In this document: in pieces, positions 1-42,564 of the stretch
How the letters are laid out: each line of letters begins with the position of its first letter
Numbering within the stretch: the first letter of the stretch is position 1
From: Marivivens sp.
Lineage (GTDB): Bacteria > Pseudomonadota > Alphaproteobacteria > Rhodobacterales > Rhodobacteraceae
Length of the DNA: 42,564 nt
NCBI GenBank assembly: GCA_024642185.1
Contig: JAHEBR010000002.1
Coordinates: 1-42,564, forward strand
Direction: 5' to 3'
Notes under the pieces: generated by a model
Databases searched by the model: none
What the model was told of the DNA's origin: nothing
Seen by the model: the letters and a program-made list of their open reading frames with translations, nothing else
Position numbers and translations under genes: made by a program

Positions 1-1266
1 GGGCGGACCCTCGGTGTGCCGATCTTTCAGGAGCAGGCGATGAAGATCGCCATTGATGCGGCCCGCTTCAGCCCGGCCGAGGCCAATGAGCTGCGCAAGG
101 CGATGGCGACCTTCCGTTCGAAGGGCACGATCGGCAAGCTCGAGGAAAAGATGGTCGGGCGGATGGTGGCGCGGGGCTATGATCCCGAGTTTGCGCGGCG
201 CTGTTTCGACCAGATCAAGGGCTTTGGCGAATACGGCTTTCCCGAAAGCCACGCGGCCTCTTTCGCGCATCTCGTCTATGTCTCGAGCTGGCTGAAAAAG
301 CATTATCCTGCAGCCTTTTGCGCCGCACTCTTAAACTCGCAACCGATGGGCTTCTATGCCCCTGCCCAGCTTGTCCGCGATGCGCGCGAGCATGGGGTCG
401 AGGTGCGGCCGCCGGATGTGAATTTCTCTGATTGGGACAGCGCGCTCGAGCCCACAGCGCCCTTGGCCGACCGCCCCGATGTGCCGCGCTTTGCCCTGCG
501 GCTGGGCCTGCGGCAGATCACCGGCTTTCGCAGCGAGGCCGCCCATCGCCTGATCGCGGCGCGCGAGGCGCCCTATCGCGATGTGAAGGAATTGCAGGAA
601 CGTGGCGGGCTCAGCGCCGCCGAGATCCGCCGTCTGGCCGAGGCCGATGCGGTGCGCTCGCTCTTCATCGACCGGCGGCAGGCGCTGTGGGAGGCCAAGG
701 CGCTGCGCGATGCGCCCGATCTGCCGCTCTTCCGCGAAACCCGCGACGAGGGCGAGGAAATCCCCGTGCCGCTGCCGGCCATGCCGGTTTGCGAGCAGGT
801 GGTGGCCGATTACCAGACGATCCGCCTCAGCCTCAAGGCGCACCCGATGGCCTTCCTGCGCAAGAGCCTGACCAAACAGGGCTATATTCCCGCTGAGGCG
901 CTGAAAACGGCGCGGCCGTGGCAGCGGGTCAGGATGGCGGGGCTGGTCTTGGTCCGGCAGCGGCCCGGCACGGCGAAAGGCGTCTGTTTCATCACGCTCG
1001 AGGACGAAACCGGTGTCGCCAACCTCGTCGTCTGGCCCAAGGTGATGGAGCAGTATCGCAAGACGGTCATGCAATCGCGGCTTCTGGTGATCCATGGATA
1101 TGTCCAGCGGGATGTGGAGATCATCCACATCATCGCCGAGCATCTGGAGGACCGGACCGATGCGCTGATGCGCCTCGCCCCCGACGGGGCGCGGCAGGCC
1201 GGAGCGCCCTCGCCCAGCCACCCGCGCAACGTGAGGCTCATCCCCGCGAGCCGGGATTTCCACTGA
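1..1266 (+). CDS. dnaE2: Error-prone DNA polymerase DnaE2 (ImuC), 3' part only
   Basis: C-terminal part of a C-family replicative-type polymerase; the reading frame is open from base 1, so the true start lies outside the window. About 420 residues are visible of the roughly 1,000-1,100 usual for the family. The visible part begins in the end of the polymerase/fingers region (FRSKGTIGKLEEKMV, then a GFPESHAASFAHLVY motif typical of DnaE/DnaE2), continues through the helix-hairpin-helix-like region near residues 165-230 and ends in an OB-fold (residues about 300-385). The segment GFPESHAASFA favours DnaE2 over DnaE1. DnaE2 works with ImuA and ImuB in damage-induced mutagenic translesion synthesis; those genes would be expected just left of the window, which cannot be checked here. 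Confidence 0.93.
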   Translation, partial: GRTLGVPIFQEQAMKIAIDAARFSPAEANELRKAMATFRSKGTIGKLEEKMVGRMVARGYDPEFARRCFDQIKGFGEYGFPESHAASFAHLVYVSSWLKKHYPAAFCAALLNSQPMGFYAPAQLVRDAREHGVEVRPPDVNFSDWDSALEPTAPLADRPDVPRFALRLGLRQITGFRSEAAHRLIAAREAPYRDVKELQERGGLSAAEIRRLAEADAVRSLFIDRRQALWEAKALRDAPDLPLFRETRDEGEEIPVPLPAMPVCEQVVADYQTIRLSLKAHPMAFLRKSLTKQGYIPAEALKTARPWQRVRMAGLVLVRQRPGTAKGVCFITLEDETGVANLVVWPKVMEQYRKTVMQSRLLVIHGYVQRDVEIIHIIAEHLEDRTDALMRLAPDGARQAGAPSPSHPRNVRLIPASRDFH

Positions 1267-1348
1267 TGCTCAAGCGCCCGATAAAGCAATCGTGACGAGA
1301 CAGCGGCCAAAGCCTGCGGCATCCTCGAAGGCAGAGGGAGGACCAACC

Positions 1349-1966
1349 ATGCTCAGACCCATCCGGACCGCGATCATCGCGCTCGCGCTTGGCCTCGCCA
1401 GCCAAGCCGCCGCACAGGCAAACGTGACCTTCTTCCCCACCCAGTATATCGCCGCCCTCGCCGACCCCGAGGCCAAGAGCGGCACGGGCGCCGAGACATG
1501 GGGCATCTGGACGGTCGATCCCGGCCCGCGCGGCGTCTTCCTGCGCGAGTTCAAGACCGGCATCGCCGCCAATGGCGCGACCGATGCGGGATGGACCTTT
1601 GATCGGGGCGACTGGTGGCTCGAGGAATACGGGCGGATCATGGAAGCGCCGACCTTCCCTCTGGAACCGGGCCAGTATGTCGTCACCGGCAACCGCGAGG
1701 CTGTGTCGATCCTGACGGTCTATGCCCCCGATGCCGAGGGCCATATGGCCTGGGATCTCGACAAGGAGGCCACGATCCATGACGTGACCCACCTCGGCTG
1801 CCGCTCGGCCCGCTATACGCCCGCCGAGGGCCAATCCTGCACGCCCGCCAGTGCCAATCCCCAGTCCTTCCCGGTCGCTCCGGGGGCGGAAATGCCGCCA
1901 GTATTGGGCTGCAACAAACAGGACTATGCGGTGCTGCTGGTGGTCGGGAAATCCGTGAAGCCCTGA
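1349..1966 (+). CDS. Putative secreted protein of unknown function
   Basis: A 205-residue protein beginning with a clear Sec signal peptide (short basic start, hydrophobic core IIALALGLA, AQA cleavage region near residue 23). The ATG at 1349 is chosen over in-frame codons further upstream because it is preceded by the Shine-Dalgarno-like GAGGGAGGA and starts the signal peptide. The mature part is rich in Trp and acidic residues and holds three cysteines, suggesting a folded periplasmic or exported domain. I do not recognise the family. The gene converges on gluconokinase, the two 3' ends overlapping by 43 bp. It lies 82 bp downstream of dnaE2. Confidence 0.7.
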   Translation: MLRPIRTAIIALALGLASQAAAQANVTFFPTQYIAALADPEAKSGTGAETWGIWTVDPGPRGVFLREFKTGIAANGATDAGWTFDRGDWWLEEYGRIMEAPTFPLEPGQYVVTGNREAVSILTVYAPDAEGHMAWDLDKEATIHDVTHLGCRSARYTPAEGQSCTPASANPQSFPVAPGAEMPPVLGCNKQDYAVLLVVGKSVKP

Positions 1967-2466
1967 GCGAGCCGCTCAAGGACCACCTGCAAGACCTCGC
2001 CCAGCGGGCGGTCTGCGTCGATCGCGAAACCCATCTCCTCTGCCTCCAAGGGCTCGAGAATGGTGCGCTGGCTGGCTTGCAGCGATGGATCGAAGTAATG
2101 GCCCCGGCGCGCCTCGAGGCGCGTGGTGATCTCATCCTCCGGCACGGCCAGATGGACAAAGACAACCGGACCGCCCGCCCCTGCCCTGATCCTGTCGCGA
2201 TAGGCGCGCTTCAGCGCCGAGCAGGCGATGATCCCCTCCCGTCGCGCCAGCGCCTCTCCGATGCGATCAAGCCACGGCCAGCGGTCCTCGTCGCCCAAAG
2301 GGATGCCCGCCGCCATCTTGGCGCGGCTTGCGGGGCTGTGCAGGTCGTCGCCCTCGGTGAAGGGCAAGCCCAGCGCCTCGGCCAGCCGCGCCCCGAGGCT
2401 CGACTTGCCACAACCGGCCACGCCCATGACGACGATCCTTGGCGCGCTAGTCGCGGGCGTAGACAT
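1924..2466 (-). CDS. gntK: Gluconokinase
   Basis: P-loop carbohydrate kinase that phosphorylates D-gluconate to 6-phosphogluconate with ATP, feeding the Entner-Doudoroff or pentose phosphate route. Visible features are a Walker A motif (GVAGCGKSS), the family block EGDDLHSPASRAKMAAG, the DEDRWPWL motif and ACSALKRAYRD, all as in GntK. The ATG at 2466 (protein of about 180 residues) is preferred; an ATG two codons upstream and an in-frame codon at 2499 are alternatives that overlap manC more. It overlaps the 3' end of manC by 20 bp, so it is the last gene of the exopolysaccharide operon and is probably translationally coupled. Its 3' end overlaps the convergent secreted-protein gene by 43 bp. 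Confidence 0.9.
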   Translation of the reverse strand: MSTPATSAPRIVVMGVAGCGKSSLGARLAEALGLPFTEGDDLHSPASRAKMAAGIPLGDEDRWPWLDRIGEALARREGIIACSALKRAYRDRIRAGAGGPVVFVHLAVPEDEITTRLEARRGHYFDPSLQASQRTILEPLEAEEMGFAIDADRPLGEVLQVVLERLAQGFTDFPTTSSTA

Positions 2467-3922
2467 CGTCATAGCGGATGATGTCGTCTTCTCCGACATA
2501 GGCCCCCGTCTGAACCTCGATCAGCATCACCGGCACCTTGCCGGGGTTTTCCAGCCGGTGCTTTTCCCCCACCGGAATATAGACGCTTTCGTTCTCGGTC
2601 ACGAGGCGGGCCGTCTCGCCGATTGTGACCTTGGCTGTGCCCTCGACCACGACCCAATGCTCGGACCTGTGATAGTGGCTCTGCAAGGAAAGCGCCGCAC
2701 CGGGATGCACCGAGATGCGCTTTACCTGAAAGCGCCCGCCAAGGACGAGGCTTTCGAACCAGCCCCACGGGCGGTGATCCTTGGGGAACTGCGTGGCCTG
2801 CAAGACGCCCCGCTCGGTCAGGATATCGACGGCGCGCTTGACGTCCTGCGCGCGGCTCATGTCGGCCACGAGAACCGCATCGGGCATCGCCACGGTGAGG
2901 ATGTTTCTCAGGCCGATGCCGACCACCTCGACCAGATCGCTCTCGCTTCTGAGAAGCGTGTTCTCGCAGTCGATGGCCGTGGCCTTGCCCGAGGTCACGA
3001 CGCCCGAGGCATCGCCCTGCCCCTCGCGCCAGATCGCGTCCCAGCCGCCAAGATCCGACCAAGCCCCGTCGAACGGCACGACCGACAGGTTGCCCGCTTT
3101 CTCCATCACCGCATAGTCGATCGACTCGGCTGGCGCCTTCGCCCAAGCGGCAGGATCGAGGCGCTGGAATGCCAGGTCCGACCTTATCCCTTCGACCGCA
3201 GCAGCGACCGGCCCAACCATGGCTGGTGCACAGCGCTCAAACGCGGCAATCAGATCGCGGCCCGAGAACAGGAAAATACCGGCATTCCAGAGATAGGATC
3301 CATCGGCAATCATCCGAACGGCTTCTGCCGTGCCCGGCTTTTCAACAAATCTGCGCAGGGCGATGGGCGCACTGTCAGCCTTTGGTTTTTCCGACAGCTC
3401 CAAATAGCCATAGCCTGTCTCGGGGCGGGTTGGCGTAATGCCGAAGGTGACGAGCCTGCCCTCCGACACCGCCGCGAGGCCGCGCCGCACCGCGGCCCGA
3501 AAGGCGGCGTCATCCGGCACGACGTGATCCGCAGGGGCAACCAGAAGAATCGCGTTCGGGTCTGCCGCAACTGCACGCAAAGCTGCAGCCAGGATGGCCG
3601 GCGCTGTGTTCTTGCCTGTGGGTTCAATGAGGATCTCAGAGTTCTTCGCCCCGATCGCCTCGAGCTGTTCCTTCACAATGAAACGGAAACTGTCGCCAGT
3701 TACGATCATGGGCGAAGCAAAATCGGGGGACTGCGATCTTCGAACCGACGCTTGAAAGAGTGTGTCGCGGCCAACGAGCGAGACAAACTGCTTAGGATAG
3801 CTTTTGCGGGACAAAGGCCAAAGGCGCGTTCCCGAGCCACCGCACAGAATAATGGGTACAATCAATTGCTCAGCCTTTAGAGGTATCTCCGTAGTACCCG
3901 TCATAGCGGTTTTTCGGGCCAT
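2447..3922 (-). CDS. manC: Mannose-1-phosphate guanylyltransferase / mannose-6-phosphate isomerase
   Basis: Bifunctional type II enzyme making GDP-mannose for exopolysaccharide. The N-terminal nucleotidyltransferase shows the signature VPIILCGGSGTRLWPLSRKS followed by YPKQF; the C-terminal cupin isomerase domain shows RPWGWFE and a metal-binding QSHYHRSEHW block. Coordinates give the longest frame (491 residues), but its first 19 codons overlap the end of the kinase gene and have no family counterpart. A TTG at 3865, four bases after the kinase stop and about 9 bases after an AAAGG, would start the protein as MIVPIILCGG exactly where homologues begin; I consider this the likely true start. 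An ATG at 3904 is a third option. The gene lies in an operon with the kinase upstream and gntK downstream. Confidence 0.94.
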   Translation of the reverse strand: MARKTAMTGTTEIPLKAEQLIVPIILCGGSGTRLWPLSRKSYPKQFVSLVGRDTLFQASVRRSQSPDFASPMIVTGDSFRFIVKEQLEAIGAKNSEILIEPTGKNTAPAILAAALRAVAADPNAILLVAPADHVVPDDAAFRAAVRRGLAAVSEGRLVTFGITPTRPETGYGYLELSEKPKADSAPIALRRFVEKPGTAEAVRMIADGSYLWNAGIFLFSGRDLIAAFERCAPAMVGPVAAAVEGIRSDLAFQRLDPAAWAKAPAESIDYAVMEKAGNLSVVPFDGAWSDLGGWDAIWREGQGDASGVVTSGKATAIDCENTLLRSESDLVEVVGIGLRNILTVAMPDAVLVADMSRAQDVKRAVDILTERGVLQATQFPKDHRPWGWFESLVLGGRFQVKRISVHPGAALSLQSHYHRSEHWVVVEGTAKVTIGETARLVTENESVYIPVGEKHRLENPGKVPVMLIEVQTGAYVGEDDIIRYDDVYARD

Positions 3923-5999
3923 CTGTCCCGACCGAACTTATCACTGTCACGATCCGCCCTTGCCGCCGCAAGGACCGCGCAAGCTGATCGTAGGCCTGCC
4001 GCAAACTGGATTGGTTTGTCGCGTTGCCGCGCACGGAAAGGACCGCCAGATCAACGTGGGGCGCGATGTAGCGTGGATCGACGATGGGCAGGAGTGGCGC
4101 TGTATCGATGATGATCACGTCAAGAAGTTTTCGCGCGTCACTCAAGAGCCGGACGAAGGTCTCTGACATGAGGGGCTGATCCGTGGGGATATCGCTGCGG
4201 CGATTGCCCATGATGATACCAAGCGGGCTCCTTGGGTCGGAATCATAGAATTCTCCGGTGATTTCGAACTCGGCCGGAGACCGGAGGTAATCGAGAAGGC
4301 CCGCCCTCGGTTCGAGCCCAAGCAAGAGATGTTGGCTGGGTTTTCTGAGATCAGCGTCGATCAGAAGTGTGCGTTTGCCGGCCAATGCATAGGTTCGGGC
4401 CAGAGCAAGGGCGTTGGTCGACTTGCCCTCCGCCGCGATTGCCGAGGTCACCATGACAATTCGCCCCTCGCCCGGAACCTGCGGCAAGATCTCGTCGATC
4501 GCGGCCCGCAAAAGCCGGAAGGATTCCGCGTAATGGGACATCGGCGCAGTAACGATCCGATCCGCGAGGCTGAAAGCGCCCGTTCCTTCTTGAACATTGG
4601 GAATCACAGCGGCCACAGGCGCTGGAACCAGATTGGCGAGCTGGCTGGCCGAGGCCACGCCTCCGACATAGAATTCGTTGAGGAAGGCAAACCCCACGCC
4701 TAGGCCAAGCGCCGCCACGAGCGCCAATGCCACAGTCATCTTCCGATCAGGGTAGCTCGGTCCGGGCGGCGGCAGGGCTTCGGACACCAGTCGGCTGTCG
4801 GCCACCTGCAAAAGCGCCTGTGCCTCGGCGTCGCGTATGCGTCTCAGGAGGGTGTCGTAGTAATCTTGCGCCAAGGATGCCTCTCGCTGAAGGCCATAGA
4901 GATCCGACAAGGTCTCGGGGCTGAGCGGCCCGGAGAGAAGCTCGCGCCTAAGGGCCTCGCGCGCGGAGTCGGCATCGCTTTCAAGATCGGATATTTGTTG
5001 CGCGACACCCGAGAGGGCCACGCGGCCGCCCGCTTCGATTTCTGCATCGAGTGCCTCCAACCTGCCATTGAGATCCCCCGCCGACAGGCTCTGAGCGTCG
5101 GCCCGACCCAGCTGACGTTCGAGATCTCTCCTCTGGTCCTCCAGGGCCAAAAGGGCATTATCGCCCAAAGCTGAAGACAACGCAGACCAGTCGGAACGCG
5201 CAAGCGCCTCCTGCGCCTGCGATTGGACCAACTGTGACCGTTCGATCGCAGCTTTCGTGGCCTCAAGGTCACGTCCGATCCGCCCAAACTCGGCTGAGGC
5301 GCTTTCATCTTCGAGACGGCTCAGGTTGTTTTCGATATAGGCCGCCACAGCCGCTTCGTTTTCGGCGAGCGCCGTTTGCGCCGAGATCAATTGGCCGGCC
5401 ATCAGGTCACGCGCGGAGAGGGCCGCGTTGATCTTGCCGTCAAGTTGCAGGTCGATGTAGGTGCGTGCCAGAGCGTTTGCGAGCAGCGCCGCCCTTGCGG
5501 GGTCTGCCGAAGTCACTGCCACCCCGACAACAAAGGTCAGCCCTCTTCTGCGGATCTTGGTGGCGGCCTTGAACTGCGAGAGGGTCGCCTGAAATAGACT
5601 GTCCGGGTCAGGAGCTGTTCCATAACCAAGGCCGATCGCTCGCCTCAGTCGGCTTAAGAGCCCCAAACGCGCCCCAAACTCGGGGTCGCTCGACAGTCCG
5701 GTTTCGGCGATCGTGGCAACCGCCACCGCATCTGACCGCAATATCTCGACTTCACTTTCAAATCGGGCATTTTCGGACGTGCCGTTCAGGCTGCGGTTGT
5801 CATCAGGGTTGAGCAGGTTTTTCTGGGCCGGATCGACGAAGACCAGCGCCTCGGCCGTATAAAGCGGGGCGGCCAGTGTCAGATAGAGGCCCGCCAGACT
5901 CAAAACCAGAATTCCGACCAGAGCGATCAGTCGGACCTGACGCCGGAGAACAAGGGCGGCGTCGCGCAGGGTCAACGTATCGGAAGACATCGGATTCAT
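3870..5999 (-). CDS. Wzc/ExoP-like polysaccharide co-polymerase with tyrosine autokinase domain
   Basis: Inner-membrane chain-length regulator and BY-kinase for exopolysaccharide export (709 residues). Order: Wzz-like N-terminus with TM1 at about residues 23-46; a long periplasmic coiled-coil region (about 190-400); a PxxPxxP-like segment (PPPGPSYPDRK) before TM2 at about 421-445; then the cytoplasmic kinase with Walker A (AIAAEGKST, Lys526), Walker A' (LLIDAD, about 545-550) and Walker B (VIIIDTAP, Asp632). The C-terminus has a small tyrosine cluster (Tyr699, Tyr702, Tyr703), the usual autophosphorylation tail. It overlaps the upstream polymerase/ligase gene by 4 bp (ATGA). Glycosyltransferase, Wza and flippase genes are not in the window, so the rest of the pathway must lie elsewhere. 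Confidence 0.92.
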   Translation of the reverse strand: MNPMSSDTLTLRDAALVLRRQVRLIALVGILVLSLAGLYLTLAAPLYTAEALVFVDPAQKNLLNPDDNRSLNGTSENARFESEVEILRSDAVAVATIAETGLSSDPEFGARLGLLSRLRRAIGLGYGTAPDPDSLFQATLSQFKAATKIRRRGLTFVVGVAVTSADPARAALLANALARTYIDLQLDGKINAALSARDLMAGQLISAQTALAENEAAVAAYIENNLSRLEDESASAEFGRIGRDLEATKAAIERSQLVQSQAQEALARSDWSALSSALGDNALLALEDQRRDLERQLGRADAQSLSAGDLNGRLEALDAEIEAGGRVALSGVAQQISDLESDADSAREALRRELLSGPLSPETLSDLYGLQREASLAQDYYDTLLRRIRDAEAQALLQVADSRLVSEALPPPGPSYPDRKMTVALALVAALGLGVGFAFLNEFYVGGVASASQLANLVPAPVAAVIPNVQEGTGAFSLADRIVTAPMSHYAESFRLLRAAIDEILPQVPGEGRIVMVTSAIAAEGKSTNALALARTYALAGKRTLLIDADLRKPSQHLLLGLEPRAGLLDYLRSPAEFEITGEFYDSDPRSPLGIIMGNRRSDIPTDQPLMSETFVRLLSDARKLLDVIIIDTAPLLPIVDPRYIAPHVDLAVLSVRGNATNQSSLRQAYDQLARSLRRQGRIVTVISSVGTDGPKNRYDGYYGDTSKG

Positions 6000-7378
6000 G
6001 GGCGCTCCCGCGTGCCGCCCGGCGCGGCTCCGGAAAGCCCGAGCGCCATAATGGCAACAAAGAAATAGAGATTGCCGGCGATCTCGAGGCTGAAGTCGCC
6101 AAGCGCATGAACCGCCTCGGTCACGAGAACTCCTAGTGCGGCGAGCCGTAGGGCCTGGCCTCCGAGGGGCGAGCGATTCTCACGCAAGAGCCTGATGCCA
6201 AACCATAAAAGCGCGACCATCGGAGCGCTTCCGGCGATGAGCCCCATTTCAACCCAAAGGGAAAGATAGCTGTTGTGCGCCTGATCCCAGACAAGCCCGG
6301 AAGAGACAGGCGGCCTATGTGCCAATTCAAAGGCCAAGGGAAAGCTATCGAGGCCCCAACCGGTCAGTGGGCGTGCTCGGATCATCTCGAACACTTGACC
6401 ATAAAGCTCGACCCGCGTCCGTGTGGCCGGTCCAAGCAGGACCGCCCGCTGGAGAAGCCCCGCCCCCGCAAGGATCAGCGCCGCCGCTGCGCCTCCCGCC
6501 AAGGATAGAAGAAGCCAGATGGACAGGTGTCCGCGCAGCGCCACGAGACCGAGGGTGCCACAAACAGCGGAAAGCACACCAAGCCTAGAACCACTGGAAA
6601 AAAGAGCAAGGGCGAGGACAATAAGAGCCAGCCCCAGCAGAAACCGCTCAGCAAGCCAAACGGCCTTGGCATCATTGTTTGCCCCGCGCGCGGATTTCCC
6701 GATCACGAGCGCTATGCCAAGAATCAGCCCCATCCCGACAAAGGCCGCGAAGCTATTGTGGTTGGCGAATCCGCCGGTGATCCCGTCCGGTCCGCCTTTG
6801 GCCAAGGCCAAAACGGCATGAGTGACCGCGATTGCAAACAACGCCCAGCCCAATCGGACCGCGCGACGCCTGTTGGCGACAACTGTCGCTGTCAAAAAGA
6901 ACAGGAAGACGACAGAGGCTAGCCGCGCGAGGCCAACCAGCGTCGCATCCGGACTTATGCTAGCCGCCGATGCTTCGCTGCCAAGGCCGAGCGGCAAGAT
7001 CTGAACAATCGCAAAAGCAGGCATGACAAGGGCAAGCCAAAAGGGGGCACCGATCCCTGCCAAAGCCGCTGGCCGCGCGGGTTCCCGCACAAAAAAGAGG
7101 ATCTGACAAAGAGCCAAAGTACTCCCGACAAGAAGCGCAACGGCGCCCCAGACAAGGGGCAGATGACCCCCCGAGAAAAAGGGAACGACAAAAAGGACGA
7201 CCACGAGAAGGCCGGCGGCGAGATCAAGCGCGAAAGAAACCACCGGATCGCCAGAGGCAGGATTCAGCGATGCCGGTGCCTCTTGGTCTGTCTGGACCCG
7301 TCCGAGTGCTGGAAATGGCGCATCCGCCAAACCAGGCTGGCGGCGGCGGCGAAGCCTCTCGAGCTCGTCAAAGTCCAT
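5996..7378 (-). CDS. O-antigen ligase / Wzy-type polymerase family protein
   Basis: Polytopic membrane protein of 460 residues with about 10-12 predicted transmembrane helices after a roughly 45-residue Arg-rich cytoplasmic N-terminus. Two family markers are visible: GGFANHNSFAAF, and the Wzy_C motif RPLTGWGLDSF with a downstream WDQAHNSYLSLWVE block. Members polymerise or ligate lipid-linked glycan repeat units on the periplasmic face. Its position directly before the Wzc-like kinase and manC argues for exopolysaccharide polymerisation rather than LPS ligation, but sequence alone does not separate the two. It starts 11 bp inside the end of the preceding gene and overlaps the kinase gene by 4 bp. 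Confidence 0.88.
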   Translation of the reverse strand: MDFDELERLRRRRQPGLADAPFPALGRVQTDQEAPASLNPASGDPVVSFALDLAAGLLVVVLFVVPFFSGGHLPLVWGAVALLVGSTLALCQILFFVREPARPAALAGIGAPFWLALVMPAFAIVQILPLGLGSEASAASISPDATLVGLARLASVVFLFFLTATVVANRRRAVRLGWALFAIAVTHAVLALAKGGPDGITGGFANHNSFAAFVGMGLILGIALVIGKSARGANNDAKAVWLAERFLLGLALIVLALALFSSGSRLGVLSAVCGTLGLVALRGHLSIWLLLSLAGGAAAALILAGAGLLQRAVLLGPATRTRVELYGQVFEMIRARPLTGWGLDSFPLAFELAHRPPVSSGLVWDQAHNSYLSLWVEMGLIAGSAPMVALLWFGIRLLRENRSPLGGQALRLAALGVLVTEAVHALGDFSLEIAGNLYFFVAIMALGLSGAAPGGTRERP

Positions 7379-8045
7379 CGGAGGCCCCTATTCCGAGCGC
7401 CTCAACGGCTGCAAGAAAGCGCCGCTGGTCGGATGCTGGAAGGCTTGGCAATTTGAGGCCAAACGCCTTTCGGAAACCGGCCACCTCAACATAGGCAAGC
7501 GCGACCTCGTCCACTTGGCCAAGCGACACCAGAAGCGCGGCGTCATCCACAATTCCTTGATAGGCCACTGCTCCGCCTGCGGAAGGAAACCTGACGTAGC
7601 CCAAGGAAAATCGTTGTGCGGCAAGCCATCCCTCGAACCGGGCAAAAGCCCAAGACCGGTCGAGCAGTTGTGCTCCTTGGCTCAAGGCGGCCACCGCAAG
7701 GGCCGCAGCGTGAGTTGGCGCATCGGCAAGGATAGCGGCCGCCCTTCCCTCACAAGCTGAGGCCAGTGCTGTGATGGCTGCCGGCGGAAAGACCAATGCA
7801 GTTGGATCCGTTGCAGACCTCAAACAAAGGTCCATCTGGGCCCGGCGAAATCGGTGGGACCGCGCGGGCAAAAGCGTGAAAGCGCCATCTGATGCCTCGG
7901 CCAGTATCTGCGCCAGCGGCCGGTCTATCTGTGCCCAGGCTCGTGCTTCGAGCAATCCGCTCATCAGGCTATACCCGCCGACAATCAGGAAAAAGGGAAC
8001 AGAAACAAGGCGGGCGATCAAGGCAACGGGCCTCTGGTCTTTCAA
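7368..8045 (-). CDS. Membrane-anchored protein of unknown function, first gene of the exopolysaccharide operon
   Basis: A 225-residue protein with one N-terminal transmembrane helix (about residues 13-32) and an Ala-rich helical remainder of about 190 residues, probably periplasmic. The start is a TTG at 8045: an in-frame TAA lies 15 bases upstream of it, there is no usable ATG before the membrane helix, and an AAGG sits about 13 bases upstream. I do not recognise a family. Overlap with the polymerase/ligase gene (11 bp) and the shared strand put it in the exopolysaccharide operon, so a structural or assembly role there is an inference from context only. Confidence 0.68.
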   Translation of the reverse strand: MKDQRPVALIARLVSVPFFLIVGGYSLMSGLLEARAWAQIDRPLAQILAEASDGAFTLLPARSHRFRRAQMDLCLRSATDPTALVFPPAAITALASACEGRAAAILADAPTHAAALAVAALSQGAQLLDRSWAFARFEGWLAAQRFSLGYVRFPSAGGAVAYQGIVDDAALLVSLGQVDEVALAYVEVAGFRKAFGLKLPSLPASDQRRFLAAVEALGIGASDGL

Positions 8046-8104
8046 GCGTTGATAACAACCTTAGGATGTATTATACAATATTGTCACGCTAAAAGATTGA
8101 GCCC
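8046..8104. promoter_or_regulatory. AT-rich divergent promoter region of the exopolysaccharide operon
   Basis: This 59-bp gap is much more AT-rich than its surroundings and separates two divergent genes. On the minus strand a perfect TATAAT (8075 to 8070) lies 25 bases before the TTG start of the first exopolysaccharide gene; no good -35 box is seen at 16-18 bp. TACAATATTGT just beside it forms a short dyad. A plus-strand promoter for the small secreted protein could overlap here. Confidence 0.35.
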
Positions 8105-8512
8105 ATGCCCCACGTCCTTGCCACCCTCTCCTTGCTGGCTGCCGCACTAACTGCCTCAGCCGCCGCCGCGGCACCCAATCCAGCGGTCTATGACAACTTG
8201 GTGGCTCGCTGTAGCAGCGCTCGCATCGTTGATTGCGCCGCGGCCTTTGAGACATCCATCAGGGATCTCGGCGCATCGAACCTCGGCCCGCAGGATTTGG
8301 ATGCCACCCTCGGTCTGATTGCCGCAGCCGCCTTGCAGACAGCCCAAACCAAGCCCCAGACCGCCCGCCGCATGGCCGCCATTCTGCGTGAGGCCGCGAA
8401 GGCCGCGGGTGAACCGGTTCAGGCGCGCAATCTTCTGATCGTCGCCGAACTGGTCGAGAATGGTCGCGCGAAAGAGGTCCTGAGCCGGATCTTCCCCGCC
8501 AGCCCGTCCTAA
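8105..8512 (+). CDS. Small secreted protein of unknown function
   Basis: A 135-residue protein starting with a Sec signal peptide (hydrophobic stretch from about residue 5, Ala-rich, likely cleaved around residues 20-23). The mature part is helical, with two nearby cysteines in SSARIVDCAAAF that could form a disulfide. No family recognised. It is divergent from the exopolysaccharide operon across a 59-bp AT-rich gap and convergent with the Old Yellow Enzyme gene (4-bp overlap of stops). The ribosome-binding site is weak. Confidence 0.65.
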   Translation: MPHVLATLSLLAAALTASAAAAAPNPAVYDNLVARCSSARIVDCAAAFETSIRDLGASNLGPQDLDATLGLIAAAALQTAQTKPQTARRMAAILREAAKAAGEPVQARNLLIVAELVENGRAKEVLSRIFPASPS

Positions 8513-9618
8513 CGGGTTTCGGTCATCGCAGGATAGTCGACATAGCCTTCCGGCCCCGGAGAATAGAAGGTCGGACGGTTGTAGGGCGTCAGCTCGGCCC
8601 CAAGGCGCAGGCGCTCGGGCAGGTCGGGGTTGGAGATGAAAAAGCGACCAAAGGCGACCGCGTCAGCATGACCCGCGGCCACCAATTCCTCGGCGCTCTC
8701 GCCCTTGAAATTGCCCGCCGTGATCAGAACGCCGCTCCAGAGCGGCCGGAACAGAACTGCCGCTGACGGCAGGCCTTGATGATCCACGTCCTTCTGCCCT
8801 GCCCCCGAGGCGCGCGGCTCGAGGAGGTGCAGATAGGCGAGACCCAGTTTGTTCAGCTCACCCACGAGATGCGAATAGAGCGGCATCGGCTCGTCCTCGC
8901 CGCTGTCATTGGCGATGCCGAAGGGCGAAAGGCGGATGCCGACCTTGTTCGGACCCAGCGCCGTGGAAAGAGCTTCGGCGATCTCGATCACCACGCGGCA
9001 ACGGTTTTCGACCCTGCCGCCGTAGCGGTCGGTCCGCTGGTTGGTCCGCGATTGCAGGAACTGTTCGAGAAGATAGCCGTTGGCGGCATGGATCTCGACC
9101 CCGTCGAAACCCGCAGCGATCGCGTTCTTGCCGGCCGCAACGTAGCTCTCGATCAGCCCACCGATCTCTTCAGTCGAGAAGGCGCGCGGCGTTTCCGCAG
9201 GCGCGCGCGTCCGGTCGGGCAGCGTCACCTCTAGTTGCGGCGCCACGGCGGAGGGTGCCCATGGCGCACCGCCGTCCGGCTGATAGGCCGAATGCGAAAT
9301 CCGCCCCATGTGCCAGAGCTGCATGAAGGCCACGCCGCCCTTGGCATGGATCGCCTGCGTGACCCGCTGCCAGCCCGCCACCTGCCCGGGCGTATAGATG
9401 CCCGGCGTGTCCGGCCCGCCCCGCGCGGCCTGGGATATCTGCGTGGCTTCGGTGATGATCAGCCCGCCCTCGCTCGCCCGCTGGCCATAATATTCGACCA
9501 TCAGGTCGGTCGGCGCATACTCCGGCGCCACCGCCCGCATCCGCGTCAGCGGCGCCATGACGACACGGTGCGCGAGGGTGTGGGGGCCGATGTTCAGGGG
9601 GGAGAAGAGCTTGGGCAT
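8509..9618 (-). CDS. Old Yellow Enzyme family alkene reductase (NADH:flavin oxidoreductase)
   Basis: FMN-dependent ene-reductase of 369 residues, reducing activated C=C bonds or nitro/nitrate esters with NAD(P)H. The TIM-barrel markers are visible: APLTRMRA near the N-terminus, QLWHMGRISH, the substrate-anchoring HAANGYLLEQFL (His/Asn pair, as in XenB/NemA-type members), RTDRYGGRVENR, and the C-terminal FMN-phosphate segment AFGRFFISNPDL. The ATG at 9618 is chosen because MPKLFSPLNIG matches the family N-terminus; the frame extends upstream to 9681 without family similarity. Physiological substrate unknown. Monocistronic, between a convergent small gene and tRNA-Thr. Confidence 0.93.
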   Translation of the reverse strand: MPKLFSPLNIGPHTLAHRVVMAPLTRMRAVAPEYAPTDLMVEYYGQRASEGGLIITEATQISQAARGGPDTPGIYTPGQVAGWQRVTQAIHAKGGVAFMQLWHMGRISHSAYQPDGGAPWAPSAVAPQLEVTLPDRTRAPAETPRAFSTEEIGGLIESYVAAGKNAIAAGFDGVEIHAANGYLLEQFLQSRTNQRTDRYGGRVENRCRVVIEIAEALSTALGPNKVGIRLSPFGIANDSGEDEPMPLYSHLVGELNKLGLAYLHLLEPRASGAGQKDVDHQGLPSAAVLFRPLWSGVLITAGNFKGESAEELVAAGHADAVAFGRFFISNPDLPERLRLGAELTPYNRPTFYSPGPEGYVDYPAMTETR

Positions 9619-9725
9619 GGGGTATTCCACAGTCGAGGTTGTTTGTCTCAACATAAGAACGGGATGGGTCAGGGGGAACAAGCCGCAACCGTGGGGCGTC
9701 GTAAGGTCGCGGCGGATAGGTAAAA

Positions 9726-9801
9726 TGGTGCCCCCAGAGAGACTCGAACTCCCGACCCACTGATTACAAATCAGTTGCTCTACCAGCTGAGCTATAGGGG
9801 C
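9726..9801 (-). tRNA. tRNA-Thr (anticodon TGT)
   Basis: The reverse strand folds into a complete cloverleaf of 76 nt with an encoded CCA. The acceptor stem pairs GCCCCTA with TGGGGGC; the D-arm is AGCTCAGCTGGTAGAGC; the anticodon stem ACTGA/TCAGT encloses loop TTTGTAA, giving anticodon TGT; the T-arm contains GTTCGAGTC. Anticodon TGT reads ACA and other ACN threonine codons. Confidence 0.96.
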
Positions 9802-9842
9802 GCCGCGCTTCGTTTACTTGCGGTCGCGCGGCCTTGCAAGAC

Positions 9843-11501
9843 CTAGCGGTTGGCCCGCGCCAGAAGAAGCACGGCGACGAGGCCCACGAGCACGATCATC
9901 AGCGAGGCGGTCGAGGCTTCGGCGATCTTTTCCAGCGAGGCGCGCTCGTGGACGCGGGTTGCCAGCGTGTCATAGTTGAAGGGGCGCAGAAGGAGCGTTG
10001 CGGGAAGTTCCTTCACCGCGTCGACGAAAACCAGAAGCAGGGTCGAGGCGACCGAGGCGCGGATCATCGGCGCATAGACCCGGCGCAGGACGCCCCCTGC
10101 GCTTTGCCCCAAAGAGCGGGCCGCCATCGGCAGGCTCGGCGAGACACGGCCAAGTGCTGCGTCGGCCGCGCCTTGGGAAAGGGCGAAGAAGCGCACGACA
10201 TAGGCGATCACCAGCGCCGCGGCGCTTCCGGTGAGGATCAGACCCGGATCATAGCCAGTTGTTTCATATAGAAAATCTGCCACGCGATTATCCAGAGCGG
10301 CGAGCGGGACGAGAATGCCGAGGCCCAGAACAGCCCCCGGCGCAGCATAACCAATCGCGGTGATCGGCATCAGGATGCGCGGCAGGGCGCGGCCCGAGAG
10401 GCGCACACCGTAAACCATGAAAAGACCGCCCAGCACCGTCAGCACAGCGGCGATTCCGCCCACTGTGAGACTGTGACCTAACGCTTTCAGAATGCCCTTC
10501 GACACCCAGTCGGCGGGGTCGGTCGCATGGCTCGCCAAGACAGCCACCGGAATCAGAAATCCCGCAGCGAAGGGCAGAAAACAAGCCAGCGACGCCACCC
10601 AGCCGGCGAATGCGGGCAAGGGCGCGCCTGTCACCGGCCTGCGGCCACGGGCCGAGGAGAAGAACCGGCTCTTGCGGCGGCTGAACTTTTCCAGCGCCAC
10701 CAGAAGGATCACAAGGCCCAGAACGCAGGCCGCAATCTGGGCGGCACCGCCAAGGTTGCCGCCCTGAAGCCAGACCGAAAAGATGCCTGTGGTAAGCGTC
10801 TGGACGGCAAAGAAATCGACCGTGCCGAAATCATTGACTGTCTCCATCATCACTACTGCGACGCCAGCGACGATGGCTGGCCGCGCCAGCGGCAGGCCTA
10901 CGCGGAACAATCGCCCGATGGGACCGACCCCCAAGGCGCGGGCGACCTCGTATCCCGCCCCGCTTTGTTCGCGAAAGGCCGCGCGGGCAAGGACATAGAC
11001 ATAAGGGTAGAGCGCAGCACTCAGGACGACGATCGCCGCGCCGCGGGTGCGGATTGCAGGAAACCAATAGTCCTTGGCGCTTTCCCAGCCAAAGATCGAA
11101 CGCATCAGCGTCTGCACCGGCCCGGCATATTCGAGGAAATCCACAAGCGCGAACGCACCCACATAGGCCGGCACGGCGAGAGGCAGCAGAAGCGCCCACT
11201 CGAGCCATTTTCGGCCCGGGAACTGGTACATGACAACAAGCCACGCCGCCCCTGCCCCGACCATGGCAGTCAGAAGCCCTGTCGCCCCCATAAGAAGGCC
11301 CGTGTTGACCAGATAACGCGGCAGGGTCGTGGCCCAGAGGTGCGGCCAGATGTTGTCTGTCGGCGTCAGGGCAAACCAGATCACCGCAAGGATCGGCAAG
11401 ACCACAAGGGTCGCGATCAGCATCGCTCCGATTGACCAGAGCGAGGGAACCCACAGGCGGCGGCGCGGCGCGAGAAATATCTGACCAGTTTGCTCGGACA
11501 T
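9843..11501 (-). CDS. Iron(III)-type ABC transporter permease, two fused permease domains
   Basis: Inner-membrane permease of 552 residues with about 12 transmembrane helices in two halves, each with an EAA-type loop for the ATPase (EVARALGVGPIGRLFRVGLP in the first half, MAARSLGQSAGGVLRRVYAP in the second). This doubled layout and length match the FbpB/SfuB/HitB group importing ferric iron. The DAVKELPATLLLRPFN segment near the C-terminus is typical of that group. No substrate-binding protein or ATPase gene is adjacent on either side, so the partners must be encoded elsewhere. Substrate assignment is by family only. Begins with ATG at 11501, divergent from the next gene. Confidence 0.9.
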   Translation of the reverse strand: MSEQTGQIFLAPRRRLWVPSLWSIGAMLIATLVVLPILAVIWFALTPTDNIWPHLWATTLPRYLVNTGLLMGATGLLTAMVGAGAAWLVVMYQFPGRKWLEWALLLPLAVPAYVGAFALVDFLEYAGPVQTLMRSIFGWESAKDYWFPAIRTRGAAIVVLSAALYPYVYVLARAAFREQSGAGYEVARALGVGPIGRLFRVGLPLARPAIVAGVAVVMMETVNDFGTVDFFAVQTLTTGIFSVWLQGGNLGGAAQIAACVLGLVILLVALEKFSRRKSRFFSSARGRRPVTGAPLPAFAGWVASLACFLPFAAGFLIPVAVLASHATDPADWVSKGILKALGHSLTVGGIAAVLTVLGGLFMVYGVRLSGRALPRILMPITAIGYAAPGAVLGLGILVPLAALDNRVADFLYETTGYDPGLILTGSAAALVIAYVVRFFALSQGAADAALGRVSPSLPMAARSLGQSAGGVLRRVYAPMIRASVASTLLLVFVDAVKELPATLLLRPFNYDTLATRVHERASLEKIAEASTASLMIVLVGLVAVLLLARANR

Positions 11502-11583
11502 AGCCTCTCGCCTAGCCGAAACCGGTTTCGCTGTCCAGAAAAGCCACTATAGTGCGCTGAAAAACAACGGCAGCCTAGGTTTC

Positions 11584-12459
11584 ATGCAGATCGTCTATCA
11601 TATCGGTGCAAACTGCACAGACGACGACCGGCTGTTGAAATCCCTATTGAAGAACGTTGATGCCTTCGCGTCCGAAGGAATAAAGGTGCCCGGCCCGGGC
11701 AAATACCGGCGCATACTCCGGGAAACCATCCAGAACCTGAACGGCGCGCAGCCCTCGCCGGATACGCGTGATATCCTGCTTGATGCGATCCTTGATGATG
11801 AGGCGGTCAACCGCCTGATCATGTCGCATAGCGCGTTTGTCTGCATTCCAAACCACATTTTTGAAGACGGGATCTTCTATGGTCGGGCTGAATCCAAGAT
11901 TGCCGGGCTCGTCAGTCTTTTTCCCGAAGACGAGATCGAACTGTTTTTGGGGATTCGCAATCCCGCGACATTTGTCCCGGCTGTGTTCACCGAAGCCAAG
12001 CACACCGACTTTGCCCAATTTCTTAGCGGAATCCCGCTGGATCAGATCCTCTGGTCGGATGTGGTTGCCCGGATCCGCGAGGCCGCGCCCAAGGCCTCTT
12101 TGACGGTCTGGTGCAACGAAGATACGCCGCTCATCTGGTCTCAGCTCGTTCGCGAGATTTCCGGCGTCGATCCGCTGGCAAAAATCACTGGCGGGTTTGA
12201 TCTTCTGGCCTCGATCATGGCCCCCGAAGGGATGAAGCGGTTCTTCGACTATCTCAAATCGCATCCACCTGCGACGGAGATTCAGAAAAGACGGATCATA
12301 GCGGCCTTTCTCGAGCGCTATGTGATCGAAGACGAGGTGATCGAAGAATTTGATCTGCCGGGCTGGACTGCAGACGTTGTCGATCACCTGACCGAGACCT
12401 ACGAGGAAGACATCTATCGCATTTCTCGGATGCCGGGCGTGAATTTCATCGCCCCCTGA
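11584..12459 (+). CDS. Protein of unknown function, possibly a degenerate sulfotransferase-like fold
   Basis: A 291-residue soluble protein with no signal peptide or membrane helix. The N-terminus YHIGANCTDDDRLLKSLLKN sits where Rhodobacterales sulfotransferase-like proteins have an HIG-x-KTGTT-type PAPS-binding loop, but here the Lys/Thr residues are replaced by Cys/Asp. A later LGIRNPATFVPAVF segment resembles the R-P/D-P helix that follows the central strand in that fold. I infer a remote, probably non-catalytic relative and do not assign a reaction. Preceded by CCTAGG at a weak ribosome-site spacing; a single-gene unit divergent from the iron-type permease and convergent with sugE (3-bp gap). 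Confidence 0.7.
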   Translation: MQIVYHIGANCTDDDRLLKSLLKNVDAFASEGIKVPGPGKYRRILRETIQNLNGAQPSPDTRDILLDAILDDEAVNRLIMSHSAFVCIPNHIFEDGIFYGRAESKIAGLVSLFPEDEIELFLGIRNPATFVPAVFTEAKHTDFAQFLSGIPLDQILWSDVVARIREAAPKASLTVWCNEDTPLIWSQLVREISGVDPLAKITGGFDLLASIMAPEGMKRFFDYLKSHPPATEIQKRRIIAAFLERYVIEDEVIEEFDLPGWTADVVDHLTETYEEDIYRISRMPGVNFIAP

Positions 12460-12462
12460 GGC

Positions 12463-12780
12463 TCAACTTCCCAAAAGCTTGAGCCCCACCCCGCCGATCA
12501 GGATAAGCCCGATGGCCCCCAACCGAAGGGCTGTGGCCGGCTCGTTGAAGAGGATCATTCCGACGATCACAGTGCCCGCCGTGCCAATCCCGGTCCAGAC
12601 CGCATAGGCCGTGCCGAGCGGCAGGGTCTTCATGGCGAAGCCGAGAAGCACAACGCTCACCCCCATGGCGGCGAAGGTGCCGACGGTCGGCCATAGGCGC
12701 GTGAACCCGTCGGTATATTTCATCCCGACCGCCCAGACGATCTCGAACAGACCGGCAAAGAACAGGGCGGTCCAGGCCAT
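12463..12780 (-). CDS. sugE: SMR-family guanidinium/quaternary-ammonium exporter SugE (Gdx type)
   Basis: A 105-residue, four-helix small multidrug resistance protein. The membrane-embedded glutamate lies in the first helix (FAGLFEIVWAVGMKY, Glu13), and the Gdx/SugE hallmark GTAYAVWTGIGTAGT is intact. SugE/Gdx proteins work as dual-topology dimers that exchange guanidinium for protons; some also pass quaternary ammonium compounds. It starts 2 bp after the stop of gapR, so the two are probably cotranscribed. Because it has no leader of its own, no guanidine riboswitch can sit directly in front of it. Confidence 0.92.
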   Translation of the reverse strand: MAWTALFFAGLFEIVWAVGMKYTDGFTRLWPTVGTFAAMGVSVVLLGFAMKTLPLGTAYAVWTGIGTAGTVIVGMILFNEPATALRLGAIGLILIGGVGLKLLGS

Positions 12781-12782
12781 GA

Positions 12783-13040
12783 TTACATCCCGAGCGCCGA
12801 GCGGTAGAGTTCGAGCACCGCTTCTTCCTCGGCCAGATCCTGTGCATCGCGTTTACGCATGGCGATGACCTTACGCATCACCTTGGTGTCATAGCCGCGC
12901 CCCTTGGCCTCGGCCATCACCTCTTTCTGGCCATCGGCGATGTCTTTCTTCTCGGCTTCAAGGCGCTCGTAACGCTCGATGAACTGGCGCAGCTCCTGCG
13001 CGGCAACGGTGGAAGTGGCGTCGGTCACGGCGTCAGACAT
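12783..13040 (-). CDS. gapR: GapR family DNA-binding protein (DUF2312)
   Basis: An 85-residue protein matching the DUF2312/UPF0335 family: [37 protein letters not shown] followed by a basic helical segment ending in LYRSALGM. In Caulobacter the family member GapR is a nucleoid-associated protein that binds over-twisted AT-rich DNA ahead of forks and polymerases and stimulates topoisomerases. The conserved coiled-coil and basic residues are all present here. AAGGAGC lies at good spacing before the ATG. Upstream gene of a two-gene unit with sugE. Confidence 0.93.
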
Positions 13041-13158
13041 CTTGGGCTCCTTGTCAGCGGTTCAGACGTCCTCCCTAGCGATTGCCCCCGCCCCCTGCAA
13101 GGGTTCGGGCTTGCGCCTTTGCGGGCGAGAGATTAGGCGGGGCAAAACGGAGGATGAC

Positions 13159-13374
13159 ATGGACCTTCTTGTCTGGATTGGCGCGGCAATTTCGGCCCTC
13201 GGCCTTATCGGCATCGTCTATAGCATCGTTGCTGTGGCGAAGGCGCGCAAAGCCGGGCTTTCCGACGACGCGCTGCGCGCTCGCGTCTCGCGCATCCTGC
13301 CGATCAACCTTGGTTCGCTCTTTCTCAGCGTTATCGGCCTGATGATGGTCGTCGTCGGGGTGCTGCTCGGCTAG
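13159..13374 (+). CDS. Small two-helix membrane protein of unknown function
   Basis: A 71-residue protein with transmembrane helices at about residues 5-27 and 48-70 joined by a basic loop (AKARKAGLSDDALRARVSR). The ATG at 13159 is preferred to in-frame codons upstream because it follows a strong GGAGG and begins the first helix. No family recognised. Divergent from gapR; its stop overlaps the convergent FadJ-like gene by 4 bp. Confidence 0.72.
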   Translation: MDLLVWIGAAISALGLIGIVYSIVAVAKARKAGLSDDALRARVSRILPINLGSLFLSVIGLMMVVVGVLLG

Positions 13375-14723
13375 GCCGGCAGGCGATCAAGGGCCGCAAA
13401 ACCGCCTGCATAACGGATCGCCTGCGCCAAGAGAGGCGGCGGCGCCCAAATCGGGCTTTCGCGCGCCCAGCGCTCCATGTCTTTGCGCATCTGTAAAAGA
13501 CCCATCTCTCGCGCAACCGACATCGGCCCACCACGCCAGCGCGGAAAGCCAAGGCTGTGAACGGCAATCACATCGACATCGCCCGAGCTTTGAATCGCCC
13601 CAGACGAGACAAGCCTCGCCCCTTCGGCCATCATGGCCGCGACAATGCGGCGCTGTATCGCCACTGTATCCCTTCCGGCGGGACCAGCGGCATCGCCCCC
13701 GAAATACCCCTTGGCAAACCCGAAATTGACCAGAGCGATATCGATCCGTTCTTGTGTCACCCCAAGCGTCAGAAGATGCTTGGCTGCCTCTTCGAGAGCG
13801 CGACCCAGACGCAGCGCAATTTTTCCGGTCGTGTCTGGATCGAGCGCCCGCCGGCCATTCTGCCCTGTCGCAAAAAGGCGCTCGGATGCCTCGGCCTCAG
13901 CCTCTGCAATATGGCAAAGGGCTACGGACTGTGGATGGTCAGCACAATCCTTCAGCGCTTCGGCCTCGAAGGCCAGACCTATCTCGAACGGAAGTGTGAT
14001 CGCCGCTTCGATGCAATCGACGATCCGCTTTGGGGCGTTGAGCGGAGAGTTGGCGAGCACACCACGCCTCGCCTTGATCGCCTCGAAATAGGTGCGACCC
14101 TCGGCAAAGCCGTCACGTCTCTGAGCCGTCGATACAAGCGGCTCGTTATCTCGGTGCATTTGCAGGATCGTATCCTCCGCCGCCTCTTCAGGGCTCTGAT
14201 TTGCCAGCGCGTCAATCAAACCAGCTTGGCGTGCGGCAAAGGCGGGCATGGTGCGCCAATCAAGCAGCATCGAAAGGCTCATCTCGGCGCCGAGAAGTCG
14301 CGGCAGGCGCTGTGTGCCGCCCGCACCGGGGACAAGCCCCAGTTTCACCTGCGTCATGCCAAAACGCGCCGTCGGCGTTGCAACCCTGCGGTGGCACGCC
14401 AGGGCAAGCTCAAACCCTGCGCCAATCGTCCGTCCCTTGAGAGCTGCCACGACCGGAACCGTTGCCCCCTCGATACGCGCAGCCACCTCGGAGACAGTAG
14501 GCGCGTCGCCTTGAGTTGCGGCATCGGAAATCGGCAGGCCGATGCTGAAATCCATCCCCTGCCCTGCAACCACGATGCCTAAAACACCCTCATCCGACAG
14601 CAGGCTATCGAGACCCTGCATCAAGGCGCGGCGCATATCGTGATCGAGGGCATTGCCGGAGTCGCCAGCCATCACCAGATGGCCCACGCCCCTGTGACGC
14701 ATGATCCTGACCGGACCTCCCAT
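13371..14723 (-). CDS. FadJ/FadB-like protein without the NAD-binding domain (crotonase + 3HCDH C-terminal domains)
   Basis: An intact 450-residue frame. Residues about 1-190 are a crotonase (enoyl-CoA hydratase) domain and 225-280 the linker helix region seen in FadB/FadJ (PFEIGLAFEAEAL). At about 300-350 and 355-415 are the two halves of the 3-hydroxyacyl-CoA dehydrogenase C-terminal domain (GVTQERIDIALVNFGFAKG; SSGDVDVIAVHSLGFPRWRGG). The roughly 180-residue Rossmann domain with its GxGxxG motif and catalytic His/Glu is absent, so no dehydrogenase activity is expected. In the crotonase part Glu105 is kept, but the second catalytic glutamate, 20 residues later, is Gln125 (MTQVKLG where active enzymes have PExxLG). 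ATG at 14723 is preferred to GTG at 14726 because GAGGGG precedes it by 8 bases. It lies 87 bp downstream of the ArsR gene on the same strand. Confidence 0.85.
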   Translation of the reverse strand: MGGPVRIMRHRGVGHLVMAGDSGNALDHDMRRALMQGLDSLLSDEGVLGIVVAGQGMDFSIGLPISDAATQGDAPTVSEVAARIEGATVPVVAALKGRTIGAGFELALACHRRVATPTARFGMTQVKLGLVPGAGGTQRLPRLLGAEMSLSMLLDWRTMPAFAARQAGLIDALANQSPEEAAEDTILQMHRDNEPLVSTAQRRDGFAEGRTYFEAIKARRGVLANSPLNAPKRIVDCIEAAITLPFEIGLAFEAEALKDCADHPQSVALCHIAEAEAEASERLFATGQNGRRALDPDTTGKIALRLGRALEEAAKHLLTLGVTQERIDIALVNFGFAKGYFGGDAAGPAGRDTVAIQRRIVAAMMAEGARLVSSGAIQSSGDVDVIAVHSLGFPRWRGGPMSVAREMGLLQMRKDMERWARESPIWAPPPLLAQAIRYAGGFAALDRLPA

Positions 14724-14810
14724 CACTTTGCCCCTCGTCTTGCCACTACCTCGTGCCCATTTGGCCGCTGATTGCTCGGCGGGGCAAGATATAGATGCAA
14801 TAAGCGGGGA

Positions 14811-15134
14811 TCAGACGTTGGCCGGAACCGGACAGAACACTTCGTAGAGCCGTTCCAGGATCGGCCCAATGCGCTGGTCGGCAAGACGATAGCGGATCGT
14901 CCGCCCATCCCGGTCGCATTCGACCAGGCCTTCGGCGCGCATCCGTGCCAGCTGTCCAGATACGTAGGACTGGCTGGCGCCAAGCACCTCCTCAAGATCG
15001 CTCACACAGAGCTCTCCGGGCAGAAGCGCGCAAAGGATCCTGAGCCGCGCCGGATTTGACAAGACTTTCAAGACTTCTGCAGCTTCGTCGGCGGCTTCGT
15101 TCATGGCTTTGGCGGCGACTTCGGGATCTTGCAT
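14811..15134 (-). CDS. ArsR-family repressor of the SqrR/BigR persulfide-sensing type
   Basis: A 107-residue winged-helix dimeric repressor. The HTH lies around residues 45-70 (SDLEEVLGASQSYVSGQLARMRAEGLV). Two cysteines, Cys35 (LRILC) and Cys101 (LYEVFC), are 66 residues apart, exactly the spacing of Cys41/Cys107 in Rhodobacter SqrR and of the pair in BigR, which form an intramolecular polysulfide bridge on exposure to sulfide or persulfide and release DNA. Two further cysteines (Cys43, Cys73) are extra. ATG at 15134 gives the family N-terminus; the frame continues upstream but without similarity and through the promoter. Divergent from pmpA-pmpB and a TIGR01244 gene, which fits autoregulation and control of sulfur genes. 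Confidence 0.9.
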   Translation of the reverse strand: MQDPEVAAKAMNEAADEAAEVLKVLSNPARLRILCALLPGELCVSDLEEVLGASQSYVSGQLARMRAEGLVECDRDGRTIRYRLADQRIGPILERLYEVFCPVPANV

Positions 15135-15159
15135 TCGGGGCCTACTGATCTCGATTTGT

Positions 15160-15200
15160 TTATATTTCAATCTTGCAATGTATCGCAAGGCACTTATAAC
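15160..15200. promoter_or_regulatory. Overlapping divergent promoters and operator between arsR and pmpA
   Basis: Plus strand: TTGCAA (15173-15178), 16 bp, TATAAC (15195-15200) for pmpA. Minus strand: TTGCGA, 18 bp, TATAAA for arsR. The two -35 boxes form the ends of a dyad CTTGC-N8-GCAAG (15172-15189). A second, wider dyad TTATATT-N10-AATGTAT (15160-15183) spans the arsR core promoter and reaches the pmpA -35 box; it matches the motif at 39615-39638 before blh. Bound repressor here would block both directions. Confidence 0.6.
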
Positions 15201-15201
15201 T

Positions 15202-15228
15202 TGCCTCAAGAAGATTCGACTTGAGGCA
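15202..15228 (+). other. Perfect inverted repeat at the presumed pmpA transcription start
   Basis: TGCCTCAA and TTGAGGCA, an 8-bp perfect inverted repeat with an 11-base spacer, starts 2 bp after the pmpA -10 box and lies at the head of a leader of about 200 nt before the pmpA ATG. It could be a second operator or the 5' hairpin of the mRNA. There is no T-run, so it is not a typical terminator. Confidence 0.45.
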
Positions 15229-15416
15229 CATTTCTCCCCCAAAGGGCGTGGCTGTCTGCAAACTGTCACGATTTACCCGCAATCCGCAAGCCTGCGCCTG
15301 CGGCTAGGGAAGATTTGCCACAGGTCGGGCACTTCTCGCGCCCGTTGCCGGGCCTTGCCACATGGCGAGGTGCAGGTTTCAGGCGGTCTCGCCAAAGGAA
15401 GAATATCGGAAGACGA

Positions 15417-15842
15417 ATGCAACAAGAATGGATCTGGGGGCTCGCCGGAGGCGGCCTCATCGGGATCGCGGGAGCGGTCTATCTACTAATCAACGGGCGT
15501 ATCATGGGGGCCTCGGGCATCATTGGCAGCGTGGTCGATGGCACCGCAGGCAACCAGACATGGGAGCGGGTCTGGTTCATCGCAGGCCTATTCATCCTGC
15601 CGACCATCCTCTCTTACTGGGTAGGTCCGCGCGACAACTTCATCACCGACAACCTCTGGGCCATCGCCGCGGCGGGGATCCTCGTGGGCGTCGGCACGCG
15701 GCTGGCCAACGGCTGCACCTCGGGCCACGGCATCTGCGGCATGTCGCGCCTGTCGCTGCGGGGCTTTGTCGCCACAGTCTTTTATATCGGGGCCGGCGGC
15801 CTTTCGATCATCCTGTTCAAACATCTTCTGGGGGTCGTCTGA
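15417..15842 (+). CDS. pmpA: YeeE/YedE family membrane protein, first half (PmpA-like)
   Basis: A 141-residue protein of about four transmembrane helices, the N-terminal half of a split YeeE/YedE (DUF395) transporter. It carries the family signature NGCTSGHGICGMSRLS with two cysteines. In full-length thiosulfate transporters of this family (TsuA/YeeE) such pore cysteines hand sulfur species through the membrane. The ATG at 15417 is preceded by GGAAG; the frame continues upstream to 15315 but that part is leader. It overlaps pmpB by 1 bp (TGATG). Known bigR/blh loci carry the same pair, supporting a role in sulfur-compound movement during sulfide detoxification. Exact substrate unknown. Confidence 0.9.
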   Translation: MQQEWIWGLAGGGLIGIAGAVYLLINGRIMGASGIIGSVVDGTAGNQTWERVWFIAGLFILPTILSYWVGPRDNFITDNLWAIAAAGILVGVGTRLANGCTSGHGICGMSRLSLRGFVATVFYIGAGGLSIILFKHLLGVV

Positions 15843-16273
15843 TGCGCGGTCTGTTCGCTTTCATCGCCGGAGGCCTTTTCGGCGCCGGTCTTCTCGTCTC
15901 GGGCATGACCGATAGCCGCAAGGTTCAGGGCTGGCTCGATATTTTCGGCGAATGGGATCCGACCCTCGCCTTCGTTATGGGCGGGGCAATGCTGCCAATG
16001 GCAATCGCATGGCGGATCGCGCGCGGGCGCAATCCCGCGCTTGGCGGCCTCTTCCCGCCCAAGCCCGAACAGCGCGTCGGCCGCAACCTCGTCCTCGGCT
16101 CGATCCTCTTCGGCGCAGGCTGGGGGCTTGTCGGCCTCTGCCCCGGCCCCTCGGTCGCCTCGCTCTCTTATGGCGGCATAGGCGGGGTCGTGTTCATCCT
16201 TTCGATGTTCGGCGGTATGTGGGCCGCACCGATGGTGCGCTCAAGACTAGACGCGGCACTAGTCACGGCCTAA
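15842..16273 (+). CDS. pmpB: YeeE/YedE family membrane protein, second half (PmpB-like)
   Basis: A 143-residue membrane protein with about four helices, partner of the preceding gene. It has the second YeeE/YedE signature GLVGLCPGPSVASL with a single pore-type cysteine and the N-terminal GLLVSGMTDSRKVQGWLDIFGEWDPTL typical of this half. The start codon overlaps the pmpA stop (TGATG), implying coupled synthesis and equal stoichiometry. Together the two halves would make one functional transporter equivalent to a full YeeE. It is followed 9 bp later by the TIGR01244 gene. Confidence 0.9.
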   Translation: MRGLFAFIAGGLFGAGLLVSGMTDSRKVQGWLDIFGEWDPTLAFVMGGAMLPMAIAWRIARGRNPALGGLFPPKPEQRVGRNLVLGSILFGAGWGLVGLCPGPSVASLSYGGIGGVVFILSMFGGMWAAPMVRSRLDAALVTA

Positions 16274-16282
16274 AGATCGCGG

Positions 16283-16708
16283 ATGCAAATACGCCCGATC
16301 ACAGATAAATACGCAGTCTCGCCGCAGATTGATCCCGCCGATGTTCCGGCGATCAAGGCGGCGGGATTTACCACGGTCATCTGCAACCGCCCCGATGCCG
16401 AGGTTCCGATGGAGCTTCAGTCGGCCGTGATGCGCATTGCGGTGGAGGCGGCGGGGCTGACCTTCGTCGACATCCCCGTAAGCCATCAGACGCTCAACCT
16501 CGGCATGGTCGAGGCGCAATTCGCAGCGATCGACGCTTCGGCAGGACCGGTTTTGGCCTACTGCGCCTCGGGCAATCGCTGTTCGATCGTCTGGAGCCTT
16601 GGGCAGGCAGGCAAATTGCCGGTGGACGAGATTATCGCGACCGTAGCGCGGGCCGGATACGATCAGTCGGCCCTTCGGCCACAGCTGGAAGCGCTGTCGC
16701 GTCGTTAG
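16283..16708 (+). CDS. TIGR01244 family sulfur transferase / phosphatase-like protein (copy 1)
   Basis: A 141-residue single-domain protein of the DUF442/TIGR01244 group, a tyrosine-phosphatase-like fold often fused or adjacent to persulfide dioxygenases and YeeE proteins. The P-loop is CASGNRC (Cys94 to Cys100) with Arg99 in place. The residue after Arg, usually Ser or Thr, is a second cysteine here, which could allow a Cys94-Cys100 disulfide or polysulfide. N-terminal ICNRPDAE is the family marker. It is third in the pmpA-pmpB operon, with a weak ribosome site. A paralogue lies at 40614 beside blh. The likely job is persulfide or sulfane-sulfur handling; phosphatase activity is possible but less likely by context. 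Confidence 0.88.
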   Translation: MQIRPITDKYAVSPQIDPADVPAIKAAGFTTVICNRPDAEVPMELQSAVMRIAVEAAGLTFVDIPVSHQTLNLGMVEAQFAAIDASAGPVLAYCASGNRCSIVWSLGQAGKLPVDEIIATVARAGYDQSALRPQLEALSRR

Positions 16709-17685
16709 TCATCAAAGCCTTGGATCGGCGTTGGCTCTCCCAACGGGTCTTCGACTGTGTCGTCCGGCAGCCGCATCCGAGGGGCGTTGAAGTGTCCGCC
16801 TTCTTCCATCGCGATCTCGGGCCTTGGTTCGACCCGGACCGCCCGCATCCCTCCCGATTGCCCAAGCCGGCAATTTGCGATGCAGCTACCGTCTGATGCT
16901 TCAAGGCTGACAGCGCTGATATCCAGCTCCAAAAGCGGCAGCACCTGACCGACCTTCAACGTTTCCGCAATTGCCAGCGGCAACCGCAGGCGGCCAAGGA
17001 CCGCCTCGACCTCGGTCGGCGTCTGCATGACAACTTCGTTCATCTGTACCGGCCAGCCTGCACGGCCGCGACGCTCGGGGTGATCTTCTGGCGCGGCAAT
17101 GGCCACCGGTAAAGCAAAGGCGATTTCGCCCTGACGCCCGCCGGCCCCAAGATCGAGTGTCATGCGAAAGATTTTGTAGGCGCGCTCCGGCAATGCCAGG
17201 CGGAGCGCCATCACACCGGAAAACTTGCGCCCGACGGCGATCGTAGGAAACCAGTCCCCCGGCGAAGAGGTGCCGCAGTCGCGCTGAATGGCCGTCATGA
17301 GCCCCGTCAGGAACGGCTCGACTAGGGCGGCGTCAACTTCTGTCGGACTTCGGACTTCGGCGGTGACAGGTCTGATCCGGCCTGTGGTCATCATCTCCCC
17401 GGCAGCCGCCAAGACTTCAGGATCAGCGATGACGAGGCCGACCAGCCCTTCGGGCGCAACGAGTCCGATAAGGCAATGCCCCTTGCCCAGAGGAGAAACG
17501 AGATCGTCCAGCCCGCTTTGAGCGATCTCGACGCCGATCACGTCGATCTCTGCGCCAAAAACATCCCGCGAGGCCCGCGCGACTGCCATCCGCAAAGCGC
17601 GCATTGGCGTTTGCGAGCCGCCGCCTTCGGCCTGCGCAGGTTTTGCAAGCTTGCGCGCCAGTATTCCTGCACTTGCCGTGGACAT
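16705..17685 (-). CDS. FliM/FliN-family flagellar motor switch-like protein (orphan)
   Basis: A 326-residue soluble protein. The middle segment (about residues 60-200) resembles the FliM CheC-like domain in length and predicted strands. The C-terminal part (about 222-285: VEAVLGRLRLPLAIAETLKVGQVLPLLELDISAVSL split over the segment) is a recognisable SpoA surface-presentation domain as in FliM/FliN. It ends in a charged tail. The N-terminal EIDD-type CheY-binding motif of FliM is not visible. ATG at 17685 is preferred to GTG at 17688 because GGAAGG lies 7 bases upstream. No other flagellar genes occur in the window. Convergent with the TIGR01244 gene (4-bp overlap). Confidence 0.8.
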   Translation of the reverse strand: MSTASAGILARKLAKPAQAEGGGSQTPMRALRMAVARASRDVFGAEIDVIGVEIAQSGLDDLVSPLGKGHCLIGLVAPEGLVGLVIADPEVLAAAGEMMTTGRIRPVTAEVRSPTEVDAALVEPFLTGLMTAIQRDCGTSSPGDWFPTIAVGRKFSGVMALRLALPERAYKIFRMTLDLGAGGRQGEIAFALPVAIAAPEDHPERRGRAGWPVQMNEVVMQTPTEVEAVLGRLRLPLAIAETLKVGQVLPLLELDISAVSLEASDGSCIANCRLGQSGGMRAVRVEPRPEIAMEEGGHFNAPRMRLPDDTVEDPLGEPTPIQGFDD

Positions 17686-17751
17686 CACCCTGCCTTCCGC
17701 TGTCGTGCAGAAATTAGGACGTCGTTGCTAACAAATGATTGCCTGAGGCCG

Positions 17752-20412
17752 CTATGGCAGGATCACCCGAAACGCTGCGCCGCCTTGTCCCGGCAAATAC
17801 GAAATCGACCCGCCGAGCCGGATCATGATCTCGCGACAGATCGCAAGGCCAAGCCCGGCACCGCCCGCTTTGCGGTGATCAGAAAGGCGCGAAAACTTTT
17901 CGAAGATCATTTCCTGATGTTCCTTGCCGATACCCGCACCATTGTCGATGAAATCAACCGCCATCCTGCCACCCGCCTTGCGCACCACAATCCTCAGCAC
18001 GGGCTCGGCCGCAGTGCAGTATTTCTGGGCATTGGCGATGAGATTGATGAACACCTGCGTCAAGCGGTCTAGGTCCGTGTCCAGTGCAATCGCTTCCTCT
18101 GCCCGCTTGCGCTGGATCTTGATCGCGCTTTCGCCAACGACAGAGGCCGCGATAGCCCGGTCGATCACATCGCGCAGGTGCCCTTCTTGCCGGCTCAACG
18201 TGCCCTGCCCGTTTTCAAGAACATTGAGATCGAGAAGATCGTCCAGAAGCCGGGTGAGCCGCACCGCCTCGTCATGGATAATACCCGCGTGTCGCGCCTG
18301 CATTTCCGCAGAAGCTCCACCTTCGCGCAGAATGTCCGAGAAGGATCGGATCGAGGTCATTGGCGTTCTCAGTTCATGGCTGATCTGACCTAGGAAGGCG
18401 TCTTTCTGGATCGACAGGGCGGTCAGCTTTTCATTCGCCTCCTGCAATTGCCGCGCGGTACGTTCCTGTTCGGCGGACTTGGCTTCAAGACGAGAGGAAT
18501 ACTCCATGATCTGAGCGGTCTCGTCCGCCACGGCGATCAGGTCTTCCACCGAAACGCTGGCCCCCTGCACCAGTTGCCCCACCATCGCGTGAGCCGTTGC
18601 CGCCCCCACCGAGCCGGCAAGCTCGCGCTCGAGATCCTCAACGAACTTGGGTGTCACTTCGGGCAGATACCCCTCCTTCCCTTGAAGCCGGGCCTCGCGC
18701 TGAAAAATGTCCTGTGCCTCGGTCGAGCCCAATATCCTTTGGGCCATTACCAAGAGGTCTTCGGCCTCGGCGCCACCATGCGTCCACGACCGGGTGCCGG
18801 TGGAATGTTCGAAAACGTCGACGAACTGCGCCCCCTGAAGCCGCTCGAGCGGGAGAGGAAATGTCAGGACCGAACCGATCACAAACGCGGCCGAATTGAG
18901 CAGCATCGACCACAAGACCGCATGAATGACGGGATCGAGCCCGGCAAACCCAAAGAGCGCCTGGGGGCGGAGCCAAGCCAAGCCAAACGGCCCCTGTTCC
19001 AAAACGATCTGCGGAATGACCTCACCTGCCCCGAACGAAGGCAAGAACAAGGACCAGGCCCAAATCGCAAATCCCGTGATCAGCCCTGCAGCGGCGCCCC
19101 AGCGCGTGGCTCCGCGCCAATAGAGGCCGCCAATCATCGACGGAAGGATCTGCACCACGCCGGTAAAAGAGATCAGGCCAATCGCCGCCAGAGCCTCACC
19201 GCCGCCTGAGAGGCGATAGTAGACATAGCCAAGCAGCAGGACGCCACCAATGGACAGTCGACGCGCCAAGAGCACCGCATAGCGCACATCGCCCGACATC
19301 ATAGCCCCGCCGGCCCGGCTCGACAGCCAGATCGGCACGACGATGTGGTTCGACACCATCGTCGAGAGCGCGATGGTGGCAACGATGACCATTGAGGTCG
19401 CTGAGGAAAACCCGCCAAGGAAGGACAGGATGGCAAGGCCCGAGCGCCCTTCCGCAAGCGGCACGGTCAGAACGAACAGGTCGGGGTTTGATCCGTCCGG
19501 CAAAAGATCGAGGCCGACCACCGCGATCGGCACGACGAACAGGCTCATGACCATCAAATAAAGCGGAAAGGCCCAGCTGGCGGTTGAGAGCCGGCTTTCG
19601 TCATCGTTCTCGACCACGAGAACCTGAAACATCCGTGGCAGGCAAAGGAACGCCGCGCCGGACAGAAAGATCAGACCGAACCACCTTCCGCCCGGCGGCG
19701 ACCATTCCGCGATCTTCGACGCATCGATCAAATCGAGAGTTGGCCCTACCCCGCCGGCCACCCCCCAGACGACGAAAACCCCGACCGCCACAAGCGCGCA
19801 GAGCTTGACCACCGCTTCGACGGCGATCGCCATGACGATGCCATTGTGGCGCTCGTTGGCGTCAAGGTTCCGTGTTCCGAAAATCACGGTGAAAAGCGTC
19901 AGGCCGACCGCCACCCAAAGTGCTGCCGAGGCCAGCTCCGGTGCGCCCCAGTTCTGACCAGAGGCATTGGCGAACACCGCTGTCGAAAGCGTCACGGACT
20001 GAAGCTGAAGGGCGATATAGGGGGTCGCCGCGACCACCGCGATCAGGGTGACGATCACGCCCAGTGCTGTCGATTTGCCAAACCGAGACGAGATGAGATC
20101 GGCGATAGAGGTGATGCGCTGGCTGCGGCCGATCCGGACAAGTTTGCGCAGGACCCACCACCAGCCGATCATCACAATGGTCGGGCCCAGATAGATCGTG
20201 ATGAATTCGAGGCCCGAGCGAGCCGCATAGCCGACGGCCCCGTAGAAGGTCCAAGCCGTGCAATAGATCGAAAGCGAAAGAGTATAGACCAGCGACGACC
20301 GAAGCCACTTGCCCCTCCCGCGTTCGGCCTGCCTTTCGGCGACAAAGGCGATGATGAAGAGAAAGGCCACATAGGCCAGCGAGACAGCGACCAGAAGATT
20401 GAAGGAGACCAT
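17752..20412 (-). CDS. SLC5-STAC sodium/solute symporter-histidine kinase fusion (CrbS/CbrA type)
   Basis: An 886-residue sensor kinase whose input part is a sodium:solute symporter of about 13 transmembrane helices (residues about 5-520). A cytoplasmic STAC domain follows (about 540-620, LERELAGSVGAATAHAMV), then a short coiled coil, a HisKA domain with phosphoacceptor His679 in FLGQISHELRTPMTSI, and a HATPase_c domain with N box (NLIANAQKY), G1 (DFIDNGAGIG) and G2 (GAGLGLAI) motifs. There is no PAS domain, unlike CbrA. Relatives include CrbS, which controls acs in the acetate switch, fitting the nearby acs gene. The start overlaps the stop of the small membrane protein gene (TGATG). Ligand unknown; acetate or another short carboxylate is inferred from context. 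Confidence 0.92.
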   Translation of the reverse strand: MVSFNLLVAVSLAYVAFLFIIAFVAERQAERGRGKWLRSSLVYTLSLSIYCTAWTFYGAVGYAARSGLEFITIYLGPTIVMIGWWWVLRKLVRIGRSQRITSIADLISSRFGKSTALGVIVTLIAVVAATPYIALQLQSVTLSTAVFANASGQNWGAPELASAALWVAVGLTLFTVIFGTRNLDANERHNGIVMAIAVEAVVKLCALVAVGVFVVWGVAGGVGPTLDLIDASKIAEWSPPGGRWFGLIFLSGAAFLCLPRMFQVLVVENDDESRLSTASWAFPLYLMVMSLFVVPIAVVGLDLLPDGSNPDLFVLTVPLAEGRSGLAILSFLGGFSSATSMVIVATIALSTMVSNHIVVPIWLSSRAGGAMMSGDVRYAVLLARRLSIGGVLLLGYVYYRLSGGGEALAAIGLISFTGVVQILPSMIGGLYWRGATRWGAAAGLITGFAIWAWSLFLPSFGAGEVIPQIVLEQGPFGLAWLRPQALFGFAGLDPVIHAVLWSMLLNSAAFVIGSVLTFPLPLERLQGAQFVDVFEHSTGTRSWTHGGAEAEDLLVMAQRILGSTEAQDIFQREARLQGKEGYLPEVTPKFVEDLERELAGSVGAATAHAMVGQLVQGASVSVEDLIAVADETAQIMEYSSRLEAKSAEQERTARQLQEANEKLTALSIQKDAFLGQISHELRTPMTSIRSFSDILREGGASAEMQARHAGIIHDEAVRLTRLLDDLLDLNVLENGQGTLSRQEGHLRDVIDRAIAASVVGESAIKIQRKRAEEAIALDTDLDRLTQVFINLIANAQKYCTAAEPVLRIVVRKAGGRMAVDFIDNGAGIGKEHQEMIFEKFSRLSDHRKAGGAGLGLAICREIMIRLGGSISYLPGQGGAAFRVILP

Positions 20413-20684
20413 CAGCGCTCCTCTTTGCCGGAGTCGCTTTCAGGTTCCAGCTTGAGCCTGCGCGATATGATCGCGGCGACAGCGATGAGCCCTGACCAGA
20501 TTACAAAGAGAAAGATCATGACGTCCGACGTGCCGCGGCCGTCGTTGCCGACCAGTTTCCAGATCAGCGGAAGGGCAAAGAGAACCGCCGCCAGAACCGG
20601 CAGGAGACGCGCCACATCCTGAAGTCTGCGCTGCCGATAGGAAGCCCGCTCGAGAAAGACCAGCTTTTTGCCTCGCGTCGCCAT
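20412..20684 (-). CDS. Small two-helix membrane protein coupled to the symporter-kinase
   Basis: A 90-residue protein with a basic N-terminus (MATRGKKLVFLERASYRQRR), two transmembrane helices (about residues 26-45 and 54-73) and an acidic tail. It sits between the response regulator (3-bp gap) and the symporter-kinase, whose start overlaps its stop by one base. The close coupling suggests it is made together with the kinase and may be an accessory subunit of its transporter domain, as small subunits are for some sodium symporters. That role is inference; I do not recognise a named family. Confidence 0.75.
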   Translation of the reverse strand: MATRGKKLVFLERASYRQRRLQDVARLLPVLAAVLFALPLIWKLVGNDGRGTSDVMIFLFVIWSGLIAVAAIISRRLKLEPESDSGKEER

Positions 20685-20687
20685 TGG

Positions 20688-21056
20688 CTAGGTCGTCACG
20701 AGAGCACGGACGTTTTCGATCACCTCGGCATTTGAAAAGGGCTTGGTGATGAAACGGTTGACCCCGAGTTTCTCGGCAAGTTCCCGGTCGCGGGTTTGTC
20801 CCCTCGCGGTCAGCATCAAAACCGGCAGGGCCTGCATCTCGGGATCGGCCCGAAGATCGCGCAGAATGTCAAAGCCGCTCTTTCCGGGTAGCATGACGTC
20901 GAGGATCACCAAATCCGGCGGCGTGGCGCGGATCCGCTCGTTGGCGTTTACGCCATCGGAATGGGTGTGCACCGTCCAGCCATCCCGCGAGAGGATGAAA
21001 CTGAGCGCCTCGATAATATTGGGTTCGTCCTCGATCACCAGGACACGTTTGCCCAT
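20688..21056 (-). CDS. Receiver-only (CheY-like) response regulator
   Basis: A 122-residue protein consisting of one receiver domain and no output domain. The acidic pair in VIEDEPN, the phosphoacceptor Asp in VILDVMLPGKSG, the conserved Thr of LTARG and the Lys of TKPF are all present, so it should accept phosphate. The ATG at 21056 (MGKRVLVIEDE) is chosen over a TTG at 21074; GGGAGGGG lies upstream. It sits in an operon between the XRE-type regulator and the symporter-kinase and is the obvious partner of the kinase. With no DNA-binding domain it must act through another protein. Confidence 0.92.
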   Translation of the reverse strand: MGKRVLVIEDEPNIIEALSFILSRDGWTVHTHSDGVNANERIRATPPDLVILDVMLPGKSGFDILRDLRADPEMQALPVLMLTARGQTRDRELAEKLGVNRFITKPFSNAEVIENVRALVTT

Positions 21057-21146
21057 AGCCCATGCCCCTCCCAAGGCTCTGTGCGATCCGGTCGTTGCCG
21101 CCGACTATCACGGCAAAGCCGTGGGCTGTCAAAGCCCCAAGGGCGA

Positions 21147-22442
21147 TCAGGCCAGAAGGCTCGGCTCGCGCCGGGCCGGACAGGCAGGCCGCGGGCAGAT
21201 GCGGCAGCCGCCCCCCGCATCAAGCGCGGCTGTTTCGCCGGCAGGCGCCGCCTGCACCAGCATCACCGCCTCGACTGGCGAGAGCCCGTCAAACCGCAAA
21301 GGGCCGAGCGGCCCGGCAATTGCGTGGCAGAGAAAACGGCGCCCACCCTCGCCCGGCAGGGCGACGATCGCGCGGATCGGCTGGCCGGGGCGCGACAGCG
21401 CCTGAAACAGCGGCCATACAGGACAGGCCGCCACAGCACGTGGCAGGCCAAAGCCCTCGATCGTCTTGAGGCGCGTCACAGCGCCCGCCCCATCGCAAGA
21501 GGCAAAACCAAAGGCCGGATGCGCCGGGCGCTCAGGAAGGCTCGATAGGCGCCGCAGGATGGCGGCCGGTCCGACCCCAAACATTTCCGCCAGAAGCGCC
21601 GGGTCGTGGCGCCTTTCGATCGCGGCGGCCTCGAAAGCGCCGAGAGGCATGGCCTGAGCATCATCCCGATAAACGCCGAGGCGGCCCCGCAGAAGGACTT
21701 CTGCCGCCGGTCCTGTCAGCGCCGCCGCAACGACCAACTCCTCAACCACTGCATCGGAGTGGGCCGGTCCTTCCAGATCAGCGATGTGATGCCCGTGCCT
21801 GTCGAAATAGGCCTCAACCTCTTCAACCGGAGACAACGCCATAGCCCCGCCATCGGCGGGGGCTTCGAGATAGCCGACAAGGGCGCGGCTGCTGTCGGCA
21901 AGACGCTGGCTGTCGTTATAGATGTTGCGATGAAATCGTTCCTGCCAGTCGCGGTCCAGAACCTCGCCGCCAACCAGAATCGAGGAGGTGGACCGGATTG
22001 ATGTCACTGCAGAAATTACCTCGTGCAACGATGTTGAAAGCTGCGGATCATGCGCCATCCTGTCCGTAAGCGATTTGACCCTGGCTTCAAGCCGGGCAAT
22101 CTGCGCCGCCTGATCCGTCACAAGGCCAGCCCAGCCGGGAAAGCGCCCTGCGAACTCTTCTGTTCGGTTGATTTCAGCATCAGCCGCAGGTCGCGTCGCG
22201 GCAGCTCCGCGCAAATCCTGGATCAACGCGGTTTCCGCGCCTTCGGAAAGCTGCGTCGGATCAAGGCCGAGGGCGCGGGCAAGATCGTTAAGAACGCGGC
22301 CACCGATTCTGCGCCGGTTGTGCTCGATAAGATTGAGATAGGACGCAGATATTCCGGCGGCCTTGGCCAGATCGGCCTGCCGCATCGCAGCATCCAGCCT
22401 GCGTTCTCGAATTCGGGAGCCTGTGAGTTGCCGCTGGGTCAC
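21147..22442 (-). CDS. XRE-family short-chain fatty acyl-CoA regulator (ScfR/RamB/PccR type)
   Basis: A 431-residue transcription factor starting with GTG at 22442. Residues about 8-65 are a Cro/C1-type HTH (RIRERRLDAAMRQADLAKAAG, SYLNLIEHNRRRI). The C-terminal half matches DUF2083, ending in the family cysteine motif GGCRICPRPACPAR. RamB, PccR and related ScfR proteins sense acyl-CoAs and control acetate or propionate assimilation genes. Unusually, residues about 133-195 look like a histidine-kinase dimerisation/phosphoacceptor hairpin: HEVISAVTSIRSTSSIL from His140 matches HELRTPMTSIRSFSDIL of the kinase in the same operon at 10 of 17 positions. It heads an operon with the receiver, the small membrane protein and the kinase, and diverges from the ABC-acs operon. 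Confidence 0.9.
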   Translation of the reverse strand: MTQRQLTGSRIRERRLDAAMRQADLAKAAGISASYLNLIEHNRRRIGGRVLNDLARALGLDPTQLSEGAETALIQDLRGAAATRPAADAEINRTEEFAGRFPGWAGLVTDQAAQIARLEARVKSLTDRMAHDPQLSTSLHEVISAVTSIRSTSSILVGGEVLDRDWQERFHRNIYNDSQRLADSSRALVGYLEAPADGGAMALSPVEEVEAYFDRHGHHIADLEGPAHSDAVVEELVVAAALTGPAAEVLLRGRLGVYRDDAQAMPLGAFEAAAIERRHDPALLAEMFGVGPAAILRRLSSLPERPAHPAFGFASCDGAGAVTRLKTIEGFGLPRAVAACPVWPLFQALSRPGQPIRAIVALPGEGGRRFLCHAIAGPLGPLRFDGLSPVEAVMLVQAAPAGETAALDAGGGCRICPRPACPARREPSLLA

Positions 22443-22488
22443 TTTACGCCTGACATTTTCAGTTGATTTCCGGTGCTTTCTGCAGATG

Positions 22489-22540
22489 CAAGCAAATTAC
22501 TTTACAAACTACACTCAGAATTTGTGTAAGTCTTTACAAA
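22489..22540. promoter_or_regulatory. Two operator-like sites between the ScfR-type regulator and the ABC-acs operon
   Basis: In the AT-rich part of the 225-bp divergent gap lie CAAGCAAA-TTAC-TTTACAAA (22489-22508) and TTTGTGTA-AGTC-TTTACAAA (22521-22540). Each is a pair of 8-mers separated by 4 bp, the layout I recall for the PccR site in Rhodobacter sphaeroides (TTTGCAAA-N4-TTTGCAAA). The two sites start 32 bp apart, about three helical turns. The second is also an imperfect palindrome. They are the likely binding sites of the adjacent regulator. Confidence 0.6.
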
Positions 22541-22667
22541 ATTTTTATTTCTCTTGAGGGACTTGTTGCGAATTTTTCGAACCGCGTCCGATAATGACGG
22601 CAGCATTGTAAAATGCGTGCAGTCGGAGTGTGGAGGCTTCGGCAGCTATCATGAAAGGGAGGGACTC

Positions 22668-24014
22668 ATGTCCAAAATGAACTTCTCACGTCGTGGCGTG
22701 CTGAAGACAGGTGCCGTAACCGGCGCCGGTCTTGCGCTTCCGACTATCTTCACGTCCTCGGCTTCGGCCTATACCAACGAACCGACCGGCTCCTCGGTCA
22801 AGTTCGGCTTCAACGTTCCCCAGACCGGCCCCTACGCCGAAGAGGGCCTCGACGAGCTTCGCGCCTTTGAGCTCGCCGTTCAGCACCTCAATGGCGAGGG
22901 CGACGGCGGCATGCTCAACACGATGTCGTCGAAAACCCTCGGCGGCAACGGCGTTCTCGGCAAGAAGGTCGAGTTCGTCACCGGCGACACCCAGACAAAA
23001 TCTGACGTGGCGCGGGCATCGGCTCAGTCGATGATCCAGAAAGACGGCGTTGTCATGGTTTCCGGCGGTTCATCGTCGGGTGTGGCCGTTGCGGTTCAGA
23101 GCCTTTGCCAGGAAGCCGGCATTATCTTCATGGCCGCGCTGACCCACTCGAACGACACCACGGGCAAGGACCGGAAAGCCAACGGCTTCCGCTACTTCTT
23201 CAACGCCTATATGTCGGGCGCTGCTATCGCTCCGGTGCTCTCGAGCGCCTATGGCAACGAGCGCCGCGCCTACCACCTGACCGCCGACTACACCTGGGGC
23301 TGGACCCAGCAGGAATCGATCGCGGCCTCGACCGAAGCCCTTGGTTGGGAAACCGTCTCCAACGTGCTGACCCCGGTCGGCGCCGGCGACTTCTCGTCCT
23401 ATATCGCTCCGGTGATCAACTCGGGCGCGGATGTTCTGATCCTGAACCACTACGGCGGAGACATGGTCAACTCGCTCAGCCAGGCTGTTCAGTTTGGTCT
23501 GCGCGACAAGATGGTGAACGGCAAGCAGTTCGAGATCATCGTTCCGCTCTACTCGGAGCTGATGGCTGCGGGCGCTGGCTCCAACATTCAGGGTGTCTAT
23601 GGCACCATGAACTGGAACTGGCAGCTGCAGGATCCGGGCACCCAGGCTTTCGTCAAGTCGTTTGGCGAAAAGTATGGCCGTCCGCCGTCAGGCGCCGCCC
23701 ACACCGCCTATGTGCAGACCCTGCTCTATGCGGATGCGGCCACCCGTGCGGGCACCTTCGAGCCCTGCCAGATCGGGGCCGCCCTTGAGGGCTTCGAGTT
23801 CGACGGCATGGGTATCGGCCCGACAACCTACCGCGCCGAAGACCACCAGTGCTTCAAGGACGTGCTCGTCATGAAGGGCAAAGACAGCCCGGCCAACGAA
23901 TACGATACCCTTGAGATCGTCGAAGTGACCCCGCGCGCTCAGGTCGAGTATGCGGCCGATCACCCGATGTTCGGTGGTGCCGAGGCCAGCCTCGGCGAAT
24001 GCAACAACGGCTAA
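22668..24014 (+). CDS. Liv-type ABC transporter substrate-binding protein, Tat-exported
   Basis: A 448-residue periplasmic binding protein of the branched-chain amino acid/urea/amide family (Peripla_BP_6). The N-terminus has a twin-arginine signal (FSRRGVLK then a hydrophobic stretch, ASA cleavage near residue 34), so it is probably exported folded. The fold markers FGFNVPQTGPYAEEG and VSGGSSSGVAVAVQSLCQEAG are present. The ATG at 22668 follows AAAGGGAGGGA; the frame runs further upstream without support. First gene of a six-gene operon ending in acs. Family name suggests amino acids or amides, but the acs and ScfR neighbours point to a short-chain carboxylate or a compound that yields acetate; this is inference. 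Confidence 0.92.
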   Translation: MSKMNFSRRGVLKTGAVTGAGLALPTIFTSSASAYTNEPTGSSVKFGFNVPQTGPYAEEGLDELRAFELAVQHLNGEGDGGMLNTMSSKTLGGNGVLGKKVEFVTGDTQTKSDVARASAQSMIQKDGVVMVSGGSSSGVAVAVQSLCQEAGIIFMAALTHSNDTTGKDRKANGFRYFFNAYMSGAAIAPVLSSAYGNERRAYHLTADYTWGWTQQESIAASTEALGWETVSNVLTPVGAGDFSSYIAPVINSGADVLILNHYGGDMVNSLSQAVQFGLRDKMVNGKQFEIIVPLYSELMAAGAGSNIQGVYGTMNWNWQLQDPGTQAFVKSFGEKYGRPPSGAAHTAYVQTLLYADAATRAGTFEPCQIGAALEGFEFDGMGIGPTTYRAEDHQCFKDVLVMKGKDSPANEYDTLEIVEVTPRAQVEYAADHPMFGGAEASLGECNNG

Positions 24015-24027
24015 TCCGTTAGCAACA

Positions 24028-24056
24028 GAACCGGCCGCGCCAGACGCGGCCGGTTC
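24028..24056 (+). other. Strong hairpin between binding-protein and permease genes
   Basis: GAACCGGCCGCG pairs perfectly with CGCGGCCGGTTC (12 bp) across a CCAGA loop, 14 bp after the binding-protein stop. No T-run follows, so it is not a classic terminator. Such hairpins commonly protect the upstream mRNA from 3' exonucleases and so raise binding-protein levels above the permeases. Confidence 0.7.
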
Positions 24057-24110
24057 ACAATTGGCCCTGCCTTGCGCGGGCCGTCTGATTTCCAAGGACA
24101 GGGTGGGACC

Positions 24111-25130
24111 ATGGACGCTTTATTCCTCCAGATCCTCAACGGGCTTGAAAAAGGTGGTGCCTATGCGCTGATCGCGATGGGCCTTACGCTTATTTTCGGC
24201 ACGCTGGGCGTGGTCAATTTCGCGCACGGCGCGCTTTTCATGATCGGCGCCTTCGTGGCCGTCACGATGCAGCGCATCTTTAACATCAGCCTCGAGATCG
24301 TCGACGCGACCCAGAAGGATTTTCTGGGCAATCCGCTCAAGGTCAAGGTCCCCTATGTGATCGAATGGTTTGGCGAGGGCTTCGGCGGCTTCCTGATTGA
24401 TTGGTCGGTGCCTCTGGCGATCTTGCTCGCCATCCCTGTCATGATGCTGGTTGGTTTCGTGATGGAGCGCGGCCTGATCAAGCATTTCTACAAGCGTCCG
24501 CACGCCGACCAGATCCTCGTAACCTTTGGCCTCGCCATCGTTCTTCAGGAAATCGTCAAGTATTTCTTCGGCGCCAACCCGATCCCGACCCCCGCGCCGT
24601 CCGACTATCGCGGCACGATTGATATGGCTTTCTTCGGCCTGAACCTCTCCTACCCTATCTGGCGCCTGATCTACTTCTTCTTCTCGGCCGCCGTGATCGC
24701 CGCTGTCTTTGCCTTCCTACAATTCACAACTTTCGGCATGGTTGTCCGCGCGGGCATGGCCGACCGCGAGACCGTGGGCCTTCTCGGCATCGACATCGAC
24801 CGCCGCTTTACCCTGATGTTCGGCATTGCTGCCGCTGTCGCGGGCCTTGCGGGTGTGATGTATACGCCAATCCTGTCGCCCAACTATCATATGGGAATGG
24901 ACTTCCTCGTGCTGTCGTTCGTTGTCGTTGTTGTCGGCGGCATGGGCTCCTTGTCGGGAGCCGTGGCAGCGGGATTCCTTTTGGGCATCCTCCAGGCCTT
25001 TGCCTCGATGAACGAGGTAAAGGACATCATTCCCGGTATCGACCAGATCATCATCTATCTCGTCGCCATCGTCATTCTGCTTACCCGTCCGCGTGGCCTT
25101 CTGGGCCGCAAGGGCGTGATGGAGGACTAG
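24111..25130 (+). CDS. ABC transporter permease, LivH type
   Basis: A 339-residue inner-membrane permease with about 8-9 helices. The N-terminal block ILNGLEKGGAYALIAMGLTLIFGTLGVVNFAHGALFMIGAF is the LivH/UrtB hallmark (quoted blockwise: NGLEKGGAYALIAMG, TLGVVNFAHG). The ATPase-contact loop GMADRETVGLLGIDIDR lies about residue 220. A roughly 30-residue insert between helices 2 and 3 (QRIFNISLEIVDATQKDFLG) is longer than in typical LivH. ATG at 24111 follows AAGGACAGGGTGGGACC. Second gene of the transporter operon; it is followed 3 bp later by the LivM-type gene. Confidence 0.92.
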   Translation: MDALFLQILNGLEKGGAYALIAMGLTLIFGTLGVVNFAHGALFMIGAFVAVTMQRIFNISLEIVDATQKDFLGNPLKVKVPYVIEWFGEGFGGFLIDWSVPLAILLAIPVMMLVGFVMERGLIKHFYKRPHADQILVTFGLAIVLQEIVKYFFGANPIPTPAPSDYRGTIDMAFFGLNLSYPIWRLIYFFFSAAVIAAVFAFLQFTTFGMVVRAGMADRETVGLLGIDIDRRFTLMFGIAAAVAGLAGVMYTPILSPNYHMGMDFLVLSFVVVVVGGMGSLSGAVAAGFLLGILQAFASMNEVKDIIPGIDQIIIYLVAIVILLTRPRGLLGRKGVMED

Positions 25131-25133
25131 TCC

Positions 25134-26324
25134 ATGCTCGGCCTGTCGCAAAAAGACACCCGCTTTCTCTTCATCGTCATTGCACTGACCCTGCTGACGC
25201 CCTTCCTTCTCAACCCCTTCCCGACCGACTCGGCGCTGGCGCAGTTCAACGCGGGCTATCCGGCCCTGATGCAGCGTTTTGCGATCTATGGCCTCATGGC
25301 GATCGGGTTCAACATCCTCTTCGGCCTGACCGGATACCTCTCCTTCGGCCACGCCGCCTTCCTCGGCGTCGGCTCCTACGCTGCGGTGTGGATGTTCAAG
25401 CTTCTGTCGATGAACGTTTTGCCGGCTATCATCATGGCGACGCTGCTGGCCGGCCTCTTTGCGCTTGTCATCGGCTTCATCTCACTGCGGCGCTCGGGCA
25501 TCTACTTCTCGATCCTGACGCTCGCATTTGCCGAGATGTCCTATCGTCTGGCCTATTCGGTCTTTACACCGGTCACCAACGGCGAATCGGGTTTGCAGCT
25601 TGGCCTCAAGGATCCGCGCATCCTTGACGCGCCGCTGACATCGGCCAGCCTGCCCGTGCCGGGCCTCTTCGGGCTTAAGATGAACTCGAGCTGGACCCTC
25701 GACCTTGGCCCCTGGGATTTCACCTTCAACGTCGGCTACTATTTCTGCGCCGTGGTGGCGATCCTCGGCTTCTACCTCAGCCTGAGAATCTTCCGCTCGC
25801 CCTTTGGCCTTATGCTGCGGGCGATCAAATCGAACCAGAACCGCCTCAACTATACTGGCCTCAACTCACGCCCCTACACTCTTGCAGCATTCGTGATCTC
25901 GGGGATGTATGCCGGCCTCGCCGGTGGCCTCCTTGCGGCAATGGATCCGCTGGTGGGGGCCGAAAGGATGCAGTGGACCGCGTCTGGCGAGGTCGTCTTG
26001 ATGACCATTGTGGGCGGCGTCGGCACGCTGATGGGCCCTGTCCTTGGCGCGGGCTTCATCAAATATGCCGAGAACATCTTCTCGAAGATCAACGAGAGCA
26101 TCCTTCACAGCTGGTTCAGCTGGCTGCCGGACGGGCTTGAGGATGCCGTTGTCTGGATCTTCGCCCGCTTCGTCGGCGAAGGCTGGCACCTGACGCTGGG
26201 CCTGATGTTCATGGTCATCGTGATCGCCCTGCCCGGCGGCCTCGTCGAAGGGGGGCAGCGCATCGCCCGCTTCTTGCGCCGCAAGTCGGACGACAGCGCC
26301 GCCACCACAACGCCCGCCGAATAG
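25134..26324 (+). CDS. ABC transporter permease, LivM type
   Basis: A 396-residue membrane protein, about 10 helices, pairing with the LivH-type permease. The LivM marker [20 protein letters not shown] is present at about residues 56-75, and the coupling loop appears as [25 protein letters not shown] cytoplasmic tail of about 25 residues ([15 protein letters not shown]) closes it. It starts 3 bp after the previous stop and is followed by an AGGGAGAA ribosome site for the next gene. Some residues between helices ([20 protein letters not shown]) form a larger periplasmic loop. Confidence 0.93.
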
Positions 26325-26334
26325 GGAGAAACCC

Positions 26335-27093
26335 ATGAGCATTCTCGAAGTCAAAGGCGTCAACAAGCGCTTCGGCGGCCTTCAGGCGCTTGGAAACGTG
26401 AACCTCAGCGTGAAGGAAGACACCTGCCACGCGATCATCGGCCCCAATGGCGCCGGCAAATCGACCCTTCTGAACTGCCTCGTCGGCAAGCTGATCCCCG
26501 ACAGCGGCTCGGTCGTCTTCGACGGCCAGTCGGTCCTCGGCCGCAAGCCGCACGAGATCAACCAGATGGGCATCAGCCGGGTATTCCAGACACCGGAAAT
26601 CTTTGGCGATCTCACGGTCATCGAAAACGTGATGATCCCCTGCTTTGCCAAGCGCGACGGCTCATTCCGGATGCACGCCTATGAGGCGGTTCATCAGGAG
26701 AAGGGGATCATTGAGCAGGCCGAGGCAATTCTTGCCGACGTCAATATGCTCGACAAGCGGCACATGCACGCCGCTTCGCTCAGCCGTGGCGACAAGCGCC
26801 GCCTCGAGATGGCCATGTGCCTCGTGCAGGAGCCGCGCCTTCTTTTGCTCGACGAGCCGACCGCCGGTATGGCGCGTGCCGATACCAACAACACGATCGA
26901 GTTGCTCAAGGAGATCCGCAAGAAGCGTAGGATCACCATGGCGATCATCGAACACGACATGCATGTGGTGTTCAGCCTCGCCGAAAGGATCACCGTTCTG
27001 GCGCAGGGCACGCCTCTGGTGGAAGACACTCCGGAGAACATCAAGGGCCATCCGAAGGTGCGCGAAGCGTATCTTGGTGAAGCTCAAGTCTAG
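26335..27093 (+). CDS. ABC transporter ATP-binding protein, LivG type
   Basis: A 252-residue ATPase. Walker A is GPNGAGKST, Walker B is LLLLDEPTAG, and the switch His is in IIEHDM. The signature motif reads LSRGDKRR instead of LSGGQ, reminiscent of the LSHGQK form in urea-type LivG relatives (UrtD). The GISRVFQTPEIFGDLTVIEN block is the usual Q-loop region. Fourth gene of the transporter operon, 10 bp after the LivM-type gene and 11 bp before the LivF-type gene. Confidence 0.93.
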   Translation: MSILEVKGVNKRFGGLQALGNVNLSVKEDTCHAIIGPNGAGKSTLLNCLVGKLIPDSGSVVFDGQSVLGRKPHEINQMGISRVFQTPEIFGDLTVIENVMIPCFAKRDGSFRMHAYEAVHQEKGIIEQAEAILADVNMLDKRHMHAASLSRGDKRRLEMAMCLVQEPRLLLLDEPTAGMARADTNNTIELLKEIRKKRRITMAIIEHDMHVVFSLAERITVLAQGTPLVEDTPENIKGHPKVREAYLGEAQV

Positions 27094-27104
27094 GGAAGAA
27101 TGCT

Positions 27105-27878
27105 ATGACCCACGTTGAGCAAAAGAGCATTGACGGCCGCTTCGACAAAGACCGCAACATGGCGGCCACCGCGCCCAAATTCCTGTCTGTCTGGGATATC
27201 CGCGCCTACTATGGCGAGAGCTATATCGTTCAGGGCGTGAGCTTTGATATCCATGAGGGCGAAATCCTTGCCCTTCTCGGCCGCAATGGCGCCGGCAAGA
27301 CCTCGACCCTACGCGCCATCGCCCGGCTCGATGATCCCGCGCTCAAGCACGGCGAGATCTGGCTCGATCACAAACCGCTGCACGAGATGAAGGCCTTTCA
27401 GGCCGCACAGGCCGGGATCGCGCTCGTTCCCGAAGACAGGCGCATCATCCCGGGCCTCACGGTCGAGGAAAACCTGCAACTGGCACAGATCGCCCCGCCC
27501 AAGGGCTGGTCACTCGCGCGCATCTATGAGCTCTTCCCGCGCCTGGGCGAGCGCCGCAAGCAGGAAGGCACGACCCTGTCGGGCGGCGAACAGCAGATGT
27601 TGGCCATCGCCCGCGCCCTGGCCCGCGACATCAAGGTTCTGCTCCTTGACGAGCCCTACGAGGGCCTCGCCCCGGTGATCGTTCAGGAAATCGCCAAGAC
27701 CCTCGCCATTATCCGCGACCAAGGCATTACCACGATCATCGTCGAGCAAAACGCCGTTGCCGCGCTGAAACTCGCTGATCGCGCCGTGATCCTCGACACC
27801 GGAACCGTGGTTTATGACGGCTCGGCACAGGAAGTGCTTGATGACGAGGCGCTGAGAGCGAAATATCTCGCCATCTGA
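27105..27878 (+). CDS. ABC transporter ATP-binding protein, LivF type
   Basis: A 257-residue ATPase with Walker A (GRNGAGKTS), a canonical signature TLSGGEQQMLAIARAL, Walker B (VLLLDEPYEGLAP) and VEQNA at the switch region, all as in LivF/UrtE. The first 25 residues (MTHVEQKSIDGRFDKD and on) are an extension before the usual LivF start; the ATG at 27105 is kept because AGGGAAGAA precedes it, while the internal ATG at 27159 has no ribosome site. Fifth gene of the operon. With the LivG-type subunit it would form the ATPase heterodimer. Confidence 0.92.
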   Translation: MTHVEQKSIDGRFDKDRNMAATAPKFLSVWDIRAYYGESYIVQGVSFDIHEGEILALLGRNGAGKTSTLRAIARLDDPALKHGEIWLDHKPLHEMKAFQAAQAGIALVPEDRRIIPGLTVEENLQLAQIAPPKGWSLARIYELFPRLGERRKQEGTTLSGGEQQMLAIARALARDIKVLLLDEPYEGLAPVIVQEIAKTLAIIRDQGITTIIVEQNAVAALKLADRAVILDTGTVVYDGSAQEVLDDEALRAKYLAI

Positions 27879-27882
27879 TCGA

Positions 27883-27910
27883 TTGCGACTCCGCGTCAGC
27901 GGAGCCGCAA
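27883..27910 (+). other. Imperfect hairpin between the livF-type gene and acs
   Basis: TTGCGACTCCGC and GCGGAGCCGCAA pair with one A-C mismatch around a GTCA loop, starting 4 bp after the livF-type stop. There is no T-run. It may stabilise or process the polycistronic mRNA upstream of acs, or act as a partial terminator. Confidence 0.5.
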
Positions 27911-27935
27911 CACCCACCAAGAATTGGGGAAAGCC

Positions 27936-29870
27936 ATGACCAAACTCTATCCGCCCTCCGCCGATTTCGCGGCCAACGCCCATATCGACAAAGCCAAGTA
28001 TGACGAGATGTATGCGGCCTCGGTAGCCGACCCAGACAAGTTCTGGGCCGAACACGGCAAGCGGATCGACTGGATCAAGCCCTTCTCCAAGGTCAAGAAC
28101 ACAACCTTCGCCTATCCCGATGTCTCGATCAAATGGTTCGAGGACGGCGAGCTTAACGTCGCGGCCAACTGCATCGACCGTCACCTCGAGACCCGCGGCG
28201 ACCAGATCGCGATCATCTGGGAAGCGGACGATCCCAATATCTCCAAGCACATCACCTATCTCGAGCTTTCCGAGCAGGTGAACAAATTCGCCAACGTCCT
28301 GAAATCCCAAGGCGTCAAAAAAGGCGATCGCGTCATCCTCTATATGCCGATGATCCCCGAGGCCGCCTACGCCATGCTAGCCTGCGCCCGCGTCGGCGCG
28401 GTGCATTCCATCGTGTTCGCCGGCTTCTCGCCCGACGCGCTCGCCAGCCGCATCTCCGACTGCAGCGCCTCGCTCGTCATCACCGCCGATGAGGCCCCGC
28501 GCGGCGGCAAGAACACACCGCTGAAGGTCAACGTCGACAAGGCCATGGCGATCTGCGGCGATGTGAAAACCCTCGTGGTCGAGCGCACCGGCGGTAGCGT
28601 GCCGATGAAAGAAGGGCGCGACACCTATCTCCACACGGTCATGGCCCATGCCTCGACCGATTGCCCGCCCGAGGTGGTGAACGCCGAAGACCCGCTCTTT
28701 ATCCTCTACACCTCCGGCTCAACCGGCAAACCCAAGGGCGTCTTGCATACCTCGGGCGGCTATCTCGTCTGGGCCTCGATGACCCACGAGATGGTGTTCG
28801 ACTATCACGACGGCGATATCTACTGGTGCACCGCCGACGTGGGCTGGGTCACTGGCCACAGCTATATCGTCTATGGCCCGCTCGCCAACGGCGCGACGAC
28901 GCTGATGTTCGAAGGCGTGCCCTCCTACCCCGATTTCGGTCGCTTCTGGGCGGTTTGCGAGAAGCACAAGGTCAACCAGTTCTACACCGCCCCCACCGCG
29001 ATCCGCGCGCTCATGGCGCATGGGCCCGACTGGGTAAACAAGCACGACCTCTCGTCGCTCAAAGTCCTTGGCACCGTGGGCGAGCCGATCAACCCCGAGG
29101 CCTGGAACTGGTATAACGACGTGGTCGGCAAAGGCACCTGCCCGATCGTCGACACCTGGTGGCAGACCGAAACCGGCGGCCACCTGCTGACCCCCCTCCC
29201 CGGCGCCATCGCCACCAAGCCGGGCTCGGCCACCGTGCCCTTCTTCGGCGTCCAGCCGGTGATCCTCGATCCCACCACGGGCCAGGAAATCACCGAGACC
29301 GCCGCCGAAGGCGTCCTGTGCATGAAAGACAGCTGGCCCGGCCAGATGCGCTCGGTTTTCGGCGATCACGAGCGCTTCGTGAAAACCTATTTCTCCGACT
29401 ACAAGGGCTATTACTTCTCCGGCGACGGCTGCCGCCGCGACGAAGACGGCTACTACTGGATCACCGGCCGCGTCGATGACGTGATCAACGTCTCCGGCCA
29501 CCGGATGGGCACCGCCGAGGTCGAAAGCGCGCTTGTCGCCCACCCCAAGGTCTCCGAATCTGCCGTCGTCGGATTCCCGCACGAGATCAAGGGCCAAGGC
29601 ATCTACTGCTACGTCACCCTGATGGATGGCGAGGAATATACCGACGCGCTGAAAACCGAGCTGCGCAACTGGGTCCGCAAGGAAATCGGCCCTATCGCCT
29701 CGCCCGATGTAATCCAGTGGGCGCCGGGCCTGCCGAAAACCCGCTCGGGCAAGATCATGCGCCGTATCCTGCGCAAGATCGCCGAAAACGATTTCGGCGC
29801 TTTGGGCGATACCTCGACCCTCGCCGACCCTTCCGTGGTCGACGACCTGATCGCAAACCGCGGCAAGTAA
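27936..29870 (+). CDS. acs: Acetyl-CoA synthetase (acetate-CoA ligase, AMP-forming)
   Basis: A 644-residue ANL-family enzyme activating acetate with ATP and CoA via acetyl-AMP. Motifs: [11 protein letters not shown] (P-loop), the acyl-pocket Trp in [10 protein letters not shown], the hinge region [22 protein letters not shown], and the catalytic lysine Lys606 in [10 protein letters not shown], the site that Pat-type acetyltransferases modify in other bacteria. Length matches Acs. Trp in the TWWQTE motif favours acetate over longer acyl substrates. ATG at 27936 follows GGGGAAA. Last gene of the operon behind the Liv-type importer and followed by a strong terminator. Confidence 0.97.
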
Positions 29871-29880
29871 GTCTCCCTCT

Positions 29881-29916
29881 GGCCCCGGACATCTCTCCCG
29901 GGGCCTCTTTTCTTTT
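29881..29916 (+). terminator. Rho-independent terminator after acs
   Basis: GGCCCCGG (29881-29888) pairs with CCGGGGCC (29898-29905), followed directly by TCTTTTCTTTT. It begins 11 bp after the acs stop and ends the six-gene transporter-acs operon. Confidence 0.9.
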
Positions 29917-29963
29917 GGCAGAAAATACTCCGGGGTCCGGGGCAGAGCCCCGGGGCTTGCCGC
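29911..29963 (+). repeat. Dispersed intergenic repeat, copy 1 (AAATACTCCGGGG type)
   Basis: Begins TCTTTTGGC, then AAAATACTCCGGGG, then a hairpin CCGGGGC-AGA-GCCCCGG and a CTTGCCG tail. The same order of elements occurs on the minus strand at 34381-34443. Both copies lie just 3' of a gene and read in that gene's direction. I recall similar TTTTGG-AAATACTCC elements between genes in many Rhodobacterales genomes. Confidence 0.6.
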
Positions 29964-30039
29964 CTGTGCTAACCCTTTGGCAAGATTCCCGTCTTAATAT
30001 CCCGAGTCGGGTGAGGGCGTCGGATTGCGGACGCACAAA

Positions 30040-30438
30040 ATGGATCTCGTAACCTTTCCAGTCAGCACTGCGGCGGTGACGGCTCCCGCACGCCCCGCCT
30101 CTGCGGCCGACCCTGCACCTGTCGCTTCGGTGCGCCAAGCAGAGCCACCGGCAACCAATCACCGACCCCGTCCAGATGAGCCGGCCGTTCGCGATGCCAG
30201 CCGGATCGAGGAGGCTGGAAAACCGCGCGCGCTCAAACCCTATGGGGTGATCATTCTTCCGGATCGCGAGGCGAACCTCAAAGGCGACAAGGCAGCTTCC
30301 CGGGCGAGCTGGGAACATCCCCCTCCGGCCCAATCACCCTTACAGGCGTCGAGCGAGCTCTCTGTTGAGTTCGAACAAGCCCCTGACACCGACGACAGGG
30401 AGATTTCGGAAAATCGGTCACCTGACCCAACGTCATAA
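30040..30438 (+). CDS. Proline/alanine-rich protein of unknown function
   Basis: A possible gene of 132 residues beginning MDLVTFPVS at 30040. It is rich in Pro, Ala, Ser and charged residues (PARPASAADPAPVAS), with one ordered-looking stretch KPYGVIILPDREANLKGDKA. It has no signal peptide, membrane helix or recognised domain and would be largely disordered. The ribosome site is poor. It lies between the acs terminator/repeat and accB on the same strand. Third-position GC bias is weaker than in neighbours, so it may be fast-evolving or not a gene. Confidence 0.45.
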   Translation: MDLVTFPVSTAAVTAPARPASAADPAPVASVRQAEPPATNHRPRPDEPAVRDASRIEEAGKPRALKPYGVIILPDREANLKGDKAASRASWEHPPPAQSPLQASSELSVEFEQAPDTDDREISENRSPDPTS

Positions 30439-30454
30439 AATCGCCCGAGCCGCC

Positions 30455-30483
30455 TTTCCACCTTCGCGCGCTTGCCATATATA
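30455..30483 (+). promoter_or_regulatory. Possible sigma70-type promoter of accB-accC
   Basis: TTTCCA (30455-30460), 17 bp, TATATA (30478-30483), about 68 bp before the accB start. The -10 lies in a short AT-rich island (CATATATACC) in otherwise GC-rich DNA. No direct evidence of use. Confidence 0.35.
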
Positions 30484-30551
30484 CCTTAAGATCACGTTCC
30501 CGCCTTCGGGCTGCGGAGCGATATCGAAACAGGCAACGGGCCGAGGAAAAC

Positions 30552-31034
30552 ATGAGCACCAACAATAGCCATGACAGCGACGTGAGCTTTATCCGCGCGC
30601 TGGCAGAACTGCTGCGTGAAAACGATCTCACCGAACTTCAGGTCAAGCGCGAATATGGCGAAGACGACAGCCTGAATGTCCGCGTGAGCCGCCAGACTCA
30701 GATCGTCACAACCGTTTCCGCGCCTGCCGCTGTCGCCGCCCCCGCGGCCGCACCTGCCGCCGCTGCTGCCCCCGCGGCTTCGGCCGATCCCGCCTCGCAT
30801 CCCGGCGCTGTGGCCTCACCGATGGTTGGCACCGTTTATCTCGCCCCTGAACCGGGCGCCGCCGCGTTCATCACCGTCGGCCAGCAGGTCAAGGAAGGCG
30901 ATACCATCCTCATCATCGAAGCGATGAAGACGATGAACCAGATCCCGGCGCCGCGCTCGGGCAAGATTGCCCGCCTCCTCGTCGAAGACGGTGCCGCCGT
31001 CGAATACGGCGCGCCCCTCGTGATCATCGAATAA
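30552..31034 (+). CDS. accB: Biotin carboxyl carrier protein of acetyl-CoA carboxylase
   Basis: A 160-residue carrier for fatty acid synthesis. The N-terminal helical domain (residues about 8-50) is followed by a mobile Ala/Pro linker (about 56-80) and the biotinyl domain with EAMKTMNQ, biotinylated at Lys126. The thumb segment seen in AccB is present before the motif ([13 protein letters not shown]). AGGAAAA precedes the ATG. It is 10 bp upstream of accC. Confidence 0.97.
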
Positions 31035-31044
31035 GGCCCCGCCC

Positions 31045-32391
31045 ATGTTCGAGAAAATCCTGATCGCCAACCGCGGAGAGATCGCCCTGCGCGTGGTGCG
31101 CGCCTGCCGCGAGATGGGGATCAAATCGGTCGCCGTCCACTCCACCGCAGACGCCGATGCCATGCACGTCCGCATGGCCGACGAGGCCGTGTGCATCGGC
31201 CCCAACCCCTCGTCGCAAAGCTATCTGAGCTTCCCCTCGATCATCTCGGCCTGCGAGATCACCGGGGCGCAGGCGATCCACCCGGGCTATGGCTTCCTGT
31301 CGGAAAATGCCGCCTTCGTGCAGGCCGTCGAGGATCATGGGCTAACTTTCATCGGCCCCTCGGCCGAACATATCCGCCAGATGGGCGACAAGATTACCGC
31401 CAAGGACACCGCCAAGATACTCGGGATCCCCGTGGTTCCCGGCTCCGCGGGCGGCGTGCCCGACCTCGGCACCGCCAAGCGTGTCGCGGCCGAGATGGGC
31501 TATCCGGTCATCATCAAGGCCACAGCCGGCGGCGGCGGGCGCGGGATGAAAGTCGCGAAATCCGAGAAGGAAATCGAAACCGCCTTCCTCACCGCCCGCT
31601 CCGAGGCCAAGGCCGCCTTCGGCAATGACGAGGTTTATATGGAGAAATACCTCCAGAAGCCGCGTCACATCGAGATTCAGGTCTTTGGCGATGGCATGGG
31701 CAAGGGCGTCCACCTCGGCGAGCGCGACTGCTCGCTGCAGCGCCGCCACCAGAAGGTTTTCGAAGAGGCCCCCGGCCCCTGCATCACCCCTGAAGAACGC
31801 GCCCGCATCGGCAAAATCTGCGCCGACGCCATCGGCAAGATGGGCTATTCCGGCGCGGGCACGATCGAATTCCTCTATGAAGACGGCGAGTTCTATTTCA
31901 TCGAGATGAACACCCGCCTGCAGGTCGAACATCCTGTCACCGAAAGCATTTTCGGCCAGGATCTCGTGCGCGAACAGATCCGCGTGGCGGCGGGCCTCGG
32001 CCTGTCGTTCACCCAGGACGACCTCAAGATCAACGGCCATTCGATCGAGGTGCGGATCAATGCCGAGCGCCTGCCCAATTTCGCCCCCTGCCCTGGCAAG
32101 ATCACCCAGTATCACGCCCCGGGCGGCCTTGGCGTGCGGATGGATTCAGCGCTCTACGATGGCTACCGGATCCCGCCCTATTACGACAGTCTGATCGGCA
32201 AGCTTATCGTCCATGGCCGTGACCGGCCCGAGGCGCTGGCGCGGCTCAAGCGGGCGCTGGGCGAGTTGATCGTCGACGGGATCGACACCACGGTGCCGCT
32301 GTTCCACGCGCTCCTCGAGGAGCCGGACGTTCTGTCGGGCAACTACAATATCCACTGGCTGGAAAAGTGGCTCGAGGCCAATCTGCATTGA
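31045..32391 (+). CDS. accC: Acetyl-CoA carboxylase, biotin carboxylase subunit
   Basis: A 448-residue ATP-grasp enzyme that carboxylates the biotin of AccB using bicarbonate. N-terminal [16 protein letters not shown], the glycine-rich ATP loop [12 protein letters not shown], the metal/ATP site [16 protein letters not shown] and the catalytic EVRINAE block are all intact. Length matches the family. It follows accB with 10 bp between and is followed 16 bp later by aat, the usual Rhodobacterales order. Confidence 0.98.
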
Positions 32392-32407
32392 TCCGGCGGG
32401 CGTCGGC

Positions 32408-33064
32408 ATGAGGGACGATCCCGCTCATCTGACGCCCGATCTTCTGTTGATGGCCTATGCCTCGGGCATCTTCCCGATGTCGGAGGGCCGGGACGATCCA
32501 GAGATCTTCTGGGTCGATCCGCGCCAACGTGGCATCATCCCTCTGGACGGTTTCCACATCTCCCGAAGCCTTGCGCGCAAGATCCGGCAGGAACCTTTCG
32601 GGATCACTTTTGATACCGATTTTGCCGGCGTGGTCGATGGCTGCGCCGATCGCCCAGAGACTTGGATCAATGGACCGATCCGCGCACTCTATCTGGCGCT
32701 CTTTGAGCGAGGGATTGCCCATTCCATCGAGGTATGGGACGGGGATGACCTTGTGGGCGGGGTCTATGGCGTTGCCCTTGCGGGCGCCTTCTTTGGCGAG
32801 AGCATGTTCTCGCGCCGGACTGACGCCTCGAAGATCGCCTTGGCCTATCTCATCGCGCGGCTGCGGATGGCAGGATTCGTGCTATTTGATACGCAGTTCC
32901 TGACCGATCATCTCAAGACGCTGGGGGCCCAAGAGATCCCGAGGGCAGAGTATCGCCGCCGGTTGAGCGATGCGCTTGTGATGAAAGCGGAGTTCAGCAC
33001 TGCGCCGGAGCCTAGGGCTCAGGACGTGCTGCAGCTCAGCATCCAGACGTCGTATCGCGGATGA
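32408..33064 (+). CDS. aat: Leucyl/phenylalanyl-tRNA-protein transferase
   Basis: A 218-residue enzyme adding Leu or Phe to N-terminal Arg/Lys of proteins, creating an N-degron for ClpS-ClpAP. Family motifs: [30 protein letters not shown] (read as FWVDPRQRG then IIPLD), [10 protein letters not shown] and the core [19 protein letters not shown]. It follows accC by 16 bp with a weak ribosome site. The 3' end overlaps the convergent DUF2155 gene by 46 bp. Confidence 0.96.
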
Positions 33065-33468
33065 TCGAGCGCATTGAGCGCCGGGGCCGAGGCGATCATC
33101 CAGCCGGTGAAGATCGGCGTTGCGGCCCCATCATAGGCGATGGTCATCTCGCCGAAGGCATCGCCTGACGGGTTGTCTGTCGGGTAGCGGCAATCGCCGA
33201 GAGTGATCACAAGATGGCCGACCGTGGCGCTCTCGCCCGAGGTCAGAGTGAGGTCGGTTACAACGCCAGTGATCTTGTCGAGCACACGCAGGCGACCAGC
33301 AACACCTTGGCTTACGTGAATCTGTTGGGCGAGTTCCGGCCCCTGCTCGCCCAGAGCTTCAGATTCGGCGAGTGGTTCGAGCGGAGAGACTTCGATCGAC
33401 TCCTGTGCCCCTACGGCCGCCGCATTGAGGGCAAGAACCAGCCCGCAAGTCGCCGCGACGCGGATCAT
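33019..33468 (-). CDS. DUF2155 domain-containing secreted protein
   Basis: A 149-residue protein with a signal peptide ([23 protein letters not shown]) and the DUF2155 core: [11 protein letters not shown]-like start ([18 protein letters not shown]), LGDCRYP and [23 protein letters not shown]. Function is unknown; the domain is found in the periplasm of Alphaproteobacteria and commonly beside the NDUFA12-like and mlaD genes, as here. It overlaps mlaD by 4 bp (ATGA), so it is translated with it. Confidence 0.92.
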
Positions 33469-33914
33469 TTATCCTCGCCGCCGGTGACGAATTTCAGGAG
33501 AAGCTGGACAACGCTGATCGAGCCTTGGGTGTCGAGGATCTGGGCGCCGTCCGCATAATTGTCGAACGAGCCACCGGGGACGATCTCGACGAAATTGCCA
33601 CCCAAAAGGCCTTCTGAAGAAACGATTGCAGTACTGTCGTCGGGAACGGGAATGCCTTCGGCAATAGTCAAAGTGGCCTCTGCGCGGAAGGTCTCGGGGT
33701 TGAGCGAAAGGGCGGTGACGGATCCGACCTTTACGCCGGACATTCGGATATCGGTGCCGACGGTCACGCCTTCGGCGGAGCGGAACTCGGCGGTCAGGTC
33801 ATAGCCGTCGCGCTCGGTGCTGAGGCCACTGACGCCCGCCGCATACCAAAGGAAGCCTGCCGCGACCGCGACGACCACGGCTCCGACAACGGTTTCGGTG
33901 ACATTCTCGCGCAT
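33465..33914 (-). CDS. mlaD: MlaD-type phospholipid-binding MCE protein
   Basis: A 149-residue protein with one N-terminal helix (VVGAVVVAVAAGFLWYAAG) followed by an MCE domain: DYDLTAEF-like opening, EGVTVGTDIRMSGVKVGSV, and SEGLLGGNFVEIVPGG. MlaD is the periplasmic subunit of the MlaFEDB complex that moves phospholipids between inner and outer membranes. mlaE, mlaF and mlaC are not next to it in this window, so the complex is encoded at more than one locus. It is 9 bp downstream of the NDUFA12-like gene. Confidence 0.93.
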   Translation of the reverse strand: MRENVTETVVGAVVVAVAAGFLWYAAGVSGLSTERDGYDLTAEFRSAEGVTVGTDIRMSGVKVGSVTALSLNPETFRAEATLTIAEGIPVPDDSTAIVSSEGLLGGNFVEIVPGGSFDNYADGAQILDTQGSISVVQLLLKFVTGGEDK

Positions 33915-33923
33915 CGGGCGCTC

Positions 33924-34310
33924 CTATTCGGGCTGCCAGGCCTCGTAGTCGCTGCGGGCCGCCGGGTTGGCGGTGCGGCGGATCGAGCCGGTGGGCGCAT
34001 AGGCCATGGCCGTGCCGGTCAGGTTTTCGACATGCGGCTTTTCCCAAGGCTTGTGCGCCATCGGGGTTTCGGTCGGCGGGGTGTCGAAGGTGCGGTGCAG
34101 CCAGCCGTGCCAATCGGCACCGATGCGGCTGCCTTCGATCTCGCCATTATAGATGACCCAGCGGCGCGCGTCGTCGCGGGTTTGGTAATAGACGTTGCCC
34201 TCGGCGTCTTGCCCGACCTTGACGCCCTTGCGCCAGGTGAAAAGCTGGGTGCCCAGTGTCTGCCCGTCCCACCAGGTAAAAAGCCGCTTGATCGTGTTCA
34301 GAAGGCCCAT
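33924..34310 (-). CDS. NDUFA12/B17.2-like subunit of NADH:ubiquinone oxidoreductase
   Basis: A 128-residue protein of the accessory subunit family NDUFA12, characteristic of alphaproteobacterial and mitochondrial complex I. Diagnostic blocks: [39 protein letters not shown] and the [13 protein letters not shown] segment. ATG at 34310 is chosen because GGAGA precedes it and the protein then begins in the family way; the frame extends to 34340. The other complex I genes are outside the window. It is followed by mlaD on the same strand. Confidence 0.94.
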
Positions 34311-34380
34311 GGATCGTCTCCGGTAATGCTGTTCTGTCATGCCCCAAAGCGGGGCAAAGGTCCAGAGGGGAGGGAGGCCT

Positions 34381-34443
34381 TCGGCAGGGGGGCGCTGCCC
34401 CCGCGCCTTGCGGCGCTCCCCCGGAGTATTTCAGGCCAAAAGA
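34381..34443 (-). repeat. Dispersed intergenic repeat, copy 2 (AAATACTCCGGGG type)
   Basis: On the minus strand it reads TCTTTTGGCCTGAAATACTC, then CGGGGG, a small GCGCC/GGCGC hairpin, a second hairpin GGGGGC-AGC-GCCCCC and a CTGCCG tail, matching the element order of the copy at 29911. It starts 4 bp after the ridA stop, reading in the same direction, and probably folds as the ridA terminator. Confidence 0.6.
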
Positions 34444-34446
34444 AGA

Positions 34447-34836
34447 TCAGGCGGGGAGGCGGGCGGTGACTTCGATCTCGATCTTCATTTCCGGCTCTTG
34501 CAGGCCGGCGACGATCATCGTGGCCGCCGGGCGGGCGGTGGCGAAGGCCTCTGAGGTGAGGGGCCAGCAGGCGGGCCAATCGGCCTTGTCGGGCAGAATG
34601 TAGCGGACGCGGAGGACGTGATCGAGGCTGCTTCCGGCGTTGTGCAAGGCGCGGCCGATGGTGCCGAGCGCGTTGCGGCACTGGTCGGTGACATCCTCGG
34701 GCATGGTCATGGTGGCGTAGTCGTAGCCGGTGGTCCCGGCCACATAGACGAGACCATCGGCAACAACGGCGCGGGAATAGCCGATCCGGGCTTCGAAGGG
34801 GGATCCGGTCGAGATATGGCGGACCGGATCCTTCAT
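34447..34836 (-). CDS. RidA family enamine/imine deaminase
   Basis: A 129-residue protein of the YjgF/YER057c/UK114 family. The active-site arginine in ATARPAATMI and the glutamate in MKIEIEVTARLP are kept, so hydrolysis of reactive enamines or imines (as 2-aminoacrylate from pyridoxal enzymes) is plausible. The N-terminus (TGSPFEARIGYSRAVV) is of a subgroup different from E. coli RidA, and a related role is possible. It starts 1 bp after the clpX stop. Confidence 0.9.
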   Translation of the reverse strand: MKDPVRHISTGSPFEARIGYSRAVVADGLVYVAGTTGYDYATMTMPEDVTDQCRNALGTIGRALHNAGSSLDHVLRVRYILPDKADWPACWPLTSEAFATARPAATMIVAGLQEPEMKIEIEVTARLPA

Positions 34837-34837
34837 T

Positions 34838-36109
34838 CTAGCTGGCGCTGGCGGTCGCGGGTTTTTTCGCGCCGTCGGCGTGGATCATCAAGGGCGTCGC
34901 GCCGGGGCCGACCGCCTCTTCGTTGACGACGACCTCGGTGACGGACTCCATCCCCGGAAGTTCGAACATGGTTTCAAGAAGGATGTCTTCCATGATCGAG
35001 CGCAGGCCGCGCGCGCCGGTTTTGCGCTCGATGGCGCGTTTGGCGATGGCTTTGAGTGCGTCGTCGGTGAAGGTCAGCTTGGTGTCTTCGATCTCGAAGA
35101 GGCGCTGGTATTGCTTGACCAGCGCGTTTTTCGGCTCGGTCAGGATCGTTACCAGCGCGGCTTCGTCAAGGTCGGTCAGGGTGGCGAGGACCGGCAGGCG
35201 GCCGACGAATTCAGGGATCAGGCCGAATTTCAGCAGATCTTCGGGCTCGAGCTCTTTGAAAATCTCGCCCACGCCGCGGTCTTCGGGATCGCGCACATCG
35301 GCACCGAAGCCCATGCCTGAGCCTTTGCCGCGCTGCGAGATGATCTTCTCGAGGCCCGAGAAGGCGCCGCCACAGATGAAGAGGATGTTGGTGGTATCGA
35401 CCTGCAGGAATTCCTGCTGGGGATGTTTGCGCCCGCCCTGCGGCGGCACGGAGGCCACGGTGCCTTCCATGATCTTCAAAAGCGCCTGTTGGACGCCCTC
35501 GCCCGAAACATCGCGGGTGATCGAGGGGTTGTCGGACTTGCGGGTGATCTTGTCGACCTCGTCGATATAGACGATGCCGCGCTGGGCGCGCTCGACGTTA
35601 TATTCGCTGGCCTGAAGGAGCTTGAGAATGATGTTCTCGACATCCTCGCCGACATAGCCCGCCTCGGTGAGGGTGGTCGCATCGGCCATAGTGAAGGGCA
35701 CATCGAGGATGCGGGCCAGCGTCTGTGCCAGCAGGGTCTTGCCGCAGCCCGTGGGGCCGATCAGCAGGATGTTGGATTTGGCGAGCTCGATATCGGCCGC
35801 TTTGGCCGAATGGTTAAGGCGCTTGTAATGGTTGTGGACCGCCACCGACAGGACGCGCTTGGCGTGCTGCTGGCCTATCACATAATCATCGAGGACGGCG
35901 CAGATTTCGCGCGGGGTCGGAACACCTTCGCCGGCTTTGAGGCCGGTCGATTTGGTTTCCTCGCGGATGATGTCCATGCACAATTCGACGCATTCGTCGC
36001 AGATAAACACGGTCGGGCCCGCGATCAGTTTGCGCACCTCGTGCTGGCTCTTGCCGCAAAAGCTGCAGTAGAGCGTGTTCTTGCTGTCGCCGCTTGTCGA
36101 ATTCGCCAT
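34838..36109 (-). CDS. clpX: ATP-dependent Clp protease ATP-binding subunit ClpX
   Basis: A 423-residue AAA+ unfoldase. The N-terminal zinc-binding domain has four cysteines (Cys15, Cys18, Cys37, Cys40). Walker A is GPTGCGKT, Walker B ends in VYIDEVDK, and the pore loop and IGF-type loop that docks ClpP are in the expected regions ([25 protein letters not shown] sensor block). AGAGGAAT precedes the ATG. It is 116 bp downstream of clpP, the normal order. Confidence 0.98.
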
Positions 36110-36225
36110 GCTATTCCTCTCGGCGTTATGCCGCTTGCTGGTCGCTCACCCTACCCTTGGTCATAAAGACTAGGACAGGGTGAAAAGGTCTACAACGGCA
36201 AAAACGCCGCGCCGAAGTAGTCCGG

Positions 36226-36846
36226 CTATTCCGTGGCGGCAGGGCGACGGGTCAGAATCTCGTCGATCAGGCCCCACTCTTTCGCCTCTTCGGGCGACAT
36301 GAAGTTGTCGCGCTCGAGCGCGGCTTCGACCGCCTTAAGCTTCTGGCCGGTGTGTGTGACGTAGATCTCGTTCAGGCGCGTCTTGAGCTTTTGGGTTTCC
36401 TGCGCGTGGATCATGATGTCGGTCGCCTGGCCCTGATAGCCGCCCGAGGGCTGGTGCACCATGATCCGGCTGTTGGGCAGCGAAAAGCGCATGCCCGGCT
36501 CGCCTGCGGTCAGGAGAAGCGAGCCCATCGACGCGGCCTGGCCCACGCAGAGGGTCGAGACCTTGGGGCGGATGTATTGCATCGTGTCATAGATCGACAG
36601 GCCGGAGGTGACGACACCGCCGGGGCTGTTGATATACATCGAGATTTCCTTCTTCGGGTTCTCGGCCTCGAGGTGCAGAAGCTGCGCCACGACGAGCTGG
36701 CTCATGCCGTCGTGGACGGGGCCCGACACGAAGATGATGCGCTCTTTGAGAAGGCGCGAGAAGATGTCGTAGGCGCGCTCGCCGCGGGCTGTCTGTTCGA
36801 CAACCATGGGGACGAGGTTCATGTAGGTCTCGATCGGATCTTTCAT
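36226..36846 (-). CDS. clpP: ATP-dependent Clp protease proteolytic subunit ClpP
   Basis: A 206-residue serine protease forming the tetradecameric chamber used by ClpX and ClpA. The triad is Ser106 (GQAASMGS), His131 (IMVHQPSGG) and Asp180 ([11 protein letters not shown]). The ATG at 36846 ([19 protein letters not shown]) matches the family; an in-frame start at 36888 would add 14 residues. Upstream AGAAGG is a fair ribosome site. The short propeptide expected in many ClpP proteins would be the first about 15 residues. Confidence 0.97.
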
Positions 36847-36941
36847 CGGGTCAGCCTTCTGGAGCGGGACGCGTACGTCGATAAACACAATGTCTTGCTC
36901 GAGTCTTAGTGGTCCGCGGCGGGGGCTTCAAGGGCACCCGG

Positions 36942-39557
<2,616 letters not shown>

Positions 39558-39563
39558 TCCGTC

Positions 39564-39638
39564 ATTCAATTTTTCTCTTGAATAAGGATTGACAAGTCCC
39601 GCTTCGACTCTCATATACATTCCAAATTCAAAATGTGT
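39564..39638 (+). promoter_or_regulatory. blh promoter with operator-like inverted repeats
   Basis: TTGACA (39589-39594) is followed at 17 bp by CATATA, overlapping TATACA. Overlying the -10 is ATACATT-N10-AATGTGT (39615-39638), which matches the arsR-pmpA operator at 16 of 22 positions. A second perfect dyad, ATTCAA-N8-TTGAAT (39564-39583), lies just upstream of the -35 box. The region is markedly AT-rich. Repression by the SqrR/BigR-type protein encoded at 14811 is the likely control. Confidence 0.6.
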
Positions 39639-39716
39639 TAGTAAAGAGTCGCCAAAACCTTCCCCGTACACCGGAACAGGCCCCGCCGCTCGACCCACAA
39701 AGGACTGGAGAGAACC

Positions 39717-40601
39717 ATGACCACCGATACCGCAAATTTCAGCGTCAAGCCGGACGTCACCGCCTTCTTTGACCCGGCGACCAACACCATCAGCTATGTC
39801 GTCAAGGATCCGAACTCGACCTCCTGCGCCGTGGTCGATTCGGTCATGGACATCGACTATTTCGCCGGCCGCATCACCTATGAGCACGCCGACGAGATCA
39901 TCGCCTTCATCCAGGAGCGCGGCCTCAAGCTCGAGTGGCTGATCGAGACCCACGTCCACGCCGACCACCTCTCGGCTGCGCCCTACATTCAGGAAAAGCT
40001 CGGCGGCAAGATCGGCGTTGGCGAGAACATCAAGGTTGTTCAGGATGTCTTCGGCAAGATCTTCAACGAAGGCACCGAGTTTCAGCGTGATGGCAGCCAG
40101 TTTGACCGCCTGTTCCAGGATGGCGACGAATACGAGATCGGCACCATGAAGGTCCGCGCGATCCACACCCCCGGCCACACCCCGGCCTGTATGACCCACG
40201 TTGTCGGCGACGCGGCCTTCGTTGGCGACACCCTCTTCATGCCCGATGGTGGCTCGGCCCGTGCCGACTTCCCCGGTGGCGATGCCGGTGTCCTTTACGA
40301 CTCGATCCAGACTGTTCTGGCCCTGCCCGACGAAACCCGCCTCTTCATGTGCCACGACTACGGCCCCAATGGCCGCGACATCGAATGGGAAACCTCGGTT
40401 GCCGCTGAGAAAGAGCACAACATTCACGTTGGCGCCGGCAAGTCCCGCGAAGAGTTCATCAAGTTCCGCACCGAACGCGACGCCCAGCTTGCCGTGCCGA
40501 AGCTGATCATCCCCTCGCTGCAGGTCAATATGCGCGCCGGTGAGATCCCGACCGATGCGAGCGGTCGTCCGATGCTCAAGGTTCCGGTCAACGGTCTCTG
40601 A
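39717..40601 (+). CDS. blh: MBL-fold persulfide dioxygenase-like protein (Blh/ETHE1 type)
   Basis: A 294-residue metallo-beta-lactamase-fold protein. The metal-site motif THVHADHL (His79, His81, Asp83, His84), His154 in GHTP and Asp171 in VGDTLF are present; in ETHE1-type persulfide dioxygenases the iron is held by the first His, the GHTP His and this Asp. A later MCHDYGPNGRDIEWET block is typical of the bacterial Blh subgroup. Blh oxidises glutathione persulfide to sulfite and is repressed by BigR in Xylella and Agrobacterium. ATG follows CTGGAGAGA. First gene of blh-TIGR01244-sulP. Confidence 0.92.
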   Translation: MTTDTANFSVKPDVTAFFDPATNTISYVVKDPNSTSCAVVDSVMDIDYFAGRITYEHADEIIAFIQERGLKLEWLIETHVHADHLSAAPYIQEKLGGKIGVGENIKVVQDVFGKIFNEGTEFQRDGSQFDRLFQDGDEYEIGTMKVRAIHTPGHTPACMTHVVGDAAFVGDTLFMPDGGSARADFPGGDAGVLYDSIQTVLALPDETRLFMCHDYGPNGRDIEWETSVAAEKEHNIHVGAGKSREEFIKFRTERDAQLAVPKLIIPSLQVNMRAGEIPTDASGRPMLKVPVNGL

Positions 40602-40613
40602 GGAGAAGTCAGA

Positions 40614-41036
40614 ATGAAGACCCTGACTGAAAGCCTCACCGTCGCCCCGCAGATCAGCCCCGCCGATGTGGCGGGGATTGCGGAAGCGGGATACCGCGCG
40701 ATCATCTGCAACCGCCCTGACGGAGAGGCCGCCGACCAGCCTACCTTCGCCGAGATCGCCGCGGCAGCCCTGTCGGCCGGCATCGCCTGCCACAACCTGC
40801 CGATCGTTCCGGGTCAGCTGAGCGATGCCGATGCCGAAAGCTTCGGCAAGCTCCTCGAAGAGCTGCCCGGACCGGTTCTGGCGTTCTGCCGCACCGGCAC
40901 GCGCTCGACGACGCTCTGGTGCCTCGGCAAGGCCGGAACCGAGGAAACGGTGACAATCCTCGGCAAGGCCGCGAACGCGGGCTACGATCTGTCGGCCCTA
41001 ACCTCGCGGATCGAGGCCCTTGCCGCACAGCGCTAA
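40614..41036 (+). CDS. TIGR01244 family sulfur transferase / phosphatase-like protein (copy 2)
   Basis: A 140-residue paralogue of the protein at 16283, with the same ICNRPDGE marker and P-loop CRTGTRS (Cys92, Arg97, Ser98), the conventional form. In many bacteria this domain is fused to the Blh dioxygenase; here it is the next gene, 12 bp downstream with GAGGAGAAG before the start, so they probably work as partners in persulfide oxidation. The reaction is not proven; rhodanese-like sulfur transfer is favoured by context. Confidence 0.9.
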   Translation: MKTLTESLTVAPQISPADVAGIAEAGYRAIICNRPDGEAADQPTFAEIAAAALSAGIACHNLPIVPGQLSDADAESFGKLLEELPGPVLAFCRTGTRSTTLWCLGKAGTEETVTILGKAANAGYDLSALTSRIEALAAQR

Positions 41037-41056
41037 AACACGCCAAACTCCCTCAA

Positions 41057-41080
41057 CTGCGGCCCCTTTCGGGGCCGCAG
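41057..41080 (+). other. Perfect hairpin between copy-2 TIGR01244 gene and sulP
   Basis: CTGCGGCCCC pairs with GGGGCCGCAG (10 bp) around TTTC, 20 bp after the TIGR01244 stop. No T-run follows. A 10-bp direct repeat AACACGCCAA flanks it (41037-41046 and 41091-41100). It may be a partial terminator or mRNA-stability element separating sulP expression from blh. Confidence 0.55.
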
Positions 41081-41116
41081 ACGCCATAACAACACGCCAA
41101 TAGATAAGGCTTCCGA

Positions 41117-42564
41117 ATGAAGTTGCGCTCTCTCGCCCGCTACATCCCCGTTCTCGATTGGGGGCGCAGCTATAACGCCAATGCCCTGTCCAACGACCTG
41201 ATCGCCGCGGTGATCGTGACGATCATGCTGGTGCCCCAGTCGCTGGCCTATGCCCTTCTTGCAGGCCTGCCGCCCGAGGCGGGCATCTATGCCTCGATCG
41301 TCCCGATCGTCCTTTATGCGATCTTCGGCACAAGCCGCGCCCTTGCCGTGGGCCCCGTCGCCGTTGTCTCGCTGATGACCGCGGCCGCCATCGGCAATGT
41401 GGCCGAAGCGGGAACGATGGGCTATGCCACGGCGGCCCTGACGCTTGCCTTCCTGTCGGGCGCGATGCTGTTGACTATGGGCGTTTTGCGTCTTGGCTTC
41501 ATCGCCAATTTCCTCTCGCACCCTGTCATCGCAGGCTTCATCACCGCTTCGGGCATCCTGATCGCCTCGAGCCAGATCGGCCATATCCTTGGCGTCAAGA
41601 CCGAGGGGCATACCCTGCCGGAAATCCTCGGCTCCTTGGTGCACGGCCTCGGTTCGACCAACTGGATCACCGTCGCGATCGGCGTTCCGGCCACCGCTTT
41701 CCTCTTCTGGGTTCGCAAGGGCCTCAAGCCGCTCCTGCGTTCGAAAGGCGTCGGCCCCCGCCTTGCGGATGTGCTGACCAAGGCCGGCCCCGTTGCCGCT
41801 GTTGTTGCAACGACGCTGGCGGTCTGGGCCTTCGGCCTTGCCGACAAGGGCGTGAAGATTGTGGGCGATGTGCCGCAGAGCCTGCCGCCCTTCACCATCC
41901 CCGATTTCTCGCCCTCGCTGGTGATGGATCTTCTGGTCCCGGCCCTTCTCATCTCGGTCATCGGCTTTGTGGAATCAATCTCGGTCGCCCAGACACTTGC
42001 CGCCAAGAAGCGCCAGCGCATCGACCCCGACCAGGAACTGATCGGCCTTGGCGCGGCCAATCTCGGCGCTGCCTTCACCGGCGGCTATCCGGTCACCGGC
42101 GGCTTTGCCCGCTCGGTCGTCAACTTCGACGCTGGCGCCGAAACCCCTGCCGCCGGCGCCTTCACCGCCATCGGCCTTGCCATTGCGGCTGTCGCGCTGA
42201 CCCCGCTCGTCTTCTTCCTGCCCAAGGCGACCCTCGCCGCGACCATCGTCGTCGCCGTCCTCAGCCTTGTCGATTTCTCGATCCTCAAGCGCAGCTGGAC
42301 CTACTCGAAGGACGATTTCATCGCCGTCGCCGCGACGATCCTTCTGACCCTGACCCTCGGCGTCGAAACCGGCGTCTCGGCGGGCGTTCTCCTGTCGCTC
42401 GTCCTTCACATCTACAAGACCACCCGCCCGCATATCGCCGAGGTGGGCCTTGTCGAAGGCTCAGAGCATTTCCGCAACATCCTGCGCCACCCGGTCAAGA
42501 CCGACCCCGCCCTTCTCTCGGTCCGGATCGACCAGAGCCTCTATTTCGCCAATGCACGGTTCCT
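41117..42564 (+). CDS. SulP family anion transporter, 5' part only
   Basis: The frame is open to the end of the window; 482 residues are visible. The SulP signature region reads DLIAAVIVTIMLVPQSLAYA then LLAGLPPEAGIYASIVP, followed by GTSRALAVGPVAVVSLM, the conserved core of SLC26/SulP transporters. About 12 helices precede a C-terminal STAS domain that begins just before the window edge (LLSVRIDQSLYFANA). Family members carry sulfate, bicarbonate or other anions; next to a persulfide dioxygenase, whose product is sulfite (later sulfate), a sulfur oxyanion substrate is likely. ATG at 41117 follows AAGGC; it is 80 bp after the TIGR01244 gene with a hairpin between. Confidence 0.93.
   Translation, partial: MKLRSLARYIPVLDWGRSYNANALSNDLIAAVIVTIMLVPQSLAYALLAGLPPEAGIYASIVPIVLYAIFGTSRALAVGPVAVVSLMTAAAIGNVAEAGTMGYATAALTLAFLSGAMLLTMGVLRLGFIANFLSHPVIAGFITASGILIASSQIGHILGVKTEGHTLPEILGSLVHGLGSTNWITVAIGVPATAFLFWVRKGLKPLLRSKGVGPRLADVLTKAGPVAAVVATTLAVWAFGLADKGVKIVGDVPQSLPPFTIPDFSPSLVMDLLVPALLISVIGFVESISVAQTLAAKKRQRIDPDQELIGLGAANLGAAFTGGYPVTGGFARSVVNFDAGAETPAAGAFTAIGLAIAAVALTPLVFFLPKATLAATIVVAVLSLVDFSILKRSWTYSKDDFIAVAATILLTLTLGVETGVSAGVLLSLVLHIYKTTRPHIAEVGLVEGSEHFRNILRHPVKTDPALLSVRIDQSLYFANARF

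Follow-up and report, generated by a model that had tools for sequence, protein, structure and literature searches.

A two-box operator upstream of a transporter-acs operon in Marivivens sp. and its predicted regulator, an ScfR-type protein with a DHp-like insertion

The window, that is, the whole 42,564-nt stretch analysed (Marivivens sp., contig JAHEBR010000002.1 of assembly GCA_024642185.1), contained a regulator gene, hereafter REG, that is divergent from the gene of an ABC substrate-binding protein. The 225-bp gap between these two genes held two operator sites. The features of the locus were as follows (coordinates, strand, description):

17752..20412, minus strand: sensor histidine kinase, 886 aa, with a putative SLC5-like transporter domain, HisKA and HATPase_c
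20688..21074, minus strand: receiver-only response regulator (PF00072), 128 aa, no output domain
21147..22442, minus strand: REG, 431 aa, with XRE-HTH, DHp-like insertion and ScfR C-terminal domain (PF01381, PF09856; PrpR structure matches)
21864..22142, minus strand: DHp/HisKA-like insertion of REG, residues about 101-193, with acceptor-type His140 (codon 22023-22025)
22477..22496, no strand assigned: further conserved, palindrome-like element, TTTCTGC-N4-GCRNRAAA, present only at loci with the transporter divergent from REG
22489..22508, plus strand: operator site 1, CAAGCAAA-TTAC-TTTACAAA; right half TTTACA invariant in relatives, left half degenerate (RAWAA)
22493..22506, plus strand: box 1 in the 14-bp register of the Paracoccus denitrificans RamB boxes, CAAATTACTTTACA (oligonucleotides in PMC10370305, Table 3)
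22521..22540, plus strand: operator site 2, TTTGTGTA-AGTC-TTTACAAA; inverted repeat with half-site YTGTGYA
22525..22538, plus strand: box 2 in the 14-bp RamB register, TGTAAGTCTTTACA, inverted repeat TGTAA-N4-TTACA; 18-bp gap to box 1
22562..22595, plus strand: conserved sigma-70 type promoter of the transporter-acs operon, CTTGTTGCGAATTTTTC; -35 TTGCGA (22566-22571), -10 GATAAT (22590-22595), 18-bp spacer
22668..24014, plus strand: ABC substrate-binding protein (Peripla_BP_6, Tat signal)
24111..25130, plus strand: ABC permease 1 (BPD_transp_2)
25134..26324, plus strand: ABC permease 2 (BPD_transp_2)
26335..27093, plus strand: ABC ATPase 1
27105..27878, plus strand: ABC ATPase 2
27924..29870, plus strand: acs, acetate--CoA ligase (score far above the TIGR02188 cut-off), last in the operon

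A FliM/FliN-like gene (16705-17688) adjoined the kinase gene, and the same neighbour was annotated in Paracoccus ferrooxidans (L205). By eye, the segment 14811-16708 beside the acetate cluster encoded an ArsR-type regulator, YeeE/YedE-type membrane proteins and a small sulfurtransferase-like protein.

The two 20-bp sites were present as first described, at 22489-22508 and 22521-22540, with starts 32 bp apart, or three helix turns. Their surroundings were AT-rich, as had also been claimed: the 50 bp from 22495 to 22544 were 24% GC, the lowest value in the gap. The preliminary description had read each site as two TTTGCAAA-like 8-mers 4 bp apart. This likeness held for the right halves, with one mismatch each, and was lost in the left halves, with three each. 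The 8-4-8 register suited site 2 and not site 1, the left half of which is degenerate; as a TTTGCAAA-like octamer, that left half (CAAGCAAA) was without conservation in relatives.

One 8-4-8 site of the quality seen in the window, taken alone, is not rare by chance: a single site with four or fewer mismatches in all occurred in 131 of 2000 shuffled gaps. The pair, rather than the single site, is far above chance. Among gap shuffles, the fraction with an exact TTTACA pair at 32 bp was 5e-5, and a TTTACAAA-TTTACAAA pair at this distance appeared in none of 20,000. In the genome scan the perfect pair at 32 bp was unique in 2.46 Mb; when two mismatches were allowed, the genome count of the pair pattern was no higher than that of the reversed control. 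Scanning the genome with the literal PccR motif, TTTGCAAA-N4-TTTGCAAA, returned three-mismatch matches only, none at the window site, and TTTGCAAA with one mismatch was no more frequent in the window than by chance. A one-mismatch TTTACA pair elsewhere (G000:C142) was dropped; it lay inside an isocitrate-dehydrogenase-type gene.

Of 61 related genomes, 43 had a REG ortholog at the loosest cut; in about 28 of these the identity was 42-90%. Further orthologs were collected from 80 named loci in other Rhodobacteraceae. Ungapped alignments comprised 17 orthologous gaps at first and 69 afterwards. Absence of the sites from orthologous gaps had been named as the outcome that would speak against them; the comparison answered in favour of the sites, with the exact TTTACA pair at 32 bp kept in 52/69 gaps and one or two mismatches in the remaining gaps. 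Any other TTTACA spacing occurred at most six times in the 69 gaps, and shuffled versions of the orthologous gaps yielded no pairs. T-T-T-A-C was conserved at both right halves, and position 4 was A in 69/69 gaps in both boxes. In site 2 the strongest columns spelled TGT..A over -10 to -5 in the left half, where TGT occupied -10 to -8 and A stood at -5, and TTTACAAA over 0 to 7. These columns were symmetric about the 4-bp spacer in the 69 gaps, in agreement with the 8-4-8 form predicted for operators of an ScfR-type regulator. Conservation was weaker in the left half of site 1, amounting to RAWAA only. Taken together, the operator is almost certainly real. Six loci (L103, L108, L115, L135, L137, L140) had a third TTTACA 42 bp after box 2.

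The promoter TTGCGA-N18-GATAAT was found independently by a consensus scan. By pattern, the -35 element stood at +30 in 65/69 gaps, and both elements stood at +30/+57 in 46/69; the distance from box 2 to the promoter is, in these alignments, fixed in most relatives. The preliminary description had placed the sites over promoter elements in one or both directions. For the transporter promoter this was not so: the conserved -35 and -10 elements lie just downstream, and the sites are therefore upstream of this promoter and not on it. If the start site is set by convention near 22602, the dyads (22498.5 and 22530.5) would fall at about -103 and -71 on one helix face, a placement that would be as for activators contacting RNA polymerase from upstream. 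In the 69 gaps, conservation around the -35 element (22562-22578, TTRTTGCGAAATTTTC) reached well past the hexamer, which would suit a further factor or a third site at this place. The TTTCTGC-N4-GCRNRAAA element overlapped the left half of site 1, and was absent at lone acs genes and upstream of most regulators without a transporter.

A 56-nt sequence model (R1), built from 38 other species with the window excluded, detected the window site (22489-22542) at E=1e-8 and gave one strong match in most REG-bearing genomes. Eight family genomes (G014, G016, G019, G020, G025, G026, G028, G030) had a match away from REG, and the next gene was acs in all eight; five of these matches were exact pairs and three had one mismatch, at 32 bp. 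No such pair was found at the acs promoters of five genomes without a REG ortholog (G012, G018, G021, G027, G034), in which the acs genes compared were 69-76% identical. Second acs copies in REG-bearing G008 and G015 carried the pair with no and one mismatch, respectively. Exceptions were G032 and G033, with weak or absent pairs at acs; some REG-bearing genomes (G015, G030, G032) had only weak operators, and acs was not the next gene in about half of the transporter loci. Because the operator stands upstream of acs away from REG and is missing at acs in genomes without REG, it is read as the operator of the acs operon. These genome comparisons showed an operator under strong constraint, found only together with REG and staying with acs where that gene has another location.

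The sites could conceivably repress or autoregulate REG, as an operator over the REG promoter with secondary effects on the transporter. Their distance upstream of the REG start is indeed 49-100 bp, within a divergent gap, and ScfR regulators are often autoregulated (PMC3420887); even so, we consider this reading very improbable. At REG loci without an adjoining transporter the pair was mostly absent upstream of REG, so autoregulation through the sites is not their conserved function, and in those family genomes it stood at acs instead. The consensus scan also found no sigma-70-like REG promoter over the sites. As far as the genomes compared indicate, the operator goes with acs and with REG, not with REG's own promoter.

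REG carried an N-terminal XRE-type HTH (PF01381, HTH_3; 42 bits, cut-off 23) and the C-terminal ScfRs domain (PF09856; 46.8 bits, cut-off 24) of the short-chain fatty acyl-CoA regulators, ScfR/IsaR. Its top PDB relative, both by sequence (E=1e-33) and by fold, was PrpR of Mycobacterium tuberculosis, and the structure comparison matched REG to CoA-bound PrpR. Cysteines C339, C412, C415 and C420 were invariant in the 26 sequences of the first alignment and match the PrpR cluster ligands C363 and C447-X2-C-X4-C455 (PMC6765138). PrpR (MccR; PDB 6CYJ/6CZ6) thus shares with REG the C-terminal CoA/[4Fe-4S] fold and the four cysteines, and differs in its site (TTTGCAAA-N1-TTTGCgAA), its methylcitrate target and its lack of receiver and kinase partners (PMC6765138, PMC3420887). 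The IrrE/M78-like middle domain of PccR, RamB2 and the longer DHp-bearing relatives described below was reduced in REG to a C-terminal remnant with a score below cut-off (E=0.16); its absence is seen as a putative loss within the ScfR family. In a tree with PccR, MccR and RamB2 references (RamB2-type represented by the single sequence L222; rows ScfR_L213 and ScfR_L221 ignored for wrong frames and long branches), REG formed its own clade apart from the references (99/100 support, stem 1.4). On sequence grounds, REG is a new ScfR subclass.

About 70 residues were inserted in REG that profile comparison found to be homologous to the DHp domain of histidine kinases. Residues about 101-193 of REG read SLHEVISAVTSIRSTSSILVGGEVLDRDWQERFHRNIYNDSQRLADSSRALVGYL and the counterpart in the operon kinase reads ISHELRTPMTSIRSFSDILREGGASAEMQARHAGIIHDEAVRLTRLLDDLLDL. 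In hhalign the insertion matched the operon kinase at E=2e-7, His on His, and at E=7e-6 with all 80 REG sequences. The H-E/D-x-x-S/T box typical of HisKA had its His in 80/80 REG sequences, the adjacent E/D in 75/80 and S/T at +4 in 79/80. PccR, MccR and RamB2 had no residues at the insertion in the alignment, and their profile against the kinase gave E=0.41 (hhalign). Among the best 50 matches listed in a fold search with REG were PrpR and HTH proteins and no kinase DHp domain; the DHp domain was therefore assigned from sequence profiles. Pfam HisKA matched no REG protein; the claim for REG accordingly draws on profile comparison and on collinearity with a relative in G043, which matched Pfam HisKA at 33.8 bits (cut-off 26.9) and the kinase-derived profile at 55 bits, and with which REG residues 7-264 aligned at 33% identity.

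The same insertion was carried by four longer ScfR proteins found in other genera and families, namely this relative (L217), L216 (G037), L215 (G012) and L220 (G021). They are about 530-560 aa long and contain HTH, DHp-like, M78 and ScfR domains. All four adjoined a receiver gene, with a kinase next door in three of them. They look like an unreduced form of the window REG. The G021 protein has Tyr in place of the acceptor His, and phosphotransfer is therefore not general to all members with the insertion. The insertion is very probably homologous to a DHp domain. Full-text literature searches turned up no report of a DHp domain within any ScfR or XRE factor, which is not proof of absence; REG with its DHp-like insertion is a variant for which no description was found in the literature searched.

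The order REG, receiver, kinase was kept in about 77 of 80 loci. In nearly all loci the receiver was 118-136 aa long and without an output domain, and its Asp and Thr were kept in 77/77 of the receivers found. Over about 560 columns, fold matches to the N-terminal half of the kinase included SGLT1, vSGLT and CHT1, with a low-confidence model (pLDDT 61). Pfam SSF had no match in the kinase; a relative in P. ferrooxidans is annotated by NCBI as a sodium:solute symporter. An SLC5-type fold is thus assigned tentatively, at low confidence. For the ABC transporter, the literature on marine transporters (PMC10130141) offered no acetate transporter as a parallel. In Vibrio and Pseudomonas, acs is under the control of an SLC5-type kinase, CrbS, which acts via the DNA-binding CrbR (PMC5715377). 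The sensor kinase here is likewise of putative SLC5 type, and control of acs by it is predicted. CrbR is a LuxR-type DNA-binding response regulator. The receiver here lacks a DNA-binding domain, which raises the question by what route the signal gets to DNA, and the predicted DNA-binder is an ScfR protein with a DHp-like domain. In the Spo0F-Spo0B phosphorelay a single-domain receiver works with a DHp-fold His protein that has no kinase domain; the predicted pairing of such a receiver with a DHp-fold partner is alike, except that the transcription factor here holds the DHp-like domain as an insertion. The REG relative of P. ferrooxidans (40% identity) adjoined a 120-aa response regulator and the 'sodium:solute symporter'; directly upstream of this REG gene lay the genes of a further kinase and of a DNA-binding response regulator (L205 6872-8961). 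Pden_1785, mentioned in passing as an uncharacterised member of the ScfR network beside a two-component system (PMC10370305), probably belongs to the same clade as REG.

PccR of Rhodobacter sphaeroides, which Carter & Alber are said to have described in 2015, reportedly acts on pccB through paired TTTGCAAA 8-mers 4 bp apart. Like REG it is of the ScfR family, and both have paired 8-mers 4 bp apart. PccR has the TTTGCAAA core, the IrrE/M78 domain and no DHp insertion; REG has the TTTACA core and the insertion, lies outside the PccR clade and neighbours the ABC transporter, acs and two-component genes rather than pccB. At 18 PccR-type loci examined, exact TTTGCAAA stood upstream of the regulator in 15 and TTTACAAA in none, against A at position 4 in 69/69 REG gaps. 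The suggestion that the T-to-A change marks a different specificity is borne out by this contrast. In G004 (locus L210), of the same genus, a separate PccR-type gene near a propionyl-CoA-carboxylase-type gene had TTTGCAAA upstream of both. The recognition helix was x-x-YLN-L-IE in all REG sequences scanned (77/77). With few exceptions, PccR-type proteins had YLN-Q-ME in its place; the L form (S-A-S-YLN-L) recurred in the RamB2-type protein of L222. In the 431-aa REG of the window this Leu is residue 38. We take the Leu/Gln position to correspond to the base-contacting Gln of 434 repressor, and Leu versus Gln would be a candidate for the TTTA/TTTG switch.

The sites could still be ordinary PccR-like operators, with REG a PccR relative that senses acetyl- or propionyl-CoA, responds to ligand alone and has two-component genes beside it only incidentally. 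The 8-4-8 half-site geometry, the CAAA ends, the shared ScfR C-terminal domain and the TTTGCAA-like left halves of a few gaps (L011, L027) would suit such a reading. It is nevertheless unlikely given the separate clade of REG, the different operator core and recognition helix (YLNL in the 77 REG sequences versus YLNQ in PccR), and a linkage of REG with the response regulator and kinase too regular to be incidental.

A closer parallel was found in class-2 RamB of P. denitrificans (Pden_1365, gc promoter), which has two boxes with an 18-bp gap, both needed in vivo for activation (PMC10370305). Comparison of wild-type with mutated oligonucleotides (PMC10370305, Table 3) placed the mutated boxes at 17 and 49 of an 80-mer, a 32-bp period; in the same register, window box 2 reads TGTAAGTCTTTACA and the RamB box TGACAAACCTTACA. 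The two systems share the ScfR family, two near-identical boxes with the same gap and period, a TTACA core and TGTG at the same place in one box. Class-2 RamB activates an acetate gene set in a divergent gap, and an activator role is predicted for REG. The RamB2 examined (L222) had the same recognition-helix triad as REG. The targets differ, as RamB acts on malate synthase/isocitrate lyase and the REG locus has neither, its predicted target being acs. In RamB2 the M78 domain is intact and the DHp insertion missing, and RamB2 falls in a separate clade. 'PccR-like' was thus not the best label for sites with a TTTACA core and the two-box, 32-bp layout of class-2 RamB: the operator belongs to a known layout as a new representative whose core differs. 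BLAST of the RamB 80-mer against 298 family genomes gave short chance matches only, and orthologous RamB sites could not be collected by that route. In the gap of the RamB2-type L222, a TTTACA was followed 32 bp on by TGTAAA, too weak to count.

That RamB2 shares the architecture and the S-A-S-YLN-L helix also bears on which protein binds the pair. Binding by REG is a prediction, and another XRE factor could be the binder. A different transcription factor altogether, be it another XRE protein or a DNA-binding response regulator, with the role of REG elsewhere, has only a slim chance of being correct: operator presence tracked REG presence across the genomes examined, and the genome of the window encodes one ScfR. 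With considerable confidence, the operator is predicted to be bound by REG.

The preferred reading is a two-box operator through which the adjacent REG, a regulator with two inputs, activates the divergent transporter-acs operon. The SLC5-type kinase would sense an outside compound, for which acetate or a related acid would fit acs, and would phosphorylate the receiver-only response regulator. The receiver may then dock on the DHp-like domain inside REG and probably exchange phosphate with it. A second condition would reach REG as acyl-CoA through the PrpR-like C-terminal domain with its [4Fe-4S]-type cysteines. Two REG dimers, or a tetramer, would occupy the boxes on one helix face, with centres about 71 and 103 bp ahead of the predicted start, and box-bound REG would activate the conserved sigma-70 promoter. 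Activation of transporter-acs is likely, and the explanation as a whole is nearly as likely. For a functional relay or docking step the chances are even or slightly better. The chances are about even that REG is the end of a His-Asp-His phosphorelay, by transfer or docking, and that this one protein, at the acs operator, reads both an outside signal and an intracellular acyl-CoA/Fe-S signal.

These results predict a dedicated control circuit for acetate activation in Rhodobacteraceae, in which the protein, the DNA and the target are named. They also contrast the TTTACA and TTTGCAAA specificities of ScfR regulators and offer a single candidate residue, Leu versus Gln. If the DHp-like domain works, it would explain how a response regulator without an output domain reaches DNA: the transcription factor itself would be the histidine partner of the receiver, a route not found described in the literature searched, and a membrane sensor could switch on the genes of acetate uptake and activation via REG.
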